Origin: Halopiger djelfimassiliensis
GTDB taxonomy: Archaea > Halobacteriota > Halobacteria > Halobacteriales > Natrialbaceae
NCBI RefSeq assembly: GCF_000455365.1
Contig: NZ_HG315684.1
Location: 23,854 to 87,853, forward strand
Direction: 5' to 3'
Length of the DNA: 64,000 nucleotides
Of this stretch, positions 1 to 64,000 are shown one piece after another. The notes beneath the pieces are model-generated. The model was not told the origin of the DNA and ran no database searches. It was given only the letters and a program-made list of their open reading frames with translations. Position 1 is the first letter of the stretch. Each line of letters begins with the position of its first letter. Made by a program: the position numbers and the translations under genes.

Positions 1-766
1 TTTACCCTCGCTTATAGGCCCCGACGCAGCGAAACACAATCCAGCAAGGGACGCAGCGACAGCGACGGCTGGTCAATGGAACGTCGGCAGGTCTTTATTT
101 CGCCAGCGCCAATGGTGGATTGCTCCCGCTCCGCGGGGGCATCGGCGAGCCGGAGTGTGTGGTTGGTCCTGTGCACTCCGGCTCGGCGCACTTTCGTGCG
201 CATCTCTGCGGTACGCAATCTATCCTAAAGAACGTTAGGATACTGACCAGTGGGGGGTTTCCCGATACGGACAAAGCGCGATGTCCCTACGGGGCAGGAT
301 AATTGCGCGGCGTGTAGAGCGCGCGCTGCGCTCGCCCAAAGACGCATCGGCCGATACCAGTCGGATGAGTGATCCTACGGCAGTGCTATGGGTCTCGTGA
401 TCTCGATACCCCTCGTCGACGAGTCCGTTTCGGCGGGACACCACGGCCTCGAGAAGCGAGTCCCGATGCGACCGCTGGGTATTCACGAAAACGCGAGAAC
501 CTATCGTTCATCGACGGATAACATAACGCTCACCGCGTGACCAATGTGTATCGGACCGAGACGTTCGTTTTTCGAGGGTCACTCGGTTTGCGAGGCGATC
601 ACCGGGGCACCCCCTGCGAGAGTGAACTCACCAGTTCGACGAGTGCCGGTCGCGTGGACGGGGCGGACGGCTCGTCGTGGGTTCGAGTGCGCGCTCGAAC
701 ACGACCTCTCCCGGACTTTGTACAGCGGACGCAGCGCGAACGCCTACGGATTAGCCGCGGGCGAAG
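1..766. other. Gene-poor gap with clustered inverted repeats
   Basis: I see no convincing gene here. Short open frames exist on both strands, but none has recognisable residues, acidic haloarchaeal composition or a promoter at the right distance. What stands out is a cluster of perfect inverted repeats: 146-157 with 174-185 (12 bp, 16-base loop), 186-191 with 196-201 (6 bp), and 221-228 with 235-242 (8 bp, 6-base loop). They could be the end of an unseen RNA gene, a transcription terminator for a gene left of the window, or the edge of a decayed mobile element. The stretch 500-766 holds only the 3' flank of the HMG-CoA synthase gene. Confidence 0.5.
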
Positions 767-2104
767 TCACTCGACGTAGCGGTACTTCCGTTCGCCCATG
801 CGGCCCCAGCCGTCGAAGACGAACTCCGATTCCGGAGCCGTGAACTCCTCGACGTCGACGTCCATCTCGTGGTTGTGGACGTCGTGGACTTCCTCGTAGT
901 CCTCCCAGCTCATGTCGTAGCGATCGGCGAGCTGGTCGTCGACGTTCAGCGCCTCGATCTCGTCCTCCCAGCCGTCCCGAACGGTCTCGGCGTGGATCTC
1001 GGCCTGCGCCCCGCTGCCGTAGGAGCCGACCAGTAGCGTCTCGCCGGCCAGATCACGGCCCTCCTCGAGCGCGGCTTTGAGCACGCTCGCGCGGGCGACG
1101 TGGACGGACCCGGTGTACCAGTTCCCGACCTCGCGCGAGATCGACAGGGTGGGGTCGATCGTCTCGGCGTACCACTCCCGGTACTGCTCGGTGTCTTTGA
1201 GCGCGTCCATGTACTCCCGGAGCGCATCGCGGTAGTCGTCGTCGGTATCGAACCCTTCCGGACGGGGCTGGCGGCCGATCTCGTCGGCGAGTTCGTCCTC
1301 GATCGTCGTATCGCGGATGACGTGTCGGTACGCGAGCAGGGCCGCCTTCCGGACCATCCCGGGGAACGGCGTGTGGAACGGGGCGAACGCGAAATCGTCG
1401 GGGTGGACGTCGCCGGCGGCGGTCTCGTAGTCCTCGAGGGCCTCGCGCATGCGGGCGAGATACACCTGTACGGAGCGTTTGCCGTCGACGGAAGGGAACT
1501 GCTGGTTTGGCTTGAGGAAGTCCGTCTCGTCGGCCGAGCCATACCCCTGCTCGGCCGAAAGCTCGACGAGGTCGGGGTCCTCGGCGATGTACATCGCGAC
1601 GGCCCCCGCGCCCTGGGTCGCCTCGCCGGCGTCGCCGCGGGCGTAGAGTGCGGTATCGGTCGCGATCACAAGCGCCCCACGACCGCGGTTTCGACCCGCG
1701 CGGATCCAGTTGTACGCGTCGTCTAAGCTCTGGGTGCCCGCGATGCAGGCGAACTTCCGCTCGCCCTTGTTCGCGTGGTGGAAGTCACCGTCGTAGACCT
1801 GTTCGAGACAGCCAGCGACGTACGTCGAAACCGGTTTGGAGTTGTCGAAGGCGCTCTCGGTTGCGACGTCGATGCGGCCGATATCGTTCGGTTCGAGCCC
1901 TTTCCGATCCATCAGCCGATGAGCGGCGTTGGCCCCCATCGTGACGATGTCCTCGTAGCTGTCGGGAAACGAACTGGCGTTGAGGCCGAGCCCCTTCGTG
2001 TACTTCTCGGGGTCTTCGCCCTTCTCGGGCGCGAACGTCCCCGGTAAGTCGAGTTTGAGATTGCCGGTCCAGATCTCGATGGCGTCGATACCGACTGCTG
2101 TCAT
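767..2104 (-). CDS. hmgB: Hydroxymethylglutaryl-CoA synthase
   Basis: This enzyme condenses acetyl-CoA with acetoacetyl-CoA to HMG-CoA, the entry to the mevalonate pathway that makes archaeal isoprenoid lipids; it is cytosolic. The 445-residue protein has the thiolase-like fold of the family with the expected catalytic set: Glu83 (ATESAFD), the acyl-accepting Cys120 (FACIAGTQ) and His244 (FHTPFPGM). Length matches the haloarchaeal family. The ATG start is supported by a TATA-like stretch at about 2124-2132 on the minus strand, near the normal spacing. It is a single gene; the downstream side is the gene-poor left end of the window. Mevalonate kinase, isopentenyl phosphate kinase and polyprenyl synthase lie further along in this window. 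Confidence 0.95.
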   Translation of the reverse strand: MTAVGIDAIEIWTGNLKLDLPGTFAPEKGEDPEKYTKGLGLNASSFPDSYEDIVTMGANAAHRLMDRKGLEPNDIGRIDVATESAFDNSKPVSTYVAGCLEQVYDGDFHHANKGERKFACIAGTQSLDDAYNWIRAGRNRGRGALVIATDTALYARGDAGEATQGAGAVAMYIAEDPDLVELSAEQGYGSADETDFLKPNQQFPSVDGKRSVQVYLARMREALEDYETAAGDVHPDDFAFAPFHTPFPGMVRKAALLAYRHVIRDTTIEDELADEIGRQPRPEGFDTDDDYRDALREYMDALKDTEQYREWYAETIDPTLSISREVGNWYTGSVHVARASVLKAALEEGRDLAGETLLVGSYGSGAQAEIHAETVRDGWEDEIEALNVDDQLADRYDMSWEDYEEVHDVHNHEMDVDVEEFTAPESEFVFDGWGRMGERKYRYVE

Positions 2105-2270
2105 AGCCGAATACTATACAGCGAGATATATGGTATTGTCGTTCGAAATTTCGACAAGCGTCGAATTATCTCGATGGTGATCGACGCGACGGCGGGCGCG
2201 CCGTTTGTCGCCTCGTCCGGGTGCCGTCGCTCGTCGGTGCGGTTTCGACACGAAACGCGAATCGTCCTCG

Positions 2271-2849
2271 CTATTCGTCTTCTTCGACGACTTCGGGGTC
2301 GCTCATCGCGCTCTGGAGGCTGTCGAGGCCGTTGATCCACTCCGTAACCAGGCCGTACTCGAGGTCCTCGGCGACGCCCATATCCAGTTCGTCGCCGTCG
2401 ATGATGAGCGTCCCTGCCTGTGCGGCATAGCCGAGCGCGGCGTCGAGGTCCTCCTCGGCTTCGGCGTCGGCCGCAGCGCCGAGGTAGTCGCCGACGCTTC
2501 CCTCGTCGGCGGGCCCGTTCGCGATGTACTCCTCTGCGGCGAAGAAGACGCAGACGAGACTCGTCTGGACGCCGTCGACGAGGATCAGTTTCTCCTCGTC
2601 CTCGATGTCGACCTCGCTGAGTACGATCTCGCGGACGTCGTCGATCTCCTCGAGGGCTTCCTCCTGTTCAAGTTCCCCGTCGTCGTACGCGGCGACGATC
2701 TTGGCGATCGCGATCGCCGTATCGTCTTGCAGGTTCAACAGGAGCCGCGCCGACGATTCGTCCTCTGGATCGATGTCTTCGTCTTTGATGCGGTCGATCC
2801 AGTTCTGCCAGCGTTCCTCCGAGTAGAACTCGGTCGGGGGATTGCTCAT
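2271..2849 (-). CDS. DUF2150 family protein
   Basis: A 192-residue, strongly acidic, soluble protein that I recognise as the haloarchaeal DUF2150 family, which has no known function. It is predicted mostly helical, begins with a conserved aromatic segment (FYSEERWQNWIDRI) and has an acidic tail. There are no membrane segments and no visible catalytic motif. It is transcribed leftward between HMG-CoA synthase and the TatD-like hydrolase, with about 70-170 base gaps on each side, so it is probably its own transcription unit or loosely linked to the hydrolase. The family assignment is from memory of the sequence pattern; the function is unknown. Confidence 0.8.
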   Translation of the reverse strand: MSNPPTEFYSEERWQNWIDRIKDEDIDPEDESSARLLLNLQDDTAIAIAKIVAAYDDGELEQEEALEEIDDVREIVLSEVDIEDEEKLILVDGVQTSLVCVFFAAEEYIANGPADEGSVGDYLGAAADAEAEEDLDAALGYAAQAGTLIIDGDELDMGVAEDLEYGLVTEWINGLDSLQSAMSDPEVVEEDE

Positions 2850-2922
2850 ACAGACACCTACACCGGCCGCTTGAAATGCCTTTCTCTACCTTACGTCGAA
2901 TCGATACACCCGTTTTTGGCGC

Positions 2923-3780
2923 TCAGGACCGCTCGAGCGTCGCTTCCGTGTCGATTCCGTAGACGCGTTCGGGGGTTTCGACGTGGGCGATGCGGACGGC
3001 CTCCTCGTGGCCGTTCTCGAGCAGCCACCGCACCCGCCGGGGAACCGTCTTGGGACCGAGTACCGCGCCGGGTCGGTCGGGGTCGTCGATGTAGTCGGTC
3101 TCCATCAGGAACGGCTCGCCGCGTTCGGCGGCGGTCTCTAAGCGATCCTTCTCGCTCATAACGCTCGGCGTCGGTCCCGCGAGTCGGCCGCTCGCGTAGT
3201 GTTTGACGACGCGGTGGGACGGCATACCGGCGTCGGCGGCCCACTCGGCCACCTCGGTCATGTCCTCGCTGGCCTCGGCGTGCAGTTGGACGGCACAGTC
3301 CAGCTCGGCCCCGTGTTCGAACGCCCGGCGCATGACCGCGTTCGAGGCCGCCCAGACCTCGTCGTCGACGTCGTAGTGAGGACGGCCGGACTTCAGCGCC
3401 AGCGCCGCGCCCGACCCGACGTACTCCGCGGCGACGTCGATACCGGCTTGCATGAGATCGCGCGCCTCAGCGGGCGTGAACCCGCGGTCGTCGACCAGCC
3501 GCGAGATCAACCCCGGATGGACGCCGAGCACGGGCCAGGCCCGTCCCTCGAGTTCGCTCGAGGCCTCGTCGACGATCTCGATGGTCCGGTCGAAGACCGT
3601 CCGGAAATCCTCGCCCGTCTCGGCCTCGACGCCGAGGTGCCACGAGGGCTTGTTCACCACCAGCAGGTGAGTGCCGCCGACTCGAGCGAAGTCTTTCACG
3701 GCGTCGATGCCCCGATTGTTGTCCGGATCGAGGTGGAGGTGATTGTCGAGAACCGGCGTCTCGTCGATCATGTCCGTCAC
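2923..3780 (-). CDS. TatD-like metal-dependent hydrolase
   Basis: A 285-residue TIM-barrel amidohydrolase of the archaeal TatD-related group. Metal-binding signatures are visible: the N-terminal DNHLHLDP motif, His in LGVHPG, His in VQLHAEAS, His in VVKHYASG and an acidic residue in METDYID near the C-terminus. Relatives are often described as DNases or phosphoesterases, but the substrate of the archaeal branch is not established, so only the hydrolase class is claimed. Length fits the family. An alternative start three codons in (Met4) is possible. It reads away from the divergent DUF7127/cdcH operon, and the two share the intergenic region 3781-3948. Confidence 0.85.
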   Translation of the reverse strand: MTDMIDETPVLDNHLHLDPDNNRGIDAVKDFARVGGTHLLVVNKPSWHLGVEAETGEDFRTVFDRTIEIVDEASSELEGRAWPVLGVHPGLISRLVDDRGFTPAEARDLMQAGIDVAAEYVGSGAALALKSGRPHYDVDDEVWAASNAVMRRAFEHGAELDCAVQLHAEASEDMTEVAEWAADAGMPSHRVVKHYASGRLAGPTPSVMSEKDRLETAAERGEPFLMETDYIDDPDRPGAVLGPKTVPRRVRWLLENGHEEAVRIAHVETPERVYGIDTEATLERS

Positions 3781-3910
3781 TGCGTGTGCCGCGTGGGAAA
3801 AGTCACCGACTTCGGTTACGGCCGCCGACGCGGACCGGCCTTACTGTGAACTGCGAACAGCGACCTTTTCGCGTATCGCCCCGCCGTCCCCGGATCATTT
3901 GGGGGAAGGC

Positions 3911-3917
3911 TTATATA
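3911..3917 (+). promoter_or_regulatory. TATA box of the cdcH operon
   Basis: TTATATA lies 32-38 bases in front of the ATG at 3949. That places the expected start of transcription (about 25 bases downstream of the box) within roughly ten bases of the start codon, so the mRNA is nearly leaderless. It is the clearest promoter in the window and is preceded by a purine-rich stretch (GGGGGAAGG) that could serve as a B-recognition element. Confidence 0.7.
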
Positions 3918-3948
3918 CTAGAAGTGCTTACTTTGGGTTAGTTACACC

Positions 3949-4194
3949 ATGACTCTCGAGCAATTCACCCGCGGAGAGGGGCAGTTAGCCCGTCGGTACG
4001 ACTACGACGACCGGACGGTGGTGGCGGTCGACTTCGGCTCCCCCACCGACGCCTCGGTCGATCTCGTCGACGACACCGTTATCGTCGTCGTCGACGGCGA
4101 ACAGTACGAACTCGAACTCCCCGACGGTGCAGACGACGCGCACACGTTTATCAAAAACGGGGTCCTCACTGTCGAGATGGAGGGCGACCGATGA
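3949..4194 (+). CDS. Small HSP20-like protein (DUF7127-type), coupled to CdcH
   Basis: An 81-residue acidic protein rich in beta-strand pattern, ending in a segment ([13 protein letters not shown]) that closely resembles the last strands of alpha-crystallin/HSP20 domains; I recognise it as the haloarchaeal family found directly before the Cdc48 ATPase (DUF7127, from memory). Its TGA overlaps the ATG of cdcH by four bases, so the two are almost certainly translated together. A reasonable inference is that it is a chaperone-like partner or substrate adaptor of the ATPase, but nothing in the sequence proves this. The promoter is the TATA box at 3911-3917. Confidence 0.8.
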
Positions 4195-6452
4195 AACTTA
4201 CCGTCAAACCGCTCAAACAGAAGGATGCAGGCCGTGGACTCGCCGCGATCGACCGCGTCTCCATGCGCGAACTCGACCTCGAGAACGGGGACTACATCGT
4301 CATTCAGGGCAAAGGCGACGGGCAGGCCGTCGCCCGCGTCTGGCCCGGCTATCCCGAGGACGAGGGACGGGGGATCGTCAGGATCGACGGTCGGCTCCGA
4401 CAGGAGGCCGACGTCGGGATCGACGACCGCGTGACGATCGAACCCGCGGACGTCGACCCGGCGAAGTCCGTCACCGTGGCGCTTCCACAGAACCTCCGGA
4501 TTCGGGGCGATATCGGCCCGCTCGTGCGCGACAAGCTGAGCGGTCAGGCCGTCACCGAAGGCCAGACGGTGCCGTTCTCGCTTTCCTTTGGTCCGATGGC
4601 CAGCTCCGGCCAGTCGGTCCCGCTGAAGATCGCGAGTACGGCACCGAGTGGCACCGTCGTCATCACCGACTCGACGAACATCGAGATCTCCGAAACGCCG
4701 GCCGAACAGGTCACCGCCGGCGGTGAAACCTCCGCCGAGGGCGTCCCGAACGTCACCTACGAGGATATCGGGGGTCTCGACGACGAACTCGATCAGGTCC
4801 GGGAGATGATCGAGTTGCCGATGCGCCATCCCGAGCTGTTCAAGCAACTCGGCATCGAGCCGCCGAAAGGCGTGCTCCTGCACGGGCCGCCCGGCACCGG
4901 CAAGACGCTGATGGCCAAAGCCGTCGCCAACGAGATCGACGCCCACTTCGAGACGATCTCCGGGCCGGAGATCATGTCGAAGTACTACGGCGAGAGCGAA
5001 GAGCAGCTACGCGAAGTCTTCGAAGAGGCCGAGGAGAACGCTCCCGCGATCGTCTTCATCGACGAACTCGACTCCATCGCCGCCAAACGCGAGGAGGCCG
5101 GCGGTGACGTCGAACGCCGCGTCGTCGCGCAACTGCTCAGCCTGATGGACGGGCTCGAGGAGCGCGGCCGCGTCACGGTCATCGCCGCGACCAACCGCAT
5201 CGACGACATCGACCCCGCGCTTCGCCGTGGCGGTCGGTTCGACCGCGAGATCGAGATCGGCGTCCCGGACAAGGAAGGTCGCAAGGAGATCCTGCAGGTC
5301 CACACCCGCGGAATGCCGCTTGCCGAGGCCGTGGATCTCGAGCAGTACGCCGAGAACACGCACGGCTTCGTCGGCGCTGACCTCGAAAGTCTCACCCGCG
5401 AGGGGGCGATGAACGCGCTCCGGCGCATCCGGCCGGAACTCGACCTCGAGGAGGACGAGATCGACGCCGACGTCCTCGAATCGCTCGAGGTCACCGAACG
5501 CGACTTCAAGGAGGCGCTCAAGGGCATCCAGCCCTCCGCGATGCGGGAGGTCTTCGTCGAGGTCCCCGACGTCACCTGGAACGACGTCGGCGGGCTCGGG
5601 GATACCAAAGAGCGCCTCCGCGAGACGATCCAGTGGCCCCTCGACTACCCCGAGGTGTTCGAGGCCATGGACATGGAAGCGGCCAAAGGCGTGCTCATGT
5701 ACGGCCCGCCGGGCACCGGCAAGACCCTGCTCGCGAAGGCCGTCGCCAACGAGGCCCAGTCGAACTTCATCTCGATCAAAGGCCCAGAACTGCTGAACAA
5801 GTACGTCGGCGAGTCCGAGAAGGGCGTCCGCGAGATCTTCGAGAAGGCACGGTCGAACGCACCGACCGTCATCTTCTTCGACGAGATCGACTCCATCGCC
5901 GGCGAACGCGGCCAGCGTCAGGGCGACTCCGGCGTCGGCGAACGGGTCGTCTCCCAGCTGCTGACCGAACTCGACGGTCTCGAGGAACTCGAGGACGTCG
6001 TCGTCATCGCGACGACCAACCGGCCGGACCTGATCGACAACGCCTTGCTCCGGCCGGGACGGCTCGACCGGCACGTCCACGTGCCCGTCCCCGATGAGGA
6101 AGCCCGCAGGAAAATCTTCGACGTCCACACCCGCAACAAGCCGCTTGCCGACGCGGTCGACCTCGAGTGGCTCGCGGCCGAGACCGAGGGCTACGTCGGG
6201 GCCGACATCGAAGCGGTCTGTCGCGAGGCCTCGATGGCCGCCAGCCGGGAGTTCATCAACTCGGTCGATCCCGAGGAGATGCCCGACACCATCGAGAACG
6301 TCCGTATCAGCCGCGATCACTTCGAACACGCCCTCGAGGAGGTCAACGCGAGCGTGACCCCCGACACGCGCGAGCGCTACGAGGAGATCGAAGAGGAGTT
6401 CCAGCAGGCCGAACCCGCACAGGACGAACAGCTCGGGCGCACGTTCCAGTAG
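4191..6452 (+). CDS. cdcH: Cdc48/VAT-type AAA ATPase
   Basis: A 753-residue double-ring AAA+ unfoldase, the archaeal p97/VAT equivalent, which extracts and unfolds proteins, often for the proteasome. Visible parts: an N-terminal double-psi-barrel-like substrate domain (about 1-190), AAA domain D1 with Walker A GPPGTGKT near residue 230 and Walker B (FIDELDS) near 290, and AAA domain D2 with Walker A near 505 and Walker B (FFDEIDS) near 560. Both rings keep their arginine-rich second region of homology (RRGGRFDRE and RPGRLDRH). Length is normal for the family. It is the second gene of an operon after the small HSP20-like protein, with a 4-base overlap. Confidence 0.96.
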
Positions 6453-6577
6453 GCGGCCGCTCGCAGATTCGCTCCGGCGACGCTGCGTTTTCGCTGGTTA
6501 GGTGCGATCCGTCGGCGCGAGACACCGGCGGATACTGACGGAAAACCGAGACCGAGCGTCCGCGACTGCAGGCGATA

Positions 6578-7057
6578 TCAGGGAGCGACCTCGGGCGACT
6601 CGGATTCGAGGTCCTCGAGGATCTCCTGTGCGTGTCCCTCGGGGGAGACGTCCTCGTAGACCGCCTCGATCCGACCGTCGGGACCGACGACGTAGGTGTT
6701 CCGGAAGACGCCGTCGAAGGTGTTTCCGAACATCCGTTTTTCGCCGTAGGATTCGTACAACGTCGCGACTTCACCGAACTCGTCCGACAGCAGATCGAAC
6801 GCGAGATCGTAGTCGGCCGCGAACGTCTCGAGGTCCGAAACGGGATCGTCGCTGATGCCGACGATTGCGACGTCGCGGTCGTCGAACTGGGGCTTCGCCT
6901 CGTTGAACGACCGGGCTTCGGTCGTACAACCGTCGGTGTTGGCTCGGGGGTAGAAGTACACGACGAGTCGCTGGCCGTCGAAGTCGGACCGGCGGACCGT
7001 CTCGCCGTGCTGGTTGGAAAGTTCGAACTCGGGTGCCTCGTCGCCTACGTCGAGCAT
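6578..7057 (-). CDS. bcp: Peroxiredoxin (Bcp/PrxQ type)
   Basis: A 159-residue thiol peroxidase that reduces hydrogen peroxide and organic peroxides in the cytosol. The thioredoxin fold and the peroxidatic Cys44 (NTDGCTTEA) are clear. In classical Bcp proteins a resolving cysteine follows five residues later; here the position is Arg (TTEARSF), and Cys44 is the only cysteine in the protein, so this should act as a 1-Cys enzyme that needs an external thiol. Length is typical. It is convergent with cdcH, which ends about 125 bases away. No operon partner is visible; the neighbouring Gins51 gene lies 57 bases upstream on the same strand. Confidence 0.92.
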   Translation of the reverse strand: MLDVGDEAPEFELSNQHGETVRRSDFDGQRLVVYFYPRANTDGCTTEARSFNEAKPQFDDRDVAIVGISDDPVSDLETFAADYDLAFDLLSDEFGEVATLYESYGEKRMFGNTFDGVFRNTYVVGPDGRIEAVYEDVSPEGHAQEILEDLESESPEVAP

Positions 7058-7114
7058 GGCCGTGTGTTAGCGACGGCTGTTGTATGCGTTGTGGTTCCGG
7101 ACCGAACCGAACGG

Positions 7115-8110
7115 TCACTCGAGCGGTTCGGCGGCCTCCTGTTCGACGAGCGGGGTCGCGTTCTCCTCGGGCAAGTAGACGATGTCGTCGGCCGAGAGCG
7201 TATACTCGCGGTCGTCGACGCCGAGGATCGAGCCGACGTCGCGGGTGATCCTGACGGTGACGCGGTTGACGTCGGTCCCGTCGTCGGCACCGTCGGCTCC
7301 CACCGAGTTCGTCGCGGCGGCGCTCGCGGTCGTCTCCCGCTCGGCAGCGCCGTCAGCGCCGCGGTCGTCCGGCGAGTCCCGCGGCGGAGCGTCGGCCGGT
7401 GCGTTCGACCCGGTGTCGCGGTCACGCTCGCGGTCGGCGATCGGAGCCGACTCGCCGACGGATGCATCCTCGCCGCCCATCACGTCCGCGGGGGAGATCC
7501 CGCTCGAGTCGGCCGGCTCGTCGGGAGCGGCGGCTCCGGCGGCGTCGGCTTCGCGAGCGGACTCCGCCGGGGGTTCCTGTGGCGGCGCGGGCGGTGTGTC
7601 CGCCTCGGCCGTCCGATCGGTCGACGGTTCTGCCGGCGTCTCGTGGCCGCCCGCCGGCCCTTCGGCGGCCCGTTCCGGGACGGCTTCGGGGTCGGACGCG
7701 GTAGCCGGGTCGGCGCGTTCCTCGCCGCCCTCGAGAACGTCGAGGACTCGCGACTTGTTCGACTCGATCCGGTCGACGAGATCGTCGAAGAGGTCGGCCT
7801 CCTCGGCGGTAAGGCCCTCGTCGTCGGCCGGCATGCCCGCCGCGGCGAGGCTGGCTTGCTTGACGAGTTTACCCATTCGGCGCTCGTAGATCGCCTCGAC
7901 GACGTCCTTTGCGGTCTCGATCTCGTCGGTGAGCCGGCTCACTTCGGGCGAGGAAAAGGGGTCCTCGGCACGCTCGGCCGCGCGGTCGCGTTCGGCCTCC
8001 AGCTCGGCGATGTACTCCCCGACCTCCTGATAGAACGAGGGGCGAAGGTTCTGGAGGCTGTCCTTCTGGCGCTCCTTGCTCTGGACCGAGCGTAGTTCGT
8101 CCAAGTTCAT
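7115..8110 (-). CDS. gins51: Replication GINS complex subunit Gins51
   Basis: This is the archaeal GINS subunit that links the MCM helicase to primase and Cdc45/RecJ at the replication fork. The helical A domain occupies roughly residues 1-115 (start MNLDELRSVQSKE) and the small beta-rich B domain roughly 275-325 (VTVRITRDVGSILGVDD). Between them lies a very long low-complexity linker of about 150 residues rich in Ala, Pro, Asp, Glu and Ser. Non-halophilic Gins51 proteins are around 190 residues, so the excess is all linker. The start codon overlaps the stop of priS by four bases, giving a priS-gins51 operon, an arrangement common in archaea. Confidence 0.88.
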   Translation of the reverse strand: MNLDELRSVQSKERQKDSLQNLRPSFYQEVGEYIAELEAERDRAAERAEDPFSSPEVSRLTDEIETAKDVVEAIYERRMGKLVKQASLAAAGMPADDEGLTAEEADLFDDLVDRIESNKSRVLDVLEGGEERADPATASDPEAVPERAAEGPAGGHETPAEPSTDRTAEADTPPAPPQEPPAESAREADAAGAAAPDEPADSSGISPADVMGGEDASVGESAPIADRERDRDTGSNAPADAPPRDSPDDRGADGAAERETTASAAATNSVGADGADDGTDVNRVTVRITRDVGSILGVDDREYTLSADDIVYLPEENATPLVEQEAAEPLE

Positions 8111-9282
8111 TCTTTCTCCTTTTCAGCCCGACCGCGTGCCATCAGAAACACGGCAACGTACTCCGGGAGCGACTGGTCACCTTCCGTGACCGTAAAGCTA
8201 TCTCCTCCGAGTTCGACCACGCCGCCGTCGGTAACGTCGACGGCGATCTCCTGGCCGGTAAACGTTTCCGGGACGGCGTCGACGAGCGGATCGAACGCCT
8301 CGAGTTCGTCGCGCTCGAGTCGAACGGTCTCGAGGCCGCTGCCGCCGTGTAGACTGCCCGGTAGTCGGATGAGTCGGTTCGTGTCGGTCGTCACCGGTTC
8401 GTCGATCGGGGCGTTATCCCGTTCGACGGCCGTCGCGGCGAACCGTTCGGCCAGTTGCGAGACCGCGGTATGGACGGTAACGTTGCCCGCCTCGAGTTGC
8501 TCGCGGTTGTTTCGAGCGGCGTTCAGCGTGGCTTTGGCTTTCCCCTCGCCGATCCCTTCGAACTCCTGAAGACGTTCGAGGGCCGCGTTCTCCTCCCGCT
8601 CGAGCAGGTCGTCGATAAAGTCCATGAAGTGGGCGTGTGTCCGTGCTCCCCACCCGCCCTCGGTTCGTAACGTGCGTCGTTTCGTCGGCGTCTTCCGGCC
8701 CAGTCCGGCGACCGTCTCCGTCTCGATCAACTCCTCGAACTCGAGGCCGATACCGCGGACGTAGTCGACGATCTCGCGGCGGTGCTCGCGGTCGAGATGG
8801 CGGACGTTGTCGTCGCGAACGTGGACGTGGTAGCCGCGCCCGCCAGAGAAGACGATCTCCATCTCCTCGAAGGCGAAGTCGTTCTCGAGGAAATCCAGCA
8901 GGCGAAGCAGGGCGTCCTTACACGTCGCGAGCATCTCGGCGTAGGAGTCCTCGCCGAGCGTCACGGACGGTAGATGGTCGGCGTCGAGGTCGAAGACGAG
9001 GTCGGCCGACTGCCAGTCTTTCTCCTGCATCGAACTCGCGCCGGGATCGCGAAACCGGCCCGCCGAGAAGTAGACGTGTCGCGGCCGCTTTCGGACCAGA
9101 AACTCCGAAAGATCGCCCAGCTCGAGCAGCGAACGATGGCGGACCATCGTCGTTCCGGGTCCCTCGGTCCAGGGGATAAAGCCCCACTCGCGTTCGTTGG
9201 CCGCGGGCGGCGGCGTCAGTTCCGTTCGGCGGTAGTGATCGCGGAATCGCCCCCGAAGATAGGCCCTCGTTCGCTCCTCCAT
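8107..9282 (-). CDS. priS: DNA primase small (catalytic) subunit
   Basis: The catalytic subunit of archaeal-eukaryotic primase, which makes primers with PriL. The 391-residue protein keeps the metal-binding aspartates in DLVFDLDADH (Asp98 and Asp100) and the nucleotide-binding motif SGGRGYHVHV (about 146-155). Length matches the haloarchaeal family. It is the first gene of an operon with gins51 (ATGA overlap), which fits the direct role of GINS in coupling primase to the helicase. PriL is not in this window. The upstream gap (9283-9460) shows no gene. Confidence 0.95.
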   Translation of the reverse strand: MEERTRAYLRGRFRDHYRRTELTPPPAANEREWGFIPWTEGPGTTMVRHRSLLELGDLSEFLVRKRPRHVYFSAGRFRDPGASSMQEKDWQSADLVFDLDADHLPSVTLGEDSYAEMLATCKDALLRLLDFLENDFAFEEMEIVFSGGRGYHVHVRDDNVRHLDREHRREIVDYVRGIGLEFEELIETETVAGLGRKTPTKRRTLRTEGGWGARTHAHFMDFIDDLLEREENAALERLQEFEGIGEGKAKATLNAARNNREQLEAGNVTVHTAVSQLAERFAATAVERDNAPIDEPVTTDTNRLIRLPGSLHGGSGLETVRLERDELEAFDPLVDAVPETFTGQEIAVDVTDGGVVELGGDSFTVTEGDQSLPEYVAVFLMARGRAEKEKE

Positions 9283-9460
9283 GCGCCTCGGGTAGTCGTG
9301 GGTGGGGGCGTATAACCTTGCCGAATCAATCGAATTAGCGACTCGTTGACGTTCGCCTCGTTCGGAGCTACTACGGGGACCGCGTCAAGGATATTTTCGA
9401 GGCGTTCTGCCTGCTCCGCCTGTCGATTCGACGGTCGGCACCGGGCACGTCCCGGGAGCG

Positions 9461-9937
9461 TCAGCGACGCATCAGTTCCGAAATCTTGTCCGTGATACCG
9501 CCGTTGGAGCCGAGTTTCAGATAGTAGGCGTCGCCGCCGTCCTCGTAGTAGTTGTCGATTCGTCGTTTGATATCGAACCCGAGGTGTTCGTAGAACTGGA
9601 GGGCGTTCTCGTTGCTCGTACGGGCGTGACAGGTGATGGTGTCGTGGTCGTCGGCGACTCGAGCGACGAGCCGTTTGCCGATGCCTTCGCCGCGGTAGTC
9701 CGGGGAGACTGCCAGAAAGAGAATGTAGCCGTCGCGTCGAACGGCGGCGAAGCCGATGAGTTCGCCCTCCTGAAGATAACAGTGAACCTTCGAGCGGCGG
9801 TACGCGTCGGTAAAGAAGTCGTATCGCTGTTTGAGCACGTCTTCCTGACGGTTGATCTCCTCCTTGAGTTGCCAGGCTTCGTCGACGAAGTCGTCACTCC
9901 CCGGCGTGACGACGCGACTGTCGATGTTGACGCTCAC
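9461..9937 (-). CDS. GNAT family N-acetyltransferase
   Basis: A 158-residue acetyltransferase of the GNAT superfamily. The acetyl-CoA pyrophosphate loop RGEGIGKRL is preceded by the usual beta-strand (FLAVSPDY), and the C-terminal part (NALQFYEHLGF) matches the RimI-like pattern. The frame is open further upstream, but I choose the GTG at 9937, which gives MSVNIDSR; the extra upstream residues are basic and unlike the acidic protein. The substrate cannot be told from sequence; protein N-terminal or lysine acetylation is possible. The divergent archease gene begins 123 bases away, so the two share a promoter region. Confidence 0.85.
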   Translation of the reverse strand: MSVNIDSRVVTPGSDDFVDEAWQLKEEINRQEDVLKQRYDFFTDAYRRSKVHCYLQEGELIGFAAVRRDGYILFLAVSPDYRGEGIGKRLVARVADDHDTITCHARTSNENALQFYEHLGFDIKRRIDNYYEDGGDAYYLKLGSNGGITDKISELMRR

Positions 9938-10060
9938 TACCAGAGCCTTACATCGTCGCCAATATAATTCCACCGGCACGATCGACTCGAGAACGTCAGA
10001 CGCAGTACATGCGGGCGCGTATCGACGGGCATACGACGCCGCGCTCCAAAGCCCTTCGTG

Positions 10061-10507
10061 ATGGGGTTCGAACTACGTGACCACACTGCCGACGTCGCGG
10101 TCGAAGCCACCGGCCGCTCTCTCGAGGCCGTGTTCGCGACTGTCGCCGACGGACTCGCGGCCGCGTCGTGTGAGGGGATACCGGCCGATAGCGGCGACCG
10201 CTTTTCGGTTTCGGTGCGGGCGGAACGCCGCGAGGCCCTCCTGTTCGATTATCTCGATGAGCTGATCTATCTCCGCGACGTTCGCCACGAACTCCCCGTC
10301 GATCACCGCGTCGAGTCGATCGCCGGGCCGGACGAAACCGACGCCGGAGACGGCTGGTCGCTCGAGGCTACCGCCCGCGGCGTCCCGCTCGCCGACATCG
10401 ACGCTCGCGAAGTGAAGGCCGTCACCTACTCGGAGATGCGACTCGAGCGTATCACTACCGACGACGGAGGGTCGGTCTGGGAGGCGTACGTCGTCTTCGA
10501 CGTGTAA
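10061..10507 (+). CDS. Archease
   Basis: A small protein that activates the RNA ligase RtcB by promoting guanylylation and turnover. The 148 residues show the family pattern: HTADVAVE near the N-terminus, an acidic DYLDELIYLRD segment and the C-terminal VTYSEM motif, ending in a beta-strand (EAYVVFDV). A GTG lies directly in front of the ATG at 10061; I take the ATG. The rtcB gene follows 67 bases downstream on the same strand, so the two partners for tRNA splicing ligation are adjacent and probably co-expressed. Confidence 0.92.
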   Translation: MGFELRDHTADVAVEATGRSLEAVFATVADGLAAASCEGIPADSGDRFSVSVRAERREALLFDYLDELIYLRDVRHELPVDHRVESIAGPDETDAGDGWSLEATARGVPLADIDAREVKAVTYSEMRLERITTDDGGSVWEAYVVFDV

Positions 10508-10574
10508 GCCACAGAGCCATGCCGCGCTGGCGGAGAGACGAACTTCTTTCATCGTCGGGAACCGAGGGTCGCGT

Positions 10575-12041
10575 ATGAGCAACGCCACGTTCGACGCCGA
10601 CGGCATCACGCTCGAGCAGGTGCGTGAGTACGTCTGGGAGGTTCCGCAGGAGGATGGCATGCGCGCGCCAGCGCGCGTACTAGCAAGTAAATCACTCCTC
10701 GAGGAGATCACGGACGACAAGACCCTCGAGCAGATCACGAACACGACCCACCTGCCCGGGATCACGAACTACGCGATCTGTATGCCCGACGGCCATCAGG
10801 GGTACGGATTCCCGGTCGGCGGGGTCGGCGCACTGGACGCCGAAGACGGCTGTATTTCGCCCGGCGCGGTCGGCTACGACATCAACTGCGGCGTCCGGAT
10901 GATGCGGACGAACCTGACCTACGAGGAGCTTCAGGGAAAAGAGGCGGAACTCGTCGACTCGCTGTTCGCCAACGTTCCGTCCGGGCTCGGCGGCGGCGGC
11001 ATCGTCGAAGCCGGAATCGACACCGTCGACGAAATCCTCGCCCGCGGCGTCGACTGGGCGCTCGAGAACGGCCACGCCGTCGAGGAGGACCTGCTCCACT
11101 GTGAGGACGAAGGGATGCGCGAGGGCGCTGATCCCGGCAAGGTCAGCCAGAAGGCCAAAGACCGCGGCAAAAACCAGATCGGGTCGCTCGGCTCGGGTAA
11201 TCACTTCCTCGAGGTCCAGCGCGTGACCGATGTCTTCGACGACGCGGTCGCCGAGGCGTACGGGCTCGAGGAGGACCGCATCGTCGTGTTGATCCACTGT
11301 GGCTCGCGGGGGCTGGGCCATCAGACGTGCAACGACTACCTCCGGAAGATCGAGCAACAACACCAGGGCTTGCTGAACCAGTTGCCGGACACGGAACTGG
11401 CGGCCGCACCGGCTGGCTCGCAACTCGCCGAGGACTACTACGCGGCGATGAACGCGGCGATCAACTTCGCGTGGGTCAACCGACAGCTCATCATGCACCG
11501 CACGCGGCAGGTGTTCGAGCGGGTCTTCGATCGCTCGTGGGAGGAGATGGAGATGCACCTGCTGTACGACGTGGCCCACAACATCGCGAAAAAGGAGACA
11601 CACACGGTCGACGGCGAGCAACGGGAGCTCTACGTCCATCGGAAGGGTGCCACGCGGGCGTTCCCCGCCGGCCATCCCGACGTTCCGAAGGCCTACCGCG
11701 ACGTCGGCCAGCCGGTCATCATCCCCGGCAGCATGGGTGCGGGCAGTTACGTCCTGCGGGGCGGCGAGCACTCGATGGAGCTTACGTTCGGCTCGACGGC
11801 CCACGGCGCGGGTCGGCTGATGAGTCGTACGCAGGCCAAAAACGAGTACTGGGGCGGCGACGTCCAGCAACAACTCGAGGATCAAGAGCAGATCTACGTC
11901 AAGGCCCAGTCCGGGGCGACGGTCGCCGAGGAGGCCCCCGGCGTCTACAAGGACGTCGACGAGGTCGTCCGCGTCTCCGACGAACTCGGCATCGGCGACA
12001 AGGTCGCGCGGACGTTCCCGGTCTGTAACATCAAAGGCTGA
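10575..12041 (+). CDS. rtcB: RNA-splicing ligase RtcB
   Basis: RtcB joins 2',3'-cyclic phosphate and 5'-OH RNA ends, the ligation step of archaeal tRNA splicing, using GTP and manganese. The 488-residue protein has the expected ligands: Cys105 (GYDINCGV), His in GSGNHFLE, His in VLIHCGSRGLGH, and the His410 that becomes guanylylated (STAHGAGR). The length is normal and there is no intein, unlike many archaeal RtcB proteins. It follows the archease gene with 67 bases between them. Confidence 0.96.
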   Translation: MSNATFDADGITLEQVREYVWEVPQEDGMRAPARVLASKSLLEEITDDKTLEQITNTTHLPGITNYAICMPDGHQGYGFPVGGVGALDAEDGCISPGAVGYDINCGVRMMRTNLTYEELQGKEAELVDSLFANVPSGLGGGGIVEAGIDTVDEILARGVDWALENGHAVEEDLLHCEDEGMREGADPGKVSQKAKDRGKNQIGSLGSGNHFLEVQRVTDVFDDAVAEAYGLEEDRIVVLIHCGSRGLGHQTCNDYLRKIEQQHQGLLNQLPDTELAAAPAGSQLAEDYYAAMNAAINFAWVNRQLIMHRTRQVFERVFDRSWEEMEMHLLYDVAHNIAKKETHTVDGEQRELYVHRKGATRAFPAGHPDVPKAYRDVGQPVIIPGSMGAGSYVLRGGEHSMELTFGSTAHGAGRLMSRTQAKNEYWGGDVQQQLEDQEQIYVKAQSGATVAEEAPGVYKDVDEVVRVSDELGIGDKVARTFPVCNIKG

Positions 12042-12056
12042 GGCGACCGCACGCGG

Positions 12057-12272
12057 TCACTTCACGCGAAACGGGCTCTCGTCGTCATCGCCGGTGCCCT
12101 CGTCGTCGCTCTCGTAGGGTTTCCGGGCGGTGATCGTTACCGTCGCTTCGGGGTCGTCCTCGTCGGCCCACGGGCTGTCGTAGGCCGACAACTCGAGGTC
12201 GGTGACGTCCCATCCTTCCGCCTCGACGAGTTCGACGAGTCGGCGCTGATCCGCGAGCATGTCCTCGTCCAT
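12057..12272 (-). CDS. Small acidic haloarchaeal protein of unknown function
   Basis: A 71-residue acidic protein with a plausible alpha/beta pattern: an amphipathic helix (LADQRRLVELVEAEGWDV) followed by strands (LELSAYDSPW, ATVTITARKPY) and a disordered acidic tail. It looks like a conserved haloarchaeal hypothetical; I do not recognise a named family. I use the ATG at 12272 rather than the GTG two codons earlier. It is convergent with rtcB, whose stop lies 16 bases away. The Bat-type regulator gene ends 43 bases upstream on the same strand, so the two may be co-transcribed. Confidence 0.65.
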   Translation of the reverse strand: MDEDMLADQRRLVELVEAEGWDVTDLELSAYDSPWADEDDPEATVTITARKPYESDDEGTGDDDESPFRVK

Positions 12273-12315
12273 ACACACCCGTTAGCGGGGACTCGGCGTA
12301 GGTCTTCTGCCAGCA

Positions 12316-12984
12316 TCAGGGTCCGTTCCGGTCGCCCGCTTCGACGGCTTCCTCGACGAGCGCCCGGTGGGCCCGCCTGAGCCGCTCGGACAACGCCTGA
12401 TGGGAGATCCCGAGTTCGTCCGACAGCGTTTCCATGTCCATCTCCCGGGGAATCCGGTAGTAGCCTTGCTCGAGAGCCGTGACCAGCGTCTCGTACTGGG
12501 CGTCAGTAAGTCCGTACCGACCGTGGCGCTGTTCCTCTTCCAGCCGGTGAATCCTGCGGATGTCGACCGTCAGCCCCTGTCCGGTCGCGAAATCGTACGT
12601 CCGCGAGAGCGAGTCGCGTGCGGGAAAGAGCACCCGAAACCGCCACTGTGTCCCCTCGACGGTCGCCTCGAGGACGGTCGCCTGCTCTTCGGTCAACAGG
12701 TGGAGCATGACGGTCACGTCGTCGATCCAGTTCATCCGATAGAGTCGCTCGTCGCCGATATCGGTCAGCAGGTCGGCCGTCTCGACGCTTGGATCCGACT
12801 CGAGCGCGTCGTCGACCGCCGAAAGCGTCGACTCGTCGCCGGCGAACCAGACGTACGGCATGACGGAGTCGGGATCGTACGCGACGACGCGTTCGATCTC
12901 CACGTCGAGACCGTCCGTCGTCTCGAGGGTATGACGAAGCGCAAACTCCGCGGCCGGAACGGCGAGTTCGGCGATGGTACTCAT
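12316..12984 (-). CDS. Bat-type helix-turn-helix transcription regulator
   Basis: A 222-residue regulator of the bacterio-opsin activator group. The C-terminal HTH_10 domain starts at LTDAQYETL and ends with the recognition helix region [19 protein letters not shown] (about residues 155-215). The N-terminal half (about 1-145) is the family's BAT/GAF-like sensor domain without an identifiable cofactor site. The frame is open to 13047, but the ATG at 12984 (MSTIAEL) gives the normal N-terminus and leaves room for a promoter. It is divergent from moaA across 142 bases that contain a near-palindromic site around 13077-13084. Confidence 0.85.
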
Positions 12985-13076
12985 GGGCGGTTCCACCATT
13001 GCCAGCCTCAAAGACCGACGGTGTCGCGGCGTCGCGCCGACGACCACCCGATCCGAAACGAGTTTCAGTTACGATA

Positions 13077-13084
13077 TTCCGGAA
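13077..13084. promoter_or_regulatory. Palindromic TTCCGGAA site between regulator and moaA
   Basis: TTCCGGAA is an 8-base perfect palindrome with flanks that almost extend it (TATTCCGGAAATA). It sits just upstream of a TATA-like TTTAAG at about 13097-13102 that serves moaA, whose ATG is at 13127. The position next to the box and inside the divergent region suggests a regulator-binding site, perhaps for the adjacent Bat-type protein. A single copy in 64 kb of GC-rich DNA could also be chance. Confidence 0.3.
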
Positions 13085-13126
13085 ATACCCGGCGTGTTTA
13101 AGCGGATCCGTCTGCAACGGGGGCGT

Positions 13127-14116
13127 ATGCTCACCGACGATTTCGGGCGCGAGGTGACGGGGGTTCGCGTCTCTCTTACTGATCGGTGTAATTTCGACTG
13201 CGTCTACTGTCACAACGAGGGGCTGGGTGACACACGGGGACCGATGGATCCACAGGACGACGAGATGGACACCGACGATGTCGTCCGGTTTCTCGAGGTC
13301 GCCGCCGAGTTCGGCGTCGACGCGGTCAAGTTCACGGGCGGCGAGCCGATGCTCCGACAGGATCTCGAGGAGATCATCGCGCGGACGCCGGCCCGGATGG
13401 AGGTCTCGCTGACGACCAACGGTACGTTCCTCCCCGATCGCGCCGACGCCCTCGTCGATGCCGGTCTCGAGCGGGTCAACGTCTCACAGGACGCCCTCGA
13501 TCCCGCGGACTTCGCCGAGATCACGAAAAGCGGCGCGTACGAGCGCGTTCTCGAGGGAGTCGATGCGGCACTGGCGGCCGGTCTCGATCCGGTCAAACTC
13601 AACATGGTCGTCTTCGAGCACACCGCGGGCTACGTGCCGGAGATGGTCGACCACGTCGCCGAGAACGACGGCCTGCAACTCCAGTTGATCGAGTACATGC
13701 CGGAACTGACGGGTAAGCCGGAGTGGAACGTCGATATCCAGCGCGTCCACGACTGGCTGGCCGAGCGGGCGGCCGAGATCGAACACCGGGAGATGCACGA
13801 CCGAAAGCGATACTGGGTCGGCGGCGGGCCGGACTCGTCCGGCGGGATGGTCGAAATCGTCGATCCGGTCGAGAACCCGACTTTCTGTGCGAACTGTCAT
13901 CGGGTGCGGGTCACCCACGAAGGATACCTGAAGGGGTGTCTCAACCGCAACGACGACCTCCGAGCGATGGGCGAGATGACCAAACCCGAGATCCGCGAGG
14001 CGTTTCGCGAAACCGTCACCAACCGGGTCCCCTATTACGGAGAGTACATGGTCCGAAACGGCGACGACGAGTGGGAAGTCAACGAGAAGTACATCGACGA
14101 GTACGCCGAAGTCTAG
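13127..14116 (+). CDS. moaA: GTP 3',8-cyclase MoaA (molybdenum cofactor)
   Basis: A radical SAM enzyme that starts molybdopterin synthesis by rearranging GTP. The 329-residue protein has the N-terminal cluster motif CNFDCVYC (Cys21, 25, 28), the SAM-binding FTGGEP, and the second Fe-S cluster near the C-terminus ([10 protein letters not shown] and GCLNRND). The open frame extends 51 codons upstream, but those residues are basic and overlap the divergent regulator; the ATG at 13127 gives the standard [12 protein letters not shown] start, with a TATA-like sequence 25-30 bases in front. No other moa gene is in the window. It is convergent with the DUF7519-like gene, ending one base away. Confidence 0.94.
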
Positions 14117-14117
14117 G

Positions 14118-14705
14118 TCATCGGCGGCCTCGATTCCCGGGTCTCACGCCGCGCCGACTCGAGCGCTTGCTGTCCCGGCTCCCGAGTCCGATCGTGAGCA
14201 GTGCCGCCGCGAGCAACAACAGGACGACCGCGGCCGCCGGCTGACCGCCGTTCGAACCCGCGTACACCGCGTAGCCGAGCGTCCCAGTCACCAGTCCGAC
14301 GAACAGACTCGAGAGCAACTGGACCGCTTCGAGCCGGATCGTCGGCGCATCCCGGCCGAGTTGCTCGCCGAGAGCGACGGCCCCGTGGCCGAGATCCCAC
14401 GCGAGTACGGTCGCGATCGTTCCGACGACCGTCGCCTCGACGGCGATCCCGCTGGTCTCGAGTCCGCCGATGACGACGCCGAAAAAGAGGACCAGTGCCC
14501 CGACATCGAGCATTCGGGACCGGCCGCGGACGAGGCCGAGACCGAGCACTGCGGCCCCGAGGCCGGCGAACCCGAGCGCGGTCGTCCCGGCAAGCGCACA
14601 CGTGAGGACGGCGACGGCCGCGGCGACGGCACTGACGCCGCTCGAGAAGCGGGTCGGCCGTCGAGTGACGGTCGCGTCCTCACCGCCGTCGCGAGGGACG
14701 CTCAT
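14118..14705 (-). CDS. Membrane protein, DUF7519-like, last gene of DUF58 operon
   Basis: A 195-residue integral membrane protein with about six predicted hydrophobic segments (for example residues 25-45, 50-60, 66-85 and the C-terminal 155-170) and a basic tail (SRRGVRPGNRGRR). I recognise it as the small membrane protein that follows DUF58 in haloarchaea (DUF7519, from memory); its function is unknown. The ATG overlaps the DUF58 stop by four bases, so it is the third gene of one operon. It probably forms part of a membrane complex with the other two proteins. It is convergent with moaA. Confidence 0.75.
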   Translation of the reverse strand: MSVPRDGGEDATVTRRPTRFSSGVSAVAAAVAVLTCALAGTTALGFAGLGAAVLGLGLVRGRSRMLDVGALVLFFGVVIGGLETSGIAVEATVVGTIATVLAWDLGHGAVALGEQLGRDAPTIRLEAVQLLSSLFVGLVTGTLGYAVYAGSNGGQPAAAVVLLLLAAALLTIGLGSRDSKRSSRRGVRPGNRGRR

Positions 14706-16699
14706 TGTCGACCACTGGCGGCCTGCCGGGCGAACACGTCGTCGATCGAGTCGGTTGCCGGCCAGTCGACGACCGGGACGTCGGCTCGCCGGAGGTCGGC
14801 AAGCCGCACGCGTCGGGCGACGGCCGCGAGTTGCTGGCCGACGGTCGCCGTCGCGGTCGGATCGGGACTGACGACGGTGACCGCGTGTCCCCGCGCATCG
14901 AGTCGGCGCGCAATGTCAGTCGAGGCGGAGTCACACAGCGGGGAAAGCAACAGGATCTGGGTCTCGGAGGAGAGGCGACTCCGGATCGTTCGAAGCTGTG
15001 GAACCCATCGGCTCTCGCGCTCCGGCGGCAGCGTTTCGAACTGGCGATGCGTCGCGAGACGCTCTTGCAGCCGGATCTCGTGGTCGCGTCCCGATCCCGG
15101 CGGCAGCCAGCACGGTTCCGCTCCCGTCGTTCCGGCTCGACCGCGACCGACCGGTCCGAGTCCGGCGAGACCGACCGTCTCCCCCGCCTCCAGTAGCGAG
15201 CCGGCGATCCGACCGGCCGCGGCGACCGATCGATCGACGGCGTGTGGCTCGCCGGGACCCGGAGCGAGGTAAGCCGCCTTCCGGGCGTCGACGAGGACGA
15301 CCACGCGTGCCGCACGCTCCTCGTGGAAGTCGAGGGTGGCGAGGTCGCCGGTTTTCGCCCGGCGATTCCAGTCGATGCGTGCGAGCGGATCGTTCGGGCG
15401 ATACTCGCGAACGGAGTGAAAGGTGGTTCCCGAACCGCCCTCGGCGGTCGGGTGCCGACCGGCGTAAGCGCCGGTGGCCGTCCGCAACGGGACCGGCGCG
15501 GCGACCGGTCGAAGTTCGGGGTCGCAGACGAGCGCGGTCTCGGTTTCGACGAGGAGTTCGCGTTCGGCCGCCTGTGACGGATCTCGCGCGATCGCGAGTG
15601 CGGGATCGAACTCGTGACGGCCGCGCTGTGCCGTCACCGTGTACTCGAGCGAGACCGATTCGCCGGGCCGAAGTGCGGTCCCGAGTCGACTCGAGCCGTC
15701 GGTGACGGCAAGCCCCGGCGGAACGCCGTCGACGAACCGGAGGTCGGGCACGAACCGATCGCTTTCGTTCGTGATCGTCACGGTTACGTCGACTTCCGCA
15801 CCCGGTTCGGGAGCATCGTCGCTTACCGTTCGCTCGATGGAAACGTCGGGCGTCGGCGGCTCGAGGGCGCGAGCGAAGCCAGCGTAGCCGATACCGACCA
15901 CGCCGGAGAGGACGACGGCGGCCGACTCGGCGATCGCCCCGATCCCGACGGCAACCAGCGCGACAGCACCGATCCCGGCCCAGTACGCCGTCGAGTGCAG
16001 CCCACGGAGGGTGATCCCCGAATCGTCGGCTGGATCGGTGCTCGTCCGGTAGTCGCGATCGGGTTCGGACCCGCGGTCGTCGAACCGGGTCGTCCCCCCT
16101 TCGGGGTCGTAGTCGGGGAGCGGTCGTTCGTCCCCAGTCGCCGTCTCGTTCGAGCCGATCGCGGCGATGGCCGCGACGGTTCGCCGGACGCCGTCCCGGA
16201 ACTGGCTTTCGCGACCGCGAGCGACCGCCGTCCGGAGCCGTTCGCGGACTGATCGTCGTTGGTCGAGCGAGTCAGACAGGAACGCGGCTGCGATCCGGTC
16301 GTCGGTCCAGGTGCCGTCCTCGAGCCGAGCCGTCGCCTCCTCGACGGAATCGCCCTCGAACCGGGTGAGCGCGGCGACCGCCGCCGACCGGAGGTCGTCG
16401 ACGGTTCGCCGGCTGGCCGGCGAGTAGCCGGCCGTTCGCGTCCGAAACTCGGAGAGGGCGCTCGAAAGCGATTCCCCCGGCGTCGGGGCCTCGATTCGGC
16501 GCTCGGGGTCGGGTGTCTCGGTCCGGGTGCGTGTGTCACGGCGACGGAGGACGAAGCCGACCCCGCAGACGAAAACGAGGAGACCCACCAGAACGATCGT
16601 CGACCGGTCCAGTCCGAGGACGACGATCCCGGCGATAGCCGCCGTTCCTCCGACGAACGCGACTCCGCCGAGCAGCAACGATGCGGTCCGGCGGTTCAT
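14702..16699 (-). CDS. DUF58 domain membrane protein
   Basis: A 665-residue protein. Two hydrophobic hairpins (about 8-51 and 235-275) anchor it to the membrane. A Trp-poor beta-rich region in the middle (EPGAEVDVTVTITNESDRF) resembles the CARDB/DUF11-like repeats often seen in this family. The DUF58 signature RIDWNRRAKTGDL sits near residue 440, followed by a von Willebrand-A-like fold (VVVLVDARKA, ILLLSPLCD). The ATG at 16699 is chosen because it starts a normal transmembrane helix and overlaps the previous stop by four bases; the longer frame adds basic sequence. Proteins of this family work with MoxR ATPases in poorly understood assembly or cofactor-insertion systems. Confidence 0.85.
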   Translation of the reverse strand: MNRRTASLLLGGVAFVGGTAAIAGIVVLGLDRSTIVLVGLLVFVCGVGFVLRRRDTRTRTETPDPERRIEAPTPGESLSSALSEFRTRTAGYSPASRRTVDDLRSAAVAALTRFEGDSVEEATARLEDGTWTDDRIAAAFLSDSLDQRRSVRERLRTAVARGRESQFRDGVRRTVAAIAAIGSNETATGDERPLPDYDPEGGTTRFDDRGSEPDRDYRTSTDPADDSGITLRGLHSTAYWAGIGAVALVAVGIGAIAESAAVVLSGVVGIGYAGFARALEPPTPDVSIERTVSDDAPEPGAEVDVTVTITNESDRFVPDLRFVDGVPPGLAVTDGSSRLGTALRPGESVSLEYTVTAQRGRHEFDPALAIARDPSQAAERELLVETETALVCDPELRPVAAPVPLRTATGAYAGRHPTAEGGSGTTFHSVREYRPNDPLARIDWNRRAKTGDLATLDFHEERAARVVVLVDARKAAYLAPGPGEPHAVDRSVAAAGRIAGSLLEAGETVGLAGLGPVGRGRAGTTGAEPCWLPPGSGRDHEIRLQERLATHRQFETLPPERESRWVPQLRTIRSRLSSETQILLLSPLCDSASTDIARRLDARGHAVTVVSPDPTATATVGQQLAAVARRVRLADLRRADVPVVDWPATDSIDDVFARQAASGRQ

Positions 16700-17637
16700 T
16701 CGCCACCTCCGGCACGGTCGGATTCGGAACTCGAGTCGGTCTCGGCGTGGGTCGCTTCGATGCGGCGCAACACCGACACCGCCCTCGCTTCCATCTCCGG
16801 TGTCGTCTCCGTATCGCCGTACCTGACGTCCTCGAAGAGTCGCGTGAGTTCGTCGACGTGTTCCCGATCGATCCCTGCCTCGATCGCGGCGCTGGCGAAC
16901 TCGCGTGGCGTGCTCGACTCCGGGCGGTCGACCTCGAGCAGGCGCGTCAGTTCCCGCCACGCCCGGTAAATCTCGTTGTCCGCATCCGTCGCGTTCTCGA
17001 GCCGATCGGCGGCGCGGCCGGCCGCGGCACCGACCGCGGCGGCATCCTCGACCGTCCGGTCGGAGCCGGGACTCTCGTCCGGGTCGGCCGCGGTCGATTC
17101 GGAACGATCGGTTCCGCGGCTGACGAGCAATCCGCCGACGAAGACCGCGGTTATGAGCGCGAGGAGGCCAAACAGCGGCCCCACGGAGAGCGCGGTCCCG
17201 TCGTTCCCGCTGTCCCCGCCGAGCCCGTCACCGCCGGTACCCGTTTCGTTCCCCGTCGGTTCCATCGGGGGTTTGAACGCCCCCGGATTCCCGTCCCAGA
17301 CCGACGTGACCAGCCAGAGGACGGCGGCCGCGACGAGCACGAGGACAAGCCAGACCGCGACGCTCCGGACGAACTCGCGTCGATGGGCGATGAGATACCA
17401 GACGAGCGCGACCGCAATCAGGAGTAGTATCGCGTAGACGAGATACTCGAGAAACACGGGCGCTCCGCCGCCTTCGGTCGATTCGACGACCGAGGGCTGT
17501 GAGGGCCGTCCTTCCGAACCGACGCCGCCGGAACCGCCGGTCTCGACGGGGGACCGAATGGTCGCGGCTGTGAGTCCGACGGCGACGATGCCGCCGACGG
17601 TTGCGAGCAGCCGTACGAGGAGATCGTTTCTGGACAC
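16696..17637 (-). CDS. DUF4129 domain membrane protein
   Basis: A protein of about 313 residues with an N-terminal signal-anchor, three further transmembrane helices (approximately 65-85, 93-112 and 148-168) and a cytosolic C-terminal DUF4129 domain containing YRAWRELTRLLEV and REFASAAIEAGID. DUF4129 proteins resemble the C-terminal part of bacterial transglutaminase-fusion proteins encoded with MoxR and DUF58, but no transglutaminase domain is present here. Start choice: the frame runs back into the divergent tRNA-Ser, so a later start is needed; the GTG at 17637 (MSRNDLLVRLL) fits best, with ATGs at 17682 and 17691 as alternatives. It is the first gene of the operon. Confidence 0.78.
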   Translation of the reverse strand: MSRNDLLVRLLATVGGIVAVGLTAATIRSPVETGGSGGVGSEGRPSQPSVVESTEGGGAPVFLEYLVYAILLLIAVALVWYLIAHRREFVRSVAVWLVLVLVAAAVLWLVTSVWDGNPGAFKPPMEPTGNETGTGGDGLGGDSGNDGTALSVGPLFGLLALITAVFVGGLLVSRGTDRSESTAADPDESPGSDRTVEDAAAVGAAAGRAADRLENATDADNEIYRAWRELTRLLEVDRPESSTPREFASAAIEAGIDREHVDELTRLFEDVRYGDTETTPEMEARAVSVLRRIEATHAETDSSSESDRAGGGE

Positions 17638-17857
17638 TCGTTGCGCCCACGTACTGTCCGATCGATAATAAGTCGGTCCCATGACCGGCATACTCCCGAC
17701 TCCAACCCGCAACGGCTGGGGGCCGGCGTCGGCGTGAACGGTGGGTGTCCCTCGTAGCCTTTCGTTGCGCTTAAGTACCAGACGGGGGTAGGTTGGAGTG
17801 CGATACGTGTAGGGGACGCCGTCCCCGAGTCCGCGAGGGCGATGATAGAGACACGGT

Positions 17858-17940
17858 GTCGTGGTAGCCAAGCGGCCCAAGGCGCATGGTTGCTAACCAT
17901 GTGGCGTCAAGCCTCCGGGGTTCGAATCCCCGCCACGACG
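17858..17940 (+). tRNA. tRNA-Ser (anticodon GCT)
   Basis: An 83-base tRNA. The acceptor stem pairs GTCGTGG with CCACGAC and leaves G as discriminator. The anticodon stem CATGG/CCATG holds the loop TTGCTAA, so the anticodon is GCT (Ser codons AGC/AGT). The long variable arm typical of Ser is present and the T arm carries GGTTCGAATCC. There is no intron and no encoded CCA. It lies directly in front of the S13 operon, on the same strand. Confidence 0.96.
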
Positions 17941-18012
17941 TCGGATTTACCGGGCTGGCATTTCGCCAGTCGCAATTGCAACGCCTGCAGACCAGACACA
18001 GATACACGATAC

Positions 18013-18531
18013 ATGAGCGCGGAAGAACCCCAAGAGCAAGACGAGGACGAAGACCTTCAGTACTTCGTCCGTATCGGTCAAACCGACCTCGACGGGACGA
18101 AGTCGGTCGAGCGCTCGCTCTCGGAGATGAACGGGATCGGTCGACGAACCGCCCGGATCATCGCCGAAGAGGCGGGCGTCGATCGGACGGCGACGTTCGG
18201 TCGGCTCGACGACGACGTCATCGACGAGGTCGTCGAACTCGTAGAGAACTACGCCGACGAAGTTCCGGACTGGCTCAACAACCGCCAGTCGGACTTCTAC
18301 ACCGGCGAAACGACCCACGAGATCGGCAACGACCTTCAGTTGACCCGCCAGCACGACATCAACCGGATGAAGATGATCGACTCCTACAGGGGGGTTCGCC
18401 ACAAGCGCGGCCAGAAGGTCCGCGGTCAGCGAACCAAGTCCACCGGTCGTACGGAGGGCACCATCGGAGTCAACGTCGAAGAGATCCGCGAAGAAGCCGA
18501 AGAAGGCGGCGACGAAGGGGAGGGTGAATAA
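18013..18531 (+). CDS. rpsM: 30S ribosomal protein S13
   Basis: Small-subunit head protein contacting 16S rRNA and the P-site tRNA. The 172-residue archaeal form has the helix-two-turn-helix segment ([17 protein letters not shown]), the basic C-terminal region ([19 protein letters not shown]) and an acidic haloarchaeal extension at each end. The ATG at 18013 is chosen (MSAEEPQEQ); an upstream in-frame extension would run into the tRNA. It opens the S13-S4-S11-RpoD operon, the standard archaeal alpha-operon-like order, with only 2-3 base gaps between genes. Confidence 0.96.
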
Positions 18532-18533
18532 CG

Positions 18534-19055
18534 ATGCCACTCGGAACCGACACCAAACAGTACGAGACGCCGAACCACCCTTACCAGGGTGAACGCATCG
18601 CCACCGAGCACTCCCTGATCGACCGCTACGGCCTCAAGAACAAGGAGGAACTCTGGCGAGCCCAGTCCCAGCTTCGTTCCTACCGGCGCGAGGCTCGCGA
18701 CCTGCTCGGGCAGGCACAGGGCGACGAGACCGTCATCCGTCGCTCCGACGAGTTCCTCGGGCGACTCAAGCGCGTCGGCATCCTCGACGAGGCCGACGAA
18801 CTCGGCGACGTCCTGTCGCTGGAGATCGAGGACGTCCTCGAGCGCCGACTCCAGACGGTCGTCTACCGGAACGGGCTTGCCAACACCACACAGCAGGCCC
18901 GCCAGTTCATCACGCACGGCCACATCGTGGTCGGCGATCAGCGCCACCGGGTCCCGTCGTACGTCGTTGACGTCGACGAGGAGGAGCTCGTCGCCTTCGA
19001 CGAGAACAGCCCGCTTGCGGACGAACTCCACCCCGAACGCGCGGAGGGTCAGTAA
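18534..19055 (+). CDS. rpsD: 30S ribosomal protein S4
   Basis: A primary 16S rRNA binding protein that nucleates 30S assembly. The 173-residue protein has the N-terminal archaeal S4 region ([19 protein letters not shown]) and an S4 RNA-binding domain at about 105-160 ([19 protein letters not shown], then [11 protein letters not shown]). The gene starts two bases after the S13 stop, so translation is probably coupled. Length is normal for archaeal S4. Confidence 0.96.
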
Positions 19056-19058
19056 ACC

Positions 19059-19448
19059 ATGAGTCAGGACGACGAAAAGTGGGGCATCGCCCACGTGCAC
19101 GCATCGTTCAACAACACCATCATGACCGTGACCGACCTCACGGGAGCGGAGACGATCGCCAAATCCTCCGGCGGGACGGCGGTCAAACAGAACCGCGACG
19201 AGGCCTCGCCGTACGCCGCGATGCAGATGGCCGAGTCCGTCGCCGAGGAGGTCAAGGCAGCCGGCATCACGGGACTGCACGTTCGCGTTCGCGGTCCCGG
19301 CGGCAACCTCCAGAAGTCCCCCGGTCCGGGCGCGCAGGCGACGATCCGCGCGCTGGCTCGCTCGGGTATCGAGATCGGGCGAATCGAGGACGTCACGCCG
19401 ATCCCACACGACGGATCGCGCGCTCCGAAAGGAAAGGGCGGCTACTAG
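19059..19448 (+). CDS. rpsK: 30S ribosomal protein S11
   Basis: Platform protein of the small subunit that binds 16S rRNA near the mRNA exit site. The 129 residues carry the typical archaeal sequence: [20 protein letters not shown] at the start, the [11 protein letters not shown] segment and the conserved glycine-rich end ([13 protein letters not shown]). It sits three bases after S4 and three bases before rpoD, in the middle of the operon. Confidence 0.97.
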
Positions 19449-19451
19449 ACC

Positions 19452-20201
19452 ATGAGTGCAGAGTACGACGTCGAGTTCGTCGAACGCGAGGACCGGAACG
19501 CACGGTTTCTCGTCCGTGGCGTGACGCCCGCGTTCGCCAACGGCATCCGGCGAGCGATGCTTGCCGACGTGCCGACTATGGCGATCGATACCGTCCGGTT
19601 CGTCGAGAACTCGTCGGTCATGTTCGACGAACAACTCGCGCTCCGGCTCGGGCTCGTCCCGCTGACGACCCCGCCGGAAGGCGAGTTCACAGCGGACGAC
19701 ACCGTCACGCTCTCGATCGACGTCGAAGGGCCGGCAACCGCCTACTCGGGTGATCTCGTCTCCGAGGACGATCTCGTCCAGCCGGCCGACGAGAACGTTC
19801 CGATCATCGAACTCAAGGACGGCCAGCGCCTCGAGGCGGAGGCCGACGCGATCCTCGACCGCGGCAAGGACCACGCCAAACATCAGGGCGGCGTGGCGGT
19901 CGGGTACCGACACCTCCAGCGCGTGGAGGTCGAAGACGACCTGCCGGAGTTCGAGGATCCGGAGCCCCAGATCGTTCGGGGTGTCGTCGAGGAGAACGGC
20001 GAACTCGTGCCGACAAGCGAGTTCGACCACGATCTCTCGAATCGCTATCCTGGCAAGGAGGTTCGCGTCGAGGACGTCCCGAACGCGTTCGTCTTCCACG
20101 TTGAGACGGACGGCTCCTTTACGATCGAGGAACTGGTGACGCGGGCCGCCGACACGATCGAGGCGCGCGCGACCGAACTCGAAGACGCAGTACAGCTATA
20201 G
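19452..20201 (+). CDS. rpoD: DNA-directed RNA polymerase subunit D
   Basis: The archaeal counterpart of bacterial alpha/eukaryotic Rpb3, which pairs with subunit L to start polymerase assembly. The 249-residue protein has the assembly domain split by an insert domain (about 45-165), as in the family. Many archaeal D subunits bind a [3Fe-4S] or [4Fe-4S] cluster in this insert; here there is not one cysteine in the whole protein, so the cluster is absent. Last gene of the S13-S4-S11-RpoD operon. Confidence 0.96.
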
Positions 20202-20334
20202 ACGACCATGATCCGACGCCCCCGATCCCACTGTGGCACGACGTTCGCCGGCGCCGTGAGCGACGAGACCGGCTCCCGTTTGCCCGATGGAATCGAAAGG
20301 GGTTTGAAGGGGCGGCGGAAAGAGGGAAGTGCGA

Positions 20335-20419
20335 GCAGGGATAGCCAAGTCTGGCCAACGGCGCAGCGTTCAGGGCGCTGTCTCGTAGGAGTCCGCAGGT
20401 TCAAATCCTGCTCCCTGCA
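20335..20419 (+). tRNA. tRNA-Leu (anticodon CAG)
   Basis: An 85-base tRNA. GCAGGGA pairs with TCCCTGC at the ends, discriminator A. The anticodon stem CAGCG/CGCTG encloses the loop TTCAGGG, giving anticodon CAG (Leu codon CTG, very common in this genome type). A long variable arm as expected for Leu and a T loop with GGTTCAAATCC are present; no intron. It stands in front of the L18e operon. Confidence 0.96.
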
Positions 20420-20490
20420 TCACTTCTCACACGATTCCATGTCGGCGAGACGGATCCTCGTGTCGCCGGCGTCATCTTTGGAGGATACCA

Positions 20491-20844
20491 ATGAGTAGCA
20501 AGACTAATCCGAGGCTCAACGATCTCATCGCCGAGCTGAAGTCGACGTCCCGCGAGACGGACGCCGACGTCTGGCGAGACGTCGCGGATCGACTCGAGAA
20601 GCCCCGGCGCACCCACGCTGAGGTGAACCTGGGCCGTATCGAGCGATACGCACGCGAAGAAGAGACTGTCGTCGTTCCCGGCAAAGTGCTGGGCTCCGGC
20701 GCACTACAGAAATCGGTTACCGTCGCGGCCGTCGACTTCAGTTCCTCGGCCGAGACGAAGATCGAACAGGTCGGCGAACCAGTACCGCTCGAGCAAGCGC
20801 TCGAAGAGAACCCCGAGGGATCCAACGTACGGGTGATTCGATGA
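20491..20844 (+). CDS. rpl18e: 50S ribosomal protein L18e
   Basis: An archaeal/eukaryotic large-subunit protein related to L15. The 117 residues show the family pattern: [15 protein letters not shown], the basic [16 protein letters not shown] segment and [12 protein letters not shown]. It starts the L18e-L13-S9-RpoN-RpoK-enolase-S2 operon and overlaps the L13 start by four bases. Confidence 0.96.
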
Positions 20845-21290
20845 GTATCGCAGAGTTCGACGCAGACGTCGTCGTCGACGCCCGCGACTGTATCCTCGGT
20901 CGCGTCGCAAGCGAGGTCGCCCAGCGCGCCCTCGACGGCGACCGCGTCGCGATCGTCAACGCAGAGGACGCCGTCATCACCGGCGACAAGGAAGACATCT
21001 TCGGGACCTACCGCAAGCGGCTCCAGCTCGGATCCGACAGCGGTCCGTACTACCCGAAGCGACCGGACACGATCTTCAAGCGGTCCGTTCGCGGGATGTT
21101 GCCCTACAAGAAACAGCGCGGCCGCGAGGCGTTCGAGAACGTCCGCGTCTACGTCGGTAACCCCTACGAGGGCGACGACGACCGAGAAGCCGAGATTCTC
21201 GAGGGAACGTCGCTGGATCGGCTTTCGAACATTCGCTTCGTCCACCTGGGCGAGGTTTCCGAACAACTCGGTGCTAACGTCACATGGTAA
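20841..21290 (+). CDS. rplM: 50S ribosomal protein L13
   Basis: An early 23S rRNA assembly protein. The 149-residue archaeal form has the L13 core ([18 protein letters not shown]), the [13 protein letters not shown] loop and the [15 protein letters not shown] signature. Its ATG overlaps the L18e stop and its own end overlaps the S9 start by seven bases, so the whole set is tightly coupled. Confidence 0.96.
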
Positions 21291-21682
21291 CCAACACGAG
21301 TGGCAAGAAAAAGACCGCCGTCGCTCGCGCGACCGTCCGCGAGGGCGAGGGTCGCGTCCGAATCAACTCGAAACCGGTCGAACTGGTCGAACCGGAGATG
21401 TCCCGACTCAAGATGCTCGAGCCGTTCCGCATCGCCGGCGAGGACCTCCGCAGCGAGATGGACATCGACGTTCGCGTCGAGGGTGGCGGCATCAGCGGAC
21501 AGGCAGACGCCGTCCGTACCGCCATCGCTCGCGGGATCGTCCAGCACACGAACGACGCCGAACTCCGTGACGCGTTCATGGAGTTCGACCGCTCGCTGCT
21601 GGTCAACGACGTTCGCCAGTCCGAACCGAAAAAGTGGGGCGGCCCGGGCGCTCGGGCGCGCTACCAGAAATCCTACCGCTAA
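21284..21682 (+). CDS. rpsI: 30S ribosomal protein S9
   Basis: Small-subunit head protein whose basic C-terminal tail reaches the P site. The 132 residues include [39 protein letters not shown] and the invariant tail ending [11 protein letters not shown]. It overlaps the end of L13 by seven bases; rpoN follows after 12 bases. Confidence 0.97.
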
Positions 21683-21694
21683 GGTGATCAACTC

Positions 21695-21889
21695 ATGATG
21701 GTACCGGTTCGGTGTTTCACCTGTGGCAACGTCGTCGGCGAACACTGGGAGGAGTTCGACGAACGAGCGAACGAGGGCGACGAGGATCCCCAAGCGGTTC
21801 TCGACGATCTCGGCGTCGAGCGCTACTGCTGTCGACGCATGCTCGTCAGCCACACCGACCTCGTCGACGTCGTCTCTCCGTACCAGTAA
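21695..21889 (+). CDS. rpoN: DNA-directed RNA polymerase subunit N
   Basis: The archaeal Rpb10 equivalent, part of the D-L-N-P assembly platform. The 64-residue protein has the zinc-binding motif CFTCG near the N-terminus and the paired cysteines of RYCCRRM near the C-terminus. There are two tandem Met codons at the start (21695 and 21698); either could be used. It belongs to the L18e operon, with rpoK starting one base after its stop. Confidence 0.96.
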
Positions 21890-21890
21890 C

Positions 21891-22070
21891 ATGCAACAGG
21901 AACGTCACAATCGCTACGAGAAAGCACGCATCCTCGGCGCACGAGCGCTGCAGGTGTCCTACGGGGCACCGGTGCTGATCGAGACGGAGCAGTCCGAACC
22001 GATCCTCATCGCCGCCGAAGAGTACGACGCCGGGGTACTACCGTTTACCGTCAAGCGAGGGAACGAATGA
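21891..22070 (+). CDS. rpoK: DNA-directed RNA polymerase subunit K
   Basis: The archaeal Rpb6/omega counterpart that clamps the largest polymerase subunit. The 59-residue protein is recognised from [20 protein letters not shown] and the C-terminal [11 protein letters not shown] longer in-frame extension exists upstream, but the ATG at 21891 gives the standard length and sits one base after the rpoN stop. Its end overlaps the enolase start by four bases. Confidence 0.96.
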
Positions 22071-23323
22071 CGCTCATTACCGACGTTCGACTCCGACGGA
22101 TCTTGGATTCGCGTGGCAACCCGACGGTCGAGGCCGACGTGGTGACCGAAAGCGGCGGGTTCGGCCGCGCAGCAGCGCCAAGCGGTGCCAGCACCGGCGA
22201 GTACGAGGCCGTCGAACGACCGCCCAACGAAGCGATCGCGGCGGCCCGGGAGCACGCGGTCCCGCGGCTCGTCGGCGAGGCCTACGCCGGCAATCAGCGG
22301 GAAGTCGACACCATCCTGCATGCCGCGGACGGCACCGACGACTTCTCGGAGATCGGCGCGAACAGCGCAGTCGCGATCTCGATGGCCGCCGCGAAAGCAG
22401 GGGCGGACGTTCTGGGTGCGCCGCTGTTCCAGCACCTCGGCGGTGCGTTCCGCGGCGACAGTTTCCCTGTTCCGCTCGGGAACGTCGTCGGCGGCGGCGA
22501 ACACGCCGCGGACGCGACCGACATTCAGGAGTTTCTCGCCGCACCCGTCGGCGCGCCGAGCGTCGAAGACGCCGTCTTCGCCAACGCGGCCGTCCACGCC
22601 GCCGTCGCCGACCTGCTCTCGGAACGCGATATCGCCTGCGGCAAGGGCGACGAGGGCGCGTGGGCACCGTCGATCGACGACGCCGAGGCCTTCGAGGTCG
22701 TCGACGAGGCGGTCTCGATGGTCGAGGACGAGGTCGGATTCGACATCCGGTTCGGCCTCGACGTTGCCGGCGCGGAGCTGTACGACGCCGACTCGGAAAC
22801 CTACGAGTACAGCGACGCGAGCCGGGATACCGAGGAACAGATCGCGTACATCGCCGAACTGATCGACGAGTACGACCTCGTCTACGTCGAGGACCCCCTC
22901 GACGAGGACGATTACGACGCCTTCGCCGATCTCACCGACGAGGTCGGCAGCGCGGCGCACAGCGCCGCGGGCAGTTCGAGCGGGCAGGGCCCGCGAGCAG
23001 ATCGGACGCTGATCTGTGGTGACGACCTGTTCGTCACGAACACCGAGCGACTCCGTGAAGGGATCGATCGCGGCGCTGCAAACAGCATCCTGATCAAACC
23101 CAACCAGATCGGGACGCTGACCGACGCCTTCGACGCGATCGAGCTCGCGACCGAGAACGGCTACGACTCGGTCGTCTCCCACCGCTCGGGCGAGACCGAA
23201 GACGCGACGATCGCACACCTCGCCGTCGCAACCGACGCCCCCTACATCAAGACGGGTGCCGTCGGCGGCGAGCGAACCGCAAAGCTCAACGAGCTCATCA
23301 GAATCGCAGACGACGCGACATGA
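22067..23323 (+). CDS. eno: Enolase (phosphopyruvate hydratase)
   Basis: Converts 2-phosphoglycerate to phosphoenolpyruvate. The 418-residue protein has the catalytic and metal residues in place: the loop [11 protein letters not shown], the metal ligands in [15 protein letters not shown] and CGDDLFVTN, the catalytic Lys in LIKPNQIG and SHRSGETED. Odd point: between the helix ending LTDEVG and the strand LICGDDL there is a Ser/Ala/Gly-rich insert of about 17-19 residues (nt 22947-23004) where most enolases have a short turn; it maps to a surface loop next to the metal site. Sixth gene of the L18e operon, overlapping rpoK and rpsB by four bases each. Confidence 0.95.
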
Positions 23324-24126
23324 CAGACAACGACGCATCCCAGGAAGGGCTCGACGCCGCCGAGGAGGAAATCGACGAGGAGCCAGCCGAAGGGGCTGGC
23401 CCCGCCGCCGAGGAGGACGTCGAGCCAGTAGACGAACAGCCCGCCGACGCCGACGCCGACGAGGCCGACGCCGACGCCGAACCAGACTCCGACGAATCGG
23501 CGGACGAGGGGCCGACCCTCGACGACGACGTGATGTCCGACGAGGAGGCCGACCTCCTCATCCCCGTCGAGGACTACCTCGGGGCCGGCGTCCACATCGG
23601 GACCCAGCAAAAGACAAACGACATGGAGCGGTTCATCCACCGCGTCCGGACCGACGGGCTCTACGTGCTGGACGTCTCGAAGACCGACGGCCGCATCCGG
23701 ACGGCCGCGGACTTCCTCGCCAACTACGACCCCGAGCAGATCCTGGTCACCTCGAGCCGCCAGTACGGTCGGTTCCCGGCCGAGAAGTTCGCCGAGGCCG
23801 TCGGCGCGCGTGCCCGAACCGGTCGTTTCATCCCGGGGACGCTGACCAACCCCAAATACGACGGCTACATCGAACCCGACGTCGTCGTCGTCACCGACCC
23901 GATCGGCGACGCACAGGCCGTCAAGGAAGCGATCACGGTCGGCATTCCGGTCATCGCGATGTGTGACTCGAACAACCAGGTCAGCAACGTCGATCTGGTC
24001 GTCCCGACGAACAACAAGGGTCGCAAGGCCCTTTCGGTCGTCTACTGGCTGCTCGCCAACGAGGTCCTCGACCGCCGCGGTGCCGAGCCGTCCTACTCGC
24101 TCGAGGACTTCGAAAGCGGCGTTTAA
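23320..24126 (+). CDS. rpsB: 30S ribosomal protein S2
   Basis: Small-subunit protein at the head-body junction, homologous to eukaryotic SA. The S2 core starts near residue 78 ([20 protein letters not shown]) and ends at the normal C-terminus. In front lies an unstructured, very acidic Asp/Glu/Ala extension of about 75 residues, typical in kind for haloarchaea though on the long side. Last gene of the L18e operon; its ATG overlaps the enolase stop by four bases. A T-rich stretch follows the stop. Confidence 0.95.
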
Positions 24127-24144
24127 TTCGTCCGAATCGGCGCT

Positions 24145-24160
24145 TCGTTTTCTCGCTTTT
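24145..24160 (+). terminator. T-rich terminator after rpsB
   Basis: Two runs of four T (24148-24151 and 24157-24160) lie 20-35 bases after the rpsB stop, between the convergent rpsB and thiR genes. Archaeal terminators are commonly one or more U-runs without a hairpin, so this fits the end of the long L18e operon. Position and composition are the only support. Confidence 0.4.
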
Positions 24161-24161
24161 C

Positions 24162-25091
24162 CTACGTCGAGTCCGTGGCCCGTTCGAGAAGCGTTGCGAC
24201 CGTCTCGGCGGCCTCGAGTGCGGTTGCACCGAAGACGTACGTCGTGGGTTCGATCCCGAACGCGCCCCGATGGTAGGCGACGCGCGGAACGTCGCCTCGC
24301 GTTTCGAACCGTTCGATGAGGTGTTCGCCGCGGTCCTCGTAGTCGGCGTCGAACTCCAGCGGATCGATCCCGAGGCCACGCGCCGCATCGAGAACCGCGT
24401 CGTCGGTGGCGATGTTGACCGCTCCGCGGATCTCGGGGTCGATCTCACCGGCGGCGAGGACGGCCGTCGCGACGTGTCTCGAGGCACCGAACTCCGGGTT
24501 GGCAGGGATCTCGATCCGGCCGCCCATGGCGTAAATGCGGCCGGGAATCGCCGCGACGTCGGTCTCGTCGCTGGCGTCCGGGAGCGCCATACCGACGTTC
24601 GTACCGACGTTGGGGACGAACGCGGCCATGTTCGGGATCGACGTGAGGGTCCGTGCTGCAGTCCGGACGTTCGCCAGCGCGTCGCGTTCGGCCCGGACGT
24701 CCGGATCGAGTCCACGAACGCAGAGATCACACCCGAGACCACGGAGTTCCGGCATCTCCTCCTCGTGGAGTTCACAGATCGGCCCGCGATCCTCGAGGCT
24801 GCGGACGAGCGAGAGGAGTTCGGCCAGCGCGTCGTAGCCGTCCATCTCGCCGCTGCTCAACCCGTCGGCGATCCGCTCGACCGTCGCGACGGTTTTGGGC
24901 TCGTCGCGGAACCGATCGTCGCCGCCGCCGTCGCCGCTGACGTACTTGCTGACGGCGGCCTGCGTGACCCCGAGGTTGGCGGCGATCTCCTTTTGGGTCA
25001 TGCCGCGCTCAGCGAGTCGCGTCGCGAGCATCGCTCGCACCGTCGGCAGAAAGCGATCGACGACGAGCTCGCTCGGGAGGACGAGTGACAT
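24162..25091 (-). CDS. thiR: ThiR-type thiamine regulator (HTH + ThiN domain)
   Basis: A 309-residue two-domain regulator. An XRE-like HTH occupies about residues 20-60 (RGMTQKEIAANLGVTQAAV), followed by a short Cys-containing linker (CELHEEE, GCDLCVRG). A ThiN (thiamine-phosphate synthase-like) ligand domain fills about 130-305 (MAAFVPNVGTNVGMAL, HRGAFGIEP). Archaeal proteins of this design are described as thiamine-phosphate-responsive repressors of thiamine synthesis and uptake genes. The DNA-binding role is therefore likely; a remaining catalytic role cannot be excluded. TATA-like CTTAAG at 25116-25121 lies about 27 bases from the ATG. The probable target in this window is the thiBPQ-like importer at 42149-46226. 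Confidence 0.85.
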   Translation of the reverse strand: MSLVLPSELVVDRFLPTVRAMLATRLAERGMTQKEIAANLGVTQAAVSKYVSGDGGGDDRFRDEPKTVATVERIADGLSSGEMDGYDALAELLSLVRSLEDRGPICELHEEEMPELRGLGCDLCVRGLDPDVRAERDALANVRTAARTLTSIPNMAAFVPNVGTNVGMALPDASDETDVAAIPGRIYAMGGRIEIPANPEFGASRHVATAVLAAGEIDPEIRGAVNIATDDAVLDAARGLGIDPLEFDADYEDRGEHLIERFETRGDVPRVAYHRGAFGIEPTTYVFGATALEAAETVATLLERATDST

Positions 25092-25213
25092 ACCCCCGGG
25101 TTCGGTCGTCGGCGGCTTAAGTTCGGCTACACCGATCGACCCGCGTCACGAACCGGCGGGCCGGCTCACCGCGAGAGGATAGCTATTAACCGCCGTCGTG
25201 CGAACGGCCGGCT

Positions 25214-26200
25214 ATGACAGTTTCGAGCGCTCCCGGGAAGGTGTACTTGCTCGGGGAGCATGCGGTGGTTTACGGTGAGCCCACCGTCCTGTGTGCCATC
25301 GAGCGACGGGCACGGGTCAGCGTACAGCGCCGCGACGACGGCAAGCTTCGGGTCAACGCCGAGGACCTCAGTCTGGACGGGTTCACGGTCGAGTACGACG
25401 GTACGGCCGACGAAGGGCCGGACGTCGACGTCTCGGAGTCGTTGCTCGACGCCGCGATGGGCTACGTCGACGGCGCGATCGAACAGGTTCGGGAGGTAAC
25501 CGGGAACGACGAGGTCGGCTTCGACGTCACGATCGAAAGCGACATTCCGCTGGGGGCCGGGCTGGGATCGTCGGCGGCGGTCGTCGTCGCCGCGATCGAC
25601 GCCGCGACGCGGGAACTCGGCGTCACGCTCGATTCCGACGAACTCGCCGAGCGGGCCTACCGGACCGAGTACGAGGTTCAGGACGGGCAGGCGTCCCGCG
25701 CCGATACGTTCTGCTCGGCGACGGGCGGTGCGGTCAGGGTCGAAGGCGACGACTGCCGCTCGATCGAGGCACCGGATCTCCCGATCGTGATCGGGTTCGA
25801 CGGCGGTGCCGGCGACACCGGCCAGCTGGTCGCGGGCGTCCGCGAGCTGCGCGAGGAGTACGAGTTCGCAGCCGATACCGTCACCGCGATCGGCGACGTC
25901 GTGCGCAACGGCGAGGACGCGCTCGCGGATCGCGATCTCGAGGAACTGGGGCGGCTGATGAACTTCAACCACGGTCTCCTCTCCGCGCTTGGCGTCTCCT
26001 CGCGCTCGCTTGACGCGATGGTCTGGGCGGCCCGCGACGCGGGCGCGTACGGCGCGAAACTCATCGGAGCCGGCGGGGGCGGCTGTATCGCCGCGCTGGA
26101 TCCGACCCCGGAGACCGAGACGGCACTCTCGTTTACGCCGGGCTGTGAGGAGGCCTTCCGCGCCGAACTCGCCGACGAGGGGGTGAAGCGACTCGAATGA
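25214..26200 (+). CDS. mvk: Mevalonate kinase
   Basis: A GHMP kinase that phosphorylates mevalonate to 5-phosphomevalonate in isoprenoid synthesis. The 328-residue protein begins with the substrate-binding SSAPGKVYLLGEHAVVYG, has the GHMP phosphate loop (GAGLGSSAAV) near residue 117 and the C-terminal glycine motif KLIGAGGGGC. A TATA-like CTATTAA at about 25181-25187 lies some 27 bases in front of the ATG, so the transcript is probably leaderless. The isopentenyl phosphate kinase gene overlaps its end by four bases. Confidence 0.95.
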   Translation: MTVSSAPGKVYLLGEHAVVYGEPTVLCAIERRARVSVQRRDDGKLRVNAEDLSLDGFTVEYDGTADEGPDVDVSESLLDAAMGYVDGAIEQVREVTGNDEVGFDVTIESDIPLGAGLGSSAAVVVAAIDAATRELGVTLDSDELAERAYRTEYEVQDGQASRADTFCSATGGAVRVEGDDCRSIEAPDLPIVIGFDGGAGDTGQLVAGVRELREEYEFAADTVTAIGDVVRNGEDALADRDLEELGRLMNFNHGLLSALGVSSRSLDAMVWAARDAGAYGAKLIGAGGGGCIAALDPTPETETALSFTPGCEEAFRAELADEGVKRLE

Positions 26201-26937
26201 TCGTCCTGAAACTCGGCGGGAGCGCCATCACCGACAAGGATCGGCCGGAGACCCTCGACGGCGACGCGCTCGACTCCGCCGCCGCCGCGATCGCAAGCTC
26301 GCTCGAGGGCGACGTCGACGACCTCGTGATCGTCCACGGCGGCGGCAGCTTCGGCCATCACAACGCCAGCGAACACGGCGTGACCACTAGCGAAGGCACG
26401 CACGAGGCGGCCGCGGCGATGGATATCCACGGGGCGATGACGACGCTCAACCGGTTCGTGCTGGGCCGACTGCACGAACGCGGTGTGCAGGCGGTGCCGG
26501 TCCATCCGTTCTCGACGGCCCACCGCGACGCGGACGCCGACCTGACGCTGCCGACCGGACAGGTCGAAACGCTGCTCGAGGAGGGGTTCGTCCCCGTGCT
26601 CCACGGCGATCTCGTGGCCCACGCTGGCGAAGGCGCGACCGTCGTCAGCGGCGACGAACTGGTCGTCGATCTGGCCCGCAGCCTCGGTGCCGACCGAGTC
26701 GGCCTCTGTTCGACGGTTCCGGGCGTGCTGGACGCCGACGATGCGGTCGTCGAACGGATTTCGGCCTACGAGGACGTCGAATCCGTGCTCGGAGACAGCG
26801 ACGCGACCGACGTCACCGGCGGGATGGCAGCGAAGGTGCGGGCGTTGCTCGCACTCGAGGCCCCGGCTTCGATCTTCGGACTCGAGGAGCTGGAGCCGTT
26901 TCTCGACGGGTCGAACCCGGGGACGACGATCGAGTGA
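26197..26937 (+). CDS. ipk: Isopentenyl phosphate kinase
   Basis: Phosphorylates isopentenyl phosphate to isopentenyl diphosphate, the last step of the alternative archaeal mevalonate route. The 246-residue amino-acid-kinase-fold protein has the N-terminal LKLGGSAITDK loop, the GGGSFGHH motif carrying the catalytic His, and the nucleotide-binding GGMAAKVRALLAL segment. It overlaps the mevalonate kinase stop by four bases, forming a two-gene operon. The phosphomevalonate decarboxylase or equivalent that would connect the two is not in this window. Confidence 0.95.
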   Translation: MIVLKLGGSAITDKDRPETLDGDALDSAAAAIASSLEGDVDDLVIVHGGGSFGHHNASEHGVTTSEGTHEAAAAMDIHGAMTTLNRFVLGRLHERGVQAVPVHPFSTAHRDADADLTLPTGQVETLLEEGFVPVLHGDLVAHAGEGATVVSGDELVVDLARSLGADRVGLCSTVPGVLDADDAVVERISAYEDVESVLGDSDATDVTGGMAAKVRALLALEAPASIFGLEELEPFLDGSNPGTTIE

Positions 26938-27388
26938 TCCCGGTCCGTGAAGCGTTGCCGACGACCGTTCCGTCCGGGTCGACGCGGTTGGGTGACCGCT
27001 TCGAAGCCGCGTCTCGAACCTCGTCGTCCTGCCGTTCGGTTCCGACCCGCCGTCGCGGTATCTCCAACCGAGGGTCCGAAACGGTTCTCACTCCGAACTG
27101 TTCAATAATTCTGTGACTCTGCGGGCGTTCCTGTCGGATCGCTGTACCGACGGTGGGATACCCAACCCACTGCGTTTTTAACACCCGGGCGTGTAGGAGA
27201 CAGTAGCGAAACCCGCGGGCAAGTGCGTTCGGGGCTTACGGCGGTGTCGTAGGCCGAATCGAGGCGATCGTCGCCGCCGAGCGCATAGCGGGACGGCCGA
27301 CGCGCTGTAAGACGCCGGGGCCACACAACCGGGAGTCCGCGGACCGTTTCGATGAGAGTCAATCCCACGGCTTTCAGTACAACGAACC
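26938..27388 (+). other. 450-base gap with candidate structured RNA before RNase J
   Basis: No credible protein gene is present. The left half contains a GTGGG/CCCAC hairpin (27153-27170) followed by a T-run (27175-27179) that could end the mvk-ipk transcript. The T-run is also part of a TATA-like TTTTTAA (27175-27181), which would start an RNA at about 27205, some 185 bases before the RNase J ATG. That RNA region is rich in stems: 27233-27240 with 27248-27255 (8 bp, one wobble), 27263-27267 with 27271-27275, 27280-27284 with 27302-27306, and the palindrome 27335-27344. This could be a long regulatory leader of the RNase J gene or an independent small RNA. I could not match it to 7S RNA or RNase P RNA. 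Confidence 0.4.
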
Positions 27389-28738
27389 ATGGAAATCGAA
27401 ATCGCAACCATTGGCGGATACGAAGAAGTCGGACGGCAGATGACCGCCGTCCGCGCCGGGGACGACGTCGTCATCTTCGACATGGGACTGAACCTCTCGC
27501 AGGTTCTGATCCACGACAACGTCGAAACCGAGCGCATGCACAGTCTCGACCTGATCGACATGGGCGCGATCCCCGACGACCGCGTCATGTCCGATCTCGA
27601 GGGGGACGTGCAGGCGATCGTGCCGACGCACGGTCACCTGGATCACATCGGCGCGATCAGCAAGCTCGCTCACCGGTACAACGCGCCGGTCGTCGCGACG
27701 CCGTTTACGATCGAGCTCGTGAAACAGCAGATCGAGGGCGAACAGAAGTTCGGCGTCGAGAACGACCTGATCAAGATGGAGGCCGGCGAGACGATGACGA
27801 TCGGCGATCACGGGGTCGAACTCGAGTTCGTCAACGTCACCCACTCGATCATCGACGCGATCAATCCGGTCTTGCACACGCCCGAGGGCGCGATCGTCTA
27901 CGGGCTGGACAAGCGCATGGACCACACGCCGGTCATCGGCGACCCGATCGACATGAAGCGGTTCCGAGAGATCGGCCGCGAGGGCGAGGGCGTCCTCTGT
28001 TACATCGAGGACTGTACCAACGCGAACAAGAAGGGACGGACGCCGTCCGAGAAGGTCGCCCGTGAACACCTGCGGGACGTCCTCTACAGCATGGAGGACT
28101 ACGACGGCGGGATCGTCGCGACGACGTTCTCGAGTCACATCGCCCGCGTGAAGTCGCTGGTCGAGTTCGCCGACGACATCGGTCGCCAGCCCGTCTTGCT
28201 CGGGCGCTCGATGGAGAAATACTCCGGAACCGCCGAACGCCTCGACTTCGTCGACTTCCCGACCGATCTGGGGATGTTCGGCCACCGCAAGTCGGTCGAC
28301 CGGACGTTCAAGCGGGTCATGAACGAGGGCAAGGAGGACTTCCTGCCGATCGTCACCGGCCATCAGGGCGAACCGCGCGCGATGCTCACGCGGATGGCTC
28401 GCGGCGAAACGCCATACGAACTCGACGACGGAGACAAGGTCGTCTTCTCGGCGCGGGTCATTCCCGAGCCGACCAACGAGGGCCAGCGCTACCAGGCCGA
28501 AAAGCTGCTTGGCATGCAGGGCGCACGCGTCTACGACGACATCCACGTCTCCGGCCACCTCAACCAAGAGGGCCACTACGAGATGCTCGACGCGCTCCAG
28601 CCCCAGCACGTCATCCCGGCCCACCAGGACATGAGCGGCTACTCCAGCTACGTCAACCTCTGTGAGAGCGAGGGGTACAAGATGGGTCGTGACCTCCACG
28701 TCACGCGCAACGGCAACCTCATCCAGCTCGTCGACTGA
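27389..28738 (+). CDS. rnj: Ribonuclease J (beta-CASP 5'-3' exonuclease)
   Basis: A metallo-beta-lactamase/beta-CASP nuclease that degrades or trims RNA from the 5' end. The 449-residue protein has the zinc-binding motif THGHLDH near residue 84, further metal ligands in VNVTHSIID and CYIEDCTN, the beta-CASP core ([24 protein letters not shown]) and the closing His motifs [11 protein letters not shown] and VIPAHQD. Length matches archaeal RNase J. It is followed by the polyprenyl synthase gene with a one-base gap. It is preceded by an unusually long, stem-rich untranslated region. Confidence 0.95.
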
Positions 28739-28739
28739 T

Positions 28740-29837
28740 ATGACGACTCCCGAGGCACGAGAAGAAGCAGTGCTCGAGGCGGTTCGAAAGCGCCGCGAGC
28801 GGGTCAACGACGCGATCCCCGAAGAGTTACCGATCCAGCGGCCCGAACGGCTCTATGAAGCCTCTCGGTACCTGCTGGACGCGGGCGGCAAGCGACTGCG
28901 ACCGACCGTCCTGCTCACGGTGGCGGAAGCGCTTGCCGACGTCGAACCGCTCTCGGTTGACTACCGTGAGTTCCCGACCCTCGACGACGGGAACGTAAAC
29001 GCACACGCTGACGATACGGGCCGGGCGCAAGCGCCCGACGCGATCGACATCTTAGACGCCGCAGTCAGCGTCGAAGTCATCCAGTCGTTTACGCTGATCC
29101 ACGACGACATCATGGACGACGACGACCTCCGTCGCGGCGTGCCCGCCGTTCACAAGGAATACGATCTCGAGACTGCCATTCTCGCCGGTGACACGCTGTA
29201 CTCGAAGGCGTTCGAGATCATGCTCGAGACCGGTGCGGATCCGGCCCGGACCGTCGAGGCGCTCGACGTCCTCGCAACGACCTGTACGAAGATCTGCGAG
29301 GGACAGTCGCTGGACGTCACCTTCGAGCAGCGCGACGACGTCTCGCCCGAGGAGTACCTCGAGATGGTCGAACAGAAGACGGCCGTGTTGTACGCCGCCT
29401 CGGCGTCGCTTCCCGCGGTGTTGATGGGGGCCGACGACGAGACGATCGAAGCGCTGTACGGGTACGGACTGGACATCGGCCGTGCGTTCCAGATCCAGGA
29501 CGACGTGCTCGATCTCACCGTTCCCAGCGAGCAACTCGGTAAACAGCGCGGGAGCGATCTCGTAGAGAACAAACAGACGCTGATCACCGTCCACGCCCGC
29601 AAGCAGGGCGTCGACGTCGCTGGACTCGTCGACACGGACGACGTCGAAGCCGTCACCGAAGCCGAAATCGCCGACGCCGTCGCCGAACTCGAGGACGCGG
29701 GGTCGATCAGCTACGCCAACGAGATGGCCCGCGATCTGGTCACGCAGGGCAAGGAACGACTCGAGGTGTTGCCGGACAACGAGGCCCGAGAGTTGCTGTG
29801 TGAACTCGCCGATTATCTGATCGAGCGGGGCTACTGA
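28740..29837 (+). CDS. idsA: Polyprenyl diphosphate synthase (geranylgeranyl/farnesyl)
   Basis: A trans-prenyltransferase that builds C20 (or C15) diphosphates for archaeal membrane lipids. The 365-residue protein carries the first aspartate-rich motif in LIHDDIMDDDD and the second in QIQDDVLDLT. Between helices near residues 75-105 there is an insert (VDYREFPTLDDGNVN onward) longer than in bacterial enzymes but usual in kind for haloarchaea. The ATG at 28740 is chosen because it lies one base after the RNase J stop; the longer frame overlaps that gene. Co-transcription with RNase J is conserved in many haloarchaea. Confidence 0.93.
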   Translation: MTTPEAREEAVLEAVRKRRERVNDAIPEELPIQRPERLYEASRYLLDAGGKRLRPTVLLTVAEALADVEPLSVDYREFPTLDDGNVNAHADDTGRAQAPDAIDILDAAVSVEVIQSFTLIHDDIMDDDDLRRGVPAVHKEYDLETAILAGDTLYSKAFEIMLETGADPARTVEALDVLATTCTKICEGQSLDVTFEQRDDVSPEEYLEMVEQKTAVLYAASASLPAVLMGADDETIEALYGYGLDIGRAFQIQDDVLDLTVPSEQLGKQRGSDLVENKQTLITVHARKQGVDVAGLVDTDDVEAVTEAEIADAVAELEDAGSISYANEMARDLVTQGKERLEVLPDNEARELLCELADYLIERGY

Positions 29838-29951
29838 ATCTGGGGCCTCGAGTCGGTTTTCGATCCTTTTGTCGTCGACAGCGACCCGGCTAGACGAGGG
29901 TCGTCCCGGCCGAGCGGGGAATTTAATGCAAGTGCCTGTCACGAGCGGAGT

Positions 29952-30494
29952 ATGCAGATCCGCCCGCTACCGGCCGATGAAAGCGCCGTTCGTCGGTACG
30001 TCGAGCAATTGTGGCTGCCCTACCACCGCGACCTCGAGACGACGATCGAGTCCCACGGGCTCGCTGACGAGGGTGATATCGACCTCGTCGCGGCGGAGGT
30101 CGCATTCCGTCTCGGCCGTCTCGAAGACGACGACTACCGGCTCTGGATCGCCGTCGACACGGACGCTTCTCGAGGATCGACGGCAGAGAGCGGTCCACTC
30201 GAGAACGACGGTGACCTCGCCGGCTTCGTCGGGACCGAGATCGACGACGCACCGTCCGTCTTCGATCGACCGGATCGGTTGGTCGTCGGTGATCTTTACG
30301 TCCGCGAGCCTTACCGTGGCTCGGGGCTCGCCCGTGACTTGATCGGCCGTGCCGCGAAACGGGCCGGGAAAGCCGGCTGTCCCGAACTCGTGCTCGACGT
30401 CGATGTCGATAACGACCGAGCGATCGCCTTCTACGAGAAGCTCGGTTTCGAGACCTACCGTCGTCGGATGACGGTCGACGTCGACGAGTTGTGA
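29952..30494 (+). CDS. GNAT family N-acetyltransferase
   Basis: A 180-residue acetyltransferase. The acetyl-CoA loop PYRGSGLARDLIGRAAK and the following NDRAIAFYEKLGFE segment define the GNAT fold; the N-terminal third is variable. The substrate is unknown. A TATA-like AATTTAA lies at about 29919-29925, near 30 bases in front of the ATG. It stands between the polyprenyl synthase and GltX genes on the same strand, but with gaps of 114 and 75 bases and its own promoter. Confidence 0.85.
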   Translation: MQIRPLPADESAVRRYVEQLWLPYHRDLETTIESHGLADEGDIDLVAAEVAFRLGRLEDDDYRLWIAVDTDASRGSTAESGPLENDGDLAGFVGTEIDDAPSVFDRPDRLVVGDLYVREPYRGSGLARDLIGRAAKRAGKAGCPELVLDVDVDNDRAIAFYEKLGFETYRRRMTVDVDEL

Positions 30495-30569
30495 CGGTCC
30501 CCGAGTCGAGACCGCAACGGCGAGTCGACACCGCGGAGGTTTTGGTCCGGGCACGAATACCGCTCGATA

Positions 30570-32288
30570 ATGAACGACGACTTGCGCGAACGCGTCGAGC
30601 GCGAAGCCGAGAAACACGCGCTGTTGAACGCGGTGAAACACGAAAGCGACGCCGACGTCGGCGCGATCATGGGGCCGCTGATGGGCGACAATCCCGAGTT
30701 CCGCGAGCACGGCGACGAAGTTCCGGGCGTCATCGGCGGCGTCGTCAGTCGGGTCAACGACCTCGAGTACGAGGCGAAACGCGAGCGCCTCGAGGAACTC
30801 GCGCCCGCGGCGCTCGAGGAGATCGAGGCCGAAGCGGAGGAGGACGAACACGACCTGCCCGAACTGCCGAACGCCGAGGCGTACGACGAGATCCGGATGC
30901 GGTGTGCGCCGAACCCGAACGGGCCGTGGCACGTCGGCCACGCTCGGATGCCTGCAGTCATCGGCACCTACCGCGACCGCTACGACGGCTGGTTCTGCGT
31001 TCGGTTCGACGACACCGACCCGGAAACCAAGCGGCCGGATCTCGACGCCTACGATGCGATTCTCGAGGATCTGGAGTATCTGGGCTTCGAGCCGGACGCG
31101 GTCTATACGGCCAGTGACCGTCTCGAGACGTACTACGAGCACGCCCGCGACCTGATCGAACTGGGTGGGGCCTACACCTGTTCCTGTCCGGGCGACGAGT
31201 TCTCGGATCTGAAGAACTCGGGCGAGGCGTGTCCCCACCGCGACAAGGACGTCGAGACGGTCCGCGAGGAGTTCGCGGCCATGATCGACGGCGAGTACGA
31301 CAGCGGTGAGATGGTCCTCCGGGTGAAAACCGACATCGAGCACAAGAACCCGGCACTGCGCGACTGGGTGGCGTTCCGGATGGTCGACACGCCCCACCCA
31401 CGCGAGGAAGCCAGCGAGTACCGGTGCTGGCCGATGCTCGACTTCCAGTCGGGGATCGACGACCACCTGATCGGGATCACTCACATCATCCGCGGGATCG
31501 ACCTGCAGGACTCGGCGAAGCGCCAGCGGTTCGTCTACGACTACTTCGACTGGGAGTATCCCGAGGTCGTCCACTGGGGGCACGTCCAGATCGACGCCTA
31601 CGACGTGAAGATGAGCACCTCGACTATCGCGGAACTGATCGAAGAGGGCGAACTCGACGGCTGGGACGATCCCCGCGCGCCGACGCTCAAGAGCCTCCGA
31701 CGGCGCGGGATCCGCGGCGAAGCCATCGTCGACGCGATGGTCGGACTCGGGACCTCGACCAGCGACGTCGACCTCGCGATGAGCACGGTCTATGCGAACA
31801 ACCGCGAACTGATCGACGACGGGACCGATCGGCGGTTCCTCGTCCGCGATGGCGAACGGTTCCCGCTCGAGGGGAGCCCGCCCGCGGAAGCCACTCCGCC
31901 GTTGCACCCCGATCACGAGGAGCGGGGCGTCCGCGAGATTCCGGTCGGCGACGCCGTGTTGCTCGAGCCGACGGACGTCCCCAACTCCGGGGATCGCGTC
32001 TGGCTCAAGGGACTCGGATGCTTCCAGCAGACGGACGAAACGCTCCGGTACACGGGAGACGACATCGAGGTCGTCCGCGAGGGTGCCGTCGACGTCGTCC
32101 ACTGGGTGCCGGCCAGCGAGAGCGTTCCGGTTCGGCTACGAACGCCCGACGGCGACGTCGCCGGCCGAGCGGAACCCGGCGTCGGCGACCTCGAGGCCGA
32201 CGAACTGGTGCAGTTCGAACGCGTCGGGTTCGCCAGAATCGACCGCCACGACGACGAAGAGACCGTCGCGTACTACACACACCCATAG
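30570..32288 (+). CDS. gltX: Glutamate--tRNA ligase
   Basis: Charges tRNA-Glu (and in archaea also tRNA-Gln for later amidation). The 572-residue archaeal-type class I enzyme has the HIGH motif as HVGH (NGPWHVGHARM, near residue 118), the KMSKS motif as KMSTS (near residue 347) and an archaeal/eukaryotic-type beta-barrel anticodon domain at the C-terminus (IPVGDAVLLEPTDVPNSGD onward). A helical N-terminal extension of about 105 residues is usual for this group. Length is normal. It is convergent with the cupredoxin gene. Confidence 0.96.
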   Translation: MNDDLRERVEREAEKHALLNAVKHESDADVGAIMGPLMGDNPEFREHGDEVPGVIGGVVSRVNDLEYEAKRERLEELAPAALEEIEAEAEEDEHDLPELPNAEAYDEIRMRCAPNPNGPWHVGHARMPAVIGTYRDRYDGWFCVRFDDTDPETKRPDLDAYDAILEDLEYLGFEPDAVYTASDRLETYYEHARDLIELGGAYTCSCPGDEFSDLKNSGEACPHRDKDVETVREEFAAMIDGEYDSGEMVLRVKTDIEHKNPALRDWVAFRMVDTPHPREEASEYRCWPMLDFQSGIDDHLIGITHIIRGIDLQDSAKRQRFVYDYFDWEYPEVVHWGHVQIDAYDVKMSTSTIAELIEEGELDGWDDPRAPTLKSLRRRGIRGEAIVDAMVGLGTSTSDVDLAMSTVYANNRELIDDGTDRRFLVRDGERFPLEGSPPAEATPPLHPDHEERGVREIPVGDAVLLEPTDVPNSGDRVWLKGLGCFQQTDETLRYTGDDIEVVREGAVDVVHWVPASESVPVRLRTPDGDVAGRAEPGVGDLEADELVQFERVGFARIDRHDDEETVAYYTHP

Positions 32289-32421
32289 AGTACCGGTCGC
32301 TTCGGCGTCCGGAGTCGGACTCAGGCGGCTCCTGTCGGGGAAGGATTCGTCACCAGCACCTGCAAAGTCGACACGCCCGTATGGATCGTGGCGTTTGAGA
32401 ACCACACCCCGTCCGAAGGGT

Positions 32422-32982
32422 CTATTCTTCGGTCTCGTTGCCGTCGGTTTCGTTGCCGTCACCACCGCCACCGCCGCCGCTTTCGACCTGAATCGGTCCG
32501 TTCATCGTTCCTTCGTGTGGCTGACAGACGTACCGGGCCATCTCCGAGGTCACCTCGTCGATCTCGAGGGTCTGTGTTTCCCCTTGCTGGTCCATCAGTT
32601 CGGTCGAGTAGTCGTCGACGACCTCCTCGTTCTCGTCGCGGATCTCGAGGTTGTGGCGGGCACCGTCGATGTTCTCCCACGTTATCTCGTAGGATTCGCC
32701 CTCGAAAAGGACCAGCGTCGGATTGTCTTCGCCTTCGATCTGCGAGGGGGATTGTCCCTGCCAGGCCGATGTCTCGCCGCCGAGTTCGATCTCGGAGACG
32801 CCCTCCCACTCGCTCGTATCGGCTTCCCCGTCGCCACCTTCCGGTGCACCGTTCTCTTCTTCGGTCCCGCCGTCGCCGTCACCGCCCCCGTTTCCACCAC
32901 AGCCAGCGACGAGCGCCGTCGCACTAACGGCACCGGTGAGTTTGAGAACCGTTCGACGAGTCGTCGGGTCAGTCTCCCTCAT
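32422..32982 (-). CDS. Secreted cupredoxin (halocyanin-like) lipoprotein
   Basis: A 186-residue exported blue-copper-type protein. The N-terminus has a Tat motif (TTRRTVLKL) and a lipobox (LVAGC), so it is likely exported folded and lipid-anchored outside the membrane. A disordered Gly/Asp/Glu linker follows. The cupredoxin domain shows the type 1 copper ligands: His in ARHNLEI (about 110) and Cys152, His155 and Met159 in YVCQPHEGTM. A Gly/Asn/Glu tail ends the protein. The ATG at 32982 is chosen from the Tat signal; a TATA-like AATTTAGTTTAA lies about 30 bases in front. An electron-transfer role is inferred from the copper site. Confidence 0.88.
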   Translation of the reverse strand: MRETDPTTRRTVLKLTGAVSATALVAGCGGNGGGDGDGGTEEENGAPEGGDGEADTSEWEGVSEIELGGETSAWQGQSPSQIEGEDNPTLVLFEGESYEITWENIDGARHNLEIRDENEEVVDDYSTELMDQQGETQTLEIDEVTSEMARYVCQPHEGTMNGPIQVESGGGGGGDGNETDGNETEE

Positions 32983-33034
32983 ATCACCCTCTATCGGAGC
33001 CGATGGTGTTAAACTAAATTCCCGGTACTGGTTA

Positions 33035-33115
33035 TTGTCTTGGCATACTATTGGAATATATTTGCCTTTTGTACTGTTTTTATGGAATATAACGAATATA
33101 TGATATATCCATAAT
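33035..33115. promoter_or_regulatory. AT-rich intergenic block
   Basis: About 80 bases of markedly AT-rich sequence (for example TTGGAATATATTTGCC and GAATATAACGAATATATG) upstream of the cupredoxin gene, in a window that is otherwise GC-rich. It contains repeated AATATA-like words that could serve as TATA elements on either strand. No open frame crosses it. It probably carries upstream regulatory DNA of the cupredoxin gene, or is the scar of an insertion. Confidence 0.4.
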
Positions 33116-33250
33116 TCGTCGAGAATGTCGTTAGACCGGCTGGTCGACGACCGGTGATCGATCGACCGAGTTTCCGTCCTCGTGCCCACGGAGTATGGAC
33201 GAACCACGGCCGAACGTTGGCGTTTTTCGGCGGTGTAGGAGTTCGATCCC

Positions 33251-33418
33251 CTAGTCCTCGAGCAGTTCAGCCGCGCTGCCCGGAGTCGGATCGGCGACGA
33301 CGCCGTCTCGCTGGCCGAGTACCCGGGCGTGTGCCACACAGACCGTTCTGTTTTCCGCCCACGGGATGTGCAGTTCGACACTCGCCGGCCGAGTACAGTC
33401 GTCTTCCGGACACTCCAT
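33251..33418 (-). CDS. Small Cys/His protein, putative zinc-binding
   Basis: A 55-residue frame that is too short for most gene callers but looks real. It reads MECPEDDCTRPASVELHIPW, then ENRTVCVAHARVLGQRDG and an acidic end. Two Cys near the N-terminus (CPEDDC) and a Cys-x2-His pair (CVAH) could bind one zinc. The composition is acidic like other haloarchaeal proteins, unlike the shadow frames nearby. It lies between the AT-rich block and the DUF456 gene, on the same strand as the latter (37 bases downstream), so the two may share a transcript. Function unknown. Confidence 0.6.
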   Translation of the reverse strand: MECPEDDCTRPASVELHIPWAENRTVCVAHARVLGQRDGVVADPTPGSAAELLED

Positions 33419-33454
33419 GGTCGCCCTACGACAGCCCGAGGTTCAGCGTTTGGG

Positions 33455-33940
33455 TTACAATAGCACGACGGCGACGAGGAACCCGAGGAGGATCGAAACC
33501 GTCAGCAGAACCTGGATCGCCGTCGAAGCGAGGATTCCAGCTGTCGCGTACAGCGCCGACCGAGTGCTTTCGGTGGCCTCCCCCTCCCGGAGATACTCGA
33601 GAACGAAGACGGTCCCGAACAGTCCGATCACCAGCCCGAGCGGTCCGGTCACGACCATGAGGACGATGCCGACTGCGGCCGCCGCGACAGTGGTCGACCA
33701 CGACGCTCCGCCCGCCCGTGCGGCGATCGACCCGCCGAAGAACTCGGTGAACAGAACTACGACGCCGAGCGCAGTGAGTATCGCCAGCGCGATCGGTCCG
33801 GGTTCGGCGAACCCGGACGCCCACCAGTAGAGATACAGCCCGGACAGCGAGAGCAGCCCGCCGGGAACGAGCGGCACGAGCGTGCCGATCACGCCACCGA
33901 CGAGCAACGCGAACGCGAGGACCGCGATCGGTTCGACCAT
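33455..33940 (-). CDS. DUF456 family membrane protein
   Basis: A 161-residue integral membrane protein with five or six predicted helices separated by short glycine-rich loops (GGVIGTLVPLVPGGLLS, GGSIAARAGGASW, TGPLGLVIGLFGTVF). This is the DUF456 pattern, a family of unknown function with glycine-zipper-like helices. The ATG at 33940 (MVEPIAVLAFALLVGG) is preferred over the one 11 codons upstream. It is divergent from the SDR gene, which starts 91 bases away. Confidence 0.8.
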   Translation of the reverse strand: MVEPIAVLAFALLVGGVIGTLVPLVPGGLLSLSGLYLYWWASGFAEPGPIALAILTALGVVVLFTEFFGGSIAARAGGASWSTTVAAAAVGIVLMVVTGPLGLVIGLFGTVFVLEYLREGEATESTRSALYATAGILASTAIQVLLTVSILLGFLVAVVLL

Positions 33941-34031
33941 ACGTCGGACAACGACGGGTCGTTCAATAGGCATGTCGTTCCTCCGACGGCTCGACCAGCA
34001 CGGTTATGTCGGTCTCCGAGAACGAACACAC

Positions 34032-34769
34032 ATGACCAAGGGCGCGATCATCGTCGGTGCGTCGTCGGGTATCGGCGAGGCACTGGCCCGTGAACTCGCC
34101 GAAAACGGCTACGAAATCGGCTTGACGGCTCGACGCACCGAACGGCTGAAACGGATCGGTTCGGAACTCCCGACCAAAGCCTACGTGGCGACGATGGACG
34201 TCACCGAACCCGAAGCCGCCCGCGAGGGGTTTTTCGAACTCGCCGCAGCGATGCCATCCGTCGACCTCGTCGTCATCAGTGCCGGCGTCGCGGAACTCAA
34301 CGACGACCTCGAGTGGGAACCCGAACGACAGACAATCGACGTTAACGTCCGTGGCTTTACGGCCATCGCGACGGCTGCGATGGAGCACTTCGAGCGCAAC
34401 GCCGACGACGGCAGCGGGGCCGACGGCCACCTCGTGGGAATCTCTTCGATCGCGGCGCATTTCGGCCTCGGCGGCGCGCAGGCGTACAACGCCTCCAAAG
34501 CCTACGTCTCGCGGTACCTGCAGGGGCTGCGACACCGCCAGCAGGATCGCGACGCGACCGTCCGGATCACGACGATCGAACCCGGATTCGTCGACACCGA
34601 CCTCTCGATCGGCGGCTTCTGGGAGTGTTCTCCCGAAACGGCCGCGACCCAGATCGCTCGAGCGATCCGCAAGGAACGCGATCACGCCTACGTCACTCGC
34701 CGCTGGCGACTCGTCGCATGGGGGCTGGAACTGTTTCCGGAGTCGATCCTCCGGCGGGTGCTTCCCTGA
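34032..34769 (+). CDS. Short-chain dehydrogenase/reductase
   Basis: A 245-residue NAD(P)-dependent oxidoreductase. The nucleotide-binding motif GASSGIG is at the N-terminus, an Arg-rich segment (TARRTERLK) after the second strand suggests NADP(H), and the catalytic Ser/Tyr/Lys set is present (SSIAAHFG, then YNASK). The C-terminus has a hydrophobic segment (WGLELFPESILRRVLP). The substrate is not evident. The frame extends 50 codons upstream; the ATG at 34032 gives the standard N-terminus. Confidence 0.9.
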   Translation: MTKGAIIVGASSGIGEALARELAENGYEIGLTARRTERLKRIGSELPTKAYVATMDVTEPEAAREGFFELAAAMPSVDLVVISAGVAELNDDLEWEPERQTIDVNVRGFTAIATAAMEHFERNADDGSGADGHLVGISSIAAHFGLGGAQAYNASKAYVSRYLQGLRHRQQDRDATVRITTIEPGFVDTDLSIGGFWECSPETAATQIARAIRKERDHAYVTRRWRLVAWGLELFPESILRRVLP

Positions 34770-34902
34770 CGCTCATAGACACCGCCACTCGAGTCATCAG
34801 TTCGGTACTCGGAACGGTGTGGCGATTGTCGGCTGTGGCGGGACCCGTCGGACGAACCGACGTGATCGATCGGACTCCGTGAGCGTGCCGGAGGTCTCGA
34901 GA

Positions 34903-37194
34903 TCACGTCCGGAACCGCTCCCGAACCGTGAGCGCCGCGTCCGATCCGTACCGATCGACCAGCGGACACAGCGCGTCGCCGAGCGCTCGCATACACTGAC
35001 CCGGCGAGTGGTACTCGAGGCGGTCGGCGACGGTCGCCCAGTCCCGTCCTTGAAGCGCCCGCAAAACGAGCAGTCGTTCCTCGCGGTCGGTGAGATCGAT
35101 CGCGTCCGGATCGTCGACGAAGTACCGGACGACGAGATCGCGAAACGGGCCGGGATCGACGTCGAACAGTCCGGGACCGTAGGCGGCCCCGGCGACGACC
35201 CGCCACTCGTGATCGGTCACCTCGAGGGGCGGCCGCCCCTCGTTTGCCGTCGATTCCGTGGCGACGCTTCGGAGGACTGCGCGGGCGACATCGGGATCGA
35301 GGTCCGCGAGTGAGTCGGTACACAGCGGTCCGAACCGGCGGGCGAACCAATCGGCGTGTCGATCGGAGAGTGCCCGGCCCGCGTCGCTCGTGGGCGCAAG
35401 CAATAACGCGGAGTACTCGCCGCTCGCGTCGTTGCGAGTCGTCGAGACGTGGACCGTCCGATAGCCGTTCTCGCGCCAGAACCGGAGGAGGCCGGGCGTC
35501 GCACCGAAACCGGTCCCGAGCCAGTCTACGTCCGCGGCGAACTCCTCGTGGATGCACTCGAGCAGTCGCGAGCCGAGACCCCGCGACCGGGCCTCGTGAT
35601 GGGTGGCGATGCGGACGACGCGGATGCCGGCCGGCTCGCCCGCCGATTCGTCGCGCAGTTGGCTCGTAAGTACGTCCGGGAGCATGTTGCCGCGGACGCG
35701 GCCGCCCTCGTACATCATCGCCCGCGTTTCCGCCGAGAGGTTCCCTTCGCGGGCCAGCAACGCGACGCTGACGACGCGTCCGTCGTGCACCAGCGCGCGG
35801 GCCTCGAGGTTCGGGGCATCGAGCAACCGCGCGAGGTCGTTTGGCTCGGTGCGGTAGTGAGCGAGCACGAGCAGGCCGAAAGCCTCCCGGAGCAGGGTCT
35901 CGTCCGCGAGCAGGTCGTCGGGCCCGAGGCGACGGTACGTCGCGGTTTCCGGTGTCGCGTCTGCGACGAGCGGCCCGACCGGCGGCCGCGCATCGAGCAG
36001 CAGGGCGTGGAAGGCCCACACCTCGACCGGATCGCCCGCGGCGTACCGGATCGGCTCGACGAGCGTGCGGTCGACGACCTCGTGATCGCTCTCGGCGAGG
36101 CGGTCCCGGAACCGGACGGAAAAGCCCCGTCCTGCGCCCTCGTAGCCGTGAATCGTCGTCGCGAACGCGACCCGGTCGGCGGCGAGCAACGACTCGAGCC
36201 GCGAAACGGGCAACGCGGCCGCCTCGTCGACGACGACTGCATCCGCCGCGTCGAGGGACTCGACGGCCTCGGAGGGATCGCAAAATCGGACGCGACCGCC
36301 CGCCAGCGTCTCGAGTCGGCGCGGTTCGACGGCGGCCGTCTGCTCGAGCGTCTCGCAGAGCTCTTCGGCCCGTTCGAACGCCTCACGCGCGTTTCGCCAT
36401 CGAGGAGCGGTGACGAGCACGTCCGCACCGTCGGCGGCGAGCGCCCCCGCCGCCAGACCCGCCGCGCTCGATTTCCCTCGGCCGCGGTCGGCCTCGAGGA
36501 CGACGGCCCGTTTCCCGTCGTCCGAACCGGCGGCCAGCGACTCGAGGGCGGCGACTGCCTCGGCCTGGTCGTCCGTAAGGCAGGCCTCGTAGGCGGCGGT
36601 CGGGAACCGACGAGCCGGCGGTGCCGCCTCGAGCGGGTCGGATGCCGTTTCGGTCGCCAGCCGGGGAGCCGGCTCCGTTCGCCCGTCGTCCTCGATGCGT
36701 CCGGTCTCGAGGTCGACGATGGCTACACCGCGGTGCGCTCGGAGCGTCTCCACGAACCGTCGCCGAAAGCGGCCGGTGACGTCCGCGCGCTCGAACGGCG
36801 GGACCACGAGCGACTCGTCGAACGCGCCCCGTCGGTCGGGCCACTCCTCGAGCGGCGGCGTCAGGAAAACGAGCAACCCGCCGCCGTCGACCGCACCGAC
36901 GACCGTCCCGAGCGCGTTCGGTCGCAGCTCCGCGTGGGCGTCGAGGATCACGACGTCGCGCGTCGTCCCGAGGAGGTCACCTGCGTTCGATTGCGGGCGG
37001 TGTTCGCAACGCAGTCGGTCGTCGGGGCCGATCAACGTGGTGTCGGTGATCCCGACTGGCACGGCGTCGAGAACACGTTCGAGGGCGTCGTACCCCCGTT
37101 CGCGGTCGCCCGCGATGACGAGGATGCGTCGCTCGTTCGTGCGCTCTGCCTCCGCACGAAGCGACTCCGCGTGCCCGACGACATCGACGGTCAT
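34903..37194 (-). CDS. tmcA: tRNA(Met) cytidine acetyltransferase TmcA
   Basis: Makes N4-acetylcytidine in RNA using ATP and acetyl-CoA; in archaea the family acts on tRNA and often rRNA. The 763-residue protein has the N-terminal TmcA domain (about 1-165), a RecD-like helicase module with Walker A EADRGRGKSSAAG near 235 and a DEAA-type Walker B (VVDEAAALP), and a GNAT domain at about 420-570 (RIATHHEARSRGLGSRL). The C-terminal region is the RNA-binding tail. The ATG at 37194 is preferred over one seven codons upstream. It is divergent from the YbjQ-like gene. Confidence 0.93.
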   Translation of the reverse strand: MTVDVVGHAESLRAEAERTNERRILVIAGDRERGYDALERVLDAVPVGITDTTLIGPDDRLRCEHRPQSNAGDLLGTTRDVVILDAHAELRPNALGTVVGAVDGGGLLVFLTPPLEEWPDRRGAFDESLVVPPFERADVTGRFRRRFVETLRAHRGVAIVDLETGRIEDDGRTEPAPRLATETASDPLEAAPPARRFPTAAYEACLTDDQAEAVAALESLAAGSDDGKRAVVLEADRGRGKSSAAGLAAGALAADGADVLVTAPRWRNAREAFERAEELCETLEQTAAVEPRRLETLAGGRVRFCDPSEAVESLDAADAVVVDEAAALPVSRLESLLAADRVAFATTIHGYEGAGRGFSVRFRDRLAESDHEVVDRTLVEPIRYAAGDPVEVWAFHALLLDARPPVGPLVADATPETATYRRLGPDDLLADETLLREAFGLLVLAHYRTEPNDLARLLDAPNLEARALVHDGRVVSVALLAREGNLSAETRAMMYEGGRVRGNMLPDVLTSQLRDESAGEPAGIRVVRIATHHEARSRGLGSRLLECIHEEFAADVDWLGTGFGATPGLLRFWRENGYRTVHVSTTRNDASGEYSALLLAPTSDAGRALSDRHADWFARRFGPLCTDSLADLDPDVARAVLRSVATESTANEGRPPLEVTDHEWRVVAGAAYGPGLFDVDPGPFRDLVVRYFVDDPDAIDLTDREERLLVLRALQGRDWATVADRLEYHSPGQCMRALGDALCPLVDRYGSDAALTVRERFRT

Positions 37195-37345
37195 GTGTCG
37201 GTCTTGGGGACTCACGAGTAATAGCCTCCGGAACCGGGCGCGGCGTTGCGTCCGCCGTCGCGTACGAAAGGGGCCGACGTCGGACTCTCCACCCCTGAAA
37301 CTCCGGCTGCGGATTTATATTCGGGCGACACCTACGAGAAATCAC

Positions 37346-37675
37346 ATGGACGGTATCACGATCACGACGACCGACGGTCTCGAGGGTCGGGACGTAGTCG
37401 AGTACTGCGGCGTCATCTCCGGCGAGGCAGTCATCGGCGCAAACGTCGTCAGCGACATCGCGGCCGGCATCCGCGACGTCGTCGGCGGCCGCAGCGGCTC
37501 CTACGAGAAGAAAATCGAGAAAGGGCGCAAGGAAGCGATCGCGGACCTGCGGGCGGACGCCGAGGACCTCGGCGTGGACGCGGTCATCGGTGCGACGTTC
37601 GACTACGAGGAGATGGGAGAAGGGATGCTGTGGGTCAACCTGTCGGGAACGGCGGTCAAGACTCGGAAGGCGTAG
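37346..37675 (+). CDS. YbjQ/UPF0145 family protein
   Basis: A 109-residue protein of the YbjQ (UPF0145, heavy-metal-binding-domain-like) family, recognised from [20 protein letters not shown], the central [20 protein letters not shown] and the C-terminal [15 protein letters not shown]. YbjQ proteins form small pentameric rings; no activity is established. A TATA-like TTTATATT at about 37313-37320 lies near 28 bases from the ATG. It is a single gene; the L7Ae operon follows. Confidence 0.88.
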
Positions 37676-37753
37676 CCGGATCCGGTTCCGGATCGGTCCG
37701 TCCGAGGACGGTCCGTGCGGACCCATCCCACGGCCCCGGCCGTTTGAACACGC

Positions 37754-37759
37754 TTTTAA
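37754..37759 (+). promoter_or_regulatory. TATA box of the L7Ae operon
   Basis: TTTTAA at 37754-37759, followed by a G-run, would place the start of transcription near 37780. The L7Ae ATG is at 37912, so unlike most genes here the mRNA would carry a leader of about 130 bases. Support is the box sequence and the strongly structured RNA that begins just after the expected start site. Confidence 0.5.
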
Positions 37760-37775
37760 GGGGGGCAACGCTACA

Positions 37776-37911
37776 GCGTAGTACACCCTACGCGGGGTTG
37801 ATGATGCTCCTAGCCTCACAGGACTTCCGCCGATTTTACTTCGGCCCGGGGTACCCAGTTCCCCGGACGGCAGGGGAGCGCGAGCCCACGCGTAGGAGAG
37901 GTGAACAACCA
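37776..37911 (+). promoter_or_regulatory. Structured leader RNA of the L7Ae operon
   Basis: A leader that can fold into one long structure ending at the ribosome binding site. A closing stem pairs CCTACGCG (37787-37794) plus GGG (37795-37797) with CCC (37885-37887) plus CGCGTAGG (37889-37896), with one bulged A. Inside it is an asymmetric loop with TTGATGAT on one side and GCGAG on the other, then a GCTCC/GGAGC stem (37806-37810 with 37875-37879), a GCCGA/TCGGC hairpin and a CCGGGG/CCCCGG hairpin. Alternatively CTACGC (37788-37793) can pair with GCGTAG (37776-37781), which frees the right arm. GGAGAGGTGA (37895-37904), a plausible Shine-Dalgarno region, overlaps the right arm. The loop resembles but does not exactly match a kink-turn, the motif bound by L7Ae. 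Confidence 0.55.
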
Positions 37912-38274
37912 ATGTCAGTCTACGTAACCACCGACATCCCAGCCGACCTCGCCGAGGACGCCCTCGAGGCCCTCGAGGTCGCACGAGACACCGGACGAGT
38001 AAAGAAAGGAACCAACGAAACGACGAAAGCCATCGAGCGCGGCAACGCCGAGCTCGTCTACGTCGCCGAGGACGTCTCGCCCGAGGAGATCGTCATGCAT
38101 CTCCCCGAACTCGCGGACGAGAAGGGCATTCCCGTCGTTTTCATCGAGACCCAGGATGACGTCGGTCACGCTGCTGGTCTCGAAGTCGGCTCGGCTGCCG
38201 CGGCGATCGTCGACGCCGGAGAGGCCTCCGGCGACGTCGAGGACATCGCCGAGAAGGTCGAGGACCTCGACTGA
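37912..38274 (+). CDS. rpl7ae: 50S ribosomal protein L7Ae
   Basis: A kink-turn RNA-binding protein found in the ribosome, in box C/D and H/ACA RNPs and in archaeal RNase P. The 120-residue protein shows the family signature ([20 protein letters not shown], then [17 protein letters not shown] and [14 protein letters not shown]). The ATG at 37912 follows a GGAGAGGTGA ribosome binding site by a few bases. It is the first gene of the L7Ae-S28e-L24e-Ndk operon, a conserved archaeal order. Its leader is unusually structured, which would fit autoregulation. Confidence 0.96.
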
Positions 38275-38285
38275 GGTGATCAGAA

Positions 38286-38510
38286 ATGAGTGCTGAAGAG
38301 GAAGAAAGCGGCTCTACGCCCGCCGAGGTCATCGAGGTCGTCGGCAAGACCGGCATGCACGGCGAGGCCATGCAGGTCAAGTGCCGTATCAAGGAGGGCG
38401 AGAATCAGGGACGCATCATTACCCGAAACTGCCTCGGGCCGGTCCGCGAAGGGGACGTACTCCAGCTTCGCGAGACCGCCCGCGAGGCCGACTCCATCGG
38501 AGGACAATAA
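38286..38510 (+). CDS. rps28e: 30S ribosomal protein S28e
   Basis: A small archaeal/eukaryotic ribosomal protein at the mRNA exit region. The 74 residues include [19 protein letters not shown] and the conserved C-terminal [14 protein letters not shown]-like end. It starts 11 bases after L7Ae and its stop overlaps the L24e start by one base. Confidence 0.96.
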
Positions 38511-38887
38511 TGGTCGAGAAACGAACCTGCGACTACACCGGGGAAGAGATCGAACCCGGCACGGGTATCATGTACGTCAAAAACGACGGTACCGTGCTGC
38601 ACTTCGTCGACTCCAAGGCGGAGAAAAACTACAAGCTCGGTCGCGAACCGCGTGACCTCGAGTGGACCGAGGAAGGTCGTCGCGGCAAGGGCCCCGCGGA
38701 AGCGGACACGCCCGCCGACGAGGAAGCCGATCAGGACGAAGTCGTCGAAGCCGGCGAAGACGAGAACCTCGAGACTGAGGAGGAGGCCGTCGACGAGGAC
38801 GAGGAAGACGTACCCGCCGGGGACGAAACCGTCGACGAGACCGAAGAAACCGAAACTGAGGCCGAAGCCGAGGAGAGTGAGGCCTAA
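38510..38887 (+). CDS. rpl24e: 50S ribosomal protein L24e with long acidic tail
   Basis: The zinc-ribbon-like L24e domain fills about residues 1-60 ([19 protein letters not shown], then [20 protein letters not shown]). Only one cysteine remains (Cys7), so the four-cysteine zinc site of other L24e proteins is lost. The C-terminal half (about 62-125) is a nearly pure Glu/Asp/Ala/Thr extension with no predicted fold, about as long as the domain itself. The ATG at 38510 shares a base with the S28e stop; ndk overlaps its end by one base. Confidence 0.93.
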
Positions 38888-39351
38888 TGAGTGACCACGA
38901 GCGCACCTTCGTGATGGTCAAGCCCGACGCCTTCGCGCGCGGGCTCGTCGGCGAGGTTATCTCCCGACTCGAGGACCGCGGGCTCAAGCTCGTCGGGATC
39001 AAGGTCGAGACCATGCCCCGCGAGCGGGCCGAGGAACACTACAGCGAGCACGAGGACAAGCCGTTCTACGACGACCTCGTGGAGTTCATCACCTCCGGTC
39101 CGGTCGTCCCGATGGTCTGGGAAGGGCAGGACGCGACCCGACAGGTCCGCCAGATGATCGGCGAGACCGACCCGCTCGAGGCCGATCCCGGGACGATCCG
39201 TGGCGACTACGCGCTCGACCTCGGTCGGAACGTCGTCCACGCCGCCGACCACGAGGACGAGGGCGCAAACGAACGCGAAATCTCGATCCACTTCGACGAA
39301 GACGAACTCATCGACTACGAGCAACACGACGCTGAGTGGCTCTACGAGTAG
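38887..39351 (+). CDS. ndk: Nucleoside-diphosphate kinase
   Basis: Transfers the terminal phosphate between nucleoside triphosphates and diphosphates through a phospho-His intermediate. The 154-residue protein has the N-terminal FVMVKPDAFARGL, the substrate Lys/Tyr/Arg set (HYSEHEDKPFYDDL, RQMIGETDP) and the catalytic His118 in GRNVVHAADH (Gly-Ser in the usual motif is Ala-Ala here). Length is typical of haloarchaeal Ndk. Last gene of the L7Ae operon. Confidence 0.96.
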   Translation: MSDHERTFVMVKPDAFARGLVGEVISRLEDRGLKLVGIKVETMPRERAEEHYSEHEDKPFYDDLVEFITSGPVVPMVWEGQDATRQVRQMIGETDPLEADPGTIRGDYALDLGRNVVHAADHEDEGANEREISIHFDEDELIDYEQHDAEWLYE

Positions 39352-39384
39352 CGTCGACGATCGGAGCCACGCTTCGGACGGAAA

Positions 39385-39450
39385 TTACACACCGCCGCGA
39401 TCGATTCGCAGTGTGTAAACCCGAAAATAATGTCGTCGTCTTTTCGACGA
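39385..39450. promoter_or_regulatory. Two inverted repeats after ndk
   Basis: TTACACAC (39385-39392) is repeated inverted as GTGTGTAA (39411-39418), a perfect 8-base dyad with an 18-base spacer. A second dyad, TCGTCG (39433-39438) and CGACGA (39445-39450) with a TCTTTT loop, follows. They could end the L7Ae operon transcript or, given their place in the 253-base gap before the DUF7344 regulator gene, be operator sites. Confidence 0.35.
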
Positions 39451-39604
39451 ACTCGAAGTCGAATCGTCATTCGGGCCATCTTTTCGAGCAGTCGTTCCAG
39501 ACTGAAGACACATCCCGGTCTCGGTAGACGTAACATCTAATGTGACGGCTGCAGTAGGTGCGGCTGGTGGTTTCGAATGGTAACATACGGTAGGTGGTCT
39601 GCGG

Positions 39605-39985
39605 ATGCGTGAAACGGAGGGGGAGCCGACGGCGCTCTCGGCCGAGCGGACGCCGTCGCTTGACCTCGTTTTCGATCTGCTCTCGAATCGCCGGCGACGA
39701 TACGCACTGTACGTCCTGTACGAACAGCCGGACGGCGTCGCGACTGTCGAGGAGCTTACGGACGACATCGTCTCGTTCGAACGGCAGTACTCGGGTGCCG
39801 AATCCGAGACCGGTATCGACGACCGAAAGCAGCGGATTCGAACGGAACTCCAGCACGTTCACCTGCCGAAACTCGAGGACGCGGGTATGCTCGAACACGA
39901 CCAGCGCAGCGAGACGGTCCGGTACTGGACACAACCGTCGCTGGAGGAGTGGCTCGAGCACGCACAGCACAAAGAACAACTGTAA
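39605..39985 (+). CDS. DUF7344-type winged-helix protein
   Basis: A 126-residue soluble protein with the pattern LDLVFDLLSNRRRRYALYVL at the N-terminus and LQHVHLPKLEDAGMLEHDQ in the middle, which is the winged-helix architecture of the very common haloarchaeal DUF7344 regulators. The basic RRRRYAL segment and the wing-like HDQRSETVRYW support DNA binding. Target genes are unknown; the neighbouring superoxide dismutase gene lies 230 bases downstream with its own promoter region. Such proteins are abundant in each haloarchaeal genome. Confidence 0.82.
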   Translation: MRETEGEPTALSAERTPSLDLVFDLLSNRRRRYALYVLYEQPDGVATVEELTDDIVSFERQYSGAESETGIDDRKQRIRTELQHVHLPKLEDAGMLEHDQRSETVRYWTQPSLEEWLEHAQHKEQL

Positions 39986-40216
39986 CTCACGGAGCCAAAC
40001 TGCAGCCGTGGTCGGGGTGGGGTAGACGCGGTACCGACGAGGGACACCTTTCTCGAGCACTGCAGTCATTGAAAGGTTTAACAGGCTGTTCGTGGTGGAA
40101 ACGGGTAGGCTCGGCGGGCCGTACGGCCCCGAAACGAGCTCAGTGAGGTGTGGTATCGTTTCACTCCTCAAAACTTAACAGGAGAGATACCGATAACGGA
40201 TTACAGGTATACACCC

Positions 40217-40819
40217 ATGACTGACCACGAACTGCCACCACTCCCGTACGATTACGACGCGCTGGAACCGTCGATCTCCGAACAGGTCCTCACCTGGCAC
40301 CACGATACGCACCACCAGGGGTACGTCGACGGCCTCAACTCGGCCGAAGCCGAACTCGAACAGAACCGCGAGGACGGCGACTTCGAGTCGACCCCCGCGG
40401 CGCTGGAAAACGTTACCCACAACGGCTGTGGTCACTACCTCCACACGCTGTTCTGGGAGAACATGTCGCCCGATGGCGGCGGCGAGCCCGACGGTGATCT
40501 CGCCGACCGCATCGAGGAGGACTTCGGCTCTTACGAGGCCTGGAAGGGAGAGTTCGAAGCTGCCGCCGGCGCTGCCGGCGGGTGGGCGCTGCTCGTGTAC
40601 GATCCCGTCGCAAAACAGCTCCGGAACCTGAAAGTCGACCGCCACGACCTTCACGCGCTGTGGGGTGCCCATCCGATTCTCGCGCTCGACGTGTGGGAAC
40701 ACTCCTACTACTACGATTATGGCCCCGACCGCGGAAGCTTCATCGAGGCCTTCTTCGAGGTCGTCAACTGGGACGCGGCCGCCGAAGAGTACCAGAAGTG
40801 TCTCGATCACTTCGAGTAA
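40217..40819 (+). CDS. sod: Superoxide dismutase (Mn/Fe family)
   Basis: Dismutates superoxide in the cytosol; haloarchaeal members use manganese. The 200-residue protein keeps the metal ligands: His in LTWHHDTHHQGY, His in GCGHYLHTLFW, and Asp and His in LDVWEHSYYYDYG. The ATG at 40217 gives MTDHELPPLPYDYDAL, the normal N-terminus; the longer frame adds basic sequence. A TATA-like CTTAA at 40174-40178 suggests a short leader of about 15 bases. It is a single gene. Confidence 0.96.
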   Translation: MTDHELPPLPYDYDALEPSISEQVLTWHHDTHHQGYVDGLNSAEAELEQNREDGDFESTPAALENVTHNGCGHYLHTLFWENMSPDGGGEPDGDLADRIEEDFGSYEAWKGEFEAAAGAAGGWALLVYDPVAKQLRNLKVDRHDLHALWGAHPILALDVWEHSYYYDYGPDRGSFIEAFFEVVNWDAAAEEYQKCLDHFE

Positions 40820-40924
40820 GCGACGACCCTGCGATCCCGCGTTTTTTCGCCGGCGATCGACGACGGCCAGTCGACCGGGAACGAACGATTTAGGCACCCG
40901 AAACCGGAACGGAATACACGTACT

Positions 40925-41191
40925 ATGCCCGTTCCGAAATCCGAATTCGACCGGCTTCCGCCCTGTGACTTCTACACCCCCGAGGAACTCCTCGAGGACG
41001 ACCAGATGTACACCGTCTACGAGATCGCCCGATTGCTACAGGGGATCGAACCCGACGCGGACATCGACCGGGAGACCGAGGACATCCTGCTGGACTGGGC
41101 GATCCCCTGGATCATGACCAACGCCGACGCCCTCGTGGTCGCGGAGCCGCGAGACGAGGACGAACCCGGCTACTACGGCCTGAAAGAATGA
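40925..41191 (+). CDS. DUF5827-type small protein
   Basis: An 88-residue acidic protein, mainly helical, beginning MPVPKSEFDRLPPCDFYTPE and containing YTVYEIARLLQGI and ILLDWAIPWIMT. I recognise the pattern as a haloarchaeal conserved family (DUF5827, from memory) of unknown function. Its end overlaps the start of the P-loop ATPase gene by four bases, so the two are translated together and probably act together. Confidence 0.78.
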   Translation: MPVPKSEFDRLPPCDFYTPEELLEDDQMYTVYEIARLLQGIEPDADIDRETEDILLDWAIPWIMTNADALVVAEPRDEDEPGYYGLKE

Positions 41192-42030
41192 TCCTCCTCG
41201 TGGTCGGTGCCGATCGCGTCGACGCCGGCAAGACGACGTTTTCGGTCGGCTTGCTCGAACGAACCGGCGCGGTCGGGTACAAACCGCGTGCGGGAAACGA
41301 CTTCTGGTTCGACCACGACGACTGTCGACGCGCCCTCTCGGCGGGCCGCCTCTACGGGAAGGACGCGAAACGGCTCGCACGGGCGGAGGTGCGATCCCGT
41401 ATTCCCGAACGACTCAATCCCGTTCATCGGCTGTGGCAGCCCGCCCCCGACGGCGGAACGGGGCTTCTCGGTCGGAGCGACCGCGAGTTCGTCGTCGACC
41501 GGATCGGACGGACCGACGGCGCCGGCGACGACGACCCGACGTTCGTCCGCAACGCCACTGCCGAGGTTCCGGACGCGGTCGCCGAGGCGTTGCCGCTCGA
41601 GGACGCGATCCCCGTCGAAACCGTCGCGGAATTCAACGACGTCGCCGCGCAGCGGTACGTCCCCGCCTTCGAACGGCTCGCGGACGAGATCGAAGCGACA
41701 GACATCGCCGTCGTCGAATCCTACGGCGACATCGCACAGCCGCTCCAGTCGCTCGATCCCGCAGCGATCGCTGCGGTCGCGGCCGTCGAACCCGGGCGCG
41801 CGACGATCTATCGAGGCGATCGGTACTGTCGGGCCTGCGAGATCGCCAGTTCGAGCCCGAAAGACGGTGCCCTCGAGAAGCGCGTTCCGAACGTCGTCGA
41901 CTATCTCGAACCGCTCGAGCGCGTCCGGTTGCCGCCGCTCGGGAGCGACGAGCGAGCCGATCCCGCGCGTGTCGCGTGTGCCTACGAGGAGGCGTACGAC
42001 GCGCTGTTGGCGGCGGCCGGACAGGTGTAA
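41188..42030 (+). CDS. P-loop ATPase/GTPase, dethiobiotin-synthetase-like
   Basis: A 280-residue P-loop protein. The N-terminal VVGADRVDAGKTTFSVGLL carries a Walker A of the dethiobiotin synthetase/MinD class, followed by a basic segment (GYKPRAGNDFWFDHDD), VVESYGDIA as a likely Walker B strand and a YCRACEIASSS motif near the C-terminal third that could form part of a metal or thiol site. I know it only as a conserved archaeal predicted ATPase; the substrate is unknown. It overlaps the DUF5827-type gene by four bases. The thiamine-type importer follows 118 bases downstream with its own TATA-like box. Confidence 0.75.
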   Translation: MILLVVGADRVDAGKTTFSVGLLERTGAVGYKPRAGNDFWFDHDDCRRALSAGRLYGKDAKRLARAEVRSRIPERLNPVHRLWQPAPDGGTGLLGRSDREFVVDRIGRTDGAGDDDPTFVRNATAEVPDAVAEALPLEDAIPVETVAEFNDVAAQRYVPAFERLADEIEATDIAVVESYGDIAQPLQSLDPAAIAAVAAVEPGRATIYRGDRYCRACEIASSSPKDGALEKRVPNVVDYLEPLERVRLPPLGSDERADPARVACAYEEAYDALLAAAGQV

Positions 42031-42148
42031 CCCGTCGGGGTCGACGCCGGTTCCGGCGACGGAACCACCGGAGGCGGACGATTGCGACACTCAGTGACGG
42101 GATTCTGCGATCACAGCGGTTAAGATCACTCGGTGGAACAACCGTGTA

Positions 42149-43258
42149 ATGAGACGACGAACGTTCGTCGGTACCGTCGGCAGCGGGGCGGCCCTCGGGC
42201 TGGCCGGCTGTCTGACTCGGGAGGGGGATGGCGATCAGCGCGGTAGTGAACACAACGGGGATGGAGCGGACGGGACGCTCACCGTCGCCACCTACAAGTC
42301 GATGATCGACGGGGACAACCCCGCGGGGCCGTGGCTCAAGGACGCGTTCGAGGCGGCCCACCCGGACGCCGAACTCGAGTGGACCCAGCTTCCCACCCAC
42401 GGGATCAACCACTACATCGATCGAGCCCAGCAGAACGTCGGGATCGAGGCCGACGTCTATCTCGGCGCGAACGTCGACGACCTCGTGATCGTCGACGATA
42501 CCCTCGCGGACGGCGGCCTGTTCCGCGAGGTGGATCGCGACCGCCTCGAACGGGCGGACCGCATCCGCGACGGACTGGACATGGGCGATCCACACGACCG
42601 CGTGCTGCCCTACGACACGGGCTATATCTGCCTCGTCTACGACGAAAGTCTGGTCGACGAACCCGACACGCTCGAGGCTCTGACCGAACCAGCATACGAG
42701 GACGCGCTGTTGACCCAGAACGCCCGCAACTCCGATCCGGGACAGGCGTTTCTGCTGTGGACGATCGACGCCTTCGGCGAGGACGGCTACCTCGAGTTCT
42801 GGCGCGACCTCGACGACAACGGGATTCGCGTGCTCGAGGACTGGGACCAAGCCTACAACGGGGCTTACATGAAGGGTGAGCGATCGATGATCGTCTCTTA
42901 TTCGACCGATCAGGTGTTCGCCAACGACGACGGCTACGACTTCACGCGCCACCAGATCGCGTTCCCGAACGGACAGGGGTACGCGAATCCGGAGGGGATG
43001 GCGATCTTCGAAGACGCCGCCAACGTCGATCTCGCCTACGATTTCTTCGATTTCGTCCTCTCGAACGAGGCCCAAGCCGAGATCGCCCAGCGGAACGTCC
43101 AGTTCCCCGCCGTCGAGGAGGAACACGTCGATCTCGATCCCGAGTTCGATCAGTACGCACACGTCCCGCCCGAGGCGGTGACGGTCGGCTACGACCGTCT
43201 CCGGGGCAACCTCGACGGCTGGATCGAGGGCTGGGAAAAGGAGTTCGTCACCCACTGA
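42149..43258 (+). CDS. thiB: ABC importer substrate-binding lipoprotein, thiamine type
   Basis: A 369-residue extracytoplasmic binding protein. It has a Tat/twin-Arg start (MRRRTFVGTVGSG), a lipobox (GLAGC) and an acidic linker, then the two-lobed fold of the thiamine/iron class (LTVATYKSMIDGDNPAG, VLPYDTGYICLVYDES, and Trp/Tyr-rich DWDQAYNGAYM). The resemblance is to ThiB, and the gene order binding protein-permease-ATPase matches thiBPQ. Ferric iron or another cofactor remains possible. TATA-like GGTTAAGA is at about 42118-42125, 25-30 bases from the ATG. ThiR, encoded at 24162-25091, is a plausible regulator. Confidence 0.85.
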   Translation: MRRRTFVGTVGSGAALGLAGCLTREGDGDQRGSEHNGDGADGTLTVATYKSMIDGDNPAGPWLKDAFEAAHPDAELEWTQLPTHGINHYIDRAQQNVGIEADVYLGANVDDLVIVDDTLADGGLFREVDRDRLERADRIRDGLDMGDPHDRVLPYDTGYICLVYDESLVDEPDTLEALTEPAYEDALLTQNARNSDPGQAFLLWTIDAFGEDGYLEFWRDLDDNGIRVLEDWDQAYNGAYMKGERSMIVSYSTDQVFANDDGYDFTRHQIAFPNGQGYANPEGMAIFEDAANVDLAYDFFDFVLSNEAQAEIAQRNVQFPAVEEEHVDLDPEFDQYAHVPPEAVTVGYDRLRGNLDGWIEGWEKEFVTH

Positions 43259-43272
43259 GATCGATCCAATCC

Positions 43273-45183
43273 GTGCCTCGCGCAGGTCGCGCCGCCGTCG
43301 AACGCCTCCGCAAGGGAGCCGTCGGCACGTGGCTCGAGCGCCACGCACTCGGACTGGCGGCCCTCGGGACGGCGATCGTGCTCGTCGTGATGTTGTACGT
43401 CCCCGTCGGCATCGTCTTCGTCGAGGCCGTCGTCGACGAGGGCGGACTGACGCTCGGCCGCTTCGGTGACGTGCTGACGGATCCGTTCTACGTCGGCGTC
43501 CTCGCTGACCTCTTCGCGGAGCCGCTTGCGGTCGGCGACCACCTCGGCTCGCTCGCCGGCTGGCTCGGAGCGGTCTCGCTCTCCGTGTCGCTCGAGACCC
43601 CGATTCCGGGGCTGGACGTTCCACTCCCGTGGATCGGGATCCACACGCCCGGCGTCCGGCTGGGGCTGTTCGGCTTTACCGCCTATCAGGCCGCGCTGTC
43701 GACGGTCGCAAGCGTCGGGCTCGGCCTTCCGGCCGCCTACATCCTCGCGAACTACGAGTTCTACGGCCGCCGGACGCTGCGGTCGCTGACGATCCTGCCG
43801 TTCGTCCTTCCGGGGATCATGGTGGCGGTCGGCTTCTACGCCATGTTCGGCCGGACGGGGACGCTCAACGGCGCTCTCGGGGCGGTCGGACTGGGACCGT
43901 TCGCGTTCGTCGAGACCAGCCCGCTGGCGATCGTCGTCCTCGCACACGCCTTCTACAACGCGCCGCTGGTCGCTCGGCTGACCGTCGTCGCCTGGGAGTC
44001 CGTCGACGGCCGCACGATCGAAACCGCCCGGAGTCTTGGAGCCAGCGAGCGGCAGGCGTTTCGCGACGTCGTCGTTCCGCAACTCGCCCCCGCCGTTCTC
44101 ACCGGTGCGTTGCTGACGTTCGTGTTTACGTTCATGACGTTCCCGATCGTCCTCGCGCTCGGCGGGCTTCGGCTCGCGACCGTCGAGGTCTGGATCTACA
44201 GCCGTATCCAGCGTCTTGCCTACGGCGAAGCCGCGACGCTTGCGATCCTCGAGACGCTGCTCTCGCTGGGGTTGACATACGCGTACCTCCGCTACGAGTC
44301 CGCCGAGACGGGGCTGTCCCGGGCACCGTCGCCGCCGCCGAAGGAGCCGCTCGTCCCCGACCTGCAAACGGCGTGCTCGCCACGACGGCTCGCGATCTTC
44401 GGCTACGGCCTCGTCGCGCTCGTCGTCTTCGTCGGGCCGATAGCCAGTCTGATCGTCGGGAGCGTGACCGACGGCACCGGGTTCACGCTGCGACACTACG
44501 CGTTCCTGCTCGAGCGCCAACTCGAGGGTGCAAGCTACCAGACCCGGCCGGTCCCCGCGGTCCGGAATTCGCTGCTGTTCGGCGTCGGCACGCTCGCCGT
44601 GGCCGTTCCGATGGGCGTCGTCGTCTCGGCGGTGACGGTCCGTGCGGGCCGGAGCGGGAGGGTCGTCGACACGCTGGCAATGTTGCCACTTGCGGTAAGC
44701 GGCGTCGTCTTCGGAATCGGGCTTTTGCAGGGGCTGGTCTTCGGTATCTCGCTGCCCGGCGGCTGGCGACTCCAGCTTACGGGGACGACCGCGATCGTTG
44801 CCGCCCACGCGGTCGCGGCCTATCCGTTCGTCACGCGGAACGTCTCGCCGCTGCTTGCGTCGCTGGATCCGGCGATGGTCGAGTCCGCCCGGGCGCTCGG
44901 TGCCTCTCGCGTCCGTGCGCTGCTCGATATCGAACTCCCGCTGGTCGCCGGCGGGATCGTCGCCGGCGCGGCGTTCGCCTTCGCGATCTCGATCGGGGAG
45001 TTCTCTTCGACGGTGATTTTGGCCAGCGGCAGCGAGAGCTACACGATGCCGGTTGCCGTCGAACGCTATCTGGGTCGGCGACCCGGCCCGGCGATCGCCA
45101 TGGGAACGATCCTGTTGCTGGTTACCGCAGCGAGTTTCGTCGTCGTCGACCGCGTCGGCGGGAGGTACGAGTACGACCCGTGA
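43273..45183 (+). CDS. thiP: ABC importer permease, duplicated (ThiP-like)
   Basis: A 636-residue inner-membrane permease made of two fused transport domains, as in ThiP/FbpB. Each half has six or so helices and an EAA loop: TARSLGASERQAFRDVVVPQ in the first half (near residue 260) and SARALGASRVRALLDIELP in the second (near 550). The fused form means one polypeptide replaces the usual permease dimer. The GTG start follows the binding protein by 14 bases, and the ATPase gene overlaps its end by four bases. Confidence 0.88.
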   Translation: MPRAGRAAVERLRKGAVGTWLERHALGLAALGTAIVLVVMLYVPVGIVFVEAVVDEGGLTLGRFGDVLTDPFYVGVLADLFAEPLAVGDHLGSLAGWLGAVSLSVSLETPIPGLDVPLPWIGIHTPGVRLGLFGFTAYQAALSTVASVGLGLPAAYILANYEFYGRRTLRSLTILPFVLPGIMVAVGFYAMFGRTGTLNGALGAVGLGPFAFVETSPLAIVVLAHAFYNAPLVARLTVVAWESVDGRTIETARSLGASERQAFRDVVVPQLAPAVLTGALLTFVFTFMTFPIVLALGGLRLATVEVWIYSRIQRLAYGEAATLAILETLLSLGLTYAYLRYESAETGLSRAPSPPPKEPLVPDLQTACSPRRLAIFGYGLVALVVFVGPIASLIVGSVTDGTGFTLRHYAFLLERQLEGASYQTRPVPAVRNSLLFGVGTLAVAVPMGVVVSAVTVRAGRSGRVVDTLAMLPLAVSGVVFGIGLLQGLVFGISLPGGWRLQLTGTTAIVAAHAVAAYPFVTRNVSPLLASLDPAMVESARALGASRVRALLDIELPLVAGGIVAGAAFAFAISIGEFSSTVILASGSESYTMPVAVERYLGRRPGPAIAMGTILLLVTAASFVVVDRVGGRYEYDP

Positions 45184-46226
45184 CCGAACTCCGTCTCGAC
45201 TCCGTCACGAAACGCTACGGCACGGCTTCCGACGGGGCCGTCGCGATCCGGGACCTCGATCTGACCGTCCGCGACGGCGAGTTCTTCACGCTCGTCGGCC
45301 CCTCCGGCTGCGGGAAGACGACGACCCTCCGAACGATCGCGGGCTTCGAGGAGCCGACCGAGGGAACCGTCTCGTTCGACGGCGAGCCGATGACCGGCGT
45401 TCCCCCCGAGGAGCGCGACGTCGGCGTCGTCTTCCAGAGCTACGGCCTCTTTCCGCACATGACCGTCGCCGAGAACGTCGGCTACGGGCTCCGGTTTCGC
45501 GATCCGCCCGACGGAATGGCTCCCGACGAACGAGTCCAGCAACTGCTCGAACTGGTCGATCTCGAGGGGATGGGCGAACGCGACCCCGAGCAACTGTCGG
45601 GCGGACAGCAACAGCGGGTCGCGCTCGCCCGTGCACTCGCGCCGGCCCCCGATCTCCTGTTGCTCGACGAGCCGATGAGCGCCCTCGACGCCCGTCTCCG
45701 GGAGTCGTTGCGCCGACAACTCGTTCGAATCCAGTCCGAACTCGGCATTACGACTGTGTACGTCACTCACGACCAACGGGAGGCACTTGCCGTCTCCGAT
45801 CGCCTCGCAGTGCTGTGTGATGGCCGACTCGAACAGGTTGCAACGCCACAGCAACTCTATCACGAACCAACAACGCGATTCGTCGCCGAATTCATCGGGG
45901 ACAACAACGTCTTCGACGGAACCGTCCACGATCGAGACGGCGAGTACGCCCGGGTTGCCGTCGGCGACACGACGTTCGAACTCGCGGGCGTCCCTCCCGA
46001 CACGGAACGCGTCATCGTTTGCCTGCGACCCGCCGTGCTCTCTCGAGAGGCCACGGATAACCGGTTCCCTGTTACCGTCGAAAATACGGAGTTTCGCGGC
46101 GAGAGCGTCCGCGTGTACGGCCGGTGGAACGGCCGCCCGGTCGCCCTGCGGCTTTCGGACGTTCCCTCGGGCGACGTCACCGTCGGGTTCGCGCCGGACG
46201 ACGCACACGTGTTCGACGCCGGGTGA
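45180..46226 (+). CDS. thiQ: ABC importer ATP-binding protein (ThiQ/PotA-like)
   Basis: A 348-residue ATPase subunit. Walker A is GPSGCGKTTT (near residue 38), the Q loop is VFQSYGLFPHMT, the signature is LSGGQQQRVALARAL, and Walker B is LLLLDEPMSALD followed by the switch His in YVTHDQREAL. The C-terminal 110 residues form a TOBE-like regulatory domain, longer than in E. coli ThiQ. The GTG start overlaps the permease stop in a GTGA. It completes the three-gene importer operon and is convergent with the MBL-fold gene, ending two bases away. Confidence 0.9.
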   Translation: MTELRLDSVTKRYGTASDGAVAIRDLDLTVRDGEFFTLVGPSGCGKTTTLRTIAGFEEPTEGTVSFDGEPMTGVPPEERDVGVVFQSYGLFPHMTVAENVGYGLRFRDPPDGMAPDERVQQLLELVDLEGMGERDPEQLSGGQQQRVALARALAPAPDLLLLDEPMSALDARLRESLRRQLVRIQSELGITTVYVTHDQREALAVSDRLAVLCDGRLEQVATPQQLYHEPTTRFVAEFIGDNNVFDGTVHDRDGEYARVAVGDTTFELAGVPPDTERVIVCLRPAVLSREATDNRFPVTVENTEFRGESVRVYGRWNGRPVALRLSDVPSGDVTVGFAPDDAHVFDAG

Positions 46227-46228
46227 GG

Positions 46229-46807
46229 CTACGTCTGTCGGGCCATCCGAGCCGCGAGTTCGACGTGCTCGGCCGGCTTGCTCGTCACGCTCGGTCCGTG
46301 GCCGGTGTGCAACTCGGCGAGATCGTCGTCGATCCACTCGGAGACGCGATCGATGCTTTCGATCAGCGTCTCGCGGTCCCCTTCCTCGAGATCCGTTCGA
46401 CCGAAACTGCCGTTCTGGAAGACGAGATCGCCCGCGATGAGCACGCCGGCGTCGGCCGAGTAGAAACAGAGGTGATCGTCCTTGTGCCCGGGCGTATGGA
46501 GCGCGATGTACTCGTGATCGCCGAGGCGGATCGTCTCCTCGTCCGTGATCGCGTGGTCGACGCCGTCGATCGTGTGATCGTACCCCCACGCCTCGACGCC
46601 GAAGGCGTCTTTGACCGCTTCGAGGTTACCGACGTGATCCGGGTGCGTGTGAGTGAGAACGACGGCCTCGAGATCGTCGACGCGAGACCGGATCGCCTCG
46701 ACGACGTCGAAGTTCGCGCCGGGATCGACGAGCACTGTCCGATCGCCGTCGACGAGATAGACGTTACTCGTAAACGCCCGGACCCCCTGCGCGAGATTGG
46801 TGATCAT
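46229..46807 (-). CDS. MBL-fold metallo-hydrolase
   Basis: A 192-residue metallo-beta-lactamase-fold enzyme of the glyoxalase II-like group. The metal motif THTHPDHVGN is present, followed by His in LHTPGHKDD, Asp in IAGDLVF and the last His in LHTGHGP. This full set predicts a working dinuclear zinc/iron site; the substrate is unknown (a thioester is a common choice). The long upstream frame is basic and unlike the protein, so I use the ATG at 46807 (MITNLAQGVRAFTSNVYLVD). It is divergent from the membrane winged-helix gene. Confidence 0.88.
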   Translation of the reverse strand: MITNLAQGVRAFTSNVYLVDGDRTVLVDPGANFDVVEAIRSRVDDLEAVVLTHTHPDHVGNLEAVKDAFGVEAWGYDHTIDGVDHAITDEETIRLGDHEYIALHTPGHKDDHLCFYSADAGVLIAGDLVFQNGSFGRTDLEEGDRETLIESIDRVSEWIDDDLAELHTGHGPSVTSKPAEHVELAARMARQT

Positions 46808-47006
46808 GGCGGCAGCTACGCCGTCGACCGGTTTGTGCGTATCGACACGAGTCGCCGTGGAGACGTCCGGATCGACACCGGCTTCGAGCCCGCTCGAGTC
46901 GGGGTGGGCCGGGCGACGGTAGGAGACGGCTCGGCAGTCCGCGGTCAGCAGCCGGGGAGGTGGGCAATCACAACCATTTTTAGCTCCGGCACGTAGTGGG
47001 TGACGA

Positions 47007-48221
47007 ATGAACCGGTCGGTTTCCGTCGTGTTCGTCGTCTTCGTCGTCACCGGCACCCTCGCCGGGGTCTGTGGTGTGGCGATGGTGAGCACCGCTGGAA
47101 ACGATGTCGACGATTCCCAGCGGTCGTGGGGAACCAGCGCAGAGCCGGAAGCTGATCCTCCCGCTCAACGGACCGTCGCTTCTCAGGAGTTCGACAGCAC
47201 CACGTTCGAGATCACTGTCCACGAAAACGGAAGCGCAACCTGGACGTTCCGATACGAACAGCGACTTCACGGCGACGACGAGCGAAGCAACGAAGAGGCG
47301 CGCCAGAACTTCGAAGCGTTCGCCGAGGAGTTCGAATCCGAGGAAACCGGCCTCTATACCCGATTTACTGAACAGGCGCGTCGCCTGACCGAAACCGATA
47401 TCGATCGCGACATGGAGGCGACGGATTTCAAACGTACGGCGCGGATCGACGGGCAACTCAATCCGATCGGCGTCGTCGAAATGTCGTTTACGTGGGACGG
47501 GTTCGCGGCGACGGAGAACGGTCGGGTCGTCGTCGGTGACGTCTTCGAGGAAAAACTGTACATCACGGAAGACCAGTCCATCGTCATCCGGCCAGCCGAC
47601 GAGCTCAGGTTCCGGTCCGTCGAACCCGAAGCCCAGTACCACAGTGCCGCACTCGAAGACGCCGACGCGGTTCGATGGCGAGGCGATCAGGTGTTCCCGG
47701 ACGGGCAGCCGCGGGTCGTGTTCGAACGTCCCGGGAGTACGGCCGAGAGCGGCGACGGTCTCGCGTCGGTCGTCGCTGACCGTGACGTGTCGTTGCTGTT
47801 CGTTGTCGCCACACTCGTCGTCACACTTGGTCTCGGCGGCGGCCTCGTCTGGTATCGACGCAACGCCGACGCTTTCGGTACCGACACACCCGATCAACCG
47901 GCCGAGCCAGCCGATGATCCCGACTCGAGTCCGGAGCCGACATCGCCGCCCGCCGGCACCGACCCGTCGACCGACCCCCTCGAAGACGAGGAACTGCTCA
48001 CCGACGAAGACCGCGTCGTCAAACTCATCCGGGAAAACGGCGGTCGAATGAAGCAGGTCAACATCGTCGAGGAAACCGGCTGGTCGAAGTCGAAAGTCAG
48101 CATGCTCCTTTCGGATATGGAGTCGGAAGGCACCATCAGCAAACTGCGCGTCGGCCGCGAGAACATCATCAGCCTCGAAGGGTTCGAACCCGAGGCGACG
48201 AAATCCCCCTTCGAGGAGTGA
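47007..48221 (+). CDS. Membrane-anchored winged-helix protein (DUF7345/DUF7343 type)
   Basis: A 404-residue protein with a signal peptide or anchor (about 1-28), an extracellular beta-rich domain of about 220 residues (FEITVHENGSATWTFRYEQ), one transmembrane helix near 262-284 (LLFVVATLVVTLGLGGG), a Pro/Asp-rich linker and a cytoplasmic winged helix near 330-395 (MKQVNIVEETGWSKSKVSML). It therefore could sense something outside and act on DNA inside in one chain. I recognise the layout as a haloarchaeal family (DUF7345 plus DUF7343, from memory). A TATA-like ATTTTTAG at about 46976-46983 is properly spaced. Confidence 0.82.
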   Translation: MNRSVSVVFVVFVVTGTLAGVCGVAMVSTAGNDVDDSQRSWGTSAEPEADPPAQRTVASQEFDSTTFEITVHENGSATWTFRYEQRLHGDDERSNEEARQNFEAFAEEFESEETGLYTRFTEQARRLTETDIDRDMEATDFKRTARIDGQLNPIGVVEMSFTWDGFAATENGRVVVGDVFEEKLYITEDQSIVIRPADELRFRSVEPEAQYHSAALEDADAVRWRGDQVFPDGQPRVVFERPGSTAESGDGLASVVADRDVSLLFVVATLVVTLGLGGGLVWYRRNADAFGTDTPDQPAEPADDPDSSPEPTSPPAGTDPSTDPLEDEELLTDEDRVVKLIRENGGRMKQVNIVEETGWSKSKVSMLLSDMESEGTISKLRVGRENIISLEGFEPEATKSPFEE

Positions 48222-48310
48222 ACCAGTAGCGTGGGATGACGAGCCATCCCTGTATCGAAACGGAATGCTTAAACATCGTACCGCGTTACGATAGAGTGTA
48301 GCCGACGACC

Positions 48311-48385
48311 GCTCCGATAGTGTAGTCCGGCCAATCATATTGCCCTCTCGAGGCAATGACCGGGGTTCGAATCCCCGTCGGAGCA
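48311..48385 (+). tRNA. tRNA-Glu (anticodon CTC)
   Basis: A 75-base tRNA. GCTCCGA pairs with TCGGAGC and A is the discriminator. The anticodon stem TTGCC/GGCAA encloses the loop CTCTCGA, so the anticodon is CTC (Glu codon GAG). The T arm reads GGGGTTCGAATCCCC. There is no intron. A TATA-like GCTTAAAC lies at about 48267-48274 upstream. The matching GltX synthetase is at 30570-32288. Confidence 0.96.
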
Positions 48386-48569
48386 CTTCTCTGCGAACAA
48401 GTCCGTGAGAGACCGCGGTATTCGAGGCTCCGCGTTCCGCCGAGACACTGCAGTGACGGCGACCGCAGGGTAACGTCGTCGGTCTCGAGTCCGCAGCACT
48501 CCCCCGTACGTAAACGGCCGGATGACTGAGAGAACGGCTTAGTCGGCCACCGACCGAACACGGGAAAGC

Positions 48570-49364
48570 ATGCAGACGACACGATTTGCAGACGGCACGC
48601 AGGTAGCGTACGAACGTCGCGGCGACGGACAACCGCTGCTCCTCCTACACGGGGGGATGGCTCCGCGGGAGTACTGGGAGCCGGTTATCCCACACTTCGA
48701 GGGGTATGCTGCCGTCGTCCCCCAGCGTCGGGGGTTTGGCACGTGTCCCGACGGCCCGGCGGAGACGAGCGCGGACGAGGTTCTGGAACGCGAGACGGAA
48801 TACGTCCGAGCGCTCGCCGACGACGTCGACGGCGATCCGGTTCTCTTCGGCCACTCCTACGGGGCACTCACCGCGATCGAGGCCGCGACCGACGTCGCGG
48901 TCGATGCGGTCGTCGCCTACGAACCGGCGGTACTCCCCGACGACTTTCGGAGGCAGGCCGATCTCGCCGACCGGATGGAAGCGCTCGTCGATGCGGGCAA
49001 CCCCGACGAAGCGATCAAACGCTACGTGGAGATGGTCCTCCATCCCGATGGGATCGACGACCTCGACGCGTGGCTGGCGGAGTGGCCGGTCTGGCCGGAC
49101 TGCGTCGGCCTCGCCGAGGAAGTCGTCCGGATGAACCGCTCCGTCGAGCAGTATCGTCTCCCGGATCACCTCGAGGTCGATGCTCCCGTACTCGTGCTGA
49201 CCGGCACTGCTGGTCCTGACTTCCTCCGGACCAGCGCTCGCGACGTCCACGATGCGCTTTCGCACAGTCGACTGGTCGAGTTCGATGCGATCGGCCACGG
49301 CGGCCCCAGCGAGGCCCCGGGACTGATCGCAGCGGAAGTCGAGGCCTTCATCAGCGGTCGGTAG
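48570..49364 (+). CDS. Alpha/beta hydrolase
   Basis: A 264-residue alpha/beta-hydrolase-fold protein. The oxyanion segment LLLLHGGMAPREYWEPV, the nucleophile elbow GHSYGAL (Ser about 111), an acidic residue after VLVLTGTAGPDF and the final His in FDAIGHGGPSEAPG make a complete Ser-Asp-His site. A small esterase, lactonase or similar is possible; the substrate cannot be told. It is a single gene that starts after tRNA-Glu. The start MQTTRFADGTQVAYERRGDG is typical. Confidence 0.88.
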   Translation: MQTTRFADGTQVAYERRGDGQPLLLLHGGMAPREYWEPVIPHFEGYAAVVPQRRGFGTCPDGPAETSADEVLERETEYVRALADDVDGDPVLFGHSYGALTAIEAATDVAVDAVVAYEPAVLPDDFRRQADLADRMEALVDAGNPDEAIKRYVEMVLHPDGIDDLDAWLAEWPVWPDCVGLAEEVVRMNRSVEQYRLPDHLEVDAPVLVLTGTAGPDFLRTSARDVHDALSHSRLVEFDAIGHGGPSEAPGLIAAEVEAFISGR

Positions 49365-49401
49365 CGATCCGGGGAATCGGCTACCCGCGTACGCGCTTCC
49401 T

Positions 49402-49664
49402 CCCACGGCTAAAGCCGTGGGCTTCCACGCTGTACCGATGTGATCCCGAAACGGGTGTTTGCTGGCGCATCGATGAGCCCGACGGAGACGGTCCGCACTC
49501 TACAATTTGGTCGTGGGCGATGGACGTTGACGGCAAGTGTTGCCACCTTGCGCGTGACTCCCCAGCCGAGACACCGTACGAGCCACTCCACATCCCCGAA
49601 TCACCATCGTAACGGTACTTCCGCGGGTATGCGATGCGTTCCGAGTACCCCGTCAGCGGGTACT
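49402..49664 (-). mobile_element. IS200/IS605-type relic (possible PATE or guide-RNA remnant)
   Basis: The 20-base perfect hairpin at 49402-49421 (CCCACGGCT, AA, AGCCGTGGG), read on the minus strand with GAAGC in front and AGGAAG behind, is the hallmark right end of haloarchaeal IS200/IS605 (IS1341-type) elements. About 220 bases away, AGTACCC (49644-49650) and GGGTACT (49658-49664) form a second hairpin that could be the left end. Between them an open minus-strand frame ends at VQRGSPRL just before the hairpin, which may be the last part of a tnpB gene, but there is no transposase catalytic core. The segment is too short to be an active element. Confidence 0.5.
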
Positions 49665-49856
49665 GCTAGTGCTATTTAGAGCGGGGTTTTACCGAACCGG
49701 GTGCGGGATGGACTGTGTGCAGCGTGGGCGTGAGAAGTGACGACAACCATCACGGCTGCGGTACACGAACGGCCATCGTCGAACCTCGAGTACGTGTGAC
49801 GGTCCGCTCGGCGGAGTCGATGTACCGCGGCCGCAACCGAACGGAGAACAGTTACG
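49665..49856 (+). other. Intergenic region before the two-domain cupredoxin
   Basis: About 190 bases without a credible frame, lying between the IS605-type relic and the cupredoxin gene. A GCTATTTAG stretch (49671-49679) resembles a TATA box, but it is roughly 180 bases from the next ATG, so it may belong to the relic. I see no clear promoter at the usual leaderless distance from the ATG at 49857. Confidence 0.4.
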
Positions 49857-51098
49857 ATGTCACCACCAACCGATCGAACCGAGGAATCGACCGACCGACC
49901 GAGAGTCGAGTGGTTCGGCTTCGAGCGTCGGTCCCTGCTGCAAGCACTCGGCGCTGGCGCGTCGCTCTCGCTTGCAAGCGGGACCGCGAGCGCGTCCGGC
50001 GAGGAGTCCGACGGGGAAGTTGCCGCCGCCGAGACGGCCGAGGAGCGAACCGACGAACGGAACGGCTCGAACCGGATCGATCCCGTGTTCGGATACCCGA
50101 CGACGGACGCCGAGGGGATTCCGGCCGGACTCGAGCCGGATCACGTCGTCGAACTGCACCGGGAGTTCCCCGAGGATCCCGCGGATCCGGAGCGCACGTC
50201 GGTGTTCCATTTCGAGCCGAGCGGCCTGCACGTCTCCGCCGGCGATATCGTCGCGTTCGTGTACACCGACCCCAACCACACCATCACGGCGTACCATCCC
50301 GGACACGGGTTCCAGCGGCGGGTTCCCGAGGGAGTGCCGGCGTTTTCGTCACCGATCGTCCAGAAGGACGGGGCCTGGCTCTACCGATTCGAGCGGGACG
50401 GCGTGTACGACCTGTACTGTGGACCCCACGAAATCGCCGGGATGGCGATGCGGATCGTCGTCGGCGAGCTGGTCGAGGGAGAACTTCCGGACTACGTGGA
50501 GTCGTTCGAGGCCGAACCGCCGCTCTTTGCGCCGCTGAGTCCGGCGGCTCTCGAAAACGAACTCAACGCGGAAAGTACGCCAAACGATGACTGCGAGTGG
50601 CCGTGGCCGACGGACGGACAGGTGCTCGCTTCGGAGGCGCTGGATCCGCTCGCCGTACAGGAGGCGGGTGAGGTGCCGTTCGCGGCGGTCGCCGACGAAC
50701 TCGGCGTGGTGTTCGACCACGACGATACCGACGAGACGACGCCGACCGTCCAGGCCCGCGACCATCCCGAGTACGGGACCGTCCTGGTCGGTCCGGACGG
50801 GATGACCGTGTACGCGTTCGATAACGATGTCCAGGGTGCCGGCGAGAGCGCGTGTACCGGCGAGTGTGCCGACGCCTGGCCGCCGCTTACGGTCGAGGGC
50901 GAACCGGTCGCCGGCGACGACGTGGCGGCCTCCCTCGAGACGTTCGATCGGGAGACCGGCGAGACGCAGGTGATGGCGGCGGGACGGCCGCTGTACTACT
51001 TCGCTCGGGACGAGGAGCCGGGTGACGCCGAAGGACAGGGGGTCAACGACGTCTGGTGGGTCCTCGATCCCAGTGGGGCTCCGATCAGAACCGAGTAA
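49857..51098 (+). CDS. Tat-exported cupredoxin fused to Yx(F/Y)xxD repeat domain
   Basis: A 413-residue exported protein with two domains. A Tat motif (FERRSLLQALGAG) and an Ala-rich cleavage region start it. The first domain (about 85-210) is a cupredoxin with type 1 copper ligands: His141 in NHTITAYHP, then Cys188 and His191 in YCGPHE and Met in IAGMAM. The second (about 240-413) has the repeats of the COG4315 class of secreted proteins of unknown function: TVYAFDND and LYYFARDE, separated by a paired-Cys segment (SACTGECADAWPPL). Electron transfer is inferred from the copper site. No partner genes adjoin it; the upstream side is the IS605-type relic. Confidence 0.85.
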   Translation: MSPPTDRTEESTDRPRVEWFGFERRSLLQALGAGASLSLASGTASASGEESDGEVAAAETAEERTDERNGSNRIDPVFGYPTTDAEGIPAGLEPDHVVELHREFPEDPADPERTSVFHFEPSGLHVSAGDIVAFVYTDPNHTITAYHPGHGFQRRVPEGVPAFSSPIVQKDGAWLYRFERDGVYDLYCGPHEIAGMAMRIVVGELVEGELPDYVESFEAEPPLFAPLSPAALENELNAESTPNDDCEWPWPTDGQVLASEALDPLAVQEAGEVPFAAVADELGVVFDHDDTDETTPTVQARDHPEYGTVLVGPDGMTVYAFDNDVQGAGESACTGECADAWPPLTVEGEPVAGDDVAASLETFDRETGETQVMAAGRPLYYFARDEEPGDAEGQGVNDVWWVLDPSGAPIRTE

Positions 51099-51217
51099 CC
51101 GGCGGTGGGCGCTCGTCGTCCGTCCGACACGGGAGCCGCGCCGGTCCGCGTGGGGCGCAGCCGAACGGCGAGCAGGTCCTGATACGGGCACCGCGACCGA
51201 ACTGCAGGCCGAAAGCG

Positions 51218-53200
51218 CTAGGTACCGGTTGCGCCGTCTCCGCCGTCGAACGCCGTCAACAGCGTATCGAGGCCCCGTCGAAGGTGGTAGTGAAAGGTGG
51301 TTTCCGCGATGTCCATCGACTCGGCGACGTCGCCGGCGGTACTCCGGCGGGGCCAGTCGAAATACCCCGCGTGATACGCACGGACGAGGGCTTCCCGTTG
51401 ACGATCCGTCAACCGATCGTCGATGGACTGGCGTATCTCGACGGCCCGCTGGACGGGGCGGTCGAATTCGCGCTGGGCAACCAGCGTCGAGTCCGGATAC
51501 GCGGTTCGAAGGCGATCCGTCAGCCGTCGGATATCGGCCGTACCGGGTGCCTCGATACTGAACCGACCCCGACCGTCGTCGACAGTTCCCGACGTCAGCA
51601 CGGCCCCATGATCGGTCAGTTCGCTCAGGGGTGGCTCCGTCGTGACGACCTCGAGCGCGCCGGCATCGGCTTCGTCGGCGATCACACGAACCCGCTCGAT
51701 GTCCGGATCGTCCGTCGTGACGGTCCGAACGGCGGCTGGTGTCGCGCCGTCGACGGTGAGATACACGCACCAGTCCCCGGACGCCGACTCGATGGGACCG
51801 GTAACGGTGAGTTCACACCCGAGTTTCTCGGAGATCCGGACGAACACCAGCCCGGGATCGGTGACCTCGAACTCGAGTTCGACGATCGTGTCGGCGAACA
51901 GGACCCTGCGGTTCTCGACGGCGTTGATGGCGAACCCGACGGCGTTGCCGAGGGTTTCGAACCCCGCCCGTTCGCGTCGGTCGAACGCGAGCGGTCGGGC
52001 CGTGTACACGCCCAAGACGCCGTAGGTCGTCCCGCGGTGAACGAGCGGGACGGCGGCAACCGATTCGATGCCGCGATCAAGCGCCGCCGCTTGCCAGCGT
52101 CCGAACGTCGGGTCGGTGGACACGTCGTGACTCACGTGGACGGTTTCAGTGTGGAACGCTCGACTATCCGGCCCGTAATCGGGGTCGCCCTCACCCGCGG
52201 CCGTCGTAACCGGTATCGTTTCGACGATGCCGTCGTCGATCCCCCCGGTGGCCCGCGGGACGATCCGTTTGCCGTCGACGTGTGGCTCGCCGATCCAGAC
52301 GAACTGGTACAGTTCGGACGCGGCCAGGCGGTCACAGACCCCCTGTTCGATTTCCGTTCGCGTCGACGCATCGTACAGGTCGCGGAGTATCCCGAGCAGG
52401 AGATCGTTGACCCGAGTCGGCGTCGGGTACTCGTCACGCCGGCGTCCCAGATCCCGCTTTTCTCGGCTGCCCTCCGGGGTATCGAGCAGCAGGAGCGCGC
52501 CAGCGAACTCCCCGTCTCGAGACAGGGCGACGCCGCGACCGATACCGGACGCCTTCGCGGCGGCGGACGGCTCGAGCGCGACCTCGAATTCGATGGTTCC
52601 GCCGTTTTGCAGGCGCGTAAACCGGTCCGCGTGGCCGGCTTCGACGATCGGTGGGAGGTTGCGGATGTCGACGCCGAGAACGGACGGCGAATCGGTGCCA
52701 GCGGGGCCGATGATCTCCTCGGCCCGTGTGTTTGCATACGTGATCCGGAAATCCGCGTCGAGTCGGACGACCGCGAACGGGGCGCTTTCGTCCGGTTCGT
52801 CGGAGACCGTGCCGACGGCACCGGGTTTCGGTTCGCCGACCCGGCGGTGGCGCTCGACCGCGCGACAGATACAGAGAAACCGCTCGTCGTCCAGTCGAGC
52901 GATCGACAGCACCTGTGGGAACGGACTCCCGTCGCGTCGCCGGCCCGTGACCGTGCCGCGCCACCGCCCATCCAGACGGCATGCCGGCAGGATTTCCCGT
53001 TCGAAGCGCGACCGCTCCCCGGCGGCGAGACGCCGGTCCCACGGTTGCCCGGCGAGCGCGTCCGGAGTCGCGAACCCGTACAGTTCGGCGTACGGTTGAT
53101 TGACCGACGCGTACCGTCGCCCGTCGATCACGGCCGTCGCGTCCAGCGACGCAGCCAGCAGCTGCTCCCGTTCCCATGCCAGATCGGCTGCGATCGTCAT
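51218..53200 (-). CDS. PAS-PAS-GAF-Bat regulator with HTH_10
   Basis: A 660-residue cytosolic regulator of the bacterio-opsin activator type. In order: PAS (about 10-115, VIDGRRYASVNQPYAELYGF), PAS (about 140-250, VVRLDADFRITYANTRAEEI), GAF (about 265-430, SVAAVPLVHRGTTYGVLGVY), a BAT sensor segment (about 430-590) and C-terminal HTH_10 (about 600-655, LTDRQREALVRAYHAGYFDW). No kinase domain is present, so it probably binds signals directly and acts on DNA. The signal and the target genes are unknown. It is convergent with the cupredoxin fusion gene 119 bases away. Confidence 0.88.
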   Translation of the reverse strand: MTIAADLAWEREQLLAASLDATAVIDGRRYASVNQPYAELYGFATPDALAGQPWDRRLAAGERSRFEREILPACRLDGRWRGTVTGRRRDGSPFPQVLSIARLDDERFLCICRAVERHRRVGEPKPGAVGTVSDEPDESAPFAVVRLDADFRITYANTRAEEIIGPAGTDSPSVLGVDIRNLPPIVEAGHADRFTRLQNGGTIEFEVALEPSAAAKASGIGRGVALSRDGEFAGALLLLDTPEGSREKRDLGRRRDEYPTPTRVNDLLLGILRDLYDASTRTEIEQGVCDRLAASELYQFVWIGEPHVDGKRIVPRATGGIDDGIVETIPVTTAAGEGDPDYGPDSRAFHTETVHVSHDVSTDPTFGRWQAAALDRGIESVAAVPLVHRGTTYGVLGVYTARPLAFDRRERAGFETLGNAVGFAINAVENRRVLFADTIVELEFEVTDPGLVFVRISEKLGCELTVTGPIESASGDWCVYLTVDGATPAAVRTVTTDDPDIERVRVIADEADAGALEVVTTEPPLSELTDHGAVLTSGTVDDGRGRFSIEAPGTADIRRLTDRLRTAYPDSTLVAQREFDRPVQRAVEIRQSIDDRLTDRQREALVRAYHAGYFDWPRRSTAGDVAESMDIAETTFHYHLRRGLDTLLTAFDGGDGATGT

Positions 53201-53608
53201 GGGGAGTCACACACCAGCACCGGTATTAACGTTCGGGCACGGACCGAGCGCCTCGATCGCACGTTCTCCGTGCCCGCATGCAACGAGCGCCTGACGACTG
53301 CGGCCCGAGTTCTCGGTGGTGCTGATCATTCGGTTTTAAACAGGGAGGGGTAGCGAACCGAGTTGCCAGTTGAACGGTGCAGTCCCGCCTTTATATATGG
53401 CAAGGAGTCGAAAACCTTCAAGAAGTGAGTACATTCGTAGTAAAATAAATGGATCGGACGGGTGATCGTTGTACGAAGCGGCAGCATCGACCGGCACTCT
53501 CGATCGTCCGTCGGATACCCGGTGTCAGTAACTATCACGGAAAACGATGAATATGGCCGCGAGAGGCGCTGCCGAGGTTTTTTAGCGCTTGGGGAACATT
53601 CGCGTGAT
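53201..53608 (+). other. 408-base gap with a strong TATA box and a 34-codon frame
   Basis: The gap before PEP carboxylase contains TTTATATA at 53390-53397, the best consensus TATA box in the window apart from 3911-3917. It is followed by a short frame at 53450-53554 (34 codons, basic, no known motif). A second T-rich box at about 53576-53582 lies near 30 bases from the ppc ATG and is the likelier ppc promoter. The first box could serve a small RNA, an upstream start for ppc or, read on the other strand, the PAS/GAF regulator. I see no other gene. Confidence 0.4.
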
Positions 53609-56299
53609 ATGAAACTGCACAACAGGGAGGTCCGACAGGACGTTCGCGAACTGGGAGCACTTCTCGGGGACGTACTCGAGGAGCAGACCTCGCGTCGCGC
53701 CTTCGAGACCGTCGAATCGTGTCGGCAGGCGGCGATCGATTACCGCGCTGGTGAACTCGACTCCCGCGATTCGCTCGTCTCGGAACTCGAGGGACTCTCG
53801 CCACACCAACAGCGGATCGTCGCGCGGGCGTTTACGACGTACTTCGAGTTGATCAACCTGGCCGAAGAGCGCGAACGCGTCCGGACCATCCGCGAGCAAT
53901 CCCACGCGGGAACGCTCGAGGACAGCCTCGAAACGGCGGCCGCGGAGCTCGGTGAAACGGACGTACGGACGGTCGAGCAGGTCCTCGATGACGTGTTGAT
54001 CGAGCCGACGTTTACGGCACATCCGACCGAAGCCCGCCGAAAGACGGTCAAATCGAAGCTCCGGACGATTTCGACCTACCTCGAGACGCTCGACGAGCGG
54101 CTGTTGACCGACAAGGAGAAACGGCAGGTCTGGCGCGACGTCGACGCCGAGGTGACGAGCCTCTGGCAGACCCCGCAGGTCCGCAACCGCCAGCCCGAAC
54201 CCGAAGACGAGGCGCGGAACGTCCAGTGGTACCTCGAGAACACCCTGTTCGACGTCGTCGGCGAGGTCTACGACGAACTCGCGGACGCGATCGACGAGGA
54301 GGTCGACGGCAACCTCGAGATTCCGAAGCTGTTCGAGTTCCGCTCGTGGGCGGGCAGCGACCGCGACGGCAACCCGTACGTCACGCCGGAGGTGACGGCG
54401 ACGACCCTCGAGCGCCAGCGCTCGGTCGTCCTCGAGCAGTACCGGACGCAACTCAAGCGGCTCTCGGGCGTCCTGAGTCAGGACGGGAGTCGGATCGACT
54501 CGGGGTCGGCGTTCGAGGCGTCGCTCGAGCGGGACCGGGAACGGCTGCCGGGCAGCGCCCGGACCGCTCGGGAGCGCTATCCCGGCGAGCCGTACCGCCA
54601 GAAGCTCAAACTCATGCGCGAGCGACTCGACCGCGTCGGCGACGTTCGCCCGGGCGGGTACGAGGACGTCGACGAACTCCGCTCGGACCTCGAGGTCATC
54701 GCGACGAGTTTACGGGACAACGGTGCCGAGAGCGTCGTCGAGGCCCACGTCGATCCGATCCGCCGTCAGGTGGCCACGTTCGGCTTCTCGCTTGCGAGCC
54801 TCGACCTCCGCGAGCACCAGCAGAAACACACCGACGCCATCGCCGAAGCCCTCGACGGCGAGGGGATCGACTACCACGCGCTCGATGAGGACGAACGCGT
54901 CGAACTGTTGACCGACGCCATCCTGCAGGACGAGCCCGTGATCGACCTCTCGGACACCGCGGATCTCTCCGACGACTCGACGCGCGTGCTCCGGCTGTTT
55001 GACTCCCTTGCCGACTGGCAGACGGAGTACGGCGTCGAGGCGATCGACACCTACTGCATCTCGATGACCGACGAGCCGAGCCACGTGCTCGAGGTGCTGT
55101 TTCTGGCCGATCAGGCCGACGTCGTCTCCCTCCCCGAACACTGCGGGATCGACGTCGTGCCGCTGCTCGAGACCGAGTACGCCCTCTCGGGTGCACGCCG
55201 CATTATGGGGACGCTGTTCGAGAACGAGGCCTACGCGCAGGCGCTCGAGGCCCGCGGGCGGACCCAGGAGATCATGCTCGGCTACTCCGACTCGAACAAG
55301 GAAAACGGCTTCCTCGCGGCCAACTGGTCGCTGTACAAGAACCAGCGGCGACTCGGCGAGATCTGTGACGACCACGACGTGACGATGCGGCTGTTCCACG
55401 GCCGCGGCGGCTCGATCTCCCGGGGCGGCGGCCCGATGAACGAGGCGTTGCTCGCGCTGCCCAACTCGACGGTGACCGGTCAGGTCAAGTTCACCGAACA
55501 GGGCGAAGCGATCGCCGAGAAGTACGGCAACCACCGGATCGCCGAACGCAACATCGAGCAGATGCTCAACGCCCAGCTGCGGGCCCGGCTGTACGCGATC
55601 GACCAGCCCGAGGAGGACGTTCCCGAGGAGTGGATCGACGCCATGGAGACGATGGCCGACGCCGCACGCCGGGAGTACCGTGACCTCCTCGAGAGCACCG
55701 GCTTCGTCCAGTACTTCGAGCAGGCGACGCCGATCACGGTCATCGAGGACCTGAACCTCGGTTCGCGTCCGGCGTCGCGGTCGGGCGAACGCACCGTCGA
55801 GGATCTGCGGGCGATCCCGTGGGTGTTCTCGTGGACCCAGTCCCGGTGTATCCTGCCGGGCTGGTACGCCCTCGCCGCCGGGGTCGACGCCTATCTGGCG
55901 GACGGCGGCTCGATGGAGACGCTCCAGCGGATGTACGAGGAGTGGCCGTTCTTCCGGACGACCCTCGACAACGCCGCTCTGTCGCTGTCCCGGACCGAAC
56001 TCGAGATCGCCCAGCGGTACGCGGAGCTGGCCGACGACGACCTTCGCGAGCGGTTCTTCCCGCGGCTGACCGACGAGTACGAACGGGCGACCGACCTGAT
56101 CACCGAGATCGGCCAGCGCGACCAACTCCACACCCGCGACTGGCTGGGCGAGAACCTCGAGCGCCGAAATCCCTACGTCGATCCGCTGAACCTGCTTCAG
56201 ACGTACCTGCTCAACCGCACCCACCGCACCGACATCGAGGAACGGACGCTCCGGCTGACGGTCAAAGGGATCGCCGCCGGGATGAAAAACACCGGATAG
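53609..56299 (+). CDS. ppc: Phosphoenolpyruvate carboxylase
   Basis: Fixes bicarbonate onto PEP to make oxaloacetate, refilling the citric acid cycle. The 896-residue protein is of the bacterial type (not the short archaeal PEPCase), with the catalytic His in FTAHPTEARRKT, GYSDSNKENGF, the mobile loop FHGRGGSISRGGGP with its essential arginines and the conserved C-terminus ending MKNTG. The frame extends 49 codons upstream; the ATG at 53609 (MKLHNREVRQDV) gives the normal N-terminus and is about 30 bases from a T-rich promoter box. It is a single gene. Confidence 0.95.
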   Translation: MKLHNREVRQDVRELGALLGDVLEEQTSRRAFETVESCRQAAIDYRAGELDSRDSLVSELEGLSPHQQRIVARAFTTYFELINLAEERERVRTIREQSHAGTLEDSLETAAAELGETDVRTVEQVLDDVLIEPTFTAHPTEARRKTVKSKLRTISTYLETLDERLLTDKEKRQVWRDVDAEVTSLWQTPQVRNRQPEPEDEARNVQWYLENTLFDVVGEVYDELADAIDEEVDGNLEIPKLFEFRSWAGSDRDGNPYVTPEVTATTLERQRSVVLEQYRTQLKRLSGVLSQDGSRIDSGSAFEASLERDRERLPGSARTARERYPGEPYRQKLKLMRERLDRVGDVRPGGYEDVDELRSDLEVIATSLRDNGAESVVEAHVDPIRRQVATFGFSLASLDLREHQQKHTDAIAEALDGEGIDYHALDEDERVELLTDAILQDEPVIDLSDTADLSDDSTRVLRLFDSLADWQTEYGVEAIDTYCISMTDEPSHVLEVLFLADQADVVSLPEHCGIDVVPLLETEYALSGARRIMGTLFENEAYAQALEARGRTQEIMLGYSDSNKENGFLAANWSLYKNQRRLGEICDDHDVTMRLFHGRGGSISRGGGPMNEALLALPNSTVTGQVKFTEQGEAIAEKYGNHRIAERNIEQMLNAQLRARLYAIDQPEEDVPEEWIDAMETMADAARREYRDLLESTGFVQYFEQATPITVIEDLNLGSRPASRSGERTVEDLRAIPWVFSWTQSRCILPGWYALAAGVDAYLADGGSMETLQRMYEEWPFFRTTLDNAALSLSRTELEIAQRYAELADDDLRERFFPRLTDEYERATDLITEIGQRDQLHTRDWLGENLERRNPYVDPLNLLQTYLLNRTHRTDIEERTLRLTVKGIAAGMKNTG

Positions 56300-56341
56300 A
56301 TCCTCGGGTGCTCCGGCGTGATAACCGTCGGAAACTCCGTT

Positions 56342-57301
56342 TCAGGCGTCGAGCTCGATGGTCGGAACCGGCACTGACTCGAGTACGTCGTCGATAACCC
56401 GGGACTTCTCGACGCCGTTGACGGTCGCGTCCGGCGTCAACACCAGCCGGTGGGCGAGTACCGGCCGTGCGACTCGCTTGATGTCGTCGGGAGTGACGTA
56501 CTCCCGACCGACGATGACCGCGTACGCCCGAGCGGCCTCGAACAGCCGCTGGGTGCCACGCGGGGAGACCCCGACGTCGACGCGGCCGTCGGTTCGGGTC
56601 TCGCGGGCCAGCGTCGCCACGTACTCGAGCAGGTCCTCGTCGACCCGGACCGTCTCCGGGACCTGCCGGAGCCGATCGACCCGTTCGGGATCGAGGACGG
56701 GCTCGACCGTCGGACTCGGCGTCTCGCGGTCGGCCCGCCGACGGAGGAGTTCGACTTCGCCGGCCGCGTCGGGATACCCCATCGAGGTCTTGACGAGAAA
56801 CCGGTCGACCTGCGCTTCCGGAAGCGGGAAGGTCCCTTCCTGTTCGACCGGGTTCTGGGTCGCGATGACGAAAAACGGGTCCGGTAACGCCCTCGTTTCC
56901 CCGTCGACCGTGACCTGTCCTTCCTCCATCGCCTCGAGCAGGGCGGCCTGAGTCTTCGGCGGTGCGCGGTTGATCTCGTCGGCCAGCACGATGTTCGCGA
57001 AGATCGGCCCCGCGGAGAACTCGAAGGCGCGTTCGCGCTCGTTGAAGACGTGGGTTCCGGTCACGTCCGCCGGCAGCAGGTCCGGGGTAAACTGGATGCG
57101 CGAGAAGGACAGGCCGAGCGCGGTCGCGACGCTGCGAGCGGTTAGCGTCTTCCCGGTTCCGGGAACGTCCTCTACGAGCACGTGACTGCGGCCGACGACG
57201 CCGACGAGGAGGTCCTCGAGGAACGATCGGTCACAGATGACGGCGTCGTCGATCGTCTCGAGGACGGCCGCACATTCGTCGCTGGCCTCGGTGACGTCCA
57301 T
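56342..57301 (-). CDS. MoxR family AAA ATPase
   Basis: A 319-residue AAA+ ATPase of the MoxR class, chaperone-like ATPases that act with von Willebrand-A/DUF58 partner proteins. Walker A is EDVPGTGKTL, Walker B is ADEINRAPP, sensor 1 is VIATQNPVEQ and the C-terminal lid contains SPRGTQRLFEAARAYA. The ATG at 57301 (MDVTEASDE) is chosen over one nine codons upstream. MoxR genes are usually next to DUF58 and DUF4129 genes; here those partners lie about 40 kb away at 14702-17637, though the three may still work together. Confidence 0.9.
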   Translation of the reverse strand: MDVTEASDECAAVLETIDDAVICDRSFLEDLLVGVVGRSHVLVEDVPGTGKTLTARSVATALGLSFSRIQFTPDLLPADVTGTHVFNERERAFEFSAGPIFANIVLADEINRAPPKTQAALLEAMEEGQVTVDGETRALPDPFFVIATQNPVEQEGTFPLPEAQVDRFLVKTSMGYPDAAGEVELLRRRADRETPSPTVEPVLDPERVDRLRQVPETVRVDEDLLEYVATLARETRTDGRVDVGVSPRGTQRLFEAARAYAVIVGREYVTPDDIKRVARPVLAHRLVLTPDATVNGVEKSRVIDDVLESVPVPTIELDA

Positions 57302-57417
57302 AGGTCCGCCGTCGGCGGCACGTGTCAAATCGTTTTCGCTCCGGCGGTCGTCAACCAGTTACAGACGGAGAGAAAAATCGAAACCGGTAAAAACGTCACC
57401 CGGGTAGAAACGAGTGA

Positions 57418-57502
57418 GCCGAGATAGCCTAGCCCGGCCAAGGCGGCAGATTCGAAATCTGCTGTCCTCACGGACTCGGGAGTTCAAATCTCCCTCTCGG
57501 CG
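57418..57502 (+). tRNA. tRNA-Ser (anticodon CGA)
   Basis: An 85-base tRNA. GCCGAGA pairs with TCTCGGC, discriminator G. The anticodon stem GCAGA/TCTGC encloses TTCGAAA, so the anticodon is CGA (Ser codon TCG, the favoured Ser codon in such genomes). The long variable arm of Ser tRNAs is present. A TTTTT run follows directly and probably ends transcription. It has the same acceptor pattern class as the Ser(GCT) tRNA at 17858. Confidence 0.96.
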
Positions 57503-57605
57503 CTTTTTCAGGGACAACCCGATGAGCGTCGCGTAACTGTTCGTCTCGTGCGATCGCCGCGAGCCGACGCAGGGGTTTCATACTCGGACGGCCATAGCCG
57601 TTCGT

Positions 57606-57803
57606 ATGGACACTCGTGGACGGTTGCTCGTCGGCTCGATCTGGATCGCGGTCGCGGGACTGATGGCGATGACGCTCGAGCCCGCTGTTCCGTCGTCGGC
57701 GGGCGAAATCGGGCGGCTGTTCGTCGTCGTTCTGGCGCTGGGACTCGCCTGCGTCTATCTGCTTGATCCGTGGAACATCGTCAGTCAGCAGCCGTTCCAG
57801 TGA
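57606..57803 (+). CDS. Small membrane protein, two helices
   Basis: A 65-residue frame with two clear hydrophobic helices (about 7-24 and 38-54) separated by a short acidic turn, and a polar C-terminus (DPWNIVSQQPFQ). The composition fits a real haloarchaeal membrane microprotein more than a shadow frame. It has no recognisable family. It stands alone on the plus strand between tRNA-Ser and the convergent citramalate synthase gene. Function unknown. Confidence 0.6.
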   Translation: MDTRGRLLVGSIWIAVAGLMAMTLEPAVPSSAGEIGRLFVVVLALGLACVYLLDPWNIVSQQPFQ

Positions 57804-57848
57804 TCGGTCGCTCGAGCGGGGAGCGCAGCACCCGCGCCGTCCCGAGCG

Positions 57849-59420
57849 TCAGTCGTCGGCCGGCTCGAGCGGCCGTCGATCGGCGGCCAGTAGCCGATCG
57901 AGCGCGTCGACCATCGACTCGACGCTGGCGCGGGTGATGTCTGCCTCGCTGCGGGCGACCGTGACCGAGCGGTCGTTGCGGACCATCGTCACTTCGACGG
58001 TGACGACGGCGTCGGTGCCGCCCGTCACGGCGTCGACGTGGTAGGACTCGAGTTCGGCATCGGCCATCGACCCCAGTGCCTCGCGCACCGCGGAGACGGC
58101 GGCGTCGACGGGGCCGGACCCCGTGCCGCTTGCGACGCGTTCCTCGCCGTCGACCTCGAGACGAATGCTCGCGGTCGGGACGGCCCCGCCGCTCGTGGCC
58201 GTGAGATCGAGCAGTTCGACGACCCGCTCGCGGTCGTCGCCGGTGACGTCCTCGGCGATCGCCAGCAGGTCGGCGTCGGTCACGCGACGGCCCCGGTCGC
58301 CGAGTTCGGTCACGCGGTCGGCGATCTCGGCGATCTCCTCGTCGTCGGCCGCGACATCGTGCTCGTCTAACGTCGCCGCGACGCCGGCACGGCCCGTGTG
58401 TTTCCCGAGCGCGAGCCGCCGTTCCCGGCCGACCGTCTCGGGTGCGTACGGCTCGTACATCCTGTCGTCCTTGAGCGTGCCGTCCGTGTGGATGCCGCTC
58501 TCGTGGGTGAAGGCGTTCTCGCCGATCACGGCCTTGTTCGGCGGCAGCTGGACGCCGGTCGCCCGCGAGACGATCTGGGCGAGGTCGTACAGCTCCTCGA
58601 GGGCGAGCGTCTCGACGTCGTAGACGTGCGAGAGCGCGATCGCGACCTCCTCGAGTGCGACGTTGCCGGCGCGCTCGCCGAGCCCGTTGACGGTACAGTG
58701 GACCAGATCGGCACCTGCGGACACGGCCGCGAGCGCGTTGGCCACGCCCAACCCGAGGTCGTCGTGGGTGTGGGCGCTGACCGGGCCGCGGTCGGCGAGC
58801 CGGGACACTGCCTCGGCGGTGCGTTCCGGCCCGGTGTAGCCGACGGTATCGGCGAAGCAAAACCGGTCTGCGCCGGCATCGAGCGCCGTCTCGGCGACGG
58901 CCTCGAGGTAGTCGAGGTCGGCCCGGGAGCCGTCCTCGCCGATGACCTCGACCCAGAGGTCGTGGGCCGTGGCGTACTCGACGAGTTCGGCGGTCGTCGC
59001 GAGGTTGTTCTCGCGCGAGGTTCCGACCTTCCCCTCGACGTGGCGATCGCTCGCGGGAACGACGATGTGGACGCCGTCGACGTCACACTCGAGCGCGAGG
59101 TCGACGTCGGACTGGAGCCCGCGACAGAAACTGGTGACCCGGGCGTCGAGTTCGAGGTCGGTGACCCGGGAGATGGCCCGTCGCTCGCCCGCTCCGGTAC
59201 AGGCGCTGCCCGCCTCGATGACGGAGACGTCGGCGCGCTCGAGCGCGCGGGCGATTTCGACTTTCTCGTCGGGTGAAAGCGAGACACCCGGCGCTTGCTC
59301 GCCGTCGCGAAGCGTCGTATCGAGAAGGCGGACTGTGCGATCCGGTGGAATCGTCTGTTCGGGAGAACGTGTGTGAGACAAGAGTGCTGAACTGCGACTA
59401 TGCTCGTCGCGGAATTTCAC
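57849..59420 (-). CDS. cimA: (R)-citramalate synthase / 2-isopropylmalate synthase family
   Basis: An alpha-isopropylmalate synthase-family enzyme, most like archaeal citramalate synthase, which condenses acetyl-CoA with pyruvate on the threonine-independent route to isoleucine. Visible features: the catalytic start RLLDTTLRDGEQAPG, the metal-binding HTHDDLGLGVANAL, the GLGERAGNVALEE motif and a C-terminal regulatory (LeuA dimer) domain from about residue 400. Its preference between pyruvate and ketoisovalerate cannot be told from this. The 523-residue version uses the GTG at 59420; a TTG at about 59380 is another option. A short frame with a TATA box overlaps this start. Confidence 0.85.
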   Translation of the reverse strand: MKFRDEHSRSSALLSHTRSPEQTIPPDRTVRLLDTTLRDGEQAPGVSLSPDEKVEIARALERADVSVIEAGSACTGAGERRAISRVTDLELDARVTSFCRGLQSDVDLALECDVDGVHIVVPASDRHVEGKVGTSRENNLATTAELVEYATAHDLWVEVIGEDGSRADLDYLEAVAETALDAGADRFCFADTVGYTGPERTAEAVSRLADRGPVSAHTHDDLGLGVANALAAVSAGADLVHCTVNGLGERAGNVALEEVAIALSHVYDVETLALEELYDLAQIVSRATGVQLPPNKAVIGENAFTHESGIHTDGTLKDDRMYEPYAPETVGRERRLALGKHTGRAGVAATLDEHDVAADDEEIAEIADRVTELGDRGRRVTDADLLAIAEDVTGDDRERVVELLDLTATSGGAVPTASIRLEVDGEERVASGTGSGPVDAAVSAVREALGSMADAELESYHVDAVTGGTDAVVTVEVTMVRNDRSVTVARSEADITRASVESMVDALDRLLAADRRPLEPADD

Positions 59421-59484
59421 GCCCAGCCGGGTCGCCCCGACTTCCTCTATCCTCGTCCGGCGTAGAGACGGAATCTCGTGCCAT
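59398..59484 (-). CDS. Possible 28-codon leader frame overlapping cimA start
   Basis: On the minus strand a TATA-like TTAA (59513-59516) is spaced about 30 bases from an ATG at 59484, the geometry expected for a leaderless start. This ATG opens a frame (MARDSVSTPDEDRGSRGDPA onward) of 28 codons that ends at 59398, inside the proposed cimA start region and in another frame. It could be a real small peptide, a translated leader that influences cimA, or the original N-terminus displaced by a frameshift. Codon usage alone does not decide. Confidence 0.25.
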   Translation of the reverse strand: MARDSVSTPDEDRGSRGDPAGREIPRRA

Positions 59485-59581
59485 GGTAGCTTGCCCTATC
59501 GTCCCACCCGACTTAACTGCGCCGGCCACGGTAGTATCTGCGAGCGGGTGCCGACGGGCTGACACGACCGCCGGATCGGCG

Positions 59582-59938
59582 TCACTCGCCCTCGAGAACC
59601 AGCCGATCGCCGGGTTCGACGTCGGTCGCGGTCCCGGCCGGCAGTTCGACGATCGTGTCGGCCGTTTCGCGGGCGAACCCCAGCCACGGCCGGAGCCGTT
59701 CGACCCGCTCGACGACGCCGTCAACGACCCAGACGACATCGATCGGAAAGGGGACGAACAGCATGTGGACGTCCCGCGTCGTGGCCGCGTCGAACCGGAA
59801 CGCGAGCGCGTAGTCGTCCGGGATGGATCGACGGAACATGAGTCCGCGCGCCCGGGGTATGATCGAGTCCGCGAGGTCGACGTTCGTCGCGAGGAGGTCG
59901 GCTTCGCCGTCAGGGTCCGAGTAGTGGGCGATTCGCAC
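59582..59938 (-). CDS. DUF192 family protein
   Basis: A 118-residue protein of the DUF192 family, recognised from ATNVDLADSIIPRARGLMFR and MLFVPFPIDVVWVVDG. The family is beta-rich and of unknown function; many bacterial members are exported, but here no signal peptide is visible. The GTG at 59938 (MRIAHYSDPDG) is the best start, since further upstream sequence is basic and overlaps the divergent gene region. It is divergent from the HNH-like protein gene, which begins 111 bases away. Confidence 0.85.
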   Translation of the reverse strand: MRIAHYSDPDGEADLLATNVDLADSIIPRARGLMFRRSIPDDYALAFRFDAATTRDVHMLFVPFPIDVVWVVDGVVERVERLRPWLGFARETADTIVELPAGTATDVEPGDRLVLEGE

Positions 59939-60048
59939 GCCCTCGAGTCCGAACGCGGGGGGCAAAAACCTTCTCGCTGCGCCCGTGCCGGCGCTCGAGC
60001 GCGACGGAGGGTTCAAATCGATTCGCCGCCAAGCCGAGACGACCACGC

Positions 60049-60579
60049 ATGGAGAAAACGCCACAGGGAACTCCGGTCGGCGTCGACGACCCCTACGAGT
60101 TCGCGGGCGTCTGTGACTACCTTACCGGCGAGGGGCAGTGTCGGTACGCGTTCGATCACTACGAACACGACCCCGAGTTCGCCCGCGAGCGCGCCCGAGA
60201 GGACTACGAGTGTCCCGTCGTCGATCCCGAGACCGACCAGTCGTGGGTCGACTGCCCGCACTTCCGGTCGCGCAACCGCGACCGCGAGTGCGTTCGCTGC
60301 GGGCTGGCGGAAAAGCGCATGGCCCACGACGACGAGCGGCCGTTGCTCGAGGAACACCACCTCTCGTACGACCGCGACGGGGAGACGCTGTCCCACGAGA
60401 TCACGGTCTATCTCTGTCGGTGGTGTCACGCCAAGGTCCACGACTCCTGGGCGCGGATCACCGACGACGCCGCGCCCGACCCCGAGGCGATCGCGGCCCT
60501 CGAGGAGCGACGGAGCCGCGAGCACGAGGAGCTGAGCTTCGAGTCGGCGGCGAAGCGATACGAGCGCGGCGACGAATAG
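60049..60579 (+). CDS. Cys/His-rich protein with HNH-like pattern (DUF7097-type)
   Basis: A 176-residue soluble protein with eight cysteines and several histidines. The C-terminal half reads CVRCGLAEKR, then a His pair in EEHHLSYDRD, then LCRWCHAKVH, which is the spacing expected for a zinc-supported HNH (beta-beta-alpha metal) fold. The N-terminal part has further Cys motifs (GVCDYLTGEGQCRYAF, DYECPVV, DCPHF) that may bind a second metal. I recognise a haloarchaeal family (DUF7097, from memory) without known function. Nuclease activity is an inference from the pattern only. It is a single gene. Confidence 0.75.
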   Translation: MEKTPQGTPVGVDDPYEFAGVCDYLTGEGQCRYAFDHYEHDPEFARERAREDYECPVVDPETDQSWVDCPHFRSRNRDRECVRCGLAEKRMAHDDERPLLEEHHLSYDRDGETLSHEITVYLCRWCHAKVHDSWARITDDAAPDPEAIAALEERRSREHEELSFESAAKRYERGDE

Positions 60580-60639
60580 GAGGCCGGGGCGGCTCTCGCC
60601 GGGCCATCGCTTACCCGCTGGCGCGTCGAACGGACGCGT

Positions 60640-61746
60640 ATGTCGTCGGTGCTCGTGTACGGTTCCTACGGGTTCGTCGGGTCGCTGGTCGCGCGGGAGA
60701 CGATCGAACGCGACCTCGAGGTGGTCCTCGCCGGGCGCGACGGCGCGAGAGTCGCCGAACAGGTCGACGACCTCGGGCGGCCGGGTCGTCGGTTCGCCCT
60801 CGACGATCCTGACGTCGTCACGGCGGCGCTCGAGGGCGCGGGCGTCGACTGCGTGCTGAACTGCGCGGGGCCGTTCTCGAACACGGCCGAGCCGCTCGTC
60901 GAGGGCTGTGTCAGAAGCGGCACGGACTACGTCGATATCACCGGCGAGATTCCGGTCATCGAACGGGTCCGGGAGTGGGACCAGCGGGCGACCGAGGCCG
61001 GCGTCACGCTCGTGCCGGCCGCCGGCTTCTCCGCCGTTCCGCTGGACTGTCTCGCCGCCCACCTGTCCGATCGGCTTCCCGAAGCGACCGCGCTCGCGCT
61101 GGGCGTCGACTCCCGCCGGCCGCCGTCGATCGGAACGGTCAGGACGGCCATCGAGGGGATCGAGGACGGCGGTGCCGTCCGCCGGGAGGGGCGACTCGAG
61201 TACGTCCCGGCGGCCTGGCGAACGCGACGGATCGACTTCGGGCGCGGCACCCGGTCGGCCGTCACGGTGCCGATGGGCGAGGTCTCGACGGCACACTACA
61301 CGACCGGGGTTCCCGACGTCGCCGCGTACGCGGCCGTTCCACAGCCCGCCCGCCTCGCGCTGCGATTACACCGGTATCTCGCACCTCTGCTCGCGACGAC
61401 GCCCGTCCGGGCGGGGCTGAAACGGCTCGCGGGGCTGGTCCGTGACGGACCGTCGTCGTGGTCGCGAAAACGAGCCACGGCATATCTCTGGGGCGAGGCT
61501 CGAGTCGAGCACACCGACGCGCGGGTCGTCTCCCGGCTGCGGACGCCGGACCCGTACGTCGTGACCGTCGACGCCGCCGTCACGGCGACCGAACGACTCC
61601 TCGCAGACGGGCGGATCGAGGACGGATTCCGGACGCCGGCCGGGGCGTTCGGCTCCGGGTTCGTTCTCGACCTCGAGGGCGTGGCGGGGTTTTTCGACGA
61701 GTCGACGCCCGAATCCGGCGCGCCCGAGGTCGACGTTCCGTCCTGA
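60640..61746 (+). CDS. Saccharopine dehydrogenase-like oxidoreductase
   Basis: A 368-residue NAD(P)-binding protein. The Rossmann motif YGSYGFVGSLVARE is at the N-terminus, followed by VVLAGRDGARVAEQ and VLNCAGPFSNTAEPL, as in the saccharopine dehydrogenase/trans-acting enoyl reductase group. These proteins reduce double bonds or act in lipid and cofactor synthesis in different organisms; no lysine role is implied. The C-terminal half contains a basic helix-rich region (RLALRLHRYLAPLLATTPV). Start MSSVLVYGSY is normal. The substrate is unknown. Confidence 0.85.
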   Translation: MSSVLVYGSYGFVGSLVARETIERDLEVVLAGRDGARVAEQVDDLGRPGRRFALDDPDVVTAALEGAGVDCVLNCAGPFSNTAEPLVEGCVRSGTDYVDITGEIPVIERVREWDQRATEAGVTLVPAAGFSAVPLDCLAAHLSDRLPEATALALGVDSRRPPSIGTVRTAIEGIEDGGAVRREGRLEYVPAAWRTRRIDFGRGTRSAVTVPMGEVSTAHYTTGVPDVAAYAAVPQPARLALRLHRYLAPLLATTPVRAGLKRLAGLVRDGPSSWSRKRATAYLWGEARVEHTDARVVSRLRTPDPYVVTVDAAVTATERLLADGRIEDGFRTPAGAFGSGFVLDLEGVAGFFDESTPESGAPEVDVPS

Positions 61747-61890
61747 CTCAGCGTGCGATCGCGCGTGGACGACCGGAGGCCCGGGGCTGCGGCGTGGCAA
61801 GGACGCGGCTCTCACGCTTGCAGCCGGGGGCGAACGATCGTTGCTGGTGCAGGCAACAGGGGCTTTGCTCGAAGCCGTCGGTGCCCGAGT

Positions 61891-62370
61891 ATGTGCGCTA
61901 CGTTCACCGAGGACGACGTCGGGAAAACGGTCGAGGACCCGAGCGGAACGGCGATCGGTATCGTCGCGTCCATCGAGGGAGAGACCGCGCTCGTCGAGCC
62001 GGAGCCCGACGCGATGGACTCGATCAAGGCGGCGCTCGGATGGGAGAGCGATCCGGACGAGACGGTCCCGATCACACCGGATTCCGTCGACGTGATCACC
62101 GGGGAGACGGTACGCCTCGAGAGCGACCGCTCGTCGGAGCACGACGAAGACGCGTCGGGTGACGGCCACGACCCGGTTATCGAACGGGACGAGGGAACGG
62201 GCGGACAACGGGGCGTCGGTTCGCCCGGCGACGGGACCGACGCGTCCGAAAGCGAGCAAACACAGGTCGAGGGAGAGGCGGGCGGCGAACGCCACGACGA
62301 CAACGAGGACGCGCCGCCTCACGGCGACCGGACGGTTACGACGGATCGCGGCCGAGAAGACGACCGGTGA
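61891..62370 (+). CDS. PRC-barrel domain protein with acidic tail
   Basis: A 159-residue protein whose first 70 residues (FTEDDVGKTVEDPSGTAIGI, then VITGETVRL) form a PRC-barrel-like fold, a small beta-barrel found in photosynthetic reaction centre H subunits and RNA-processing proteins. The remainder is a long disordered tail of Asp, Glu, Gly and Ser. The ATG at 61891 (MCATFTEDD) gives the normal start. It is a single gene of unknown function and is convergent with the DUF5800-type gene, whose stop lies 25 bases away. Confidence 0.75.
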   Translation: MCATFTEDDVGKTVEDPSGTAIGIVASIEGETALVEPEPDAMDSIKAALGWESDPDETVPITPDSVDVITGETVRLESDRSSEHDEDASGDGHDPVIERDEGTGGQRGVGSPGDGTDASESEQTQVEGEAGGERHDDNEDAPPHGDRTVTTDRGREDDR

Positions 62371-62395
62371 GGCCCGTCATCGGCGAGATCCCGTC

Positions 62396-62593
62396 TCAAT
62401 CCAGAATGTCGCCGACGCGACGCGGTTCGCCCTGCAGGTTCGGCTGTTCGGCGACGATCTTGAGCACTTCGTGGTCGGTGACGTCGTAGTAGGATTTCTC
62501 CGTCGCCTCTTCGATGAGGTCCCGCTCGAGGCGGAACTCGGTTCCTTTGTACACGACGTCGACGCCATCGTCGTCGAACGCGAGAGTCGTCAT
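62396..62593 (-). CDS. DUF5800-type small protein
   Basis: A 65-residue acidic protein (MTTLAFDDDGVDVVYKGTEF, then YYDVTDHEVLKIV and GDILD at the end) that I recognise as a conserved haloarchaeal family (DUF5800, from memory) of unknown function. The pattern suggests a small alpha/beta fold with no cysteines and no membrane segment. It is divergent from the bactofilin-like gene across 148 bases, and convergent with the PRC-barrel gene. Confidence 0.78.
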   Translation of the reverse strand: MTTLAFDDDGVDVVYKGTEFRLERDLIEEATEKSYYDVTDHEVLKIVAEQPNLQGEPRRVGDILD

Positions 62594-62741
62594 ATCCGCC
62601 GATACGGGGTGGGATAATAAAAACGGGGCGGCTGTGATCGACGGCAGCGTCGCCCTCGAGTCACGTTCCGCTTGCGGACCGTCGGTCGCTCGTCGGACGA
62701 CGCGCGAGGTTTATTAGCAGGGGGTCACATTGGATGCGAGT

Positions 62742-63599
62742 GTGGCATTCAGCAGGGATCCGCTCGACGAACTCGTCGTCCCCGACGGGACCGAAGCGAA
62801 GGAAGTCGCCCTCGAGACCGACGGTGACGTCCTCGTCGGCAGCCGGGCGACCGTCGAGTTCGGCGTACGCGGCCGCAACGTACTCGCTGGCGAAAGCGCC
62901 GAGTTCGGCGGCGAAATAGAGGCCGAAGGCGACTGTCGGCTCGATATGTGGTGTGACGTCGCCGAGAACGTGCTGGTCGGGCAGGACGCCTACATCGGCG
63001 AACGGGTCCACATCGGCGGCGAGTTGAAAGTCGCCGGCGACCTGGACATCGGCGACGACGTCGACATCGAGGAGGGATTCGAGGCAAACGGCTGGATCGT
63101 CATCCGGAACCCGATGCCGACGATCGTCTTCCTGTTCGTCTATCTCAAGCACCTCCTGCTCATCGGCGAAGAGGAGACCGCTCAGCGACTCGTCTCCGAG
63201 ATCGTCGACGAGGAAGACGGCGGTCCCGAGACCGAACCGCTCGTTATCCCCCGCAACGCGACGGTCGGGGACGACGCCTGGCGCGTCTCGACGCCGGCGA
63301 CGATCGGCGACGACTGTCGGCTCCACGGCAACGTCCGTGCCGAGACGATCGCCGTCGGCGACGACTGCAACGTCTTCGGGAGCCTCCGCGCCCGGGGCGA
63401 CGTCTCCATCGGGACGGGAACGCGCATTCACGGCGATCTGACCACCCGCAACGGCGACGTCACGATCGCCGGAAACGCGCGCGTCCTCGGCGACGTCTCG
63501 TGTGCCGACCTCGAACTGGGTCCGGAGGCCGAGATCGACGGGACGATCCGCGCCGACGGCGAGATCACGATGCGAACGACCGAACGCGAGCGCGAGTAA
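62742..63599 (+). CDS. Bactofilin-like polymer-forming beta-helix protein
   Basis: A 285-residue protein with two blocks of short hexapeptide-like beta-helix repeats (about 20-120 with DGDVLVGSRATVEFGVRG, and 180-280 with IGDDCRLHGNVRAETIAVG), the architecture of bactofilins and other polymer-forming cytoskeletal proteins. Between the blocks lies a hydrophobic helix (PTIVFLFVYLKHLLLIG, about 125-145) that could bind the membrane. Its role may be in cell shape or envelope scaffolding; this is inference. I use the GTG at 62742 (MAFSRDPLDELVVPDG) rather than the TTG four codons earlier, because it gives the usual N-terminus. A single gene. Confidence 0.78.
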   Translation: MAFSRDPLDELVVPDGTEAKEVALETDGDVLVGSRATVEFGVRGRNVLAGESAEFGGEIEAEGDCRLDMWCDVAENVLVGQDAYIGERVHIGGELKVAGDLDIGDDVDIEEGFEANGWIVIRNPMPTIVFLFVYLKHLLLIGEEETAQRLVSEIVDEEDGGPETEPLVIPRNATVGDDAWRVSTPATIGDDCRLHGNVRAETIAVGDDCNVFGSLRARGDVSIGTGTRIHGDLTTRNGDVTIAGNARVLGDVSCADLELGPEAEIDGTIRADGEITMRTTERERE

Positions 63600-63800
63600 G
63601 CCGTCGACCGACCCTCCCAGCCGGCGGGCGGTTTCGCCCACTCGTCGAGCGACCGGTGACGGCGATCCCGTCGTGGCGACCGCAATCGGACCGGCGACGT
63701 TTTCTACGGGTGAGTCTCGACCACATTTTTAATACTGATAATTACGATAGAGGGGGACAGGCATGGTATTTCAAGCCACACTGCAGCGACGGAGAGCACC

Positions 63801-64000
63801 ATGCGATCTATCGTACTGACGAAGGGCGTCCCGGACTTCTCGGACGGGGCGGTGTCGTTCGACGAGGACGGACACCTCGAGCGCGGAAAGACGCCGACGG
63901 TGATGAACCCGAACGACGAGGCCGCACTTCGGGCGGCCCTCCAGACCAGAGTTCGACACGGCGGACACGTAAGCGGTATGAGCATGGGTCCGCCGGGGTA
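63801..64000 (+). CDS. etfB: Electron transfer flavoprotein beta subunit, N-terminal part
   Basis: The first 66 residues of an ETF beta/FixA-type protein (MRSIVLTKGVPDFSDGAVSF, then DEAALRAALQTRVRHGG and SMGPPG) run to the window edge, so the gene is cut. ETF carries electrons from acyl-CoA and other dehydrogenases to the respiratory chain. A TATA-like TTTTTAATA at about 63726-63734 is 65-75 bases in front of the ATG, implying a leader of about 40 bases. The alpha subunit is expected next, outside the window. Confidence 0.88.
   Translation, partial: MRSIVLTKGVPDFSDGAVSFDEDGHLERGKTPTVMNPNDEAALRAALQTRVRHGGHVSGMSMGPPG

Follow-up and report, generated by a model that had tools for sequence, protein, structure and literature searches.

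A conserved kink-turn leader ahead of the haloarchaeal L7Ae operon, a candidate for translational autoregulation by L7Ae

The L7Ae operon of Halopiger djelfimassiliensis is headed by a structured leader that is conserved across the haloarchaeal order and very probably acts in cis as a kink-turn RNA through which L7Ae, its putative ligand, would regulate its own translation. We analyzed the leader within a 64,000-nucleotide stretch of contig NZ_HG315684.1 (positions 23,854 to 87,853), here called the window; coordinates are those of the window, and all features described lie on its forward strand. Directly upstream, on the same strand as the leader, is a YbjQ-family gene (PF01906; 37346-37675). 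Downstream follow the genes for L7Ae (37912-38274; Pfam PF01248, E = 2.4e-24), S28e (38286-38510; PF01200), L24e (38510-38887; PF01246), and Ndk (38887-39351; PF00334), an order kept in 76 of 77 long loci. L7Ae binds kink-turns, and an original prediction made from this region had placed these four genes behind an L7Ae leader that is structured and holds a kink-turn-like loop beside the ribosome site; this picture was borne out. An open frame in register with L7Ae starts at a TTG (37246) and runs across the whole leader to 38274. We rejected the leader as coding sequence, since in several leader-bearing relatives the L7Ae open frame is just 122 codons long.

The promoter (37743-37759) consists of the BRE-like TTTGAACACG and the TATA box CTTTTAA (37753-37759) and is kept 5' of nearly all leaders. 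The distance from TTTTA to a downstream TACA is 28 to 29 nt in nearly all of them, and this near-invariant spacing puts the likely transcription start at the A of TACA, near 37783, which would give a leader of about 129 nt (37783-37911). The leader begins its fold with the strand CCTACGCG (P1a, 37787-37794), whose partner at 37889-37896 is supported by covariation and pair probabilities. Covariation also supports the continuation of this stem as P1b (37795-37798), in which GGG pairs with CCC at 37885-37887 and U37798 (position -1b) pairs with G37884 (-1n); P1b is the C helix of the kink-turn. The complete 3' strand (37884-37896), likewise supported by covariation, therefore reads G, CCC, a bulged A37888, and CGCGTAGG. 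The bulged strand of the kink-turn (37799-37805) comprises the bulge UGAU (37799-37802), G1b and A2b (37803-37804), and U37805 at 3b, and the alignment sets it opposite the nonbulged strand GA (2n G37882 and 1n A37883).

Beyond the kink-turn, fold and covariation support two further helices, P2 (GCTCCT at 37806-37811, partner 37874-37879) and P3 (GCC at 37813-37815, partner 37869-37871). Their 3' strands, GGC and GGGAGC, occupy 37869-37881 together with the unpaired n-strand nucleotides G37880 and C37881, of which there are one to two at this position; this segment rests on covariation and alignment. The apical part holds an unpaired CAGGAC with an AGGRA motif (37819-37824), at a near-constant distance from the kink-turn across leaders, and, in the minimum free energy (MFE) fold, two lineage-specific hairpins (37829-37845 and 37846-37866). 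The hairpin region as a whole (37829-37866) is variable and nearly missing from the shortest leaders. The Shine-Dalgarno sequence GAGGTGA (37898-37904) is complementary to the 16S rRNA 3' end CACCTCC, with the ATG 7 nt further on. The kink-turn itself lies one full stem, P1, away from the Shine-Dalgarno sequence, and P1 serves as its C helix. The gap between P1 and the Shine-Dalgarno sequence is 1 nt here and 0 to 4 nt in most leaders, whereas the two overlap by 3 nt in several lineages. The stem had been expected to cover the start of the ribosome binding site; in the window it ends at 37896 and only abuts the site, and the expected overlap is found in those other lineages.

The leader has an MFE of -66.1 kcal/mol (z = -4.43), below all 200 dinucleotide shuffles. 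With no protein present, each long-range P1 pair has a probability of 0.99 or more in the ensemble model (37°C, 1 M salt parameters), and the basal stem, which is GC-rich and about 12 bp long, is predicted to be constitutive, that is, formed in the absence of protein. At the DNA level the leader matches 51 of 61 related genomes, most strongly at both ends and with a variable middle. We collected leaders from 80 L7Ae loci and 40 further genomes across the order, and in these the kink-turn lies 76 to 195 nt from the start codon. The P1/P2/P3 structure was then tested on an alignment of 48 diverse haloarchaeal leader cores from which the variable middle had been cut out. Under this model 91.2% of the alignment cells are paired, a value favored by construction because the model was drawn from the same sequences, so that compensatory changes are the stronger evidence. 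Such changes, on both sides, occur in 15 of the 21 modeled pairs. The covariation score was 0.270 compared with 0.145 for shuffled alignments (reached in 0 of 500), and registers slid against one another gave at most 0.104. Across relatives, the first P1b pair is G-C, A-U, or C-G and the last is U-G, U-A, or C-G; the occurrence of G-C, A-U, and C-G at the kink-turn-adjacent pair further supports the bulged purine at 37888. These results show the long-range stem to be genuine and highly conserved. Both the pairing of 37787-37794 with 37889-37896 and its GGG/CCC extension stand as first proposed, the extension crossing the bulged A37888.

The original prediction also had CTACGC switch between two folds, pairing either with CGCGTAGG downstream or with GCGTAG upstream (37776-37781). 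The sequences it quoted are present at their positions, both complements occur in the window, and an upstream helix of at least 6 bp is feasible in 6 of 84 distinct leaders. However, over these 84 leaders the mean length of the longest upstream helix is 3.89 bp, against 3.79 bp with shuffled upstream sequence, a chance level; for the long-range stem the mean is 7.43 of 8. The upstream pairs have an ensemble probability of 0.0 even in a transcript that contains the GCGTAG arm, and the arm is probably not transcribed, given the likely start near 37783, downstream of it. Of the two stems, the long-range one is conserved and covaries and the upstream one is unconserved, and we consider the switch extremely improbable.

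The internal loop had been described as resembling a kink-turn without fitting one. Taken alone, the window loop (GGGU-UGAU-GA-U-GCUCC against GGAGC-GC-GA-GCCC) is indeed imperfect, with a four-nucleotide bulge and one extra n-strand nucleotide, and most leaders share both features. Relatives from several families have an exact three-nucleotide bulge at the same place, with a closing pair that varies (GGGU-CAU-GA / GA-ACCC, GGGC-GGU-GA / GA-GCCC, and GGGU-UGU-GA / GA-GCCC). A C helix, a three-nucleotide bulge, tandem G.A/A.G pairs, and an NC helix occur together, exactly, in L090, L112, L121, L131, L129, L137, L148, and L149, and also in the compact leaders L117, L126, and L151 described below. 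The columns that never vary in the alignment comprise the final U of the bulge, G1b, A2b, and A1n, together with the adjacent G-C pair and a single apical G; in window numbering, U37802, G37803, and A37804 are unchanged over all 48 sequences. Position 2n is mostly G and is A in family f12. Comparison with relatives indicates that the internal loop is a proper kink-turn. In the f12 leaders L128, L135, L138, L145, and L150, CAAG replaces CGAG, so that the second pair is A.A instead of A.G, and UCGAU replaces UUGAU on the opposite strand.

A covariance model built on the leader core found the long-form element 5' of L7Ae in 112 of 116 genomes of the order. Strong matches stop about 10 to 15 nt ahead of the L7Ae start codon when coordinates are compared by eye, and a few low-scoring matches cover only the 5' part, in leaders with long inserts. 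The weak matches examined for extra copies were ordinary coding sequence or had chance-level scores, and revealed no wider set of target genes; two additional weak matches (in G133 and G039) also sit in coding-like sequence. In a sample of the phylum, the sole match outside the order was weak (27.9 bits) and lay inside coding sequence. A search of 37300-39700 against the curated covariance models of Rfam gave no match up to E = 1, and inspection by eye revealed no obvious sequence match between the leader and the L7Ae site of 23S rRNA. Control of Nop5 through a leader kink-turn has been reported in other archaea. In the same genome as the window leader, the Nop5 gene (L159) carries a TATA-like CATATAC roughly 30 nt 5' of its ATG and appears leaderless; no long leader was seen by eye, and kink-turn control is not apparent there.

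The long leader is missing from the four remaining genomes (L117, L119, L126, and L151, of families f9 and f11). They have instead a standard kink-turn hairpin of compact form, with the sequence CGU-AAU-GA-CGCGC-loop-GCGCG-GA-ACG or one much like it, directly 5' of AGGUGA or AGGU. These leaders keep the kink-turn and are too short for the apical AGGRA motif. We read the compact form as a simpler version of what would be the same regulation, a reading that does not imply common descent. In L117, an upstream UCAC is able to pair with GUGA of the Shine-Dalgarno sequence.

We propose that free L7Ae, when it exceeds its rRNA and small-RNA sites, would clamp the leader kink-turn and lock P1, whose 3' strand adjoins or overlaps the Shine-Dalgarno sequence. 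The locked stem would keep 30S subunits from loading on the L7Ae cistron, and, to judge from the operon alone, the effect may extend to the downstream cistrons of S28e, L24e, and Ndk. Since the model has P1 form even in the absence of protein, a clamped or kinked RNP by the ribosome site is a likelier cause of the block than the folding of an unstructured leader; L7Ae may act by clamping P1 or by setting such an RNP on the site. Some observations sit uneasily with autoregulation by L7Ae. The window kink-turn has its four-nucleotide bulge and additional n-strand nucleotide, and with P1 formed in advance and the Shine-Dalgarno core outside the stem, the effect of L7Ae is not obvious. Moreover, haloarchaeal translation is reported to have no strict need for a Shine-Dalgarno sequence (PMC8241225).

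The stability of P1 and the free Shine-Dalgarno core in the model would also suit a structure with a part in stabilizing or processing the mRNA, or one that holds the ribosome site constitutively open, with no protein feedback. We regard this as very unlikely, since a generic stem needs no invariant kink-turn core and the long and compact architectures have only the kink-turn in common. The AGGRA motif bears on a different alternative. It is present in 80 of 87 distinct leaders, 13 to 16 nt past the kink-turn GA, with variants in the remainder, while the sequence between it and the 3' core ranges from 1 to 119 nt. A conserved, unpaired motif in a near-constant place points to selection on something besides the kink-turn, and the constant presence of S28e and L24e beside L7Ae in the operon adds to the case for an autoregulatory leader whose ligand is S28e or L24e, or in which L7Ae is joined by a further factor recognizing the apical loop. 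Against this, the invariant core is the kink-turn, a known L7Ae ligand, L7Ae is the first gene, and the compact leaders keep the kink-turn without room for AGGRA; a different or second ligand seems improbable. It is also unlikely, if slightly less so, that L7Ae does more than mask the Shine-Dalgarno sequence and, in closing the kink, bends the apical domain, which is about as long as P1, back until the AGGRA loop, or another protein bound to it, rests on the ribosome site, or that AGGRA and the n strand compete for the UCCU of P2 in another two-state switch. A hairpin between the P2 UCCU and the apical AGGRA scored 9.65 compared with 9.27 for shuffled partners (2 of 500, kinship being ignored), with L114 and L133 as counter-examples. 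Control by L7Ae itself, through the kink-turn, is the reading we favor.

Box C/D RNA kink-turns are built from a C box, RUGAUGA, and a D box, CUGA. The leader sequence UUGAUGA resembles the C box, and L106, L123, and L146 carry CUGA, the D box itself, whereas most leaders have GCGA or UCGA. Autoregulation of L7Ae through leader kink-turns has been described for Sulfolobus acidocaldarius, and reporter assays support it for leaders from other archaea (Daume et al. 2017, PMC5539422). Our leader shares with that system the L7Ae gene, a leader kink-turn beside the Shine-Dalgarno sequence, and a presumed negative feedback. The Haloferax volcanii leader was among those tested, with only about 50 bp of upstream region (PMC5539422); in the Haloferax leaders collected here the b strand lies 108 to 110 nt 5' of the start codon, outside that fragment. 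A legend in PMC5539422 mentions another b strand further upstream (Text S1), and the main text describes neither a P1 that is long and constitutive nor the apical motif. In the Archaeoglobus fulgidus L7Ae leader, L7Ae induces kink-turn folding (Huang et al. 2019, PMC6298567). That leader resembles ours in its stem-loop, its GAU-type bulge, and its tandem G:A pairs near the Shine-Dalgarno sequence. It is weakly structured until L7Ae binds, whereas the haloarchaeal P1 is predicted to be already formed, so the model of Huang et al., in which the leader lacks structure without protein, does not describe the window leader.

Covariation analysis has revealed archaeal ribosomal protein leaders, including one for S15 in Halobacteria (Eckert and Weinberg 2020, PMC7247131). 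The legend to Fig. 1 of that paper names an eL7 leader among the ribosomal protein leaders of archaea, which may or may not cover our element, and no L7Ae motif is among the 20 new ones. Apart from two supplements that possibly show parts of it, the literature searched did not contain the haloarchaeal architecture, nor did Rfam. On our best reading, the regulation is known in kind, and the architecture, a constitutive stem of about 12 bp with the ribosome site just outside it and a conserved apical AGGRA motif, is undescribed. The original prediction called such a leader notable because most genes here are leaderless; the leader is a clear exception, kept order-wide and strongly covarying. If L7Ae grips the leader kink, it is probably able to turn off its own synthesis, and the group includes a genetically tractable haloarchaeal model in which this feedback is directly testable. 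For such work the full-length element is now defined, including the distant b strand, which a test fragment of about 50 bp, as in the earlier reporter study, would lack.
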